Shown here: in pieces, positions 1-40,849 of the stretch | Position numbering within the stretch: the first letter of the stretch is position 1 | How the letters are laid out: each line of letters starts with the position of its first letter | Source: Prevotella sp. | GTDB lineage: Bacteria > Bacteroidota > Bacteroidia > Bacteroidales > Bacteroidaceae | Length of the DNA: 40,849 nt | Assembly (NCBI GenBank): GCA_017413085.1 | Contig: JAFPVC010000012.1 | Coordinates: forward strand, 1-40,849 | Reading direction: 5' to 3' | The notes under the pieces: generated by a model | Databases searched by the model: none | What the model saw: only the letters and a program-made list of their open reading frames with translations | What the model was told of the DNA's origin: nothing | Program-made: the position numbers and the translations under genes

Positions 1-53
1 ACATTCCCACAGATAGCGCATTTGCGCTTGATTTCAACTTTTAATGTAGCCAT
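1..53 (-). CDS. Start of a small protein with a CxxC motif (partial)
   Basis: The first 17 codons of a minus-strand gene that runs off the left edge. The ATG is at 53-51 and the readable part begins MATLKVEIKRKCAICGN. A lysine-rich stretch followed by Cys-x-x-Cys suggests a metal-binding knuckle, but this is too short to assign a family. It lies downstream of dnaK on the same strand, past dnaK's probable terminator, so it is probably a separate transcript. Confidence 0.5.
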   Translation of the reverse strand, partial: MATLKVEIKRKCAICGN

Positions 54-192
54 CTTTTACCGTATATCAAATTAAGTTCCCACAAGGGGATATTAGGGAC
101 ACCACGTCTAAAGTTAAGTGACGTGCCAAATCTGTGACAAGAATACGGTAAAACTTGATAAAAGTCCGAAAATCCAACAAAATTTAACAAAA

Positions 193-227
193 CAAGAAAT
201 CCGTGCAACTCACTGAGCTACACGGAC
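193..227 (-). terminator. Probable dnaK terminator hairpin
   Basis: Arms TCCGTG (200-205) and CACGGA (221-226), extended inward by CTC/GAG pairs, form a hairpin just past the dnaK stop. On the minus strand it is followed by a T-rich stretch (TTTCTTGTTTTG). Confidence 0.55.
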
Positions 228-271
228 TTCCTTATATATTCTTATTTTTGTTTATCGATTCTTATGGCGAT

Positions 272-2209
<1,938 letters not shown>

Positions 2210-2334
2210 AGTTTTTTTTCCTTTCTTTATTTTTTTGTTTTTTTTATTCGTTTGAGATTTGCTCTCGCCTCTCGCCATAGTATTTTGCAACCACCGTGCC
2301 ACCCGTTTTCCATACATGCAAAACGGTGTCAACC

Positions 2335-2360
2335 GTGACATTGTGGCAGTCACATGTCAC
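2335..2360. promoter_or_regulatory. Inverted repeat upstream of dnaK, possible operator
   Basis: GTGACAT (2335-2341) and ATGTCAC (2354-2360) are exact inverted arms 12 nt apart, about 125 bp upstream of the dnaK start and downstream of the preceding gene's terminator. A further GGTGTCAACC stretch lies beside them. Role is inferred from position only. Confidence 0.3.
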
Positions 2361-2412
2361 TCCCGTATGCCAAAACGCTCTTCTGCTTCTCTCTTCCAAG
2401 CATGTAAAACAG

Positions 2413-2454
2413 AAAAAGGTTGGACTCCTTATATTGGGGAGTCCAACCTTTTTT
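2413..2454. terminator. Strong bidirectional terminator between the peptide gene and dnaK
   Basis: AAAAAGGTTGGACTCC (2413-2428) pairs perfectly with GGAGTCCAACCTTTTT (2438-2453), a 16-bp stem with a 9-nt loop. A/T runs on both ends let it work in either direction. It closes the minus-strand operon that ends in the 60-residue peptide gene. Confidence 0.9.
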
Positions 2455-2502
2455 CCGTTATCTTTGGTTCTGCGAAATCGCCTATATGTCATTGTGGGAC
2501 TG

Positions 2503-2685
2503 TCACCAGCCCATGCTGTCATCCCAGCCGCCGGCTTCCTTGGCGCGGGGTTGCTCGTGACCGCCACTAACCACTGGGTCGATGCCGGCATCGCTTTCTG
2601 CTTCGGTGATGGTACCTGCCATCAGCTGTGACATGCTGCCCAGTTCTAACACTTCTATTGAGGGATACTTATATTCTTTTTTCAT
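2503..2685 (-). CDS. 60-residue peptide, MKKEYKYPSIEVL family (copy 1)
   Basis: A short soluble-looking peptide without a signal sequence. Its first 13 residues, MKKEYKYPSIEVL, are identical to those of the 55-residue peptide at 15333-15500. The rest diverges and ends in a Gly/Trp/Asp-rich tail (RAKEAGGWDDSMGW). Like its paralogue it is the last gene after a large surface-protein gene, and it is followed by a strong terminator. A C-terminal remnant of a third copy lies at 34550-34600. The constant N-terminus with a variable C-terminus suggests a leader-plus-core layout or a conserved interaction site, but no modification enzyme is nearby. Function unknown; the reading is supported by recurrence rather than by a known family. 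Confidence 0.7.
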   Translation of the reverse strand: MKKEYKYPSIEVLELGSMSQLMAGTITEAESDAGIDPVVSGGHEQPRAKEAGGWDDSMGW

Positions 2686-2703
2686 TTTTCAAATTATTTT
2701 AGC

Positions 2704-2792
2704 CCTACCCACACCCTCCCCGGTAGGGAGGGGACCATTCGGGAACACGTTGCGTAGCGGCTCCCTCCCTACAGGGGAGGGCGGGGGGTGAG
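2704..2792. repeat. GC-rich CCCTCCC/GGGAGGG hairpin repeats
   Basis: The gap between the large surface-protein gene and the peptide gene holds two short inverted repeats: CCCTCCC (2714-2720) with GGGAGGG (2726-2732), and CTCCCT with AGGGGAGGG around 2761-2781. A related hairpin, CCTCCCCAAGGGGAGG, occurs near 19882-19897. They look like a dispersed extragenic repeat and could attenuate or stabilise the transcript ahead of the peptide gene. Confidence 0.55.
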
Positions 2793-2794
2793 GC

Positions 2795-5700
2795 TTATTC
2801 TACTACTACCGTATTACCATTATGTATATACATACCTTTCTTCGACGGTTTGCCGCTGAGGCGGATGCCGCTTACGGTGTGCCATCCAGAAAGTGAAGAG
2901 TGAGGAGTGAAGAGTGAAGAATCAGCTGCCGCCTCATTTATTCCTGTGGCTACCTCGTCCTCACCGAAGTCGATGACCATGTTAGTGATGCCCTTGGCGG
3001 CGGCAGCACCCCCGTTTATCTTGAAGTATGCGCGGCATACACCGAGGGTTACGTTCTCGTCAGGCCAGAGCAGTTTATTGGCAGAGCCAAGGTACAGGCT
3101 ACTCTTGTCATTGGCGGCAAGGTTTACCGTGTTGTATGTGCCCACGAAACTTACCGTGCCGTTCTGACTGGTAACAGGCACAGGTGTCTCGCTGCTAACG
3201 GTCATGTTGCTGAATACGGGGCAGTAGATGTCATACTCGTAGGGTGCGAGGTCGTATCCGTCGGGCTTCGTCCACTTTATGATGTAAGGCACACCTGCTG
3301 CAAGTTCCGTCACGGCATCGCCGAAGCTAAGATGGAGTGTCCCGTCCTCTACGTATGCGTTGCTTAATGTCCGTGCCGTTGCTCCATGAAGCGGGCTGTC
3401 CTCATCAGTCAGGTCAACGCTGAATGGCAGACAAATGGTGTTCCACATGCCATCCTTGTAGAGTTTGCGGCCATAGAGTGCGACGTTCTTGCCAGCGCCG
3501 GTGTTAGCGGCAACGATGGCGGCGTTCGCAGTACCTTTATCATGGAGGGCGAAGGCGGGCACGGCGCCGTCATTATCGGTAAAGTCGTAATAACAGTAGG
3601 AAAGCGTTGACTTGTCATATATGCTATAGCCTACGTCTGCGGTGCGGAGTACTCCATCGATGACGATGTTACAGTCGGCATAATAGTTATGGTCGAGGGT
3701 CGCATCATTGCTTCTACCGCCCGTGATTGCAGCGATCTGAAGATCCGAGTTTCCGCTAATGTTGACGCGATATGCGAGATTGTGGCTCAGGGTTCCGCCT
3801 ATTTCACTATTTTTAGACTTACCAATCGTACCTGCTATACCACCATAGTAACTGAAATCTACATCAGTCAGGACAAGGGTAGCGGAACTGGTACAATGGC
3901 TGATTTTATAGTCTTCGCCATTGCTATTAAAACGACCTACGATGCCGCCAACATATCTCCCAGAACCTTGAATAGTGACGCTACTGGTGACATGACAGTT
4001 GGTGATGGAACCGTCACGCATGAAGGCTGCGATGCCGCCTAAATCGGAAGAACCGACAATGTTAGTGTCATCAAGGGTGAGATTCTTCACTGTGCCTCCA
4101 CTTGCCCATCCAAACAGGCCTAACACGCTAGCATTGGGCTTATAGATGCGGATACCGCTGATGGTATGGCCGCAGCCGTCGAAAATGCCTTCGAAAGAGC
4201 CGTGACCATTGCCATCGTTAATAGGTGTATAGTTACTGTCTCCTTCGCCGTCTCCGTCATTGTCGATGGTCAGGTCGTTGGGATTGAAAGCAATGTCGTT
4301 GCCCAATTTGAAATACATTCCAGTGACGCCATAATGCCAGGAGAGGAATCCCAAAAAGTCGAGTCCCTCGGTAGTAGTGATGATGAAGGGATTTTCCTCA
4401 CTGCCGTCGGCTCCGTTGTCAACGTTCAACACATCGGAATCATTGATTGTTACCGCGCCGATGGCATCAGCAGAGACGGTGAACCTGTAGTATTTCGTGG
4501 TGATGGGAATGTTGGTACTGTAGCTGGGGAGGTCGAAGGTACCGTTGTCGCTGGAGTAATTGTAGTATTTCCAGTTGGTTCCTTCTTTAATTTTGAAAGC
4601 CACCTTCTCTGTGGCTCCGATATAGAACTGTCCGTTGTACGTGCCTCCATTGTCCGTGTCTTTGATGGATGTGTTGCGACTTGTGTTGGTTAAGGTGAGT
4701 TTGTCGGTGTAGTTGAAAGGCAGGGCGTAGCGTGCGCCGTTGATGTCGCCGCCGCCGGCACCCACATTAGTGGCATTTTCCACGCCACCAACGGTACAGT
4801 TCATGTAGTAGTTGCGACATGGGTAGTAGTCGGAAAAGCCGATAATGGCACCATGGGTATTGTCCTCTGTGGCAGGGATGTTGACGCCAACGGCGAAATT
4901 GTCGGTCAGGGTTCCTCCATAAGAGTACTTACCCACGATGCCACCACAGTTTTTGACTGTCGTACCCGTAGCGGCGGTGATGGTGGCGGTGCTGATGCAG
5001 TTGCTTACTGTACCATTCGAATATTCGCCCACGATACCACCACAGTCTTCGACTGTAGTGCCAGTGGCGACGATGGTAGCTGCGCTGGTGCAGCGGCTGA
5101 TGGAATTACCACTACCACTAAAACTACCTGTTATGCCGCCAACTCTTTCGGAATTGGCACAGAGGGTGACGGTGGAGGTGACGTGGCAGTTGTCTATGGT
5201 GCCAGAGCTACTGCCTGCTATGCCGCCAACACAATAATTGCCTTCAATGCGAGTGTCGGTGACGGTGAGATTCTTGATGGTACCTCTGTTTTCAGCGAAA
5301 ATACCCACATCACCATCACGACAGATGCGGATGCCACTGATAGTGTGGTCGTTGCCGTCGAAAACACCACTAAAGCGGTATCCGGAGAACATACCAATAG
5401 GAGTGAAATTGCTTTCCCCCTCGGCGAGGCCGTCGTAGCCGTAGGTGAGGTCGTTGTCGAGACGGAAGTGCGTACCGGCATAGGTTTCACCGTTATTGTT
5501 CGCCTCTGCGGCCAACTTGTTGAAGTCGGCTTCGTTGGCAATGATGTAGGGGCTCTGCTCGGTGCCGTCGCCCTGCCAGTATTTGACCACATTGAAACCT
5601 GCCGACTTGGAGCCAGTGTTAGGGCTAATACCAGTGAGGGCGATGGTGTAGTTGCCCAGGGCGGTGGCTGCGGATACGGTGTCGCCCTGAGCATTCATTA

Positions 5701-6451
5701 TGGTCGTGGTGTAATGGATTCCTTTTACGAGTTCAACATGGATGTAATCATCAAATAACCAGGCGGATGGCGTAGGCACAATATCGTTGCCGTTCTTATA
5801 CATGTATTCGCCACGCACTCCGGAGATGTCGCTTTGGCTGAGGTCGTAGGCCTTATAGCCACGGAACTTGAACTCCCGTATGGCGAGCTTTTCCTGGCTG
5901 TTCGGTTTGAAGAACCTGAGGCGGAAATACTTGTAGTATTTGTGTTTGTTGTTGTAAACGGAAAACTCTTTACTCACCTCGGTTTTGAGGACGTCGGTAT
6001 TCTCGTTTGCAAGAAAAACCCACTCGTCATCCTCGTTTGCCTTGGCATCGAGTTCCCAATTGACGGGTGAATGATATTCAAAGCCGCTTACGTGGTGCCG
6101 AGCCAGCAAGTAGCCTGTGGGACAGACTGGTTCTGAAGTTTGGAACGTAATATCAATTCTCGGCACCGTCATGTCGGAGACTTCGCTCCAATTTATACAA
6201 GTATATTCAGAGTCGTTGCTGGAGAACATATTCTTCAGCGGACATAGGCTGAGGGTTTGGGGTCCGGAGATCTTGGTATATATTCCAGTGATGTATTCCT
6301 GCGCCGCAGCGTTGGCGGCGAACCCCAGGAACAACACGACGACAGCAATGCTGCGGAGGGAGGTATTCTGCAGCATCACGATCCATCGTTTCCTTCTACT
6401 TTGCTGCGTCATCGTCGCAGCCTCTTTGATAGTGTTGGTTTCTGTAATCAT
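2795..6451 (-). CDS. Large GLUG-type exported surface protein
   Basis: Up to 1218 residues. The N-terminus has a long basic region and then a signal sequence (about residues 26-51, ending ANAAAQ). The true start may be Met14 (ATG at 6412) or Met26, since Met1 has no clear ribosome site. A discoidin (F5/8 C)-like segment (about 95-200) is followed by two related blocks (about 290-560 and 680-960). Each block runs from NP(Y/F)II-type entry strands through FDG-x-x-HTISGIRI to several GLUG-like GGI(A/V)G repeats, suggesting an internal duplication and a beta-helix fold. The C-terminal 230 residues, ending WHTVSGIRLSGKPSKKGMY, are shared with the next gene upstream and resemble tails on Prevotellaceae surface proteins, perhaps for type IX-like sorting. 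A 7-nt repeat interrupts the tail coding region. It lies 51 bp after the LRR gene and is probably co-transcribed. Confidence 0.85.
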   Translation of the reverse strand: MITETNTIKEAATMTQQSRRKRWIVMLQNTSLRSIAVVVLFLGFAANAAAQEYITGIYTKISGPQTLSLCPLKNMFSSNDSEYTCINWSEVSDMTVPRIDITFQTSEPVCPTGYLLARHHVSGFEYHSPVNWELDAKANEDDEWVFLANENTDVLKTEVSKEFSVYNNKHKYYKYFRLRFFKPNSQEKLAIREFKFRGYKAYDLSQSDISGVRGEYMYKNGNDIVPTPSAWLFDDYIHVELVKGIHYTTTIMNAQGDTVSAATALGNYTIALTGISPNTGSKSAGFNVVKYWQGDGTEQSPYIIANEADFNKLAAEANNNGETYAGTHFRLDNDLTYGYDGLAEGESNFTPIGMFSGYRFSGVFDGNDHTISGIRICRDGDVGIFAENRGTIKNLTVTDTRIEGNYCVGGIAGSSSGTIDNCHVTSTVTLCANSERVGGITGSFSGSGNSISRCTSAATIVATGTTVEDCGGIVGEYSNGTVSNCISTATITAATGTTVKNCGGIVGKYSYGGTLTDNFAVGVNIPATEDNTHGAIIGFSDYYPCRNYYMNCTVGGVENATNVGAGGGDINGARYALPFNYTDKLTLTNTSRNTSIKDTDNGGTYNGQFYIGATEKVAFKIKEGTNWKYYNYSSDNGTFDLPSYSTNIPITTKYYRFTVSADAIGAVTINDSDVLNVDNGADGSEENPFIITTTEGLDFLGFLSWHYGVTGMYFKLGNDIAFNPNDLTIDNDGDGEGDSNYTPINDGNGHGSFEGIFDGCGHTISGIRIYKPNASVLGLFGWASGGTVKNLTLDDTNIVGSSDLGGIAAFMRDGSITNCHVTSSVTIQGSGRYVGGIVGRFNSNGEDYKISHCTSSATLVLTDVDFSYYGGIAGTIGKSKNSEIGGTLSHNLAYRVNISGNSDLQIAAITGGRSNDATLDHNYYADCNIVIDGVLRTADVGYSIYDKSTLSYCYYDFTDNDGAVPAFALHDKGTANAAIVAANTGAGKNVALYGRKLYKDGMWNTICLPFSVDLTDEDSPLHGATARTLSNAYVEDGTLHLSFGDAVTELAAGVPYIIKWTKPDGYDLAPYEYDIYCPVFSNMTVSSETPVPVTSQNGTVSFVGTYNTVNLAANDKSSLYLGSANKLLWPDENVTLGVCRAYFKINGGAAAAKGITNMVIDFGEDEVATGINEAAADSSLFTPHSSLSGWHTVSGIRLSGKPSKKGMYIHNGNTVVVE
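2892..2919. repeat. Four-copy 7-nt repeat inside a surface-protein gene
   Basis: AGTGAAG, AGTGAGG, AGTGAAG, AGTGAAG (plus strand). On the coding strand it encodes the low-complexity linker SSLFTPHSSLS just before the WHTVSGIRL tail. The unit length is not a multiple of three, so unit gain or loss changes frame. Confidence 0.9.
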
Positions 6452-6502
6452 ATTGCTTAATGTTTTGGAATTTTATAACCGAGTAAAACCACTTTAACAT
6501 TA

Positions 6503-8599
6503 TCATTCTACTACTACCGTCTTGCCGTTGTGGATATACATGCCCTTCTGCGACGGTTTGCCGCTGAGGCGGATGCCGCTGACGGTATGCAATCCTGAAA
6601 GTGAAAAGTGAGGAGTGAAGAGTGAAGAATCAGCTGCCGCCTCATTTATTCCTGTGACCACCTCGTCCTCATCGCCGAAGCCGATGACCATGTTTGTTAT
6701 GCCTTTGGCACCAGCGGCATCTTCAGCCACCTGCGTACCGTTCAGGGTGAAGTGTGCGCGGAAGGCATTCAACTGAACGTCCTCGTCAGGCCAGAACAGT
6801 TTGTTGGCAGAGCCAAAGTAAAGCACCGACCTGTTGTTTGCCGCAAGTGTCACCGGGTCATAGTTGCCAATGAACGACACCTTGCCGTCCTCGCTGGTTA
6901 CGGCTGTCGGGGCAGTGTCGTCTATGGTCACATGGTCGAAAACGGGATTTTCAATGTTTGCCAAGCCACCAGAAGCCTTTTTCACTATATATGGTTTCCC
7001 CGCCTCTATGGCTGTTGCGTCCTTGAAGTTCAAGTAGAGTGTGTTACCGTTGATGCCTGTCTTATGCCCGTTGTACTCTGTGTCGGTGTCCAGTTCCTTC
7101 ACTGTGAACCCGTAAAGCGGTGTTCCACTAAGACTGGTAAGTGAGAATGGTAGGCACAGCGTATTCCATTTGTCGTCTAAATATAACGTGCGATCTGTAA
7201 GTTTCACGTCAAGCAGCGAATGGTCACATGCAGTTATATCAGCACTGTTAACGGCATCATCATAAAGTTCTAATTCCCATCTTGCATAAAGTGTGGTATC
7301 ACCATTTACAACATCGGTACTGAAATCCCATAGTTCAGTACAACCCGCATCTTTATACCAACCTTTAAACGCAAATCCGTTCTCTATTGGGGCATCAGGC
7401 TCCGTCACCCTGCCATTGCTCCATTGTATAGTCTGCGACTCTGGTGCCGTACCATGACCATTAGCATTGAAGGTGACAGTGGATGTGCTGTGCCAGTGCT
7501 CGTAAAAATTAGCAGACACGCCATTCTTCCAACCATCCCCCTTTGGTAATGCATCCCACTGTTCCTTGGTTCCATCGAAATAAAGGTCTTCCAAATTCAT
7601 GCAAAACGAAAAAGCCTGTTTACCTATCTCTGTCAGCGTGGGATTGATATTCACAGTCCGAAGCGAGCCATAGTTCTTAAAATCATAATCTTGAATTTTA
7701 TAGACATGATTTAAGGTAAGTATTTCAACACTGTATTTTTCCCAATTTTTAGTCTTGATAACCTGTTTGTCTTTATAGTTATCCCAGAAGTTGTCGCGAG
7801 GCACGCAGTCGATAGTCAGGTTTCCGTCTTTCAGCACCCAGTAAAGGCAGTCGCCATTGTAAATCATGTTTGTATGCTCTGACTCAACCCAAGCGTCGCC
7901 ACACCAACCGAGAGAACCGTCGGAGCAGTTTATAACAATATCCGGAGAGTGGTGATATCTGGTATATTCCCATGCAGACATAGAGCCGGGATAGTTAATA
8001 GTACAATAAGAACCAATTTTCGCAAAAGCCTCATAACCTATGGTAGCAGATTTATCAAAAGTTGCCCCGATAAAATTGTTGCAACCCTCAAATGCATGGC
8101 TTCCCACGGATATAACGCTGGGCATTATTAATCCACTAATACCTGTCCCTTGAAATGTATAGTCAGGAATTGTTGTTACGGAAGCAGGGAGACTAGATCG
8201 AACATGACCACCTTCAGCGATAACCGTAATAAATCTGAGATTCGCACATCCTTTTAGCAATGGCATCACATCGACAAGGCTCTCGTAATAAAAGAACATA
8301 CTCTCAAGTGCTGTAAAGTCACAAAAATTCATGCCAGAGAATCCAATTACCTTAGCTCCATCTATAGCATCAGGGATGGTAATTTTGGAAATAGCGTCCT
8401 TGTCGCCAGTATAACCACTAATATAGCATTGCGTACCATCTGTATTTTTAAAAAAAGTCCAGCAATCCGTGTCATCTGCCTGCACCGTTGCCGCAGTCAT
8501 AGCCAACAGCATAACGAGCAGCGTCATTGCCGTGCGCCTAACGCGACATGAGCATGAGGTTACAGACGCAGATAATCCTTCTGTAATGTTTGTTTTCAT
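6503..8599 (-). CDS. BspA-like leucine-rich-repeat surface protein
   Basis: 698 residues from the ATG at 8599 (MKTNITEGL...); the frame is open for 13 more codons, but these come before an obvious export signal. The signal segment is MTLLVMLLAMTAATVQA (about 25-41). Residues 60-350 carry BspA/LRR_5-type repeats (VISVGSHAFEGCNN, LTEIGKQAFSFCMNLEDLYF). These are followed at about 374-442 by a Listeria-Bacteroides (InlB B-type) repeat containing FKGWYKDAGCTELWDF. The last 250 residues match the C-terminal region of the downstream GLUG protein, including the 7-nt repeat and the SGIRLSGKPSQKGMYIHNGK end. Likely cell-surface adhesion or binding. It starts 27 bp after folK-TPR and precedes the GLUG gene by 51 bp. 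Confidence 0.85.
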   Translation of the reverse strand: MKTNITEGLSASVTSCSCRVRRTAMTLLVMLLAMTAATVQADDTDCWTFFKNTDGTQCYISGYTGDKDAISKITIPDAIDGAKVIGFSGMNFCDFTALESMFFYYESLVDVMPLLKGCANLRFITVIAEGGHVRSSLPASVTTIPDYTFQGTGISGLIMPSVISVGSHAFEGCNNFIGATFDKSATIGYEAFAKIGSYCTINYPGSMSAWEYTRYHHSPDIVINCSDGSLGWCGDAWVESEHTNMIYNGDCLYWVLKDGNLTIDCVPRDNFWDNYKDKQVIKTKNWEKYSVEILTLNHVYKIQDYDFKNYGSLRTVNINPTLTEIGKQAFSFCMNLEDLYFDGTKEQWDALPKGDGWKNGVSANFYEHWHSTSTVTFNANGHGTAPESQTIQWSNGRVTEPDAPIENGFAFKGWYKDAGCTELWDFSTDVVNGDTTLYARWELELYDDAVNSADITACDHSLLDVKLTDRTLYLDDKWNTLCLPFSLTSLSGTPLYGFTVKELDTDTEYNGHKTGINGNTLYLNFKDATAIEAGKPYIVKKASGGLANIENPVFDHVTIDDTAPTAVTSEDGKVSFIGNYDPVTLAANNRSVLYFGSANKLFWPDEDVQLNAFRAHFTLNGTQVAEDAAGAKGITNMVIGFGDEDEVVTGINEAAADSSLFTPHFSLSGLHTVSGIRLSGKPSQKGMYIHNGKTVVVE
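6600..6627. repeat. Four-copy 7-nt repeat inside the LRR surface-protein gene
   Basis: AGTGAAA, AGTGAGG, AGTGAAG, AGTGAAG: the same array, copy number and position relative to the C-terminal tail as at 2892-2919. It encodes SSLFTPHFSLS. Confidence 0.9.
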
Positions 8600-8665
8600 A
8601 TTCTTTAGGTTTGAGGTGAGGGATAGAAATCCCCACAAATTAAACTATAAAACCCTGATTCCTTC

Positions 8666-9619
8666 TTAATATGCCATATCCGTCAGGCCAAGGTTTTCTA
8701 TTATTCCGTGCAACATATTTTCGGTCTGCCTCAGCCGTGCCGTCTGTTGCGACGTGGCAGTGTTGACATTGGCCCTGTATTGCTCTTTGGCCTCGGTAAA
8801 CAGATTGGCAACCTCTTCCGTTGCACCCTGCGTAAAGTAATGCGCAAAGGCATCATGGAAAAGCACGTCGCCCTTGTCGTTGCCGCTGACGAGCGGCAGG
8901 GTCTGCTCATAATACTTGATAGCCTCACGGTATCGCTCCAGCCTGAAGAGGCTCTCGGCACACGAATACGCATAGACGGCCTGCTCCATCGGAGAATATA
9001 CCTTCATGTCGGGCAGACTGCTGCTCAGGTAGCGTGCAGCCTCCTCATAGTGCATCTCCTTGTAGTAGCTCATGCCGAGATATGCAATGAAACGCGGATT
9101 GAGGCTGTAGTGCTTGTTCAGTTGTTCAAAGGCCAGTATGCTCTCGTGATACTTTCCGCCCTGATAATATTCTATTGCCTTTCCGAGCAGTTCCTTGTCG
9201 TCTTCGCTGGCATGGACGGCAAGCGTGGCTACTGACAACAGCAACACCGCCACGACGCGCATGGCATACCTCAGCAGTCTCAGTATGTAAGGTCTGTTCC
9301 AGTCGTCAAGGTGATGCCGTGTACCGCCATACTGCATCAGGTCAATATCCATTGCCACCCTGCCGGCCTTGCGAAGCTCTGCACTGTCGCCCAGTTGCTG
9401 TTCCAACTGTTTCAGTTGGCTTCTCAGTTCCGCCTCATCCATTTCGGTGGAAAACTCTGCCAGCATGTTCGAGTAGATGCCCTCACCGGGACATGCCGGC
9501 GACGTAAGCGTGCGAGTGAACCTTATGCCTGGAAACGACAACCGCAACAGTCCCCTTGCAAGGACCATCTGCCTTTTACCGTCTGTGTTGCTGCCTATCG
9601 AAACTAATACTTTCTTCAA
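8666..9619 (-). CDS. folK: FolK (HPPK) fused to an exported-type TPR protein
   Basis: 317 residues in one frame. Residues 1-117 match the short Bacteroidetes form of 6-hydroxymethyl-7,8-dihydropterin pyrophosphokinase (folate synthesis): SIGSN near the start, YSNMLAEF, and the metal-binding pair in RVAMDIDLMQYG (Asp91 and Asp93). It ends at DDWNRPYI-LRLLR, as free FolK proteins do. The frame then runs without a stop into MRVVAVLLLSVATLAVHA, a typical signal peptide starting at Met120 (ATG at 9262), followed by about four TPR-like helical pairs (YYQGGKYHESILAFEQL and similar). A cytoplasmic enzyme joined to an export signal is odd. Either the FolK stop was lost in this strain, or Met120 is used as an independent start, or a base error hides two adjacent genes. 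Confidence 0.8.
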   Translation of the reverse strand: MKKVLVSIGSNTDGKRQMVLARGLLRLSFPGIRFTRTLTSPACPGEGIYSNMLAEFSTEMDEAELRSQLKQLEQQLGDSAELRKAGRVAMDIDLMQYGGTRHHLDDWNRPYILRLLRYAMRVVAVLLLSVATLAVHASEDDKELLGKAIEYYQGGKYHESILAFEQLNKHYSLNPRFIAYLGMSYYKEMHYEEAARYLSSSLPDMKVYSPMEQAVYAYSCAESLFRLERYREAIKYYEQTLPLVSGNDKGDVLFHDAFAHYFTQGATEEVANLFTEAKEQYRANVNTATSQQTARLRQTENMLHGIIENLGLTDMAY

Positions 9620-9644
9620 TTCCTGTTACGTAATAATGGTCTTG

Positions 9645-10844
9645 TTATTTCAGCGCAAGGCGGTAAATCTCTGTGCTGACCTCAGGCGTGAGGGGATAGA
9701 ATGCGCCGAAGCGCTGTCCCTTGTTCTTGTGAAGATGCTCCACGAATACGGGTATTGCCTCCTCTATCTGCTGACGCGTCAGCGAGGGCAGCAGGTCGTC
9801 GAGCGTTACGGGCAGTTTCAGGTCGTCGTGCAGGAACTGCTTGAACAGGCGGATGCCTTCGAGTGCAACCTCCTCTTCCGTGCCGAAGTTGGCCGGCACG
9901 CCAAACACTCTCTCTGCAAACTGCACCATGCGCCTCGGGTTGTGCGCTGCCATAAAGGTCATGTAGGCCGGAGTCACGACAGCCAGTCCGGCACCATGCG
10001 TCACGTCGTACACTGCGCTTATCTCATGTTCCATCTGATGTCCGCTCCAGTCTTCCTCGCGACCAACGCCGCACGTGCCGTTGTGGGCAACCATGCCGCT
10101 CCACATCACGTTGGCGCGCGCATCATAGTCCTGCGGATTCTGCATCACCTTGCGTGCCTCGCTGATGATAGCCATCAGCACTCCCTCACACAGGCGGTCG
10201 CTGATTTCAGTGTTCTGCGTATTGCTGAAGTAACGCTCCAAGATGTGCACCATCATGTCGCATACGCCCGATGCCGTGTGCCATGCCGGCAGGGTCATCG
10301 TGAGCGCGGGGTTGAGTATGGAGAACTTTGGTCGCAGCAGCATCGGGTGTCCCATGCCCAGTTTCTGCTGTGTCTGCTCATTGGTTATCACGGCATTGCC
10401 AGAACCTTCTGACCCTGCCGCCGGTATCGTGAGCACCACGCCTACGGGCAGGGCTGCAGTTATCGGTGCCTTTCCTACATAGAAATCCCAGAAGTCGCCA
10501 TCGTATTTCACACCGCAGGCTATTGACTTGGCTGTATCGATGACACTGCCACCGCCCACGGCCAGCATAAAGTCAACTTCCTCTGCCTTGGCCAGCGCAA
10601 TGCCCTCGTAAACCTTCTTGTCTGTCGGGTTTGGCTGCACGCCACCGAGTTCGCAGTGGCTGATGCCTGCTGCATCGAGCGACTGCTTCACGCGGTCGAG
10701 CAATCCGCTCTTGACGGCACTGCCGCCGCCATATACTATCATTACTTTGCCGGCGCCATACTGTTTTGCCAGTTCACCAGCCTTGGTCTCGGTTTCGCGT
10801 CCGAAGACGAACTCCGTCGGGGAGTAGAATGTAAAGTCTATCAT
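9645..10844 (-). CDS. Iron-dependent alcohol dehydrogenase (butanol dehydrogenase/YqhD-like)
   Basis: 399-residue NAD(P)H-dependent reductase that interconverts aldehydes and alcohols, cytoplasmic. The cofactor-binding loop GGGSVIDTAK is at 97-106. The four metal ligands are visible as Asp196 and His200 (GVCDMMVHI), His269 (SGHQMEH) and His283 (DVTHGAG). The spacing equals that of E. coli YqhD shifted by two. Full length, start ATG at 10844. Its promoter lies inside the left copy of the 76-bp repeat, and folK-TPR follows after 25 bp, so it probably heads the minus-strand operon. The physiological substrate cannot be told from sequence. Confidence 0.93.
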   Translation of the reverse strand: MIDFTFYSPTEFVFGRETETKAGELAKQYGAGKVMIVYGGGSAVKSGLLDRVKQSLDAAGISHCELGGVQPNPTDKKVYEGIALAKAEEVDFMLAVGGGSVIDTAKSIACGVKYDGDFWDFYVGKAPITAALPVGVVLTIPAAGSEGSGNAVITNEQTQQKLGMGHPMLLRPKFSILNPALTMTLPAWHTASGVCDMMVHILERYFSNTQNTEISDRLCEGVLMAIISEARKVMQNPQDYDARANVMWSGMVAHNGTCGVGREEDWSGHQMEHEISAVYDVTHGAGLAVVTPAYMTFMAAHNPRRMVQFAERVFGVPANFGTEEEVALEGIRLFKQFLHDDLKLPVTLDDLLPSLTRQQIEEAIPVFVEHLHKNKGQRFGAFYPLTPEVSTEIYRLALK

Positions 10845-10878
10845 AGTGTGTGAGGTTTGTTTCGTTATATTTCAAATG

Positions 10879-10954
10879 GCAAAGTTACAAATAAATTTTG
10901 GAATAACAAAACATTTGAGGGATTTCTCGCCAAAGGCGATGATAAAAAGAAACA
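10879..10954. repeat. 76-bp direct repeat, left copy, flanking fic
   Basis: Matches 11751-11826 at 70 of 76 positions with no indels. It begins 6 bp past the fic stop and holds the alcohol dehydrogenase promoter plus a TCGCC-aaa-GGCGA mini-hairpin. Confidence 0.93.
10880..10910 (-). promoter_or_regulatory. Promoter of the alcohol dehydrogenase operon
   Basis: On the minus strand, TTTG (10910-10907) and TAACTTTG (10887-10880) are separated by 19 nt, matching the Bacteroidetes primary sigma consensus. Transcription would start about 30 bp before the ATG. Confidence 0.85.
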
Positions 10955-10959
10955 GCCGT

Positions 10960-11745
10960 TCAGAAGAGGAACGACATCAAGCGGCTGTTATGCCGTTTCT
11001 GGTTCATAGCCTCGCGCATGTGGCTGATGGCACAGTCAAGGAAAAAATGCGTCAGGTGTTCATCTGTCCCCTCTGTGCGTATCTGCCGCAGGGCGGCAAT
11101 ATACTTGTTGCGTTCTTCCTTATAGATAACCAGGAGCGGATGCTCCTTACGCAACAGTATGTAGTTGCTAATGAGCCGGCCGGTACGGCCGTTGCCGTCG
11201 CGGAAAGGGTGCAGATATTCAAAATAACCATGAAAGCGCGCAGCCACTATCATAGGGTGGGCGTTGCCCTGCAGGGCTTTCTCAGTGCTCTCGAGCAGGT
11301 GCGGCACCTGGGCTATCAGCCTCTCATGATTGCCAAAGACGGTATCGCCTGCCACCATGTCTTCCGTTGTGTATTCTCCGGGTACGGCGTCAGGTGCTTT
11401 ATAGGTCAACGTGTTTTTGGTAACCAAGCGGTTTGTCTCTTTAAGCAGTTCTTCGTTGAGTGGGTGTTGCAAACTGTTGAACACGTATTCAAAAGCCTTG
11501 AAATGGTCTGCCATTTCAAGGCACTCAAAAAGTTTGCGGCCGCTTGGCACCATGCCCAGACCCAGTTCCTTCAGTGTGCGGGTGTCATCAACGGTAAACG
11601 AATTTCCCTCAATGGCACACGAATGAGCGGAGAACAGTATTTCGCCATATTCCCGATACTGTTCTTCAGACATACGCTCCTGTATCTCATCCTGATACCG
11701 TTTGCGCATCTCGTCATATACCGCTATTTTCTCATCAATGGTCAT
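10960..11745 (-). CDS. Fic-family AMP-transferase (class II)
   Basis: 261 residues from ATG 11745 (MTIDEK...). The frame extends 12 codons upstream, but those overlap the promoter. The catalytic Fic loop HPFRDGNGRTGR (about 179-190) is intact, with the His base and the nucleotide-binding Gly-Asn-Gly-Arg. An N-terminal autoinhibitory motif, S-x-x-x-E-G-N (SCAIEGN, about 42-48), marks a class II, self-restrained enzyme. Such proteins usually add AMP to host or partner proteins; the target is unknown. The promoter-bearing repeat on its right supplies its own transcription, and the same repeat copy follows its stop. No antitoxin gene adjoins it, as expected when inhibition is built in. Confidence 0.93.
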   Translation of the reverse strand: MTIDEKIAVYDEMRKRYQDEIQERMSEEQYREYGEILFSAHSCAIEGNSFTVDDTRTLKELGLGMVPSGRKLFECLEMADHFKAFEYVFNSLQHPLNEELLKETNRLVTKNTLTYKAPDAVPGEYTTEDMVAGDTVFGNHERLIAQVPHLLESTEKALQGNAHPMIVAARFHGYFEYLHPFRDGNGRTGRLISNYILLRKEHPLLVIYKEERNKYIAALRQIRTEGTDEHLTHFFLDCAISHMREAMNQKRHNSRLMSFLF

Positions 11746-11750
11746 GCTGT

Positions 11751-11826
11751 GCAAAATTACAAATAAATTTTGGAATAACAAAACATTTGAAAGATTTCTC
11801 GCCGAAGGCGATAATAAATAGAAACA
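11751..11826. repeat. 76-bp direct repeat, right copy, flanking fic
   Basis: Right member of the pair with 10879-10954. It ends one codon-scale step before the fic start and carries the fic promoter. The unit from one repeat to the next is 872 bp and contains only fic. Confidence 0.93.
11752..11782 (-). promoter_or_regulatory. fic promoter
   Basis: TTTG (11782-11779) and TAATTTTG (11759-11752) on the minus strand with 19 nt between. The predicted start of transcription falls almost at the fic ATG (11745), so the mRNA would be nearly leaderless. Confidence 0.8.
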
Positions 11827-11847
11827 AAAAGAAATAACCTTTACACA

Positions 11848-12110
11848 ATGTCACGAAAAAAGCGATTCTGCTTACACTCTGATTTTCCCTACCGCCGTTT
11901 CCTTGGATTATTTTCAAACGGCAGAAAAGTATTTGAAAATAACGCAAGCATCAGCATTTGCTAACTCATTGATAATCAACAGAGGCATTTCCTTACCATC
12001 GTAATCAGTACCTGATTGCACGATAATCAGTACTTAATTACACGATAATCGGCACTTGATTGGGATGTAATCGGCACCTGATTACACAGTAATCGCACCC
12101 TAATTGCATC
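11848..12110. repeat. Extragenic element A with five 22-bp palindromic tandem units
   Basis: The 480-bp gap between fic and the DUF4435 gene holds no gene. It contains a box ATGTCACGAAAAA (from 11848), then GATTTTCCCTACCGCC, a ~90-bp AT-rich linker, and an array at 12001-12110 of exactly five 22-nt units. The unit consensus is RTAATCRG-YAC-YTGATTRC plus about three bases, and each unit is itself an imperfect palindrome (TAATCAG...CTGATTA). The same arrangement recurs at 33935-34230. There are no unique spacers, so it is not CRISPR. Confidence 0.85.
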
Positions 12111-12127
12111 GCAAAAACTGTGATTTG

Positions 12128-12159
12128 TAAAAAAAGCCCGTTTTCATTCCTGAAAACGG
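12128..12159 (-). terminator. Terminator of the ATPase/DUF4435 pair
   Basis: CCGTTTTC (12138-12145) pairs with GAAAACGG (12152-12159). On the minus strand the stem is followed by GGCTTTTTTTAC. It lies about 100 bp past the DUF4435 stop. Confidence 0.75.
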
Positions 12160-12262
12160 ACATATATATCGTAGCGGCGTTTCTATTTCGTCACCCCAGC
12201 ATGCAACTTTTTGAAATGACACTTTGCAAGGAGCAACGGCTGAAAACTGACATAATGTCAAT

Positions 12263-13258
12263 CTATCTGCTTATGACTTTCTCTACGTCGGCAGCCATGC
12301 GCTTGTATGGCTCGCACTGCGTATAGCCCTGGTTTTTCTTCATCATCGAGGTTATGTCGCTCTGCGCACGGGTATAGGCAGAGAGTTCGTTCTGCATCTG
12401 CAGCGTGTGGTTTGCCTTTGTCTTTATCTCTCGTTCACGCTCACGGCGCAGTTCGGTGCACACGGTATCGACGGTCGGTGCCACCACGTTGTCAAACAGA
12501 TGGTGGCCCTGCACATATAGGTATGTGGTTTCGGGCGTTACGCCGAGCGACAGCAGACTGTCCTTCGTCTTGAGATACTCCTCTTTCATGCCGGGCAACT
12601 TGCGCTGCAGTTCCCTGACCTTCACATAAGCCTTGTGGCGCACCTTCTCCACGGCCTCGCCCATCTGATCCATGCGCATGCGCTTGAGAGTCACGACGGT
12701 GTTGAAGTCGGTTAGCGAGAAATGACAGTATTCGCCACGACGGTAGAGCATGACGCTCCACACGAAGAGTTGGAATATGGCGCGGCTGTATTCCGTGAGA
12801 AACTGCACGAAGTCAAACTTCACGTGGTCGTTCAGCGTGGCCATGACACACACATTGTGGAGCGACGGGGCATAGCACTGATAATTCTCTATTGCATACA
12901 CATAGGTGTGCACCACGTAGGGGTTCTTCAGCATGAAATCCGACTGGGGCGTATAGCCCTGTATCAAGTAGTCGTAGTCGGCATCCACGCAGGCTATCAT
13001 GTTGCGCCCGGCTCCCTGCTTCATCAGTGCCATCAGTGCCTGCTTCTTGCCCTTGTTCAGGTTGTTGCGCGTGGGCAGCATCACCTCGAAGTATCGCGTC
13101 TCATCCTCAAACTGCGACAGCACCATGCGCCAGAACAGCACGTCGTCGTAGCTCTCTACGTAAGCCACGATGCGCCGGCGCGCCGCCTTGCCCTGCAGTT
13201 TGTTGGCAGCACTGACATAGTCGGAGGTGATATATTTGTTTAATGCGTAACTGTGCAT
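12263..13258 (-). CDS. DUF4435 protein, TOPRIM-like nuclease, PARIS AriB-like
   Basis: 331 residues. The N-terminal third has TOPRIM-like acidic positions: Glu35 in AYVESYDDVLFW and Asp92/Asp94 in CVDADYDYL. This is the pattern of DUF4435 proteins such as AriB, the effector of the PARIS anti-phage system, where the ATPase AriA holds AriB until a phage trigger frees it; E. coli AriB then cuts host tRNA-Lys. The central part (about 150-200) is hydrophobic and aromatic, and a coiled, lysine-rich C-terminus follows. It is placed directly after an ABC-type ATPase in the same order as ariA-ariB. The start codon is formed by the last unit of a 7-nt repeat. Such pairs are common in Bacteroidales, so a resident non-defence role is possible. 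Confidence 0.75.
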   Translation of the reverse strand: MHSYALNKYITSDYVSAANKLQGKAARRRIVAYVESYDDVLFWRMVLSQFEDETRYFEVMLPTRNNLNKGKKQALMALMKQGAGRNMIACVDADYDYLIQGYTPQSDFMLKNPYVVHTYVYAIENYQCYAPSLHNVCVMATLNDHVKFDFVQFLTEYSRAIFQLFVWSVMLYRRGEYCHFSLTDFNTVVTLKRMRMDQMGEAVEKVRHKAYVKVRELQRKLPGMKEEYLKTKDSLLSLGVTPETTYLYVQGHHLFDNVVAPTVDTVCTELRREREREIKTKANHTLQMQNELSAYTRAQSDITSMMKKNQGYTQCEPYKRMAADVEKVISR

Positions 13259-13300
13259 TATGAATTGTGCATTATAAATTGTGCATTATGAATTATGCAC
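13252..13300. repeat. Seven 7-nt units spanning the ATPase stop to the DUF4435 start
   Basis: Plus-strand units: TGTGCAT, TATGAAT, TGTGCAT, TATAAAT, TGTGCAT, TATGAAT, TATGCAC. The first base of the ATPase stop codon complement is at 13300 and the DUF4435 ATG at 13258, so the array fills the junction exactly. Confidence 0.92.
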
Positions 13301-14109
13301 TATATCGTTATTTCGCTGACTTCGGTTATGCGGTCTGTCCATCCGTCCATGATGACAGCGGGCGAATGGGTGGTCAGTATCACCTGTACGTTGGGGTTAA
13401 GCCTGAAGATATTGTTTATCAGCACCTTCTGCCACTCTATATGCAGGCTAACCTCGGGTTCATCCATAAACAGCACGCAGGGTTGCTGGTCTTCAACCAG
13501 CACCGTAAGCAGTATCACGAGAATCTGTTTCTCGCCGCTCGACAGCTGATAGGGGGTCAGCACCTCGCCCATCTGGTCGAAGCGTATCTCGTTCTCGGTG
13601 CGTATGATGTGCTTGCTGGTGTCGGCAAACAAGGAGTCCACAATGTCATAAAACAGTTGTTTGCCTGCCGACATTTCCTGTGCCTTGGCAGCGGCATCCG
13701 CTCCCCCACTCTGCAGCACCTGTATTATCCTGTTGCCTAGGTTCACCTGATAGTCGAGGTAGCGGCGCTGCAGGTTGAAGATTTGCAGGTCGAGCTCGGT
13801 GGCAATCTTGAAGTCGAGGCGCGCCGTCATCTCGTGGTTTATCAGCGGACGGTCGAAAGAGCGTATCACGTCGAACCTTACGGCGTCGGCATCGTCGGGC
13901 GACAGCACGAGGCGCACGCCGTTCTCGTAGTCAACCTTGCCCCTTGACACGAGCAACGGTGTCACCACCTTATTCAGTATGGTGCTCTTGCCCACGCCGT
14001 TCACGCCCGACAGGATGTTGACGTGCCGGTCCAGTGTCCAGCGTATGTGCTTGCGTCCGCTCCAGAGAGAGTCAATCTCAATCTCGCGTATGTAGTCAGC
14101 GTATTTCAT
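13300..14109 (-). CDS. ABC/AAA-type ATPase, PARIS AriA-like
   Basis: 269 residues with a complete ABC ATPase set: Walker A GVNGVGKST (35-43), signature LSSGEKQ (189-195), Walker B CVLFMDEPEVSLH (211-223) and the switch histidine in TTHSP (248). The insert between Walker A and the signature is short and mostly helical. The family covers SMC/Rad50-like, OLD and AriA ATPases (COG3950/AAA_15 type). Together with the following DUF4435 gene it resembles AriA-AriB, but as I recall AriA is considerably longer, so this is a compact relative. A TAACTTTG box at 14188-14195 is the likely promoter element. Start ATG at 14109. Confidence 0.8.
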   Translation of the reverse strand: MKYADYIREIEIDSLWSGRKHIRWTLDRHVNILSGVNGVGKSTILNKVVTPLLVSRGKVDYENGVRLVLSPDDADAVRFDVIRSFDRPLINHEMTARLDFKIATELDLQIFNLQRRYLDYQVNLGNRIIQVLQSGGADAAAKAQEMSAGKQLFYDIVDSLFADTSKHIIRTENEIRFDQMGEVLTPYQLSSGEKQILVILLTVLVEDQQPCVLFMDEPEVSLHIEWQKVLINNIFRLNPNVQVILTTHSPAVIMDGWTDRITEVSEITI

Positions 14110-14187
14110 GTCTATTGTTTAGTTTGGAGGTTTGGGTGTATTGATGGTTTGCGAGTGCATCATGTTGCACGAAGCATACCTCAAGTG

Positions 14188-14195
14188 CAAAGTTA
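14188..14195 (-). promoter_or_regulatory. -7 box of the ATPase/DUF4435 transcript
   Basis: TAACTTTG on the minus strand, about 80 bp before the ATPase start. A good TTTG at the usual distance is not evident. Confidence 0.5.
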
Positions 14196-14260
14196 CTTAT
14201 TATTTTGCAAATAACCGCATATTCTTGTGTTTTTCTGTCATTGAACCATGAAAAACTTTT

Positions 14261-14356
14261 TTCAATCCTTCAATCCTTCAATTCTTCAATCCTTCAATTC
14301 TTCAATCCTTCAATTCTTCAATTCTTCAATTTTTCAATTCTTCAATCCTTCAATTC
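14261..14356. repeat. Twelve-copy 8-nt repeat (TTCAATYC)
   Basis: Exactly 12 units of TTCAATCC, TTCAATTC or TTCAATTT-like sequence, 96 nt, ending at the stop codon of the metallo-hydrolase gene (14356). It fills most of the 245-bp gap to the ATPase gene. Confidence 0.93.
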
Positions 14357-15117
14357 TACTCATAGTGTCTGACCCTTACCTCAACACCATGTTCCTTTAA
14401 CAAATCAGGGATGCCACTCACGTCTGTCTGCCCATAGTGATAGGGAAACAGAACCCTGGGCTTCACAATCTTCGCTGCGCTTACAAGTTGCTCCGGTGTC
14501 ATCGTGAAAGGCTGGTTGCAAGGAAGGAAAGCAATGTCTATATCCTTAATGTCTGACATTTCAGGTATGTCCTCTGTATCGCCGGCAATGTAAATCCTCA
14601 GTCCGTCAATGGTAAGGATGAAACCGTTGTCCCTTCCTTTGGGGTGGAACTTCTTGTTAGCCTCTGTAGTGTTGTAGGCAGGTACAGCCTCTATGAAAAA
14701 GTCATCTGCAATCCGCTGCTTGTCACCATTTGCCATCATAGTGCCATATCCCAGCATGTCGCCACAGCGTTTGTTTGTAATGAGCATGGTGTTCTCCCCT
14801 GAGAGTTGCTTTATGGCTTCCTTGTCAAAGTGGTCTTGATGCTCATGTGTCACAAAGATATAGTCAGCCTTGGGCATAGATGCGTAATCAACACTCCTTT
14901 CACGCAGTTTCAATACAGGGTCAATCTCTATTTCCTTGCCGTCATATTCAATTCTGATACTTGCGTGCATGAGAGCGTGGAATTTGATTTCTTTCCCGCT
15001 CTTCGTCTTAAACTCATCAACCTCATAGGTGTCCGTCGGAGCAGCCCCGTGGTTATGCTGACAATTAGCGGCTGTCAGTCCGAATACAGCCAATAAACAT
15101 GTGATAAACTTCTTCAT
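14356..15117 (-). CDS. Exported metallo-beta-lactamase-fold hydrolase (UlaG-like)
   Basis: 253 residues with an N-terminal signal (KKFITCLLAVFGLTAANC). The Cys at 19 is preceded by Asn, so a lipoprotein is doubtful. The metal-binding signature THEHQDHFD and the later AGDTED and PYHYGQTD motifs supply the His/Asp ligands of the MBL fold. The sequence resembles UlaG-like or PNPase-type hydrolases rather than antibiotic beta-lactamases. The substrate is unknown. The gene is flanked on both sides by 8-nt TTCAATTY repeats. A TAAATTTG box (15150-15143, minus) lies about 25 bp before the ATG. It is a single-gene unit between the ATPase pair and the second surface-protein cluster. Confidence 0.88.
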   Translation of the reverse strand: MKKFITCLLAVFGLTAANCQHNHGAAPTDTYEVDEFKTKSGKEIKFHALMHASIRIEYDGKEIEIDPVLKLRERSVDYASMPKADYIFVTHEHQDHFDKEAIKQLSGENTMLITNKRCGDMLGYGTMMANGDKQRIADDFFIEAVPAYNTTEANKKFHPKGRDNGFILTIDGLRIYIAGDTEDIPEMSDIKDIDIAFLPCNQPFTMTPEQLVSAAKIVKPRVLFPYHYGQTDVSGIPDLLKEHGVEVRVRHYE

Positions 15118-15142
15118 TGTCTTTTTGATTATTAACCATCTG

Positions 15143-15150
15143 CAAATTTA
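15143..15150 (-). promoter_or_regulatory. -7 box of the metallo-hydrolase gene
   Basis: TAAATTTG on the minus strand, 25 bp before the ATG; the upstream TTTG is not clear at the expected place. Confidence 0.5.
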
Positions 15151-15221
15151 CATAAAAATTTTGGATCTATAAGCCTGTCAAGATAAAAATGTCAATAAAA
15201 TGCTCAGAAAAGTTGGAAAAA

Positions 15222-15246
15222 TCAATTTTTCAATTCTTCAATTTTT
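15222..15246. repeat. Short 8-nt repeat remnant (TCAATTTT/TCAATTCT)
   Basis: About three units related to the array at 14261-14356, on the other side of the metallo-hydrolase gene. Confidence 0.75.
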
Positions 15247-15275
15247 ACCCACATCCCCCGAATTTATACCTAAAC

Positions 15276-15314
15276 GAAAGTAGCGACGTTCCGTTGTTGA
15301 ACGCCGCTACTTTC
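15276..15314. terminator. Hairpin after the second peptide gene
   Basis: GAAAGTAGCG (15276-15285) pairs with CGCTACTTTC (15305-15314), and CGTT/AACG pairs extend it inward. It lies 18 bp past the peptide stop. T-runs are weak on the minus strand and better on the plus strand (CTGTTTTTTA). Confidence 0.65.
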
Positions 15315-15332
15315 CGTAATGTCTGTTTTTTA

Positions 15333-15500
15333 TTATTCCTCTTCCTCCTCTTCTTCCCAGCTGCCGCTGAATTTTCGGGCACCCAACCAGTCGTCGTAGT
15401 CTGGGATTTCATTGGGTGGCGTGCCACTTGCCTGAAGCAGGTGGTTCATGACGTCCACATTCAATACTTCTATTGAGGGATATTTATATTCTTTTTTCAT
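15333..15500 (-). CDS. 55-residue peptide, MKKEYKYPSIEVL family (copy 2)
   Basis: ATG at 15500, with two TAA stops in tandem at the end. The first 13 residues equal those of the 60-residue peptide at 2503-2685, and the coding DNA is also nearly identical there. The remainder is different: a central NHLLQASGTPPNEIPDYDDW region and a C-terminal run of seven Glu after Trp48. It follows a large surface-protein gene (15687-18674), as copy 1 does. There is no signal peptide and no membrane segment. The acidic tail makes a soluble, possibly secreted or protein-binding peptide plausible. No function can be assigned. Confidence 0.72.
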   Translation of the reverse strand: MKKEYKYPSIEVLNVDVMNHLLQASGTPPNEIPDYDDWLGARKFSGSWEEEEEEE

Positions 15501-15686
15501 TGTTTATGTTTTTTGAGGGGGAGTTAAGGGAGTTCTTGCTTACGCAAGCGTCACTGCGTGCCGAGCGAGGGGGGAGTTAAAGGACAAATGTGTTTGACCG
15601 TCGAAAGTTGCACGTAATGTCCTTTAACTCCTCAGCGGCTGAAAGCCGCGATAACTACCTTTTACTCCTTATAACTCCACAAAATA
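15501..15686. other. Gap between surface-protein and peptide genes
   Basis: Contains GA-rich stretches, a CTTGC-TTAC-GCAAG mini-hairpin (near 15537) and two related copies of TAACTCC-type sequence. No gene seen. The equivalent gap at 2686-2794 is also filled by repeats. Confidence 0.5.
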
Positions 15687-18674
15687 TTATTCTACTATTA
15701 CTTTCTTGCCATTGTTTATATACATGCCAGACTTCGCTGGTTTGCCGTCAAGGCGTATGCCGTCTATGGTGTACCAAGCCTCGCTGTCAAAGGTCACCTC
15801 ACCCGTTTTGGTGTCAATCTCGCCGATGCCAGTAGTCTCGCCGTTGGCATCTACAAGTCTTACTGTGATGGTCTGTGGCAACTCGTTCATAACTGATGCA
15901 GTGCCGCTCATACCACTGGCCTTGGCTCCATTAGAGTCTGTGGTCTCGGGCTCGCTGCCAGCCCACATCAGGTAGCACGACGTGGGGCGGATCTTTGCGC
16001 CGACCTTCGCCCTCACGAATTCGCCAGCCTCGACAATTTGTCCGTCCACCTCCTTGGTATTCCCTGCGAAGCCATACACCTTGCCGATTTCCTCAGGGTT
16101 CTCGCTGTCGCTCCAGTAGCGCGGCTGGTAGGTGCCTTTGAAGTTCCATTTGTTCCACAAATATGTGCCATCACTGCCGTCATACGGGGTCACCTTCTCG
16201 CCGCCCTCGTTGCCCTCGGTGAAGATGTTGATGCCGCCGCTAACATACATTGCCCAATGCTCCGTGCTCTCGCCGGGCACGTAGAGGTACGGATGGTTGG
16301 CCTGCAGCGTGGTCTCGACCACCTCGTTCGATAATGTCTCGCCTGCTTCTATCATCACGGCCACCCACTTGTGATCCTGATTCTCCTCGATGCCCTTGAA
16401 CTCGTAGAACTTCCCCGACGGATTTTCGTTGGATTCAGCCAGCGTGATGCGGTTCCTCGTGAAGTTGAACGGCAGCATGATGGTCACGGGCTTTCCAGCA
16501 GTGAACGAGCGGTTATAGCGCAGGCTCTCCGTCCACAGTGGCGACGTAATGTCGGGAATGCCGAGGGGCGCGTCGTCATACTCAATGTTGTAACTCTTCA
16601 CCCCGCTGTAGTCGTACTTCTCCACCAAGTCACCGTATGTCGGCGTGTAGTACTTGCCGTCGAAGACCATGGTGTGGCCATAGACCTTCAGGAAGCAGTG
16701 GTCGGTCGGGGTGCCAAAGTGGGCGAAATTGTCGGGAGCGGTTGCTGATTCCACAGCGGGCGAGCCTTGCTTCAAGCCGCGTGTGCCGACGTAGAAGCAG
16801 TTGGTCAACGTGCCCCCGCCGTAGTCGTTGCTGCGGTGGAAGAAGGTGCTGTTCTTGTCGTTGTCATATCCCCACAGCAGTTCGCACTTGTTGCCGTTGT
16901 TGTCGTACTGGCCGTGCAGGAAGAGGCAATCGGTGAGGTCAACATACGCATACTGCGACATGGCACCGACGAATCCGCCGCAGCCGTAGGTCTGATTCCA
17001 GGTGTTCGAGTTACAGATGAGTCCGTCGAACACGCAGCCCGTGATGTTGCAGTCCACGAGGTAGTTCGTATACTGTACGTAGCCCACGATACCACCGTGC
17101 CCCGCTTCACCGTTGATGGTGCTGCTGATTCGGGTGCTCACATGGCAGTTCTCAATGGTGAGGTTGCCGCTGGCAGAGCCTACCAAACCGCCCATGTAGT
17201 GCCAAATGCCGCCCTCAATCTGTCCCGTTGCGTGCAGGTTGCGGATGGTGGCACCGTTAGTGGTGCAGAAAGGAGCGCAATTAGGCATATCGGCAGTATA
17301 GTTGAAGGTCAGCGTATGGCCGTTGCCGTCGAACGTTCCTTTGAACGGGTATTTTCCGCTACCCGCCATCGTTGTCACGCTGATGTCGTCGCCCAGCATC
17401 ACGGTTTTGCTGCTGAAGCCGTTCAATTCGGCATCCACCTCCATTCGTCGGCAGAAGTAGTCCCAACCTTCAGCGGTCTTGATGGTGTAGATGTCGCCGC
17501 TCTGTGTGATGTTGTCTTCATTCAGCGGATATGTGAACGTGGCGCTGATGTTCACGTCCTCGGCGGGCATGTTGAACGTGTAGGTGTTGCCGCTTTGCGT
17601 GTAGGCGATGCTGTTGCCCAATGTTGCGCCCGTCAGGGTCAGCCCTTCAAGACTCTCGTCCATCTGCTGCGTATAGGTGATGATTATCTCGTCGCCCTCC
17701 AAAGCCGAGGTCTTGCTAACACTGAACTGCGAGTAATTGTTGTTGACCTTGTATCCGGCCAAGATGTTAAAGTCCTTGGTCAGCGTGTAGTTGTTGCCGC
17801 CAATGGTAACGATGACGCTGGCGGTATAGGAACCTACATCTGACACTTGGGATGGCAAAGTGGTAGTTTGACCTGTAGTGTTATTAGTATAGGTGATATT
17901 ACCTTTCGTCGCCTGAAGTCCCGTCTGCTGGTTGAACTCTGCCAAGTTGATGCTCGCTGGATTGTAGGTGAAGCCACCATTGCTTGTGCAGTCTTCGACG
18001 CTCAAAGTCAGCGTGGCCTTGCCGCCGGTGAGACCGCAATTGTGGTATTGGCTCTGCTGGTTGCAGGTGGCGGTCAAGGTGTTGCCGCTGACGTTGAACG
18101 AGAAGTTGTGACCAGGGTCTTCGGGGTCTGGCTCTTCCACCTCAACTTCATACGTCACCGTAATAGAGCCGTTGTTGAATTTAAAACCCTGAGCCTCTGG
18201 AGCTGTTCCACCTGGGGCTGTCATGAACATCAGTTTCAACGGTAGCGAAGCCGTAACGTCTAAACTGCCAGTGAAGGTAAAGTCTGTATATGATGTCATG
18301 TTTTCGTCATAATAAGACGCGAAGGTTGTTGAGCATAGCAGCGTGTTATTGTCCTTACCAGCTTTCAAACACATTCCGTTTTGACAGAACTGAACGTTCT
18401 TCAATTCTACTTTAGTCACCTTACCTACGATATCGGGGAAACTGATTTCTGTTCCAATCAATGAGCCGCCGTGTAGAATCTTCGTCGTAGTATTATTGGC
18501 TTTCCATGTACCTATACTAAGCACCAGTCTTTCTCCAGCGGAGTTTGTCACTTCAGAGCCGGAAACACCCGTGCCGTTCATCGGCCACGTCATGGTCCTC
18601 GTCTCCTTCACCGTTGTCGCGCTTATTGATGCCGTAGACAGAACTAAGAAAAATAAATAAATTATTTTTTTCAT
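15687..18674 (-). CDS. Large exported surface protein with GLUG-like region
   Basis: 995 residues with a clear signal peptide (MKKIIYLFFLVLSTASIS). The N-terminal third is beta-rich. At about 385-620 it has an FDGNGHTLTFNY entry strand and GGLVGSASGNLTIENCHV and GGIVGYV motifs typical of GLUG repeats. It ends in AWYTIDGIRLDGKPAKSGMY plus a basic KK-VIVE end, the same tail type as the proteins at 2795 and 6503, but without the 7-nt repeat before it. Ligand unknown; a role in attachment or glycan binding is inferred from the family. The start lies 4 bp after the stop of the LRR gene 18679-19581, so the two are co-transcribed, and the 55-residue peptide follows. Confidence 0.85.
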   Translation of the reverse strand: MKKIIYLFFLVLSTASISATTVKETRTMTWPMNGTGVSGSEVTNSAGERLVLSIGTWKANNTTTKILHGGSLIGTEISFPDIVGKVTKVELKNVQFCQNGMCLKAGKDNNTLLCSTTFASYYDENMTSYTDFTFTGSLDVTASLPLKLMFMTAPGGTAPEAQGFKFNNGSITVTYEVEVEEPDPEDPGHNFSFNVSGNTLTATCNQQSQYHNCGLTGGKATLTLSVEDCTSNGGFTYNPASINLAEFNQQTGLQATKGNITYTNNTTGQTTTLPSQVSDVGSYTASVIVTIGGNNYTLTKDFNILAGYKVNNNYSQFSVSKTSALEGDEIIITYTQQMDESLEGLTLTGATLGNSIAYTQSGNTYTFNMPAEDVNISATFTYPLNEDNITQSGDIYTIKTAEGWDYFCRRMEVDAELNGFSSKTVMLGDDISVTTMAGSGKYPFKGTFDGNGHTLTFNYTADMPNCAPFCTTNGATIRNLHATGQIEGGIWHYMGGLVGSASGNLTIENCHVSTRISSTINGEAGHGGIVGYVQYTNYLVDCNITGCVFDGLICNSNTWNQTYGCGGFVGAMSQYAYVDLTDCLFLHGQYDNNGNKCELLWGYDNDKNSTFFHRSNDYGGGTLTNCFYVGTRGLKQGSPAVESATAPDNFAHFGTPTDHCFLKVYGHTMVFDGKYYTPTYGDLVEKYDYSGVKSYNIEYDDAPLGIPDITSPLWTESLRYNRSFTAGKPVTIMLPFNFTRNRITLAESNENPSGKFYEFKGIEENQDHKWVAVMIEAGETLSNEVVETTLQANHPYLYVPGESTEHWAMYVSGGINIFTEGNEGGEKVTPYDGSDGTYLWNKWNFKGTYQPRYWSDSENPEEIGKVYGFAGNTKEVDGQIVEAGEFVRAKVGAKIRPTSCYLMWAGSEPETTDSNGAKASGMSGTASVMNELPQTITVRLVDANGETTGIGEIDTKTGEVTFDSEAWYTIDGIRLDGKPAKSGMYINNGKKVIVE

Positions 18675-18678
18675 CTTT

Positions 18679-19581
18679 TTAGAAATCTAATTGATAATAG
18701 TTATAACTCGTAGACAAATATGCGTTGTTTGCATTAATTATGTGTGAATTAGTTATTTTCATAAAACCATCATCACCATTGCAATAATAATTATACAATC
18801 CATTTGATGTAGCGGGGATATTTGAGTCTGAAAATACTGGCGTGAGAATCGATATTGGAGAATCACACCAAGAAGTTGTTGCGATTATATCGAAATAATT
18901 TCCTGAATTACGTTTAACGCAAACGCCTACATTGGCTGGGATTACTACAGCGGGCGTTTTTTGAATTGTATAATCATTACTAACTCCTGTGCAATAATAA
19001 GCTGTTGCATTATTACTTACTTTGAAATTCACATTTGCACATAATGTCCTAATTTCAGAATCCATATTTATTCGTGATTTCAACTGCTCATACAAATAAA
19101 AGGGGAAGAACCTGTCTTCGGGGTCATCAATGTAATTGCTCAAATATTGAAGTGGCACGATGATTTCATCCACATAATTACAGCCACCGACAATATCGTC
19201 GATTTCTCCGAAGTCGATTTCACTAATGTCGTTTGTAAACTCCAAAGTTGTCAGAGAACAACAATAATGGAAAGCGTTGTCCCTGATAAATCTAAGGTGG
19301 TTTGGCAGACGGATGTATTTTGCATTGCAGTCGTAAAATGCACCAGTGTTAATGCAAACTACATACTTGTACTGATTATTCTCATAGATATAATCAGGAA
19401 TATAAACCGTGTCTCCCTCTTCAGAAGGGAAAAACGTAAGTGCTAAACCAATGACACCTGATGATGGATCGTAAAATGGAGAAAAGTTGAAAACACCAGG
19501 ATCATCAACGATGGTCGCTTTAGTACTCAACGGAATGCCGAGCATTACCGTGAGAAATAGAGAATAAATGAATTTTTTCAT
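18679..19581 (-). CDS. Short BspA-like LRR exported protein
   Basis: 300 residues with a signal peptide (KKFIYSLFLTVMLGIPLSTKA). One or two LRR_5-type repeats are visible (VCINTGAFYDCNAKYIRLP, IRDNAFHYCCSLTTLEF). The C-terminal half is Tyr/Asn-rich with a series of NxxYYC/NYY motifs and lacks the GIRLxGKP tail seen in neighbouring surface proteins. Its base composition is visibly more AT-rich than the flanking genes, suggesting separate origin or decay. The stop is 4 bp before the start of the 995-residue protein, so they form one operon. No TAnnTTTG box was recognised upstream. Confidence 0.78.
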   Translation of the reverse strand: MKKFIYSLFLTVMLGIPLSTKATIVDDPGVFNFSPFYDPSSGVIGLALTFFPSEEGDTVYIPDYIYENNQYKYVVCINTGAFYDCNAKYIRLPNHLRFIRDNAFHYCCSLTTLEFTNDISEIDFGEIDDIVGGCNYVDEIIVPLQYLSNYIDDPEDRFFPFYLYEQLKSRINMDSEIRTLCANVNFKVSNNATAYYCTGVSNDYTIQKTPAVVIPANVGVCVKRNSGNYFDIIATTSWCDSPISILTPVFSDSNIPATSNGLYNYYCNGDDGFMKITNSHIINANNAYLSTSYNYYQLDF

Positions 19582-19903
19582 AATACCTATTTTTGTTTTT
19601 TAAAATTGTTTATGTCGTTTTTGCTTCGTCTGTTATTCTCGTCGGCATATAGCATACAAATGCGACAAGGCTCGTCCATGTCTCACTGTGAGACATGAAC
19701 GAGCCTTGCCATTATAAACATCCGTATAATTGGAACTTGCTGATATACAGCGTGTTACTGGGGGGGTAACAGCTTCTGCGCGCCACTCAGAACGAAGGCG
19801 TCAGCCCCTATGTTTAGGGTGTTGCAAGCATAGTGATATGTAGTGGTGAGCATCATTGATTATAGAGTGACCCCCTCCTGACCTCCCCAAGGGGAGGGAA
19901 GTG
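19582..19903. other. Gene-free stretch with a large hairpin and GC-rich repeat
   Basis: Holds the 43-nt hairpin at 19666-19708 and a CCTCCCC-AA-GGGGAGG repeat near 19882. No open frame with a recognisable product. Confidence 0.6.
19666..19708. other. Near-perfect 21-bp inverted repeat
   Basis: CAAGGCTCGT-C-CATGTCTCAC and GTGAGACATG-A-ACGAGCCTTG are separated by a single T, with one mismatch. No T-run follows on either strand, so it is not an ordinary terminator. Confidence 0.85.
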
Positions 19904-19945
19904 GTTTGTTGTTTGTGGTTTATTGTTTACTGTTTACCGTTTATT
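19904..19945. repeat. Six-copy 7-nt repeat (GTTTAYT)
   Basis: GTTTGTT, GTTTGTG, GTTTATT, GTTTACT, GTTTACC, GTTTATT. The last unit contains the stop codon of the small minus-strand gene upstream. Confidence 0.88.
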
Positions 19946-20160
19946 CTGGCTTATTTGTTAGAATCTCAATAGTTTCATTGAATTCTCCAAGGATTTCTTC
20001 TAAACGTGGATTTGACTTCTGTACAATCAAGGCAGCGGTAGCCGTCGGGTTCTTGGGCGTATAGCGTGCATAGGTAGCGAGTACCAGTAGCATCGGTAGC
20101 AGTGATAATCTGTGGCACGTCGTAATATTCGAGCGTGGCATTAAGTGTGAGCTGTCTCAT
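19941..20160 (-). pseudogene. Small protein gene broken by a one-base frameshift
   Basis: Two overlapping frames give the two halves of one ~72-residue protein. Frame one begins at ATG 20160 (MRQLTLNATLEYYDVPQI...) and reads well to DGYRCL. The other frame carries IVQKSNPRLEEILGEFNETI and ends at 19941. Removing one base near 20033 (the CTTGATTG stretch) joins them. The composition resembles short beta-rich Bacteroidales proteins found beside toxin-antitoxin genes, but I do not recognise the family. It lies 91 bp downstream of vapD on the same strand. Either a real inactivation or a base-calling error. Confidence 0.6.
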
Positions 20161-20250
20161 AGTGCGAGCATGTCATGACATTCTTTGTGTCAGTTAAAAT
20201 CGTCGTTCGGTTAATGTCATTGCAGTTGTCTGCATCTTGATATTATGTTG

Positions 20251-20532
20251 TTAACCATTCTTCACAGCCTCGGTGAAGTCAGACCATTCCTCTACGCGGT
20301 AGCCACGGATGTCACGCACGGACTTGCGAAACCAATCAATCCCCTTCAAGGCGTTCACCGCGTTGAAGAGGTTCAGCAGGTTGTCGGCGTTGGTCATATA
20401 GGTGCTACCCTGAACCCAATAGAAGCCGTGCTTGACCAATGTGCGCTTAATCTCGAAGTATGCACCGTGGTAGGGATTGCCGTAATGCTCCTGCAAGTCG
20501 GCTATGGTCATGTCAAAACTGAGTGCGTACAT
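20251..20532 (-). CDS. vapD: VapD-family endoribonuclease (Cas2-like fold)
   Basis: 93 residues, full length for VapD. It starts MYALSFDMTIADLQ, where the first beta strand carries the conserved Asp, has HGFYWVQGSTYMT in the middle, and ends in the diagnostic SVRDIRGYRVEEWSDFT segment. VapD proteins are ribonucleases of the Cas2-like ferredoxin fold and serve as toxins in small toxin-antitoxin pairs. The gene begins 3 bp after the stop of the 60-residue gene upstream, which is the likely antitoxin. No CRISPR array or other cas gene is present. Confidence 0.9.
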   Translation of the reverse strand: MYALSFDMTIADLQEHYGNPYHGAYFEIKRTLVKHGFYWVQGSTYMTNADNLLNLFNAVNALKGIDWFRKSVRDIRGYRVEEWSDFTEAVKNG

Positions 20533-20535
20533 AGG

Positions 20536-20718
20536 TTAATATGCTGGTTTGAACAGACATTCCTTCTCGAAGTAAATCTCTCCGTTGGGTGTCTCAGCCG
20601 AGATTACTGTGCCCACGAAAGGATTTGCCTCCACTTCTATCACCGTGCCCTGAGTCCAGTCGCTCTTGTGCGTAACCTCGGGCGAAATCAATACGTTGTC
20701 ACCTGTCTTCATGCTCAT
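20536..20718 (-). CDS. Probable cognate antitoxin of VapD
   Basis: 60 residues (58 if the second ATG at 20712 is used, giving MKTGDNV). A compact beta-rich protein (GTVIEVEANPFVGTVISAET, EIYFEKECLF) of a type found directly upstream of Bacteroidales vapD genes. Antitoxin role is inferred from size, order and the 3-bp spacing to vapD. A TAACTTTG box is at 20754-20747 on the minus strand, about 30 bp before the start. Confidence 0.65.
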   Translation of the reverse strand: MSMKTGDNVLISPEVTHKSDWTQGTVIEVEANPFVGTVISAETPNGEIYFEKECLFKPAY

Positions 20719-20746
20719 AATCTTATTTATAGTTTGATATCAATTG

Positions 20747-20754
20747 CAAAGTTA
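20747..20754 (-). promoter_or_regulatory. -7 box of the VapD module
   Basis: TAACTTTG on the minus strand about 30 bp upstream of the antitoxin start; upstream box weak. Confidence 0.6.
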
Positions 20755-20840
20755 CAACTTTTTTTCTGAAATAATGATAATATTTGCAGATTTTTAATGC
20801 GAAAATGTTAATATTCGGGTTCCGCAAGCCTCCTGCGCCA

Positions 20841-21116
20841 TTAGAACAAGTCTGCGTGTGTGCCAGTCTGTAAGAAAAGCAGCGTCAGCTCCATGTCATT
20901 TTGCTCCCATGTCATCAGCCAGTCGGGCTCGATGTGGCACTCCCACTGCCTGTCTCTGTTACCCGACAACTTGTGGGGGCGGTACTTCATGGGTAAAGTG
21001 CCGGTGGCTGCTAATATCAGCATAGCCTCTTGTATGTGGTGCATGTTGCACCCACGTTTCTCACAACGTTTCAAATCTTTATCGAAACGCTTAGTGGTCT
21101 TGATAAAGTACTTCAT
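20841..21116 (-). CDS. YafQ/RelE-family mRNA interferase toxin
   Basis: 91 residues. The N-terminal KTTKRFDKDLKRCEKRG, the central LSGNRDRQWECHIEPDW and the C-terminal ELTLLFLQTGTHADLF match the YafQ branch of RelE ribosome-dependent endoribonucleases. The pattern includes the basic cluster, the His/Asp of HIEPDW, and a final His-x-x-Leu-Phe. It starts within the stop of the antitoxin gene (ATGA overlap at 21113-21116), so translation is coupled. Catalytic details differ between members, so activity is inferred. Confidence 0.92.
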   Translation of the reverse strand: MKYFIKTTKRFDKDLKRCEKRGCNMHHIQEAMLILAATGTLPMKYRPHKLSGNRDRQWECHIEPDWLMTWEQNDMELTLLFLQTGTHADLF

Positions 21117-21349
21117 ACGTTGATGCCTAACTTCTGGAATAAGTCTTCAACCGAGTCGTATGTCGTAACTCGTCCGTTCTTTACGTCGTCCATCGCCTCA
21201 CGGTAGCCGGCAGTCTTAGTGATGTCGTACTCCTTCTTAGTAGCAGTTTTCTGCACCTTTACAGATGCTACACCCACAATCATCTTGCAAGCCTGCTTCA
21301 CTTTCTGGACAAGGCTTTCGTCGGGAATCTGTAATACCAATGTTGCCAT
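21113..21349 (-). CDS. Antitoxin of the YafQ-type pair
   Basis: 78 residues. It has an N-terminal beta strand MATLVLQIPDESL, a central helical part, and a C-terminal EAMDDVKNGRVTTYDSVEDLFQKLGI that is typical of toxin-wrapping tails in Bacteroidales RelB-like antitoxins. It ends in ATGA overlap with the toxin gene. A TAACTTTG box lies at 21423-21416 on the minus strand, about 67 bp upstream of the start. Confidence 0.88.
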   Translation of the reverse strand: MATLVLQIPDESLVQKVKQACKMIVGVASVKVQKTATKKEYDITKTAGYREAMDDVKNGRVTTYDSVEDLFQKLGINV

Positions 21350-21415
21350 AACCTTTTCCTTTTATTATTCTTCTATCATGCAATATTGCTGCGGTTTCGT
21401 ATTGCGTTTACGCTG

Positions 21416-21423
21416 CAAAGTTA
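21416..21423 (-). promoter_or_regulatory. -7 box of the YafQ-type toxin-antitoxin operon
   Basis: TAACTTTG on the minus strand, with TTTAG further upstream in place of a full TTTG box. Confidence 0.6.
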
Positions 21424-21550
21424 CACATTATTTTCTAAATAAGCAGCATTCGCCCGAAAAATATCTTTTTTCTTTTTTACAGGGTGTCCTAGAAACAATC
21501 CATGTAATCCGTTTATAATCCGTGCAATAGCCATATGGGGCGAAGCTAAA

Positions 21551-21577
21551 TCTGTTTAATCTGTTTAATCTGTGGTA
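21551..21577. repeat. 9-nt repeat TCTGTTTAA
   Basis: Two exact copies (21551-21568) and a partial third (TCTGTGG), with related AATCCGTTTATAATCCGTG just to the left (about 21508-21527). This lies in the 268-bp gap between the toxin-antitoxin pair and prfC; nothing else is seen there. Confidence 0.6.
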
Positions 21578-21691
21578 GAATAAAAATTGTCTGAAATTAT
21601 CTTCATTGTCATAATATAAGAAAACGACTACGAAAACATTTTCAGACAATTCATTTAGTCTATTCTGAACAAATCCATGTCATTGGAATTA

Positions 21692-23284
21692 TCAGAACTC
21701 ACTTGTGAAGTGGAACTTGATGTGTTCGAAGTCCTGTTGTGCCATTGAGAGTACGTAGCCGGAATCGGCAAGGAAGACGTCGCGGCCGTCCTTGTCCTTT
21801 GCCATGTACTGGTATTTGCGCTTCTTGAAGTTCTCAAGCTCCTGCTCGTTGTCGCTCTCTACCCAGCATGCCTTGTAGAGATGCACCGGTTCCCAGCGAC
21901 ACTTGGCGTTGTACTCGTTCTCCAGGCGGTATTGTATGACCTCAAACTGCAGTTGGCCTACGGTGCCCACGATGCGGCGGCCGTTGAACTGGTTGACGAA
22001 AAGCTGTGCCACACCCTCGTTCATAAGCTGCTCCAAACCTTTCTGGAACTGCTTTGCCTTCATCGGGTCGTCGTTCTCTATGTACTTGAACATCTCTGGA
22101 GAGAACGAAGGCAGTCCGCGGAAATGCAACTGCTCGCCCTCGGTCAGTGTGTCGCCAATCTTGAATATGCCGTTGTCTGGCAGACCTACGATGTCGCCTG
22201 CCCATGCCTCGTCGATGGTTTCCTTGCGCTGCGCCATGAACTGCGTTGGCGATGAGAAACGCACCGTCTTGCCCATGCCGACGTGCAGATAAGGCTGGTT
22301 GCGCTGGAACTTGCCCGAGCATACCTTGCAGAATGCGATACATGAGCGGTGGTTAGGGTCGATGTTGGCAGTAATCTTGAAGATGAAGCCCGTGAACTTA
22401 GGTTCGTCAGGGCTTACCATGCGCTCCTCTGCCTTTGTGGGACGTGGTGACGGGGCTATCTCAACGAAGCAGTCGAGCAACTCCTGCACACCGAAGTTAT
22501 TGAGGGCGGAACCGAAGAATACCGGTGCCACCTCTGCAGTGCGGTATGTCTCAACATTGAACTCAGGATATACGCCACTGACAAGTTCGAGGTCGTCACG
22601 CAACTGCTGTGCATCGTTCTCACCCACCTGGGCATCGAGTTCGCTCGATGCGATGTCAACGGCCACCTTCTCCGTCACGCGCTGCTTGTCGGGAGTGAAG
22701 AGGTTGAGCTGCTGCTCGTAGATGTTGTAAACGCCCTTGAACTTCACACCCTGGTTGATAGGCCACGACAGCGGGCGCACCTTTATCTGCAGTTCCTGCT
22801 CCAGTTCGTCGAGCAGGTCGAACGGGTCGCGACCCTCGCGGTCCATCTTGTTGATGAATATGATGACAGGGGTGTTGCGCATACGGCACACCTCCATGAG
22901 CTTGCGTGTCTGCGCCTCCACGCCCTTGGCACCGTCAACGACGATGATGGCAGAATCGACGGCCGTCAGCGTACGGTAGGTATCCTCGGCGAAGTCCTGG
23001 TGTCCAGGAGTGTCGAGGATGTTTACCTTGTAAACCACGTCGGCAGATGCCGTCGGTGGAGTGTAGTCAAACTCCATCACGGAGGTTGACACCGAGATAC
23101 CGCGCTGTTTCTCTATGTCCATCCAGTCGGATGTGGCGGTCTTGCGTATCTTGTTTGATTTCACAGCGCCGGCCACCTGTATCTGTCCGCCGAAAAGGAG
23201 AAATTTCTCTGTCAGCGTTGTCTTACCTGCGTCAGGGTGTGATATGATGGCGAACGTGCGCCTGCGTTCTATTTCTTGATTCAT
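21692..23284 (-). CDS. prfC: Peptide chain release factor 3
   Basis: 530 residues (E. coli RF3 is 529). GTPase that removes RF1/RF2 from ribosomes after termination. The P-loop [10 protein letters not shown] (15-24), the switch-II region [14 protein letters not shown] and the G4 motif [14 protein letters not shown] are all canonical. The C-terminal half has the EF-G-like domain with the [17 protein letters not shown] signature. Stand-alone gene with its own perfect-spacing promoter at 23317-23348; 114 bp separate it from rarA. Confidence 0.98.
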
Positions 23285-23316
23285 ATAATATTAAGTATTC
23301 TTTTTATTTTAGGATG

Positions 23317-23348
23317 CAAAGGTACAAAAACTTTTCTAAAACCACAAA
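23317..23348 (-). promoter_or_regulatory. prfC promoter
   Basis: TTTG (23348-23345) and TACCTTTG (23324-23317) on the minus strand, 20 nt apart. Confidence 0.88.
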
Positions 23349-23398
23349 AATCCACACTGTATTTAATTAACAGTTCATCTGATTATGAGACACAAAGC

Positions 23399-24670
23399 CT
23401 ATGAGCTATACCTGTCTCCCCACAGACGCAGCATCTGCTGATACTGCTTTTCCTCCACAGGAGTATGCTGTGCATGCCACAACCTTGTGGAAACAAGGGC
23501 GTCAGGCATATACTGCTGCTGAGCGAAGTTGCCGGGATAGTCATGCGGATACTTATATCCATCACTGTATCCGAGTTCCTTCATAAGCGATGTGGGAGCA
23601 TTGCGCAAATGCAGCGGCACAGGCAGATTACCTGTCTGCTTCACCAGCTGCAACGCACTGTTAATGCCATTATATGCAGAGTTGCTCTTGGGAGATGTGG
23701 CAAGGTACACACATGCCTCAGCCAGTGCTATGCGAGCTTCCGGCCAACCAATCTTCATCACCGTGTCGAATGCGGCATTAGCAAGCAACAAGGCATTCGG
23801 ATTTGCAAGTCCGATGTCTTCCGACGCACTGATTACCAAGCGACGGGCTATGAACTGTGGGTCTTCCCCACCCTCAATCATACGTGCCATCCAATAGAGT
23901 GCCGCATCAGGGTCACTGCCACGTATGCTCTTGATAAAAGCAGATATGACATCATAGTGCATCTCACCCTGCTTGTCGTATGCCAACGGATTCTGCTGAA
24001 GGCGGCTCACCACCAGCTGGTCAGTAATCTCAATAGTGGTAGAAGACTCCGATTCAACAACCAACTGCAGTATGTTTAGCAACTTGCGCGCATCGCCACC
24101 ACTATAACGCATCAGGGCTGCTGTCTCCGTAAGTCGGATGTCAAGTTTCTTCAGTTCCTCGTCGGTAGTCAGCGCACGATGAAGCAGTTCCTCAAGGTCA
24201 GCCTTCTCCAACGGCTTGAGCACATACAACTGGCAACGCGACAACAGCGGACGTATCACCTCAAACGACGGGTTCTCCGTTGTGGCTCCAATCAGTGTTA
24301 CGACACCGCGCTCCACCGCGCCGAGCAGTGAATCCTGCTGCGATTTTGAGAAACGGTGTATCTCATCAATAAACAATATGGGCGAAGCCGTAGAGAAGAA
24401 GCGGTTGTTCTTTGCTTTCTCTATAACCTCACGCACATCCTTTACGCCACTCGTCACCGCTGACAGTGTATAGAATGGTGTATCAAGCCGGCTGGCTATG
24501 ATTTGGGCAAGCGTTGTCTTGCCAACCCCCGGCGGCCCCCATAATATAAAGGAGGATATGTGCCCCGACTCAATCATGTTGCGCAGCACCGCACCTTCAC
24601 CCATCAGGTGTTTCTGTCCTATGTATTCATCAAGCGTCTTTGGACGAAGACGTTCTGCTAAAGGCTGCAA
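23399..24670 (-). CDS. rarA: Replication-associated recombination protein A (RarA/MgsA)
   Basis: 423 residues. A clamp-loader-like AAA+ ATPase that acts at stalled forks. It starts PLAERLRPKTLDEYIGQKHL, the family's N-terminal signature. Walker A GPPGVGKT (45-52), Walker B ILFIDEIHRF, sensor 1 IGATTENPSFEV and the C-terminal PKSNSAYNGINSAL and LRNAPTSLMKELGY motifs are all present. It lies 39 bp after the PhnP-like gene on the same strand and probably ends the operon that begins further upstream. Confidence 0.97.
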   Translation of the reverse strand: MQPLAERLRPKTLDEYIGQKHLMGEGAVLRNMIESGHISSFILWGPPGVGKTTLAQIIASRLDTPFYTLSAVTSGVKDVREVIEKAKNNRFFSTASPILFIDEIHRFSKSQQDSLLGAVERGVVTLIGATTENPSFEVIRPLLSRCQLYVLKPLEKADLEELLHRALTTDEELKKLDIRLTETAALMRYSGGDARKLLNILQLVVESESSTTIEITDQLVVSRLQQNPLAYDKQGEMHYDVISAFIKSIRGSDPDAALYWMARMIEGGEDPQFIARRLVISASEDIGLANPNALLLANAAFDTVMKIGWPEARIALAEACVYLATSPKSNSAYNGINSALQLVKQTGNLPVPLHLRNAPTSLMKELGYSDGYKYPHDYPGNFAQQQYMPDALVSTRLWHAQHTPVEEKQYQQMLRLWGDRYSS

Positions 24671-24709
24671 TAGAATTGCTTTGATAAAAAATTAATGTCG
24701 AAAATGTCG

Positions 24710-25576
24710 TCACACCTCCACCTCAAGTCCATCATAGGCGAAGTCCACGCCTTCAGGCAACCGGCTGTTTGCAATGGCATAAGTGCCAATGTCGTGAGTA
24801 AGGTGAGTAAGATAAGTGCGCTTTGCCCCTACCCTTTTGGCAAAAGCAACGGCTTCTGCCACCAGTTGGTGGCTGTGATGTTCTTTCTCAAAGCGCAGTG
24901 CATTGATTACCAACACCTCCGTGCCCATTACCATCTGCTCTGCCTCCTGCTCCATGTATTTCATGTCGGTGATATAGGTCAGCCGTCCCATACGGAAGCC
25001 CAAAATAGGCAATTTGCCGTGCATTACACGCAACGGCAACACTTCAAGTCGTTCATGCACGGCCGGCACTGTCAACGTGCGCCAAGTAGTGTGCATACGT
25101 CCCTCAAGCGTGGCTCCACTGGGAGGCAGCTTTACCGTAATGTCATGCGGACGCATCACATGAAACGGTTCGCCATGATGTATCTCATGCAGATGCAGGT
25201 GCGGCACGCCAGGGTATAAATCTGTCTTAAAGCAGTAAGGCATCGTCTGGTGCAATCCGTCAATCACGTCCTTTTGCGCATAGACGTCAACGTCGCCAAA
25301 CCACGCAAAAGGGCGCAGGTCGTCTGCACCGCCCACATGGTCATAGTGGATATGGGTTATCAGCACGGCATCAAACTTGCCGAAACCGTGTCGGAGTATC
25401 TGCTGTCGGAAGTCTGGTCCTGGGTCTATGAGTATGCGCAGACCTTCATCGCTCTCAACTATTGCCGATGCCCTCAGGCGATTGTCTCTTGGGTCAGTGC
25501 TCCGACATACCTCACATGTGCATCCTATCGCCGGCACACCTATTGACGTGCCCGTTCCGAGGAAAGTAAGTTTCAT
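24710..25576 (-). CDS. PhnP-like metallo-beta-lactamase-fold phosphodiesterase
   Basis: 288 residues. The motif THIHYDHVGG (74-83) gives the metal site. The N-terminal GTGTSIGVPAIGCTCEVC contains the zinc knuckle typical of PhnP (cyclic ribose phosphodiesterase) and related hydrolases; further His and Asp residues follow in YITDMKYM and LTHLTHDIG. The C-P lyase genes are absent here, so the physiological substrate may be another cyclic or phosphodiester compound. Its ATG overlaps the murB stop by 4 bp (ATGA), which implies translational coupling. Confidence 0.88.
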   Translation of the reverse strand: MKLTFLGTGTSIGVPAIGCTCEVCRSTDPRDNRLRASAIVESDEGLRILIDPGPDFRQQILRHGFGKFDAVLITHIHYDHVGGADDLRPFAWFGDVDVYAQKDVIDGLHQTMPYCFKTDLYPGVPHLHLHEIHHGEPFHVMRPHDITVKLPPSGATLEGRMHTTWRTLTVPAVHERLEVLPLRVMHGKLPILGFRMGRLTYITDMKYMEQEAEQMVMGTEVLVINALRFEKEHHSHQLVAEAVAFAKRVGAKRTYLTHLTHDIGTYAIANSRLPEGVDFAYDGLEVEV

Positions 25577-26571
25577 ATTATATTCACCTCCGGATTAATG
25601 CTAATGCCAAAACGTTCCATCACGTCTTGTCGTATCTGGTTGCACAGACGTACTATATCCTGCCCTGTGGCACCGCCCTTATTAACTAACACCAAGGCCT
25701 GTCTGTCATGCACTCCAGCCTTTCCGAGCGTACGGCCTTTCCATCCGCACTGCTCTATCATCCATCCTGCCGGAATCTTCTCTTCGGCATCACTCACCCT
25801 GTAATGCGGCATGTCAGGATACTTGGCCATCAGACTCTCAAATTTTTCCCTGCTAACAACGGGATTCATGAAAAACGAACCCGCATTGCCCTCCACCTCA
25901 GGATCAGGCAATTTTGAGTTACGCATGTCAATAATGACCTTTCTTACATCAGCCGCAGTGATAGTCTCAATGCCTTTCGCCTCAAGCATCCCACGAACGT
26001 TGCCATAATCCAAATGCGGTATAAACACACGGCTAAGTCTGTATGTCACGTATGTAATCACATACCGGCCTTTCCATTCACCCTTAAACCTGCTGTATCT
26101 GTAACCATACTCACACTCCTCCGGTTTTATCTGCACCATCCTGCCTGTGGCTATCTCAACAGCTTCAATTCCATGAATGCAGTCTTTCACCTCCACACCG
26201 TATGCACCTATATTCTGCACGGCAGATGCTCCAACCTCACCGGGAATTATAGAGAGGTTCTCTATTCCATACAACTCATGGTCTACAGCATATTCCACGA
26301 CATCGTCCCATACCTCACCTGCACCGCAACGCAACAGCACGATGCCTTCTTCCTCTCCCTCTACCTCAGCAATGCCCTTCATCACGGGGTGAAGCACATT
26401 GCCTTCAAAGTCCTTCGTCAGCAACAAGTTACTGCCGCCGCCGATAGTGAGCAGGGGAGCCTTGCGAAGCTCTGGCAGCACAGCAAGCAACTGATCCACC
26501 GTCTCCGGCTCATATATACGCCAGCACGACTGGTCTATGCCGAATGTATTGTGATGTAATAGACTCTGCAC
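25573..26571 (-). CDS. murB: UDP-N-acetylenolpyruvoylglucosamine reductase
   Basis: 332 residues, close to E. coli MurB (342). FAD- and NADPH-dependent second step of UDP-MurNAc synthesis for peptidoglycan. FAD-binding motifs are TIGGGSNLLLT and IPGEVGASAVQNIGAYG, and YGYRYSRFK is typical of the type I enzyme. The catalytic Ser is in GSFFMNPVV, and the Glu lies in the C-terminal INPEVNII. It starts 11 bp after the DUF4348 lipoprotein gene and overlaps the PhnP-like gene. Confidence 0.97.
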   Translation of the reverse strand: MQSLLHHNTFGIDQSCWRIYEPETVDQLLAVLPELRKAPLLTIGGGSNLLLTKDFEGNVLHPVMKGIAEVEGEEEGIVLLRCGAGEVWDDVVEYAVDHELYGIENLSIIPGEVGASAVQNIGAYGVEVKDCIHGIEAVEIATGRMVQIKPEECEYGYRYSRFKGEWKGRYVITYVTYRLSRVFIPHLDYGNVRGMLEAKGIETITAADVRKVIIDMRNSKLPDPEVEGNAGSFFMNPVVSREKFESLMAKYPDMPHYRVSDAEEKIPAGWMIEQCGWKGRTLGKAGVHDRQALVLVNKGGATGQDIVRLCNQIRQDVMERFGISINPEVNII

Positions 26572-26582
26572 GGAACAAATAT

Positions 26583-27431
26583 TTAAGTGTTTACCTTTTC
26601 AAGTATCCAGCCCTTGCCCCTTCTTGTGAACACCATGTCCATCTGCAGGCCGTTAGCTATGCCGCGCACATAGAACAGGCGCGTGTTGGAGGCAGGATAC
26701 GGACTGTTGCCATATATTATATTATATAATGTACCCGAGGGCATCCACGGCACGAACATCGACCACTGCTCCGGCATTATCTCGCCCGACATGGTCGAGA
26801 AATCATCATCGGGGTCAGGCCCAGTGAATGCTATGCTCTCTGCCATAGAGCGCTGCTGAAACGCACTGTCTGTGGCAAAACGCTGATAGAAGCGAATGAA
26901 ACCTGCGTCTGGATGCTGGCCAAGCGAGAGATGCGACATGCCGTCCATATACCACAGTCCGCGCTTACGTGCGAAATGCCAGCGCGTCACCATGTTCTTC
27001 GCCGTCTGTATCTTCTCCACCGTCACGTCGTTCACCGCCGTGTCCTTCACCATTTTCATCTGCGATGCCTTATGGAATATCAGCGTGTAATATCCCTGCT
27101 GCATGAAGAAATGCTCACGCTTCCAGGCATTCGCCTCAATAGTACTCTCCTTACCCCATGAGTTTACAGGCAGGGGGAACACGGTACGTTCCTTCTGCAC
27201 CTTCCGACTTGCCGCATAATTGAAGAAGAAATCGTCGAACAGTTCATCGGCCGCAGCCGGCATCTGTTCCTCTTCTATCATCTCTGACAGCGTGTCGTTA
27301 GGCAACGAGTCTGCGGGCAGCGAGTCAACGGCAAGGCTGTCCTCGCCGTCTGCTGTCTTGTTCGTGCATCCGACAGAGAAGAACATAGCCGACACCATCA
27401 GACACAAAACTATAAAAACTGTCTTTTTCAC
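26583..27431 (-). CDS. DUF4348 lipoprotein
   Basis: 282 residues starting at GTG 27431 (GTGAAAAAGACAG...). Lipobox FFSVGC with Cys22 marks a periplasm- or outer-membrane-facing lipoprotein. A Ser/Asp/Leu-rich linker (SLAVDSLPADSLPNDTLS) follows and then the globular part with FDDFFFNYAASRKVQKERT and TRWHFARKRGLWYMDGM, typical of the Bacteroidales DUF4348 family. Function unknown. It stands between hisH (47 bp upstream) and murB (11 bp downstream) and is likely co-transcribed with both. Confidence 0.85.
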   Translation of the reverse strand: MKKTVFIVLCLMVSAMFFSVGCTNKTADGEDSLAVDSLPADSLPNDTLSEMIEEEQMPAAADELFDDFFFNYAASRKVQKERTVFPLPVNSWGKESTIEANAWKREHFFMQQGYYTLIFHKASQMKMVKDTAVNDVTVEKIQTAKNMVTRWHFARKRGLWYMDGMSHLSLGQHPDAGFIRFYQRFATDSAFQQRSMAESIAFTGPDPDDDFSTMSGEIMPEQWSMFVPWMPSGTLYNIIYGNSPYPASNTRLFYVRGIANGLQMDMVFTRRGKGWILEKVNT

Positions 27432-27478
27432 CTTAGATATATTTGCAATATAAGAATATGCTTTACGAGCTATATGCT

Positions 27479-28093
27479 TTATGGGTTATGCATATCAAGA
27501 AAGTTCCTGATTATCTGTTCCCCCACCCTGCCGCTTTTCTCCGGATGGAACTGCGTGGCATAAAAGTTGTCACGATGAATCGCGGCTGAATAGTCAAGCG
27601 TGAAATGGGTAGAGGCAATGGTGTAACGCTCATCATAAGGCACATAGAAACTATGCACGAAATAGACATAGTCACCCTCGTGCAGTCCCTTGAACAGCGG
27701 TGAACGCTTGTCCTCCTCACCAAACGACAGACTGTTCCAGCCCATCTGCGGTATCTTATCCTCATGGCTCACCGGCTGAAAACGCTTCACGTCCATTGGG
27801 AATATGCCAATGCAGTCGGTGTCGCCCTCCTCCGAATGGCTGCACATCAACTGCTGACCTATGCAAATGCCCAGCACAGGCTGTTTCAATCCCTTGATAA
27901 CTCTGTCAAGGCCACGCTCACGCAGGTACTGCATTGCTCCGTGCGCTTCTCCCTGCCCAGGGAAAATCACACAGTCCGACGACTGTAACTCCACGGCATC
28001 ATCCGTCCAAAGCGGTTCGACGCCAAGACGCTTCAACGCATTTATCACACTGAATATATTGCCCGCGTTATACTTTACTACAGAAACTTTCAT
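27479..28093 (-). CDS. hisH: Imidazole glycerol phosphate synthase, glutaminase subunit
   Basis: 204 residues. Supplies ammonia from glutamine to HisF for histidine synthesis. The catalytic Cys77 lies in LGICIGQQLM and the His-Glu pair in QFHPEKSG near the C-terminus. The oxyanion strand reads PGQGEAHGAM where most HisH proteins have PGVGAFxxAM, a mild deviation. The rest of the his operon is not in the window. It has its own promoter at 28121-28152 and seems to lead the DUF4348-murB-PhnP-rarA genes. Confidence 0.95.
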   Translation of the reverse strand: MKVSVVKYNAGNIFSVINALKRLGVEPLWTDDAVELQSSDCVIFPGQGEAHGAMQYLRERGLDRVIKGLKQPVLGICIGQQLMCSHSEEGDTDCIGIFPMDVKRFQPVSHEDKIPQMGWNSLSFGEEDKRSPLFKGLHEGDYVYFVHSFYVPYDERYTIASTHFTLDYSAAIHRDNFYATQFHPEKSGRVGEQIIRNFLDMHNP

Positions 28094-28120
28094 CTTTTCC
28101 GATTGTCTGATTTATCAGTG

Positions 28121-28152
28121 CAAAGTTAAGTATTTTTCCTGACATACCCAAA
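28121..28152 (-). promoter_or_regulatory. hisH promoter
   Basis: TTTG (28152-28149) and TAACTTTG (28128-28121) on the minus strand, 20 nt apart; about 30 bp before the hisH start. Confidence 0.88.
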
Positions 28153-28193
28153 TAAAGACTGAAAAAAATAAACGTAGCAGAAAATTACACAAC

Positions 28194-28222
28194 AAAAAAA
28201 GAGAAGCCTCGTAAGACTTCTC
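28194..28222 (-). terminator. tRNA-Lys terminator
   Basis: GAGAAG (28201-28206) pairs with CTTCTC (28217-28222), and the minus strand continues into seven T residues (28200-28194). It lies 9 bp after the tRNA 3' end. Confidence 0.88.
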
Positions 28223-28231
28223 CTTGTTTTG

Positions 28232-28304
28232 TACACCCTCAGAGGCTCGAACTCTGGACCCACTGATTAAGAGTCAGTTGCTCTACCAACTGAGCTAAGG
28301 GTGC
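28232..28304 (-). tRNA. tRNA-Lys (anticodon CTT)
   Basis: 73 nt with a full cloverleaf. The acceptor arms GCACCCT/AGGGTGT pair with one G-T, the D-arm is GCTC-AGTTGGTA-GAGC, the anticodon stem is ACTGA/TCAGT around loop CTCTTAA (anticodon CTT, reading AAG), and the T-arm is CAGAG-TTCGAGC-CTCTG. The 3' CCA is not encoded. It has its own promoter and terminator. Confidence 0.97.
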
Positions 28305-28346
28305 AACTTTTTTGCTTTGTTTTTACTTCCTTTCCGAAAGCGAGTG

Positions 28347-28378
28347 CAAAGGTACAGACTTTTTCCGACACTACCAAA
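28347..28378 (-). promoter_or_regulatory. tRNA-Lys promoter
   Basis: TTTG (28378-28375) and TACCTTTG (28354-28347) on the minus strand, 20 nt apart, about 43 bp before the tRNA 5' end. Confidence 0.88.
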
Positions 28379-28432
28379 TTTTTAGCAAACATTTAACACT
28401 CATTAACGATTTTCTTACTTTTACACGTTATA

Positions 28433-28464
28433 TTTGGGTATTTCAATAAAAATTACTACCTTTG
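28433..28464 (+). promoter_or_regulatory. Promoter of the LysE-DUF4924 operon
   Basis: TTTG (28433-28436) and TACCTTTG (28457-28464), 20 nt apart; start of transcription expected near 28471. Confidence 0.88.
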
Positions 28465-28492
28465 CAGTAACAAACATACATTTTTTAGAAAC

Positions 28493-29161
28493 GTGCCTTT
28501 TACACTTCCATTTAATTTTCTCGACATAATAGTAAAGGGGATGATCGTGGGTATCATCTGCTCTGCGCCGATGGGTCCCGTTGGCGTATTGTGCGTACAG
28601 CGCACACTGAACAAGGGTCGCTGGTATGGTTTCGTCACCGGACTGGGTGCTGCCGCCAGCGATTTATTCTATGCCTTGATTACTGGTTTCGGCATGAGTT
28701 TCGTCATGGAACTCATTGATGCGCCTCAGAATAAATTCTTCCTGCAGATATTCGGCAGCGTGCTGCTCTTTTGTTTCGGATGGTACTGTTTCAAGAGCGA
28801 CCCGCGCAAGAAAGTGCATGAGAGTAAGAAGAATCAGAAGGGAACCCTGCTCCATAATTTCGTGACGGCATTTCTCGTCACTGTGTCCAATCCGCTTATA
28901 ATATTCCTTTTTCTTGCTACGTTCGCACAGTTTGCGTTCGTCATTCCCAACCATCCCATAGAGATGTCCTTGGGCTACCTGAGCATAGTGGGCGGAGCGT
29001 TGCTGTGGTGGTATGGACTGACGTGGCTTGTTGACAAGGTGCGCGAGTTTTTCTCCATGGACACCATCGTCATCATCAATCGAATCATTGGCTCTATAGT
29101 AATGGCCTTCTCTTTTGCAATTTTCATCGGAACGGCATTTAACCTGTTTTCAATATACTAA
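28493..29161 (+). CDS. LysE/RhtB-family exporter
   Basis: 222 residues starting at GTG 28493. Six membrane segments are visible, with the family's first-helix motif SAPMGPVGVLCVQRTLNKG and a second conserved NPLIIF segment after a short basic cytoplasmic loop (about residues 103-118, KKVHESKKNQKG). Members export amino acids or related small molecules; the substrate here is unknown. The stop overlaps the start of DUF4924 (TAATG at 29159-29163). Confidence 0.9.
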   Translation: MPFTLPFNFLDIIVKGMIVGIICSAPMGPVGVLCVQRTLNKGRWYGFVTGLGAAASDLFYALITGFGMSFVMELIDAPQNKFFLQIFGSVLLFCFGWYCFKSDPRKKVHESKKNQKGTLLHNFVTAFLVTVSNPLIIFLFLATFAQFAFVIPNHPIEMSLGYLSIVGGALLWWYGLTWLVDKVREFFSMDTIVIINRIIGSIVMAFSFAIFIGTAFNLFSIY

Positions 29162-29709
29162 TGTTTATATCACAAGAACTACGCAAGACAAACATTGCCG
29201 AATACCTGCTCTATATGTGGCAGGTGGAGGACATCATACGTGCCTACGGCCTCGACCTCTCGCGTCTGCGCCGCGAATACATCTCACGCTTCGAACTGAC
29301 CGACGAGCAGCGCGAGGACATGATTGACTGGTATGGCAACCTCATCCGCATGATGCGCGAGGAGGGCAAGACGCAGAAGGGACACATACAGATTCTGCAG
29401 ATAGTGACGCAGCAAATGGCGGAACTGCACGAACTGCTGATGCAGTCGCCGAAGTTCCCGTTCTACAGTGCAGAATACTACAAGGTACTGCCGTTCATCG
29501 TTGAACTGCGCTCAAAGGGCAGCAAGGAAGTTGGCGAGATTGAGACCTGCCTCAACGCCCTCTACGGTGTGATGATGCTGCGACTGCAGCATAAAGAGGT
29601 CAGCGCAAGCACCGAGGCGGCTGTAAAGGAGATAACCACATTCCTCGGAATGCTCTCCGACTATTACAAGAAGGACAAGGAAGAGGGACTGAAATTTGAG
29701 GATGACTGA
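29161..29709 (+). CDS. DUF4924 family protein
   Basis: 182 residues, wholly helical in appearance. MFISQELRKTNIAEYLLYMWQ opens the protein as in other Bacteroidales DUF4924 members, and a charged C-terminus (KKDKEEGLKFEDD) closes it. No catalytic motif is recognised. One-base-overlapping start with the LysE gene suggests coupled translation. Function unknown. Confidence 0.82.
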   Translation: MFISQELRKTNIAEYLLYMWQVEDIIRAYGLDLSRLRREYISRFELTDEQREDMIDWYGNLIRMMREEGKTQKGHIQILQIVTQQMAELHELLMQSPKFPFYSAEYYKVLPFIVELRSKGSKEVGEIETCLNALYGVMMLRLQHKEVSASTEAAVKEITTFLGMLSDYYKKDKEEGLKFEDD

Positions 29710-29802
29710 AAACATTTAAATTTGTATTGTCCTTTATCTACTTCTAACTCCCTTAACTCCACAAGTTGAGCAAATGCGAAACTTAAATAACCAAGCAAGG
29801 CA

Positions 29803-30684
29803 ATGACGCAACTACCGATTGAAAGCCTGAACCTGCTGATGCTTAACGTGGGACTGGCAAGACATGACAACGACTGGAACTGGCAGGGAGTCAGTTCACC
29901 CTTCACGAGGATATACTACGTGAAGAACGGTCGGGCATGGCTGCACATCCCGTCAGAACTGCCGTGCGAGGGTGAGAAACGCTTGGAACTGCGTCCCGGG
30001 CACCTATACATCATTCCGGCATACACACGCCACTCGTATGAGTGCAGCGGGGTATTTGAGCACTATTACCTGCATGTGTATGAGGGATTCAAAAACGAGA
30101 CAAACGTATTTGAGATGTATGACTTCCCTACAGAGGTGAAGGCTGGCGACGGCGACGAGAAACTGATGGCGCAGATGGTGGCGGCACACCCGGAGGCCCG
30201 ACTACCAGAGAGCGACCCGCGCTCGTATGACAACACTACAACATTTGCGGATTACGTGAAACGCTACAATGCCCTGCCGCTGTGGAAGAAAATGCGTCTT
30301 AGGGGCGCCACACTGATGTTGTTTTCAAGATTCCTCGAGAAAGCAACGCCAAGAGTGTGGACAAACGACGAAAGACTGACGAAGGTGCAGGAATACGTGC
30401 GTCAGCACATGGACAAGGACATGAACATAGAAGAACTTGCCGACGTGGCCTGCATGACAAAGCACTACCTAATCAGACTGTTCAAGAAAGAATTCGGAGT
30501 ATCGCCGTTGCAATACATTAACCGCAAGAAGGTGGAACGCGCACAACTGCTACTGCTGACGGAGAACCTGAGCGTAAAGGAAGTGGCGTGGCATCTGGGC
30601 TTCAACGACCATTCTTATTTCATACGTCTTTTCAAGAAAATAACGGGGACGACTCCGCAGGGCTATCGCAAGCAAATGCAATAA
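29803..30684 (+). CDS. AraC-family regulator of the adjacent sugar cluster
   Basis: 293 residues. A cupin-like N-terminal sensor (about 20-110, with HLYIIPAYTRHSYEC) is joined to a C-terminal AraC DNA-binding domain with both helix-turn-helix motifs (IEELADVACMTKHYLIRLFK, VKEVAWHLGFNDHSYFIRLF) and the family ending TGTTPQGYRK. The sugar operon begins 102 bp downstream in the same direction, and direct repeats suited to AraC binding lie in that gap. Likely an activator responding to L-fucose or a derivative; the ligand is inferred from the neighbours. Confidence 0.92.
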   Translation: MTQLPIESLNLLMLNVGLARHDNDWNWQGVSSPFTRIYYVKNGRAWLHIPSELPCEGEKRLELRPGHLYIIPAYTRHSYECSGVFEHYYLHVYEGFKNETNVFEMYDFPTEVKAGDGDEKLMAQMVAAHPEARLPESDPRSYDNTTTFADYVKRYNALPLWKKMRLRGATLMLFSRFLEKATPRVWTNDERLTKVQEYVRQHMDKDMNIEELADVACMTKHYLIRLFKKEFGVSPLQYINRKKVERAQLLLLTENLSVKEVAWHLGFNDHSYFIRLFKKITGTTPQGYRKQMQ

Positions 30685-30690
30685 TGTCAA

Positions 30691-30751
30691 TATCGTCCTA
30701 TCGTTGTAGGTGTATCGTCCAACGCTTTGTTAGGAAAATAATGTAACTTTG
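30691..30751 (+). promoter_or_regulatory. AraC-type operator and promoter of the sugar operon
   Basis: TATCGTCC occurs at 30691-30698 and 30713-30720, 22 bp apart (about two helical turns), with a third TATCGT at 30699. The -7 box TAACTTTG is at 30744-30751, but the normal TTTG box about 20 bp upstream is missing. The second repeat sits there instead, as expected for an activator that replaces it. Confidence 0.6.
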
Positions 30752-30786
30752 CAACTTGTGTAAGTTAATCTACTAAAACAAAAGAC

Positions 30787-31734
30787 ATGAGATATACTGA
30801 ATTAGGAAAGACGGGGATGAAAGTATCCCATCTGGCGTTCGGCGCATCATCGCTGGGCAGCGTATTTCACGAGACGAAGGAGGCTGAGAGCATCAAGGCG
30901 GTGGAAACAGCCATCGAGGGCGGCATCAACTTCATCGACGTGAGTCCATACTACGGCCATTACAAGGCTGAAACAGTATTGGGCAAGGCTCTCAAATACA
31001 TTCCGAGAGACAAATACTACCTGAGCACTAAGGTGGGACGCTATGGCAAAGACGGCGTAAACACATGGGACTATTCCGCCAAGCGCGCCACTGAGAGTGT
31101 GTATGAGAGTATGGAGCGCCTGGGCATTGACTTCATAGACCTCATCAACGTACACGACATAGAGTTTCAGGCCGCCATGGAGGGTGGACTGCAGAAGGTG
31201 GTTGACGAAACGCTGCCAGCACTGGTCGAACTGAAGAAGAAAGGACTGGTGGGCCATGTGGGCATCACCGACCTGCAACTGGAAAACCTGAAATGGGTCA
31301 TAGAACACTCTGAGGAAGGAACCGTGGAGAGTGTGCTGAACTTCTGCCACTACTGCCTGAACGATGACAAGCTGACGGACTATATGGACTTCTTCGAGTC
31401 AAAGGGCGTGGGCATTATCAGTGCTTCGCCGCTGAGCATGGGACTGTTGTCGCAGCGTGGTGTGCCGGCATGGCACCCTGCACCGAAACCATTGGTGGAG
31501 GCATGCGCCAAGGCAGCACAGCACTGTGCAGAGAAAGGCTATGCAATAGAACGGCTCGCCATACAGTACTCAGTGAACAACCCGCGCATTGCCGGCACAC
31601 TGTTCTCATCGGCTAACCCCGAGAACGTGAAACGCAACATACAGTGGGCCAATGAAGAGCCCGACTGGCAGTTGGTGAAGGAAGTGCAGGACATAATCGG
31701 CGACCAGAAAAGAGTAACTTGGGCAAACTCATGA
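30787..31734 (+). CDS. Aldo/keto reductase, probable L-fucose (L-galactose-type) dehydrogenase
   Basis: 315 residues. The TIM-barrel aldo/keto reductase tetrad is visible: Asp51, Tyr56 (DVSPYYGH), Lys82 (STKVG) and His123 (NVHD). The sequence resembles L-galactose/L-fucose dehydrogenases that oxidise the sugar to its lactone with NAD(P). The genes after it (lactonase, FucP permease, zinc dehydrogenase) support this as the first step of a non-phosphorylating pathway. Its TGA overlaps the ATG of the lactonase gene (31731-31734). Confidence 0.88.
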   Translation: MRYTELGKTGMKVSHLAFGASSLGSVFHETKEAESIKAVETAIEGGINFIDVSPYYGHYKAETVLGKALKYIPRDKYYLSTKVGRYGKDGVNTWDYSAKRATESVYESMERLGIDFIDLINVHDIEFQAAMEGGLQKVVDETLPALVELKKKGLVGHVGITDLQLENLKWVIEHSEEGTVESVLNFCHYCLNDDKLTDYMDFFESKGVGIISASPLSMGLLSQRGVPAWHPAPKPLVEACAKAAQHCAEKGYAIERLAIQYSVNNPRIAGTLFSSANPENVKRNIQWANEEPDWQLVKEVQDIIGDQKRVTWANS

Positions 31735-32615
31735 CAATAATTGACGCACATACCCACCTGTGGAAGAAACAAGACACATGGGTGGACGGAAAGAGAATAC
31801 TGTCGTTGAAAAACGGCAGGAGCATATTCATGGACGAGGAGGTGCAGATGCTTCCGCCATGGCTCATTGACGGTGTGAACTCGGCAGAGGTGATGCTGTC
31901 AAACATGGACTATGCGCAGGTGGGCGGCGCCGTAGTGGTGCAGGAACTGATTGACGGCAACCAGAACGAATACCTCACCGAGGTGCAGAGGGCATATCCT
32001 GACAGACTATTCTGCATGGGCATGGCATGGACGCTTGACGAGGCAAAGGCCGTGCATGAGGCAGGAATGATGGGCATAGCCTTTCCCGGCCACCGCATGA
32101 AGGAACCGCTGCACAGCCTTATGCCCATATTCAAATACATGGAGGAACAGGGCATGGTGCTCTCCATGTGTCTGGGCGACGACGAAAAGCAGATAGCCGA
32201 AATGAAGGAGGTGATACAGGAGTGTCCGCAACTGAAGGTGGCAATAGGCCATTTCGGCATGGTCACCACGCCATCGTTCAAGAGTCAGGTGATGCTGGCG
32301 CGCGAGGGCGACAACGTAATGGTGGAGTCTGGCGGCATCACATGGCTGTATAATGCAGAGTTCTACCCCTACCCCTCCGCCATCCGCAGCATAAGGGAGG
32401 CAGCCGAATGGGTAGGCATGGACAGGCTGATGTGGGGCAGCGACTATCCACGCACCATCACCGCCATCACCTACAGGATGTCGTATGACTTCGTCAGCAA
32501 GTCTGCCGAACTAAGCGAAGCAGACAAGGCTCTCTTCCTCGGACAGAACGCCCTGCGTTTCTATGGCTTTAAGAATTTACCTGAATTACCTTACATAAAA
32601 AATATGTCAGAATGA
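31731..32615 (+). CDS. Amidohydrolase-2 family lactonase, probable L-fuconolactonase
   Basis: 294 residues from ATG 31731; a longer TTG-initiated frame was rejected because this ATG gives the ATGA overlap with the previous gene. Metal motif DAHTHLW (residues 5-11), a central His in AIGHFGM, and WGSDYPRT near the C-terminus fit the amidohydrolase-2 group that opens sugar lactones. It would convert L-fucono-lactone to L-fuconate. Its TGA overlaps the permease ATG (32612-32615). Confidence 0.85.
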   Translation: MTIIDAHTHLWKKQDTWVDGKRILSLKNGRSIFMDEEVQMLPPWLIDGVNSAEVMLSNMDYAQVGGAVVVQELIDGNQNEYLTEVQRAYPDRLFCMGMAWTLDEAKAVHEAGMMGIAFPGHRMKEPLHSLMPIFKYMEEQGMVLSMCLGDDEKQIAEMKEVIQECPQLKVAIGHFGMVTTPSFKSQVMLAREGDNVMVESGGITWLYNAEFYPYPSAIRSIREAAEWVGMDRLMWGSDYPRTITAITYRMSYDFVSKSAELSEADKALFLGQNALRFYGFKNLPELPYIKNMSE

Positions 32616-33922
32616 AAAAACCGTTAGTACCTAAGAAATATCTTTTCACATTCATCATCATCACCTCACTGTTTGCGCTGTGGGGCTTTGCCAACGACAT
32701 CACAAACCCGATGGTGGCGGCATTCCAGACAGTCATGGAACTGTCGGCTGCCAAGGCTTCGCTGATTCAGTTTGCATTCTACGGCGGCTATGCCACCATG
32801 GCCATACCTGCCGCACTGTTCATACGCCGTTACTCATACAAGAGCGGCATACTGCTCGGACTGGCACTCTATGCCGTGGGCGCATTCCTCTTTATACCGG
32901 CGGCTGAATGGCAGGAGTTCAGTTTCTTCTGCGTATCGCTGTATATCCTTACCTTCGGCCTGGCATTCCTCGAGACTACCGCCAATCCTTTCATTCTGTC
33001 ACTGGGCGACAAAGAGACATCCACGCGCCGACTGAACCTTGCACAGGCATTCAATCCCGTGGGTTCGCTGAGCGGCATGGCTGTGGCTTCGTTCATCGTA
33101 CTGCCGCAGTTGCTCTCTGATAAGCGCGACGCCGCAGGGCATATCATCTTCCCCCTGCTCTCCGAAGCAGAGAAGGCCGACATACGTCTGCACGACCTCG
33201 CCGTCATACGCAACCCTTACGTGGCTCTCGGACTGGTGGTGCTGGCGGTGCTGGTAATCATCGCACTGACTAAGATGCCGCAGACGGAGAGCGAGGAGCT
33301 GAAGGCTGCCGGCGAGACCCACACGGTGAAGGAAACTCTGTCAAACCTGTGGCACAACAGCATTTACCGCGAGGGCGTATTCGCACAGGTGTGCTATGTG
33401 GCAGCACAGATTATGGTATGGACCTTCATAATACAGTATGCCGATCACCTCGGCATCAACAAGGCCACGGCACAGATGTATAACATCGTTGCGATGTCGT
33501 TCAACCTCGGCGGACGCTTCATAGGCACCTTCATCATGCGCTATGTGAACACACGCCGCCTGCTTGCCATCTTCGGTGTTGGAGCCTCTCTATGCACACT
33601 GGGCGCAATCTGCATTGAGGGCATGGCCGGACTCTACAGTCTTGTGTGCATCAGCCTCTTCATGTCTATCATGTTCCCAAGCATCTACGGCATTGCCCTT
33701 GAAAACGTGGATTCCAAGGACACACACCTTGGCGCAGCATTCCTCGTGATGGCAATCGTTGGCGGTGCACTGATGCCGCCGCTTCAGGGACTGCTGATCG
33801 ACCAGGGCACCATCTGGGGGCAGCCGGCAGTAAACATGTCGTTCCTCCTGCCGCTCGCCTGCTTCCTCGTGATCATCGTATATGGCTTGCGTGCCTACAT
33901 GCAGAAGGAGACAAAGGCATAG
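32612..33922 (+). CDS. fucP: FucP-type L-fucose:H+ symporter
   Basis: 436 residues with twelve membrane helices, very near E. coli FucP (438). The proton-coupling acids match: Asp29 in FANDITNPMV and Glu121 in FLETTANPF. The MFS/FHS family pattern SLFALWGFANDITNP is present. It brings in L-fucose or a similar 6-deoxy sugar. Third gene of a tightly overlapping operon; a terminator follows only after a ~310-bp tail containing the second 22-bp array. Confidence 0.93.
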   Translation: MKKPLVPKKYLFTFIIITSLFALWGFANDITNPMVAAFQTVMELSAAKASLIQFAFYGGYATMAIPAALFIRRYSYKSGILLGLALYAVGAFLFIPAAEWQEFSFFCVSLYILTFGLAFLETTANPFILSLGDKETSTRRLNLAQAFNPVGSLSGMAVASFIVLPQLLSDKRDAAGHIIFPLLSEAEKADIRLHDLAVIRNPYVALGLVVLAVLVIIALTKMPQTESEELKAAGETHTVKETLSNLWHNSIYREGVFAQVCYVAAQIMVWTFIIQYADHLGINKATAQMYNIVAMSFNLGGRFIGTFIMRYVNTRRLLAIFGVGASLCTLGAICIEGMAGLYSLVCISLFMSIMFPSIYGIALENVDSKDTHLGAAFLVMAIVGGALMPPLQGLLIDQGTIWGQPAVNMSFLLPLACFLVIIVYGLRAYMQKETKA

Positions 33923-33934
33923 AACCGCGACAGT

Positions 33935-34230
33935 ATGTCACGAAAAAGACCGTATTGCTGACAAAGTGATTTTCCATACCGCCAAAATACTGGCGTATTT
34001 CAAAAAATCTTTCCCGCAGTTTCGTACAGCGGAAACATGGCAATTTTGTTAATTCCTTTCAAATCAGCCATTTAGATTTTAGGATATTTTCCGCCACTGT
34101 AATCAGCACTTAATTACAACGTAATTGAGGCTTGATTACAACGTAATTGAGGCTTGATTACAGTGTAATTGAGGCCTGATTACAGTGTAATCAGGGGCAA
34201 ATTACAGTGTAAAAGCATACTGATTACAAC
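33935..34230. repeat. Extragenic element B with six 22-bp palindromic tandem units
   Basis: Begins 12 bp after the permease stop with ATGTCACGAAAAAG and then GTGATTTTCCATACCGCC, both matching element A at 11848. The array at 34099-34230 has exactly six 22-nt units: GTAATCAG-CAC-TTAATTAC..., then three GTAATTGAGGC(T/C)TGATTAC-type units, then two more divergent ones. The box-to-array distance is ~160 nt, against ~150 nt in element A. Confidence 0.87.
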
Positions 34231-34231
34231 G

Positions 34232-34279
34232 AAAAACCGTAGCAAGTCCATAAAACTTGCTACGGTTTTCTATTTTTTT
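34232..34279 (+). terminator. Terminator after the sugar operon
   Basis: AAAACCGTAGCAAG (34233-34246) pairs with CTTGCTACGGTTTT (34256-34269), a 14-bp stem, followed by CTATTTTTTT. It directly follows the last 22-bp unit. Confidence 0.9.
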
Positions 34280-34457
34280 ATGGTTTTGCCAACACTTCAC
34301 TCGTGATTTTGTTGCAAGGTTACTTCTAGATTGCACACTGGAGACGACTATTTGAAAATATCATTCTGTAAGCAAAACCGCCAGAATAGTGTCAAAGTGT
34401 AATTTCTTGCTTTCTAATTCTTATTCCTTATAATTATGCGAATTGATGTATGGAAAA

Positions 34458-34489
34458 TTTGGCGGTTTGGATAAAAAGTTGTAAATTTG
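34458..34489 (+). promoter_or_regulatory. Perfect promoter with no gene behind it
   Basis: TTTG (34458-34461) and TAAATTTG (34482-34489), 20 nt apart. The transcript would run antisense into the decayed surface-protein remnant, and no plausible plus-strand gene starts before 35062. Confidence 0.75.
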
Positions 34490-34526
34490 CAAACAAGAAC
34501 AGTTGAAGCTATTACCGCATGGTAAT

Positions 34527-34547
34527 TGTGCATTGTGCATTGTGCAT
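34527..34547. repeat. Three-copy 7-nt repeat (TGTGCAT)
   Basis: Same unit as in the ATPase/DUF4435 junction (13252-13300); it ends 2 bp before the stop of the peptide remnant. Confidence 0.85.
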
Positions 34548-34549
34548 TG

Positions 34550-34920
34550 TTATTCCCACTCACTTGCCCAGCCACCAAACTCCTTGGCGCGGGGCTGTTC
34601 TTACTCTATCACTACAGTCTTGTCATTATGTATATACATACCTTTCTTTGAAGGCTTGCCACTCAGGCGGATGCCGCTGACGGTATGCCAACTATCAGCA
34701 TTGTCATTCTGCATTATGAATTATGAATTCCAGTGGCCTCCTCGTCGTCCTCACCAAAGTCGATGACGAATCCCGTGATGCCCTTAGGTATGAAGTTGTT
34801 TTCTATGCTACGGTCATAAGTCAGGTCATTACCTAATGCGAAGTATTTGCCATTGTAACTGTTGCCTTCTGACACCTGCTGCGACAGATAGTTCATGGCT
34901 GTAGTATTGGTGATGATATT
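34550..34920 (-). pseudogene. Decayed surface-protein plus peptide gene remnant
   Basis: Reading leftwards, 34920-34714 encodes a GLUG-type entry (NIITNTTAMNYLSQQ, KYFALGNDLTYDRS) fused directly to a C-terminal segment (GFVIDFGEDDEEATGI), so the middle of the gene is deleted. A 7-nt repeat at the linker (AATTCAT, AATTCAT, AATGCAG) then brings a stop. In another frame the tail continues as WHTVSGIRLSGKPSKKGMY and ends in VVIE-stop at 34601. The very next codons (34600-34550) encode EQPRAKEFGGWASEWE, matching the C-terminus of the 60-residue peptide at 2503. The order surface protein then peptide is kept, but both are truncated. Confidence 0.85.
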
Positions 34921-35015
34921 ACAAAAAAAATTCTAACCATCAAACAATATCAGCACTATATTGCAGAAAAACAGGACAAAAGGCACATTATTTTTAAGTT
35001 AACCCATTTTTTCAG

Positions 35016-35023
35016 TAACTTTG
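35016..35023 (+). promoter_or_regulatory. -7 box of the zinc dehydrogenase gene
   Basis: TAACTTTG, 38 bp before the ATG; T-rich sequence stands where TTTG is expected. Confidence 0.65.
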
Positions 35024-35061
35024 TAGTTTAATATTGAACATGACGAAATAACAGAGAAACA

Positions 35062-36081
35062 ATGAAAGCAATTCAGATTTCACACTCACAGGAGTTGAAC
35101 ATCATCGACATTGAGAAACCGCAAGCCCCAGAGGCCGGCGAGGTGCTTCTGAAACTGGAATACGTAGGTTTCTGCGGTTCCGACATCAATACGTTCATGG
35201 GCAGAAACACCATGGCGCTCAACCCCGTAATACCCGGCCATGAGATAGGCGCCGTGATAGAAGCCGTGGGCAGCGGCGTACCCGACAACCTGAAGCCAGG
35301 CATGGTGGTGACATGCAACCCCTACACCAACTGCAAGCACTGCGCATCGTGCCGCAACGGCAGAGTGAACGCCTGTCAGCACAACGAGACACTGGGCGTA
35401 CAGCGCAACGGTGCAATGAAAGAATACATAGTGATGCCGTGGGAGAAGATTATCCCGGCCGGCAGCCTTACGGCAAAGACCAGTGCGCTCATCGAGCCGA
35501 TGAGCGTTGGTTTCCATGCCGTAAGCCGTGCACAGGTGACTGACGTAGACGTTGTGATGGTCATAGGCTGCGGCATGGTTGGAATGGGTGCCATAGTACG
35601 CGCTGTGACACGTGGAGCCACCGTGATTGCCGCCGACATCGACGATGAGAAACTGGCACTGGCAAAGCAGATGGGAGCCGCATACGCCATAAACACAAAA
35701 ACGGAGGATGCGCACCAACGCCTTGCCGACATCACTGGCGGCTTCGGCCCCGACGTGGTGATTGAGGCTGTGGGCAATCCCTTCACTTACCAGATGGCAG
35801 TGAACGAAGTGGCATTCACCGGACGCGTGGTCTGCATAGGCTATGCCAAGAGTGACGTGACATTCCAGACCAAACTATTCGTGCAGAAGGAACTCGACAT
35901 CCGTGGTTCACGCAATGCCACGCCAGAAGATTTTCGTGGAGTGATACGCTACCTTGAGCGCGGCACCTGCCCTGTAGAAGAACTGATTACGAAGGTTATC
36001 CGTCCGGAGGAAGCACTCGACACCATGCGCTGGTGGAGCGAGAACCCCGGCAAGGTGTTCAGGATATTGGTTAAATTCTAA
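35062..36081 (+). CDS. Zinc-dependent medium-chain alcohol dehydrogenase
   Basis: 339 residues. Catalytic zinc ligands Cys38 (GFCGSD), His60 and Glu61 (GHEIG). The structural zinc site is Cys91, 94, 97 and 105. The Rossmann motif GCGMVGMGAIV is followed by an acidic AADIDD, which favours NAD. Resembles threonine/sorbitol-type sugar alcohol dehydrogenases. Its position 1.1 kb behind the permease suggests it belongs to the same catabolic pathway, oxidising a later keto-deoxy intermediate, though it has its own promoter. Exact substrate is inferred. Confidence 0.88.
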   Translation: MKAIQISHSQELNIIDIEKPQAPEAGEVLLKLEYVGFCGSDINTFMGRNTMALNPVIPGHEIGAVIEAVGSGVPDNLKPGMVVTCNPYTNCKHCASCRNGRVNACQHNETLGVQRNGAMKEYIVMPWEKIIPAGSLTAKTSALIEPMSVGFHAVSRAQVTDVDVVMVIGCGMVGMGAIVRAVTRGATVIAADIDDEKLALAKQMGAAYAINTKTEDAHQRLADITGGFGPDVVIEAVGNPFTYQMAVNEVAFTGRVVCIGYAKSDVTFQTKLFVQKELDIRGSRNATPEDFRGVIRYLERGTCPVEELITKVIRPEEALDTMRWWSENPGKVFRILVKF

Positions 36082-36101
36082 ATCAATGCATAATGCCATG
36101 T

Positions 36102-36149
36102 AAAAAAGATTGTGGTGTTTATTCTGTCTGCACAGGATAAACACCACAA
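36102..36149. terminator. Strong convergent terminator
   Basis: TTGTGGTGTTTATTCTGT (36110-36127) pairs with ACAGGATAAACACCACAA (36132-36149), an 18-bp stem with one wobble and a 4-nt loop. On the minus strand it runs into TCTTTTTTAC. It serves the converging zinc dehydrogenase and HEAT-repeat genes. Confidence 0.9.
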
Positions 36150-36205
36150 TTACTATATAACATATTGAACGCAGATAAAAAAAACTGCGTAATCCTTAGC
36201 GAGAT

Positions 36206-37390
36206 TTACTTCTTGAGCTTTCTCTCTATTGCGCTGAGCACGAGGTTCTGCTTCTTGTCAGCTGCGTTGGCCTTAACAGCACTCTGCACCTTCTCAAGGT
36301 CAGCCTTGGTGCCGAGCTTGTCGATTACGTCGATGGCGCCAGAGCGTCCGAGCCAGTTGGCATTAGCATCAGTAGCGATGTCGGTCATCAGCTTGATATA
36401 CTCGTCAACCTTGAAATATGTAGCCTTGGCCTTCCATGCGCCGAAAGAGCTCTCAGCCTGTGTGCGAAGCTCACCTACAGAGTTCCATGCAGGAACGTTC
36501 TCCGTACGTGGTTTCTTTGACAAGTATGCTATGGTAGCGTCGTATGCAGCCTTGCTGGTGTGCTTGTGGAATGGGAAGTCATACCACAGTTTGTAGAGGC
36601 TTCTCATGCAGTCTGCATGAAGCTTATACTGCTTGTCGTCGTTGAGCACCTTGACAAGTTCGGGGATAAACGACTCATCCTCCAGTTTGCCCACAGAACC
36701 AAGCATTGCACCACGCACGTCGTCATCCTTATCATTAATGAGGGTCTTGGCAGCATCTGTCACACCAGGCACGCCGATGCTCCAATAGTTACCCACAGCC
36801 CATGCCACAACCTTACGGATGTTCTTGTTGTCGCTCTTGAGCTGTCCGAGCACGAACTTGGCAGCATCCTCTTTCTTCAGCTCGTTTGACAGAGCCCTTA
36901 CGCCCTCCTTGATTACGAACGGATCCTGCTCGTTGGCAAGGATGCCAGTCAGTTTGGCAACATTCTCCTTAGAGAGGCCAAACAGCGAAGAGAACTGTCC
37001 CATGGCCATACCGCGCACCTGTGGAGACGGATTGGTCAGCAGCTTCTCCTGAATGGCAGAAGCATTAGACGGACGCTTGTGGTTCTTCATAATGGCAGTT
37101 CTTGCACGGCCTATAGGGTTGGACTCCAACTCAAGCTTGCCCTGATTGATGGGCACCTTTGAATAGGCCAGCCAGAGAGCCTCATACTCATCGTCAGAAA
37201 GCGGTTGGTCTGCCGGTGTAGTAATCATGCTCACCAGTCCTTCCTCACTAAACTCAACGCTGTTGAGCAACTTCATTGCAGGACTCTCGTCTGAGTTCTC
37301 CGCAGTGGCATCGGTTTTGGTCTTGTTACCGCAAGCCGTCATTCCCAAAAGCACAGCGGCCATCGAGAACATAAAGAGAATTTTCTTCAT
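36206..37390 (-). CDS. HEAT-repeat lipoprotein
   Basis: 394 residues. Lipobox LLGMTAC with Cys20, then a Thr/Glu/Asp-rich linker and about six HEAT-like helical repeats from residue 110 on (SPQVRGMAMGQFSSLFG, NIRKVVAWAVGNYWSIG, DDVRGAMLGSVGKLEDESF). Such scaffolds bind partner proteins at the membrane or in the periplasm. No enzyme motif. It starts 52 bp after the Nudix gene, in the same direction. Confidence 0.85.
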   Translation of the reverse strand: MKKILFMFSMAAVLLGMTACGNKTKTDATAENSDESPAMKLLNSVEFSEEGLVSMITTPADQPLSDDEYEALWLAYSKVPINQGKLELESNPIGRARTAIMKNHKRPSNASAIQEKLLTNPSPQVRGMAMGQFSSLFGLSKENVAKLTGILANEQDPFVIKEGVRALSNELKKEDAAKFVLGQLKSDNKNIRKVVAWAVGNYWSIGVPGVTDAAKTLINDKDDDVRGAMLGSVGKLEDESFIPELVKVLNDDKQYKLHADCMRSLYKLWYDFPFHKHTSKAAYDATIAYLSKKPRTENVPAWNSVGELRTQAESSFGAWKAKATYFKVDEYIKLMTDIATDANANWLGRSGAIDVIDKLGTKADLEKVQSAVKANAADKKQNLVLSAIERKLKK

Positions 37391-37442
37391 TTCTTGTTTT
37401 GGTTTTTTGATTATTTTTTTGTCAATTCACTTTAGGCGGGGA

Positions 37443-37889
37443 TTAAATATCCCCACCTTTAATTTCCAACATTCTTGATTGTACATCCTTCATAATGTCA
37501 GCATGATCAAAAGCCAACGGTGGCAGTTCTGACAGTTTGAACCAGGACGCCTTTGCCGCATCATCCAAACCGCAGACCTCTGCTGCTTCATCCATAAAGG
37601 CAAGGTAAGCCACGGTAATGGTGCGCCCACGAGGATCGCGATCCACTTTTGAATATGCACCAATCTGGTGAACATCTGTCACCTTCAGACCCGTTTCTTC
37701 TTCCAATTCCCTAATGGCACACTGTTCTGTTGTCTCATCCATGTCAAGGAAGCCGCCGGGAAAAGCCCAGCATCCCTTGTATGGGTCGAAGCCTCGCTGG
37801 ATAAGGAGCACCCTGGGAGCCGCCTCCCTTGTTATCACCACGCAGTCGGCAGTGACAGCAGGCCTTGGATATTCGTATGTGTATGCCAT
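37443..37889 (-). CDS. Nudix hydrolase
   Basis: 148 residues. The full Nudix box runs from Gly45 to about residue 67: GGFLDMDE, then REL-EEETGL. The N-terminal part ADCVVIT-x-VLLIQRGFDPYKGCWAFPGG is typical of the MutT/ADP-ribose pyrophosphatase branch. Cleaves a nucleoside diphosphate linked to some group; substrate not determinable. The GGGGAT-ATTTA-ATCCCC hairpin at its stop (37437-37453) may mark the 3' end. Confidence 0.92.
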   Translation of the reverse strand: MAYTYEYPRPAVTADCVVITREAAPRVLLIQRGFDPYKGCWAFPGGFLDMDETTEQCAIRELEEETGLKVTDVHQIGAYSKVDRDPRGRTITVAYLAFMDEAAEVCGLDDAAKASWFKLSELPPLAFDHADIMKDVQSRMLEIKGGDI

Positions 37890-37936
37890 AGTCCTTGTTC
37901 TAAATAATGTGCCTAAAAGAAAACAGTCATAAGAGT

Positions 37937-40555
37937 TTACAGCTGTGCCAGCTCTATTACCTTGTCAACGGCTTCTTTCAGACCGTCGGCATTCTTGCCG
38001 CCGGCTGTAGCGAAGTGCGGCTGGCCACCACCGCCACCCTGGATGAGTTTGCCTGCCTCGCGTACTATCTGACCAGCATGCTTGCCTTCCTTGACAAGGT
38101 CGTCGGAGAAGGCTACGGTGAGTGTCGGCTTGCCTCCTACAGCACAGCCGATGGCTACGAGCAGGTGCTCAGGGAACTGCGCACGCAACTGGAATGCCAT
38201 GTCCTTGGCGTTCTGTGCCTCGATTGGCAGTACACCACAGACAACCTTGGTACCGTTGATGTCCTTGGCGTTCTTTATCAATTCCTCCTTGAACTGCGAA
38301 GCCTTCTGGGACTTGAACTCCTCTACCTGTGCCTGCAGTTCCTTGTTCTCGCTGATGGCCTTCGTGATGGTCTCAAGCAGATTCGGGGTGTTGTTGAACA
38401 ATGCACGCAGGTCATTCTGAAGGTCTTGTGCCATGTCCATGAGTTTCTCAACGGCAGCACCCGTGATTGCCTCGATACGGCGAACGCCGGCTGCCACGCT
38501 GCTCTCAGAAGTGATGCGCACCATACCTATCTGGCCTGTGGCCTTGGCATGGCAGCCACCGCAGAACTCTACAGAAGAACCGAACTTAACCACGCGGACC
38601 TTGTCGCCGTACTTCTCACCGAAGAGGGCAATGGCACCGAGCTGCTTGGCTTCCTCTATCGGAGTGTTGCGGAACTCCTGCAAAGGTATGTTCTCACGTA
38701 TGCGGGCATTGACGATGTGCTCCACCTCGCGCAACTGCTCCGGCGTTACCTTCTCGAAATGTGAGAAGTCGAAACGCAGGTAGTCGGCCGTCACAAGCGA
38801 ACCCTTCTGCTCTACATGCTCGCCGAGCACCTCGCGCAGAGCCTGGTCAAGCAGGTGGGTACATGTGTGGTTGCTCTCCACCGCACGGCGGCGGTCGGTG
38901 TCAACGCAAGCCATGAACTCTGCCTCCGGCTGCTGTGGAATCTTGTCAACGATGTGTATGGCAACGCCGTTCTCCTTCTTAGTGTCGAGCACCTTTATCT
39001 CCTCGTTCTCAGAAACAAGTACGCCGGTGTCGCCAACCTCACCGCCCATCTCTCCATAGAACGGAGTCTGGTCGAGAATCATCTCGTAGGCAGTGCCTTT
39101 CTTCTGCTTCACCTCGCGGTATTTCACGATGTGACAAGGATATTCAGTATAGTCGTAGCCAACGAACAGGCTTTCCTCTGTTTCGTTCACTACATTCCAG
39201 TCACCCAATTTCACCTCTGCAGCGTTGCGTGCGCGGTTCTTCTGCTCCTGCATGCACTTGTCGAAGCCCTGCTCGTCAACGGTCATGTTCTGCTCACGGC
39301 AGATGAGTTCGGTAAGGTCGAGAGGGAATCCGAAGGTGTCGAACAGAGTAAACGCCTTGTCGCCGGCAATCTCTGTCTTGCCTGCAGCCTTGGTCTCGTC
39401 GATTACGCCCTGCAGAAGTTTGATACCGTTCTCCAGTGTGCGCAGGAATGAAGACTCCTCCTCCTGCATCACCTTCATGATGAGTTTCTGCTGTGCTGGC
39501 AGTTCTGGGAATGCCTCGCCCATCTCCTCCACAAGAACCGGCACGAGTTTGTATATGAAAGCCTCCTTCTGTCCGAGGAACGTATATCCGTAGCGCACGG
39601 CACGGCGCAGTATGCGGCGAATGACATATCCAGCCTTTGCGTTTGACGGCAGCTGTCCGTCGGCGATAGCGAAGGCGATGGCACGGAGGTGGTCAACGAT
39701 TACGCGCAGTGCGATGTCCTTCTTCTCGTCGTCACCATACTTGCAGCCGGCCATCTGTGCCATTGCACTGATAAGCGGCTGGAACACGTCGGTGTCGTAG
39801 TTTGATGTCTTGCCCTGCAGTGTGCGCACCAGTCGCTCGAAGCCCATGCCGGTGTCGATAACCTTTGCCGGCAGTCCCTCAAGCGAACCGTCAGCCTTGC
39901 GGTTGAACTGCATGAACACGAGGTTCCATATCTCGATTACCTGCGGGTGGTCTTTGTTTACGAGTTCACGGCCAGGCACCTTAGGCTTCTCCTCTGCAGA
40001 GCGGCTGTCAACGTGGAGCTCAGAGCATGGACCGCACGGACCAGTGTCGCCCATCTCCCAGAAGTTGTCATGCTTGTTTCCGTTGATGATATGATCCTTT
40101 GGCAGGAACTGCTCCCAGATGCTTGCGGCCTCGTCGTCGCGCGCCAGTCCTTCCTCAGGTGAACCCTCGAAGACTGTGGCGTAGAGGTCTGCCGGGTCAA
40201 TCTTCAGCACATCCACGATATACTCCCATGCCCATGATATGGCCTCTTTCTTGAAGTAGTCGCCAAACGACCAGTTGCCAAGCATCTCAAACATGGTGTG
40301 GTGGTAAGTGTCGTGTCCTACCTCCTCAAGGTCGTTGTGCTTGCCGCTTACGCGCAGACACTTCTGCGTGTCGGCCTGACGGCGGCATTTTGGTGTGGCG
40401 TTGCCGAGGATGATGTCCTTAAACTGGTTCATGCCGGCGTTGGTAAACATCAGCGTCGGGTCGTCCTTAACTACCATCGGTGCCGAGGGCACGATGAGGT
40501 GTTCCTTGCTTTCAAAGAATTTCTTGAAAGACTCGCGTATTTCTTTTGCTGTCAT
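37937..40555 (-). CDS. alaS: Alanyl-tRNA synthetase
   Basis: 872 residues (E. coli 876). The class II catalytic domain starts [19 protein letters not shown]. The tRNA-recognition region is in the middle, and the editing domain has the zinc ligands in [11 protein letters not shown] and [13 protein letters not shown] (a CxxxH with an additional Cys where Thr is common). The C-terminal C-Ala domain contains [14 protein letters not shown]. Own promoter at 40627-40657. Confidence 0.98.
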
Positions 40556-40626
40556 TTATTTTTTTCGTATATTTATTTGCTCAGCCATTCACCACAAGAC
40601 TTGTGGCATACATTACAATTTTCGTG

Positions 40627-40657
40627 CAAAATTAAGAAAAAAAAACGATACCACAAA
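40627..40657 (-). promoter_or_regulatory. alaS promoter
   Basis: TTTG (40657-40654) and TAATTTTG (40634-40627) on the minus strand, 19 nt apart. Confidence 0.85.
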
Positions 40658-40713
40658 GATTTTTAAGAGAAAAGACCCAATCACGCATGTATTTTATGTA
40701 TTTTACACTATTA

Positions 40714-40849
40714 CTGTCCGCTAAACATTGAAGGCCCATTAACAAATTAGGGCTGGCACTTGTATTGGTGTCAGCCCTTTTTTGGTTATCTTTGCAGTTG
40801 ACTAGAAAACAAACATAACCATGGGCAAAAGTACACATTTTTTCGGACA
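40714..40849 (+). mobile_element. Probable left end of an insertion sequence (partial)
   Basis: From CTGTCCGCTAAACATTG (40714) the sequence is compact: a strong hairpin AGGGCTGGCAC / GTGTCAGCCCT (40749-40778) followed by T6, a TATCTTTG box (40789-40796), and a short leader to an ATG. This layout and the protein start match IS4-type elements of Bacteroidales as I remember them. The exact boundary is a guess because the right end is outside the window. Confidence 0.5.
40821..40849 (+). CDS. Start of an IS4-like transposase (partial)
   Basis: Nine codons are visible, MGKSTHFFG, which resemble the N-terminus of DUF4372-containing IS4-family transposases (MGKST-F-GQP). The gene continues beyond the right edge. 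Confidence 0.5.

Follow-up and report, generated by a model that had tools for sequence, protein, structure and literature searches.

Among the repeats dispersed through bacterial genomes, the REP/BIME sequences and their RAYT systems consist of palindromes at gene ends with a species-specific sequence, and DNA uptake sequences are short single words repeated genome-wide in species dialects and read by a trans-acting protein. For the arrays described below a literature search found no named family, in line with the preliminary description of this DNA, and gave the BrickBuilt and PINSR repeats as the nearest systems. In the sections of the source drawn on here, the BrickBuilt MITE of Porphyromonas gingivalis is an intergenic, multicopy element with a leader–array–tail plan and short inverted ends, whose units vary in number and follow one another without spacer and whose copies are flanked by terminators in 10 of 19 cases; the unit is 23 nt long with indels of 0–6%, and one family is described, in P. 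gingivalis and P. gulae (PMC4596501). PINSR is a clade-restricted 188-bp repeat of Prevotella intermedia and P. nigrescens, intergenic and present in 177–184 copies, with about three quarters of its places common to two strains and with no inverted ends described in the corresponding parts of that source (PMC4755523).

The arrays analysed here come from a 40,849-nt contig of a Prevotella sp. draft genome (the window; genome G000) and from related genomes. They are near BrickBuilt in kind, which offers a close precedent, and are set apart by the strictness of their 22-bp phase, by being carried on more than one element family and by a linker code that changes in concert. They have in common with it, as far as those sections of its description go, the intergenic multicopy leader–array–tail plan, short inverted ends, variable unit number and terminators. 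Unlike its 23-nt unit, the unit here is a rigid 22 nt (394 of 402 steps), several element families rather than one carry a single array type, and the linkers have most likely switched in one lineage, whereas no dialect switch is described for BrickBuilt in the sections used (PMC4596501). The BrickBuilt ends (GAGACCTTTGCA) have no match near either element of the window and a single match in the window as a whole (2 mismatches, position 38679; 3.9 expected). With PINSR, as described in the parts of its source used here, the arrays share the genus and an intergenic, multicopy and clade-restricted distribution; the arrays and element B differ from a 188-bp repeat without inverted ends, a distinction drawn on the description of PINSR rather than on its sequence. 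REP/BIME sequences differ in unit length, in lacking a strict 22-bp tandem phase and in that Y1 transposase genes do not track the present arrays, and the single words of DNA uptake sequences contrast with phased arrays in mobile-looking intergenic elements.

Two elements, A and B, lie in the window, and searches for a common 5′ box, for tandem repeats (TRF) and for a pattern agree on both, as the preliminary description had proposed. Element A (11848–12188, plus strand, 12188 being the end of a match to a copy in genome G190) comprises an outer 5′ box common to B (11848–11896, plus strand, by sequence match), a leader, an array without strand of five linkers (CAGTACCTG, CAGTACTTA, CGGCACTTG, CGGCACCTG and CGCACCCTA; 12001–12110, by TRF and pattern match) and a terminator-like hairpin with a T run on the minus strand (12136–12161, by terminator and folding analysis). 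Element B is a 465-bp MITE-like element of family F1 (33935–34399, plus strand), delimited by other F1 copies and by its inverted ends, which were placed by end-to-end alignment (left, 33935–33976, plus; right, 34358–34399, minus). Between them lie a leader (33977–34098, plus strand; 79–86% identity to three places in the sister genome G414), an array without strand of six linkers (CAGCACTTA, TGAGGCTTG twice, TGAGGCCTG, CAGGGGCAA and AGCATACTG; 34099–34230, by TRF and pattern match) and an intrinsic-terminator-like hairpin with T run (34233–34279, plus strand, hairpin 34233–34269) that is also present in other F1 copies. The common box (11848–11888 and 33935–33975) has an expectation of 0 in shuffled sequence, TRF reported arrays of 22-nt period at 12001–12099 and, in two overlapping rows, at 34109–34191 and 34157–34212, and a core-plus-period pattern (≤3 mismatches) had 9 matches in the window, all inside A or B, with 0 expected. 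Sequence match between A and B is confined to the array and the outer 5′ box (49 nt at 78%), so the two are counted as separate element families. The ends of B form an imperfect inverted repeat (24 of 38 aligned bases identical) that scored above 500 of 500 shuffles. Several earlier details are refined by these results: the unit counts of five and six stand as linker counts; the element of about 300 bp is present twice, but B is longer, its tail and imperfect inverted end reaching about 34399; a terminator hairpin does lie beside each array, but on different strands (A, minus, 12161–12136; B, plus, 34233–34269); and the palindrome TAATCAG-nnn-CTGATTA, assigned to every unit, fits some units only because the 9-nt linkers vary, the conserved part being the core ATTACAnnGTAAT.

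In each array a 13-nt core (ATTACAnTGTAAT) alternates with a 9-nt linker, and other Prevotellaceae share this plan, with the core ATTACnnnGTAAT each 22 bp and 9-nt linkers between. Across 263 units (G000 including the window, and G020), core positions outside the centre carry 0.7–1.9 bits and linker positions outside the centre 0.5–0.7 bits. A distance of 11 bp separates the two dyad centres, which makes the array a succession of 11-bp half-units of alternating direction. Among 402 core-to-core steps in three genomes, counted with steps of 20–24 and 44 nt allowed, 394 are of 22 nt, 7 of 44 nt and 1 of 24 nt (G000, 202 of 22 and 4 of 44; G190, 89 of 22 and 1 of 44; G414, 103 of 22, 2 of 44 and 1 of 24), a count partly conditioned in that the G414 arrays and 36 of 40 G190 stretches were picked by a pattern fixing one 22-nt step; the G000 arrays come from a similarity search. 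Dropped before counting were two low-quality L120 chains (the sole source of 21- and 45-nt steps), one out-of-phase L129 chain, the non-Prevotella loci L199 and L202, and second chains in L190 and L198. The 44-nt steps are read as a degenerate core between two good cores. Constant spacing, as first proposed from the two loci, therefore extends to three genomes, in which free variation of the period was not seen while unit number does vary; against this near-invariant period, pairs of F1 copies have accumulated, in the ~300 nt of their leaders and tails and over the same span of time, a mean of 3 to 15 alignment breaks.

The expectation of further copies was borne out. The G000 draft (2.83 Mb, 62 contigs) holds at least 70 arrays in the stretches fetched with two queries, the window included; a search with B as query, in which 40 of 121 candidates were scored, gave at least 78 matching pieces, and four G190 stretches between listed arrays (77.8 kb) contained one further array each. 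In a collection of 84,980 species, which may omit the window's own genome, an exact pattern matched 21 stretches, 19 of them in 8 Prevotellaceae assemblies and 2 in unrelated organisms; the same pattern had 0 matches in viral contigs, which argues against phage carriage. A dialect-neutral pattern (≤2 mismatches) matched 57 of 398 same-genus genomes including G000, 21 of them with at least 10 matches, low counts (1–4) being individually unreliable, and a one-dialect query recovered less (2 of 40 genomes, G000 and G020; 2 of 398, G000 and one match in G190). The reversed control pattern matched 16 of 398 genomes, three of them (G086, G126 and G248) with at least 10 matches; by reading of the matched words these strong matches are another repeat of 11-nt period, so that the control is not one of pure chance. 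This second dispersed repeat consists of ATTAATG/ATTAACG words, and similar words adjoin arrays in G000 and G414 (flanks of L105, L120 and L195). In G253 and G283, among the survey matches listed, the core is often the variant ATTACTATCTAAT, a possible core dialect. The comparison draws on draft genomes and metagenome bins, in which genes were taken as simple ORF picks.

Flank sequence is common to at least one other array in 48 of the 70 G000 arrays, which fall into several families. Family F1 has the plan leader, array, terminator hairpin, tail and imperfect inverted ends, with 9 copies in G000 and, in G414, 2 complete copies and 1 without tail. G414 keeps the MFS transporter upstream of B (97% amino-acid identity) and the gene blocks on either side (94.9% and 93.1% nucleotide identity), which are 34 nt apart there against 1141 in G000; the whole interval 33908–35048, that is B and neighbouring DNA, is missing from the same operon. 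Since the compact gene order looks ancestral, B was probably inserted in G000 rather than lost from G414. Pfam assigns the genes around B to MFS, amidohydrolase and zinc alcohol dehydrogenase families, and we read the operon as fucose-type. B thus has the terminal inverted repeats of a MITE (seen in B only, and imperfect), and F1 occurs in multiple copies, with a relative that carries an empty site; the flanks of three F1 copies display no clear target-site duplication, and exact element ends are uncertain. In neighbour lists scanned by eye, no transposase was recognised beside arrays, and no recurrent neighbour gene or autonomous element was seen, the gene between two L164 arrays included. 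Element A, together with the adjoining Fic gene (10943–12188), recurs in G190 contig C143 at 98% identity (1223/1247) in other surroundings and with G000-type linkers bearing two changes; this copy was either transferred recently or lies on a contaminating contig, the contamination listed for G190 being 5%. A direct repeat of ~76 bp, seen through the G190 copy, flanks the Fic gene (10879–10954 and 11751–11826; 73/76), and this repeat and element A bound the segment found 98% identical in G190.

The 70 G000 arrays lie in convergent (21), tandem (28) and divergent (12) gaps, at contig ends (5) and over small ORFs (4). For G000 and G190 together, convergent, tandem and divergent gaps number 21/52/16 with arrays and 13/68/35 without (chi-square p 0.02), and 36 of the 52 arrays in tandem gaps are nearer the 3′ end of the upstream gene. 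Terminator-like hairpins occur in 35 of 89 array gaps against 21 of 116 array-free gaps (Fisher p 0.0009), a comparison affected by the greater length of array gaps (median 522 against about 280–330). Few places are shared between genomes: 2 of 38 G414 stretches (L370 and L385) correspond to known G000 arrays, and two or three fetched G190 arrays have a neighbouring gene in common with an array of G000 (L284/L113, L292/L118 and L312/L107), which a rough estimate places at about chance level.

The new point here is that linker evolution is concerted across element families between sister species. Dominant half-linkers are TCAGG, TTTGG and TCAAG in G000 and AAGCT, TATGA and TATGG in G414, and G190 has AGCTATC-like linkers common to G414. 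Because G190 and G414 share linkers though G414 is nearer to G000 (transporter 97% versus 75%), and because G000 keeps linkers of the G190/G414 type as a minority (e.g., AGCATACTG, 6/237), the comparison of these sequences most likely places the switch on the G000 branch. Unaffected by it is the F1 unit at the outer edge (AGCATAC or AGCATAT), present in 7 of 9 G000 copies and in both complete G414 copies. By dialect score all 9 F1 arrays of G000 and all 3 of G414 fell to the genome they come from; the scores of non-F1 arrays (59/61 and 8/8 right) were obtained on the models' own training arrays, the G414 model comprising 8 arrays. Within F1 (9 G000 copies, which split into B1 and B2, and 2 G414 copies; random linker identity 33.1%), B1 and G414 copies (8 pairs) agree at 83.2% in leader and tail, with 3.2 breaks per pair, and at 22.0% in inner linkers in register (24.8% register-free). 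The corresponding values for B1 and B2 within G000 (20 pairs) are 79.5%, 15.3 breaks and 50.3% (55.5% register-free), and for B2 and G414 (10 pairs) 79.8% and 28.1% (33.8% register-free). Flanks and linkers of F1 record different histories, the B1 flanks being nearer to G414 and the B1 linkers nearer to B2.

Over all families, flank, core and linker identities are 83.1, 81.5 and 35.2% for G000 × G414 (28 pairs), 85.7, 93.4 and 98.0% within G414 (30 pairs) and 88.0, 95.4 and 100% for G190 × G414 (8 pairs, all with one G190 array), pairs being non-independent and the G414 and G190 pairs listed being mostly of one family. In a 7-copy G414 family linkers depart from consensus at 7.1% (9/126), less strict than the pairs suggest. 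The orthologous array L138/L370 (flank 91%, core 90%, five linkers each) has one identical linker, whereas the remaining four differ at 20 of their 36 positions; 2 of 4 inner cores are identical, one a rare variant. Linkers are identical in a second orthologous pair of 2–3 weak units (L140/L385) and 74% kept in the homologous cross-species pair L135/L358. Among G000 F1 copies linker drift (16.7%) about equals flank drift (14.5%, a figure that takes in DNA beyond the elements), and cores between species (~82%) are no better kept than flanks.

Folded as RNA, array B is stable relative to dinucleotide shuffles on both strands (z −9.6 plus, −7.9 minus) and A less so (−2.8 plus, −1.6 minus). Real arrays compared with same-genome linker swaps gained nothing (mean z 0.05 ± 0.12 in G000, 0.55 ± 0.14 in G190 and 0.15 ± 0.25 in G414), and reverse-complement linkers within arrays were not in excess (9 against 10.2 expected), so that RNA stems between units were rejected. 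Palindromic half-linkers are rarer than shuffled in G000 (26/237 against 38.4), with no avoidance in G020 (6/31 against 5.7). At the Rfam gathering score the sole window match was a tRNA (28232–28304), best scores in the region of B being far below cut-off. Of the two functions first suggested for the array, protein sites or a row of RNA hairpins, the former appears the better half, and a selected hairpin row is not supported, since linker swaps fold at least as well.

We tentatively prefer the reading that the arrays are a MITE-borne minisatellite providing phased DNA sites for a putative trans-acting protein. They are the payload of non-autonomous MITE-like intergenic elements, as copy number, repeated flanks, the inverted ends of B and the empty site show. 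They would act as double-stranded DNA in which, with one palindromic core per two helical turns, each unit offers a protein site on the same helix face, a view based on how little the period varies and on the absence of selection for RNA folding. Such a protein would act in trans on a genome's arrays and also read linkers, and a shift of its preference in the G000 lineage could have taken the linkers of several element families along; the linker difference is parallel across families, and a protein may lie behind it. The arrays might serve transposition-complex assembly, element control or a nucleoid or insulator role at gene ends, and we favour an element-linked use. Against a protein reader stand the patchy presence of arrays (57/398), which an essential function of the host would hardly lead one to expect, the drift of G000 F1 linkers at about flank rate, weak for strong current constraint, the kept linkers of L140/L385 and L135/L358 and cores no better kept than flanks, the good folding of arrays in absolute terms, and the lack of any candidate protein gene recurring in the neighbour lists. 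Doubtful, if more far-reaching, is the proposal that genus-level phased arrays on unrelated small mobile elements carry in their linkers a species code that a fast-evolving protein reads, with G000 seen after a code switch; if true, this would be a bacterial counterpart of satellite arrays co-evolving with their binding protein.

The main rival to the protein reading is silent homogenisation, a real possibility, in which a selfish minisatellite without binding protein changes by slippage or unequal exchange within arrays and by short-tract conversion between loci. Each genome would then drift to a linker set of its own (molecular drive), and the period would persist since copying proceeds by complete units. 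The excess in G000 of linkers directly repeated within an array (36 against 10.2 by shuffle) and the replacement in L110/L111 of one unit as a ~30-nt tract, with the other linkers in agreement, speak for it, and BrickBuilt and PINSR are, in the parts of their descriptions used, multicopy intergenic repeats without known function in the same order. Yet multi-unit runs common to arrays with unrelated flanks are few: exact runs of at least 28 nt occur in 5 of 1791 such pairs against 1–4 in five unit shuffles, so hardly in excess, and array-to-array copying was rejected. Nor does block replacement give what is seen in L138/L370, where the rare core variant stayed while adjoining linkers changed, and the G414 and G190 pairs listed keep linkers (98–100%) better than flanks (86–88%). 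Arrays transcribed into hairpins that end transcription or shield RNA 3′ ends would account for the gene-end bias of the placement (36/52 in tandem gaps), the terminator-like hairpins of array gaps and the folding of array B; they are nevertheless improbable, as the way linkers are arranged leaves folding unchanged or worsens it, palindromic half-linkers are rarer than shuffled in G000 (though not in G020), reverse-complement linkers are not enriched, hairpins do not need a fixed 22-nt period and promoter avoidance gives the same bias. Spread of REP-like sequences by a RAYT (Y1) transposase, with the dialect following from its specificity, would fit dispersed palindromes of species-specific sequence, and the Y1 genes of G155 and G180 do lie near arrays (the 5-core L244 and the weak 2-core L254). 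However, PF01797 has matches in 7 of 13 genomes with arrays and in 9 of 14 without (several of the former being incomplete), arrays are near 2 of 28 Y1 loci (2 of 10 in array-bearing genomes) and the sole match of G000 is weak (23.9 bits, cut-off 23) with no array in its locus; Y1 genes do not track arrays across genomes, and this origin, rejected here, is very improbable.

To our knowledge, it is rare in bacteria to catch many dispersed non-coding loci changing in concert between sister species. Array DNA in two dialects could serve as bait for a factor that reads dispersed repeats and would test selection against molecular drive. Arrays also separate neighbouring genes and introduce a hairpin of terminator type between them, the operon holding B being an example. 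Among other small repeats, solitary REP-like palindromes (TGTAAGCAAA...TTTGCTTACA) are present in the flanks of L117, L123 and L138, and in the window TRF reported twelve copies of the 8-nt repeat TTCAATTC between two ORFs (14261–14357).
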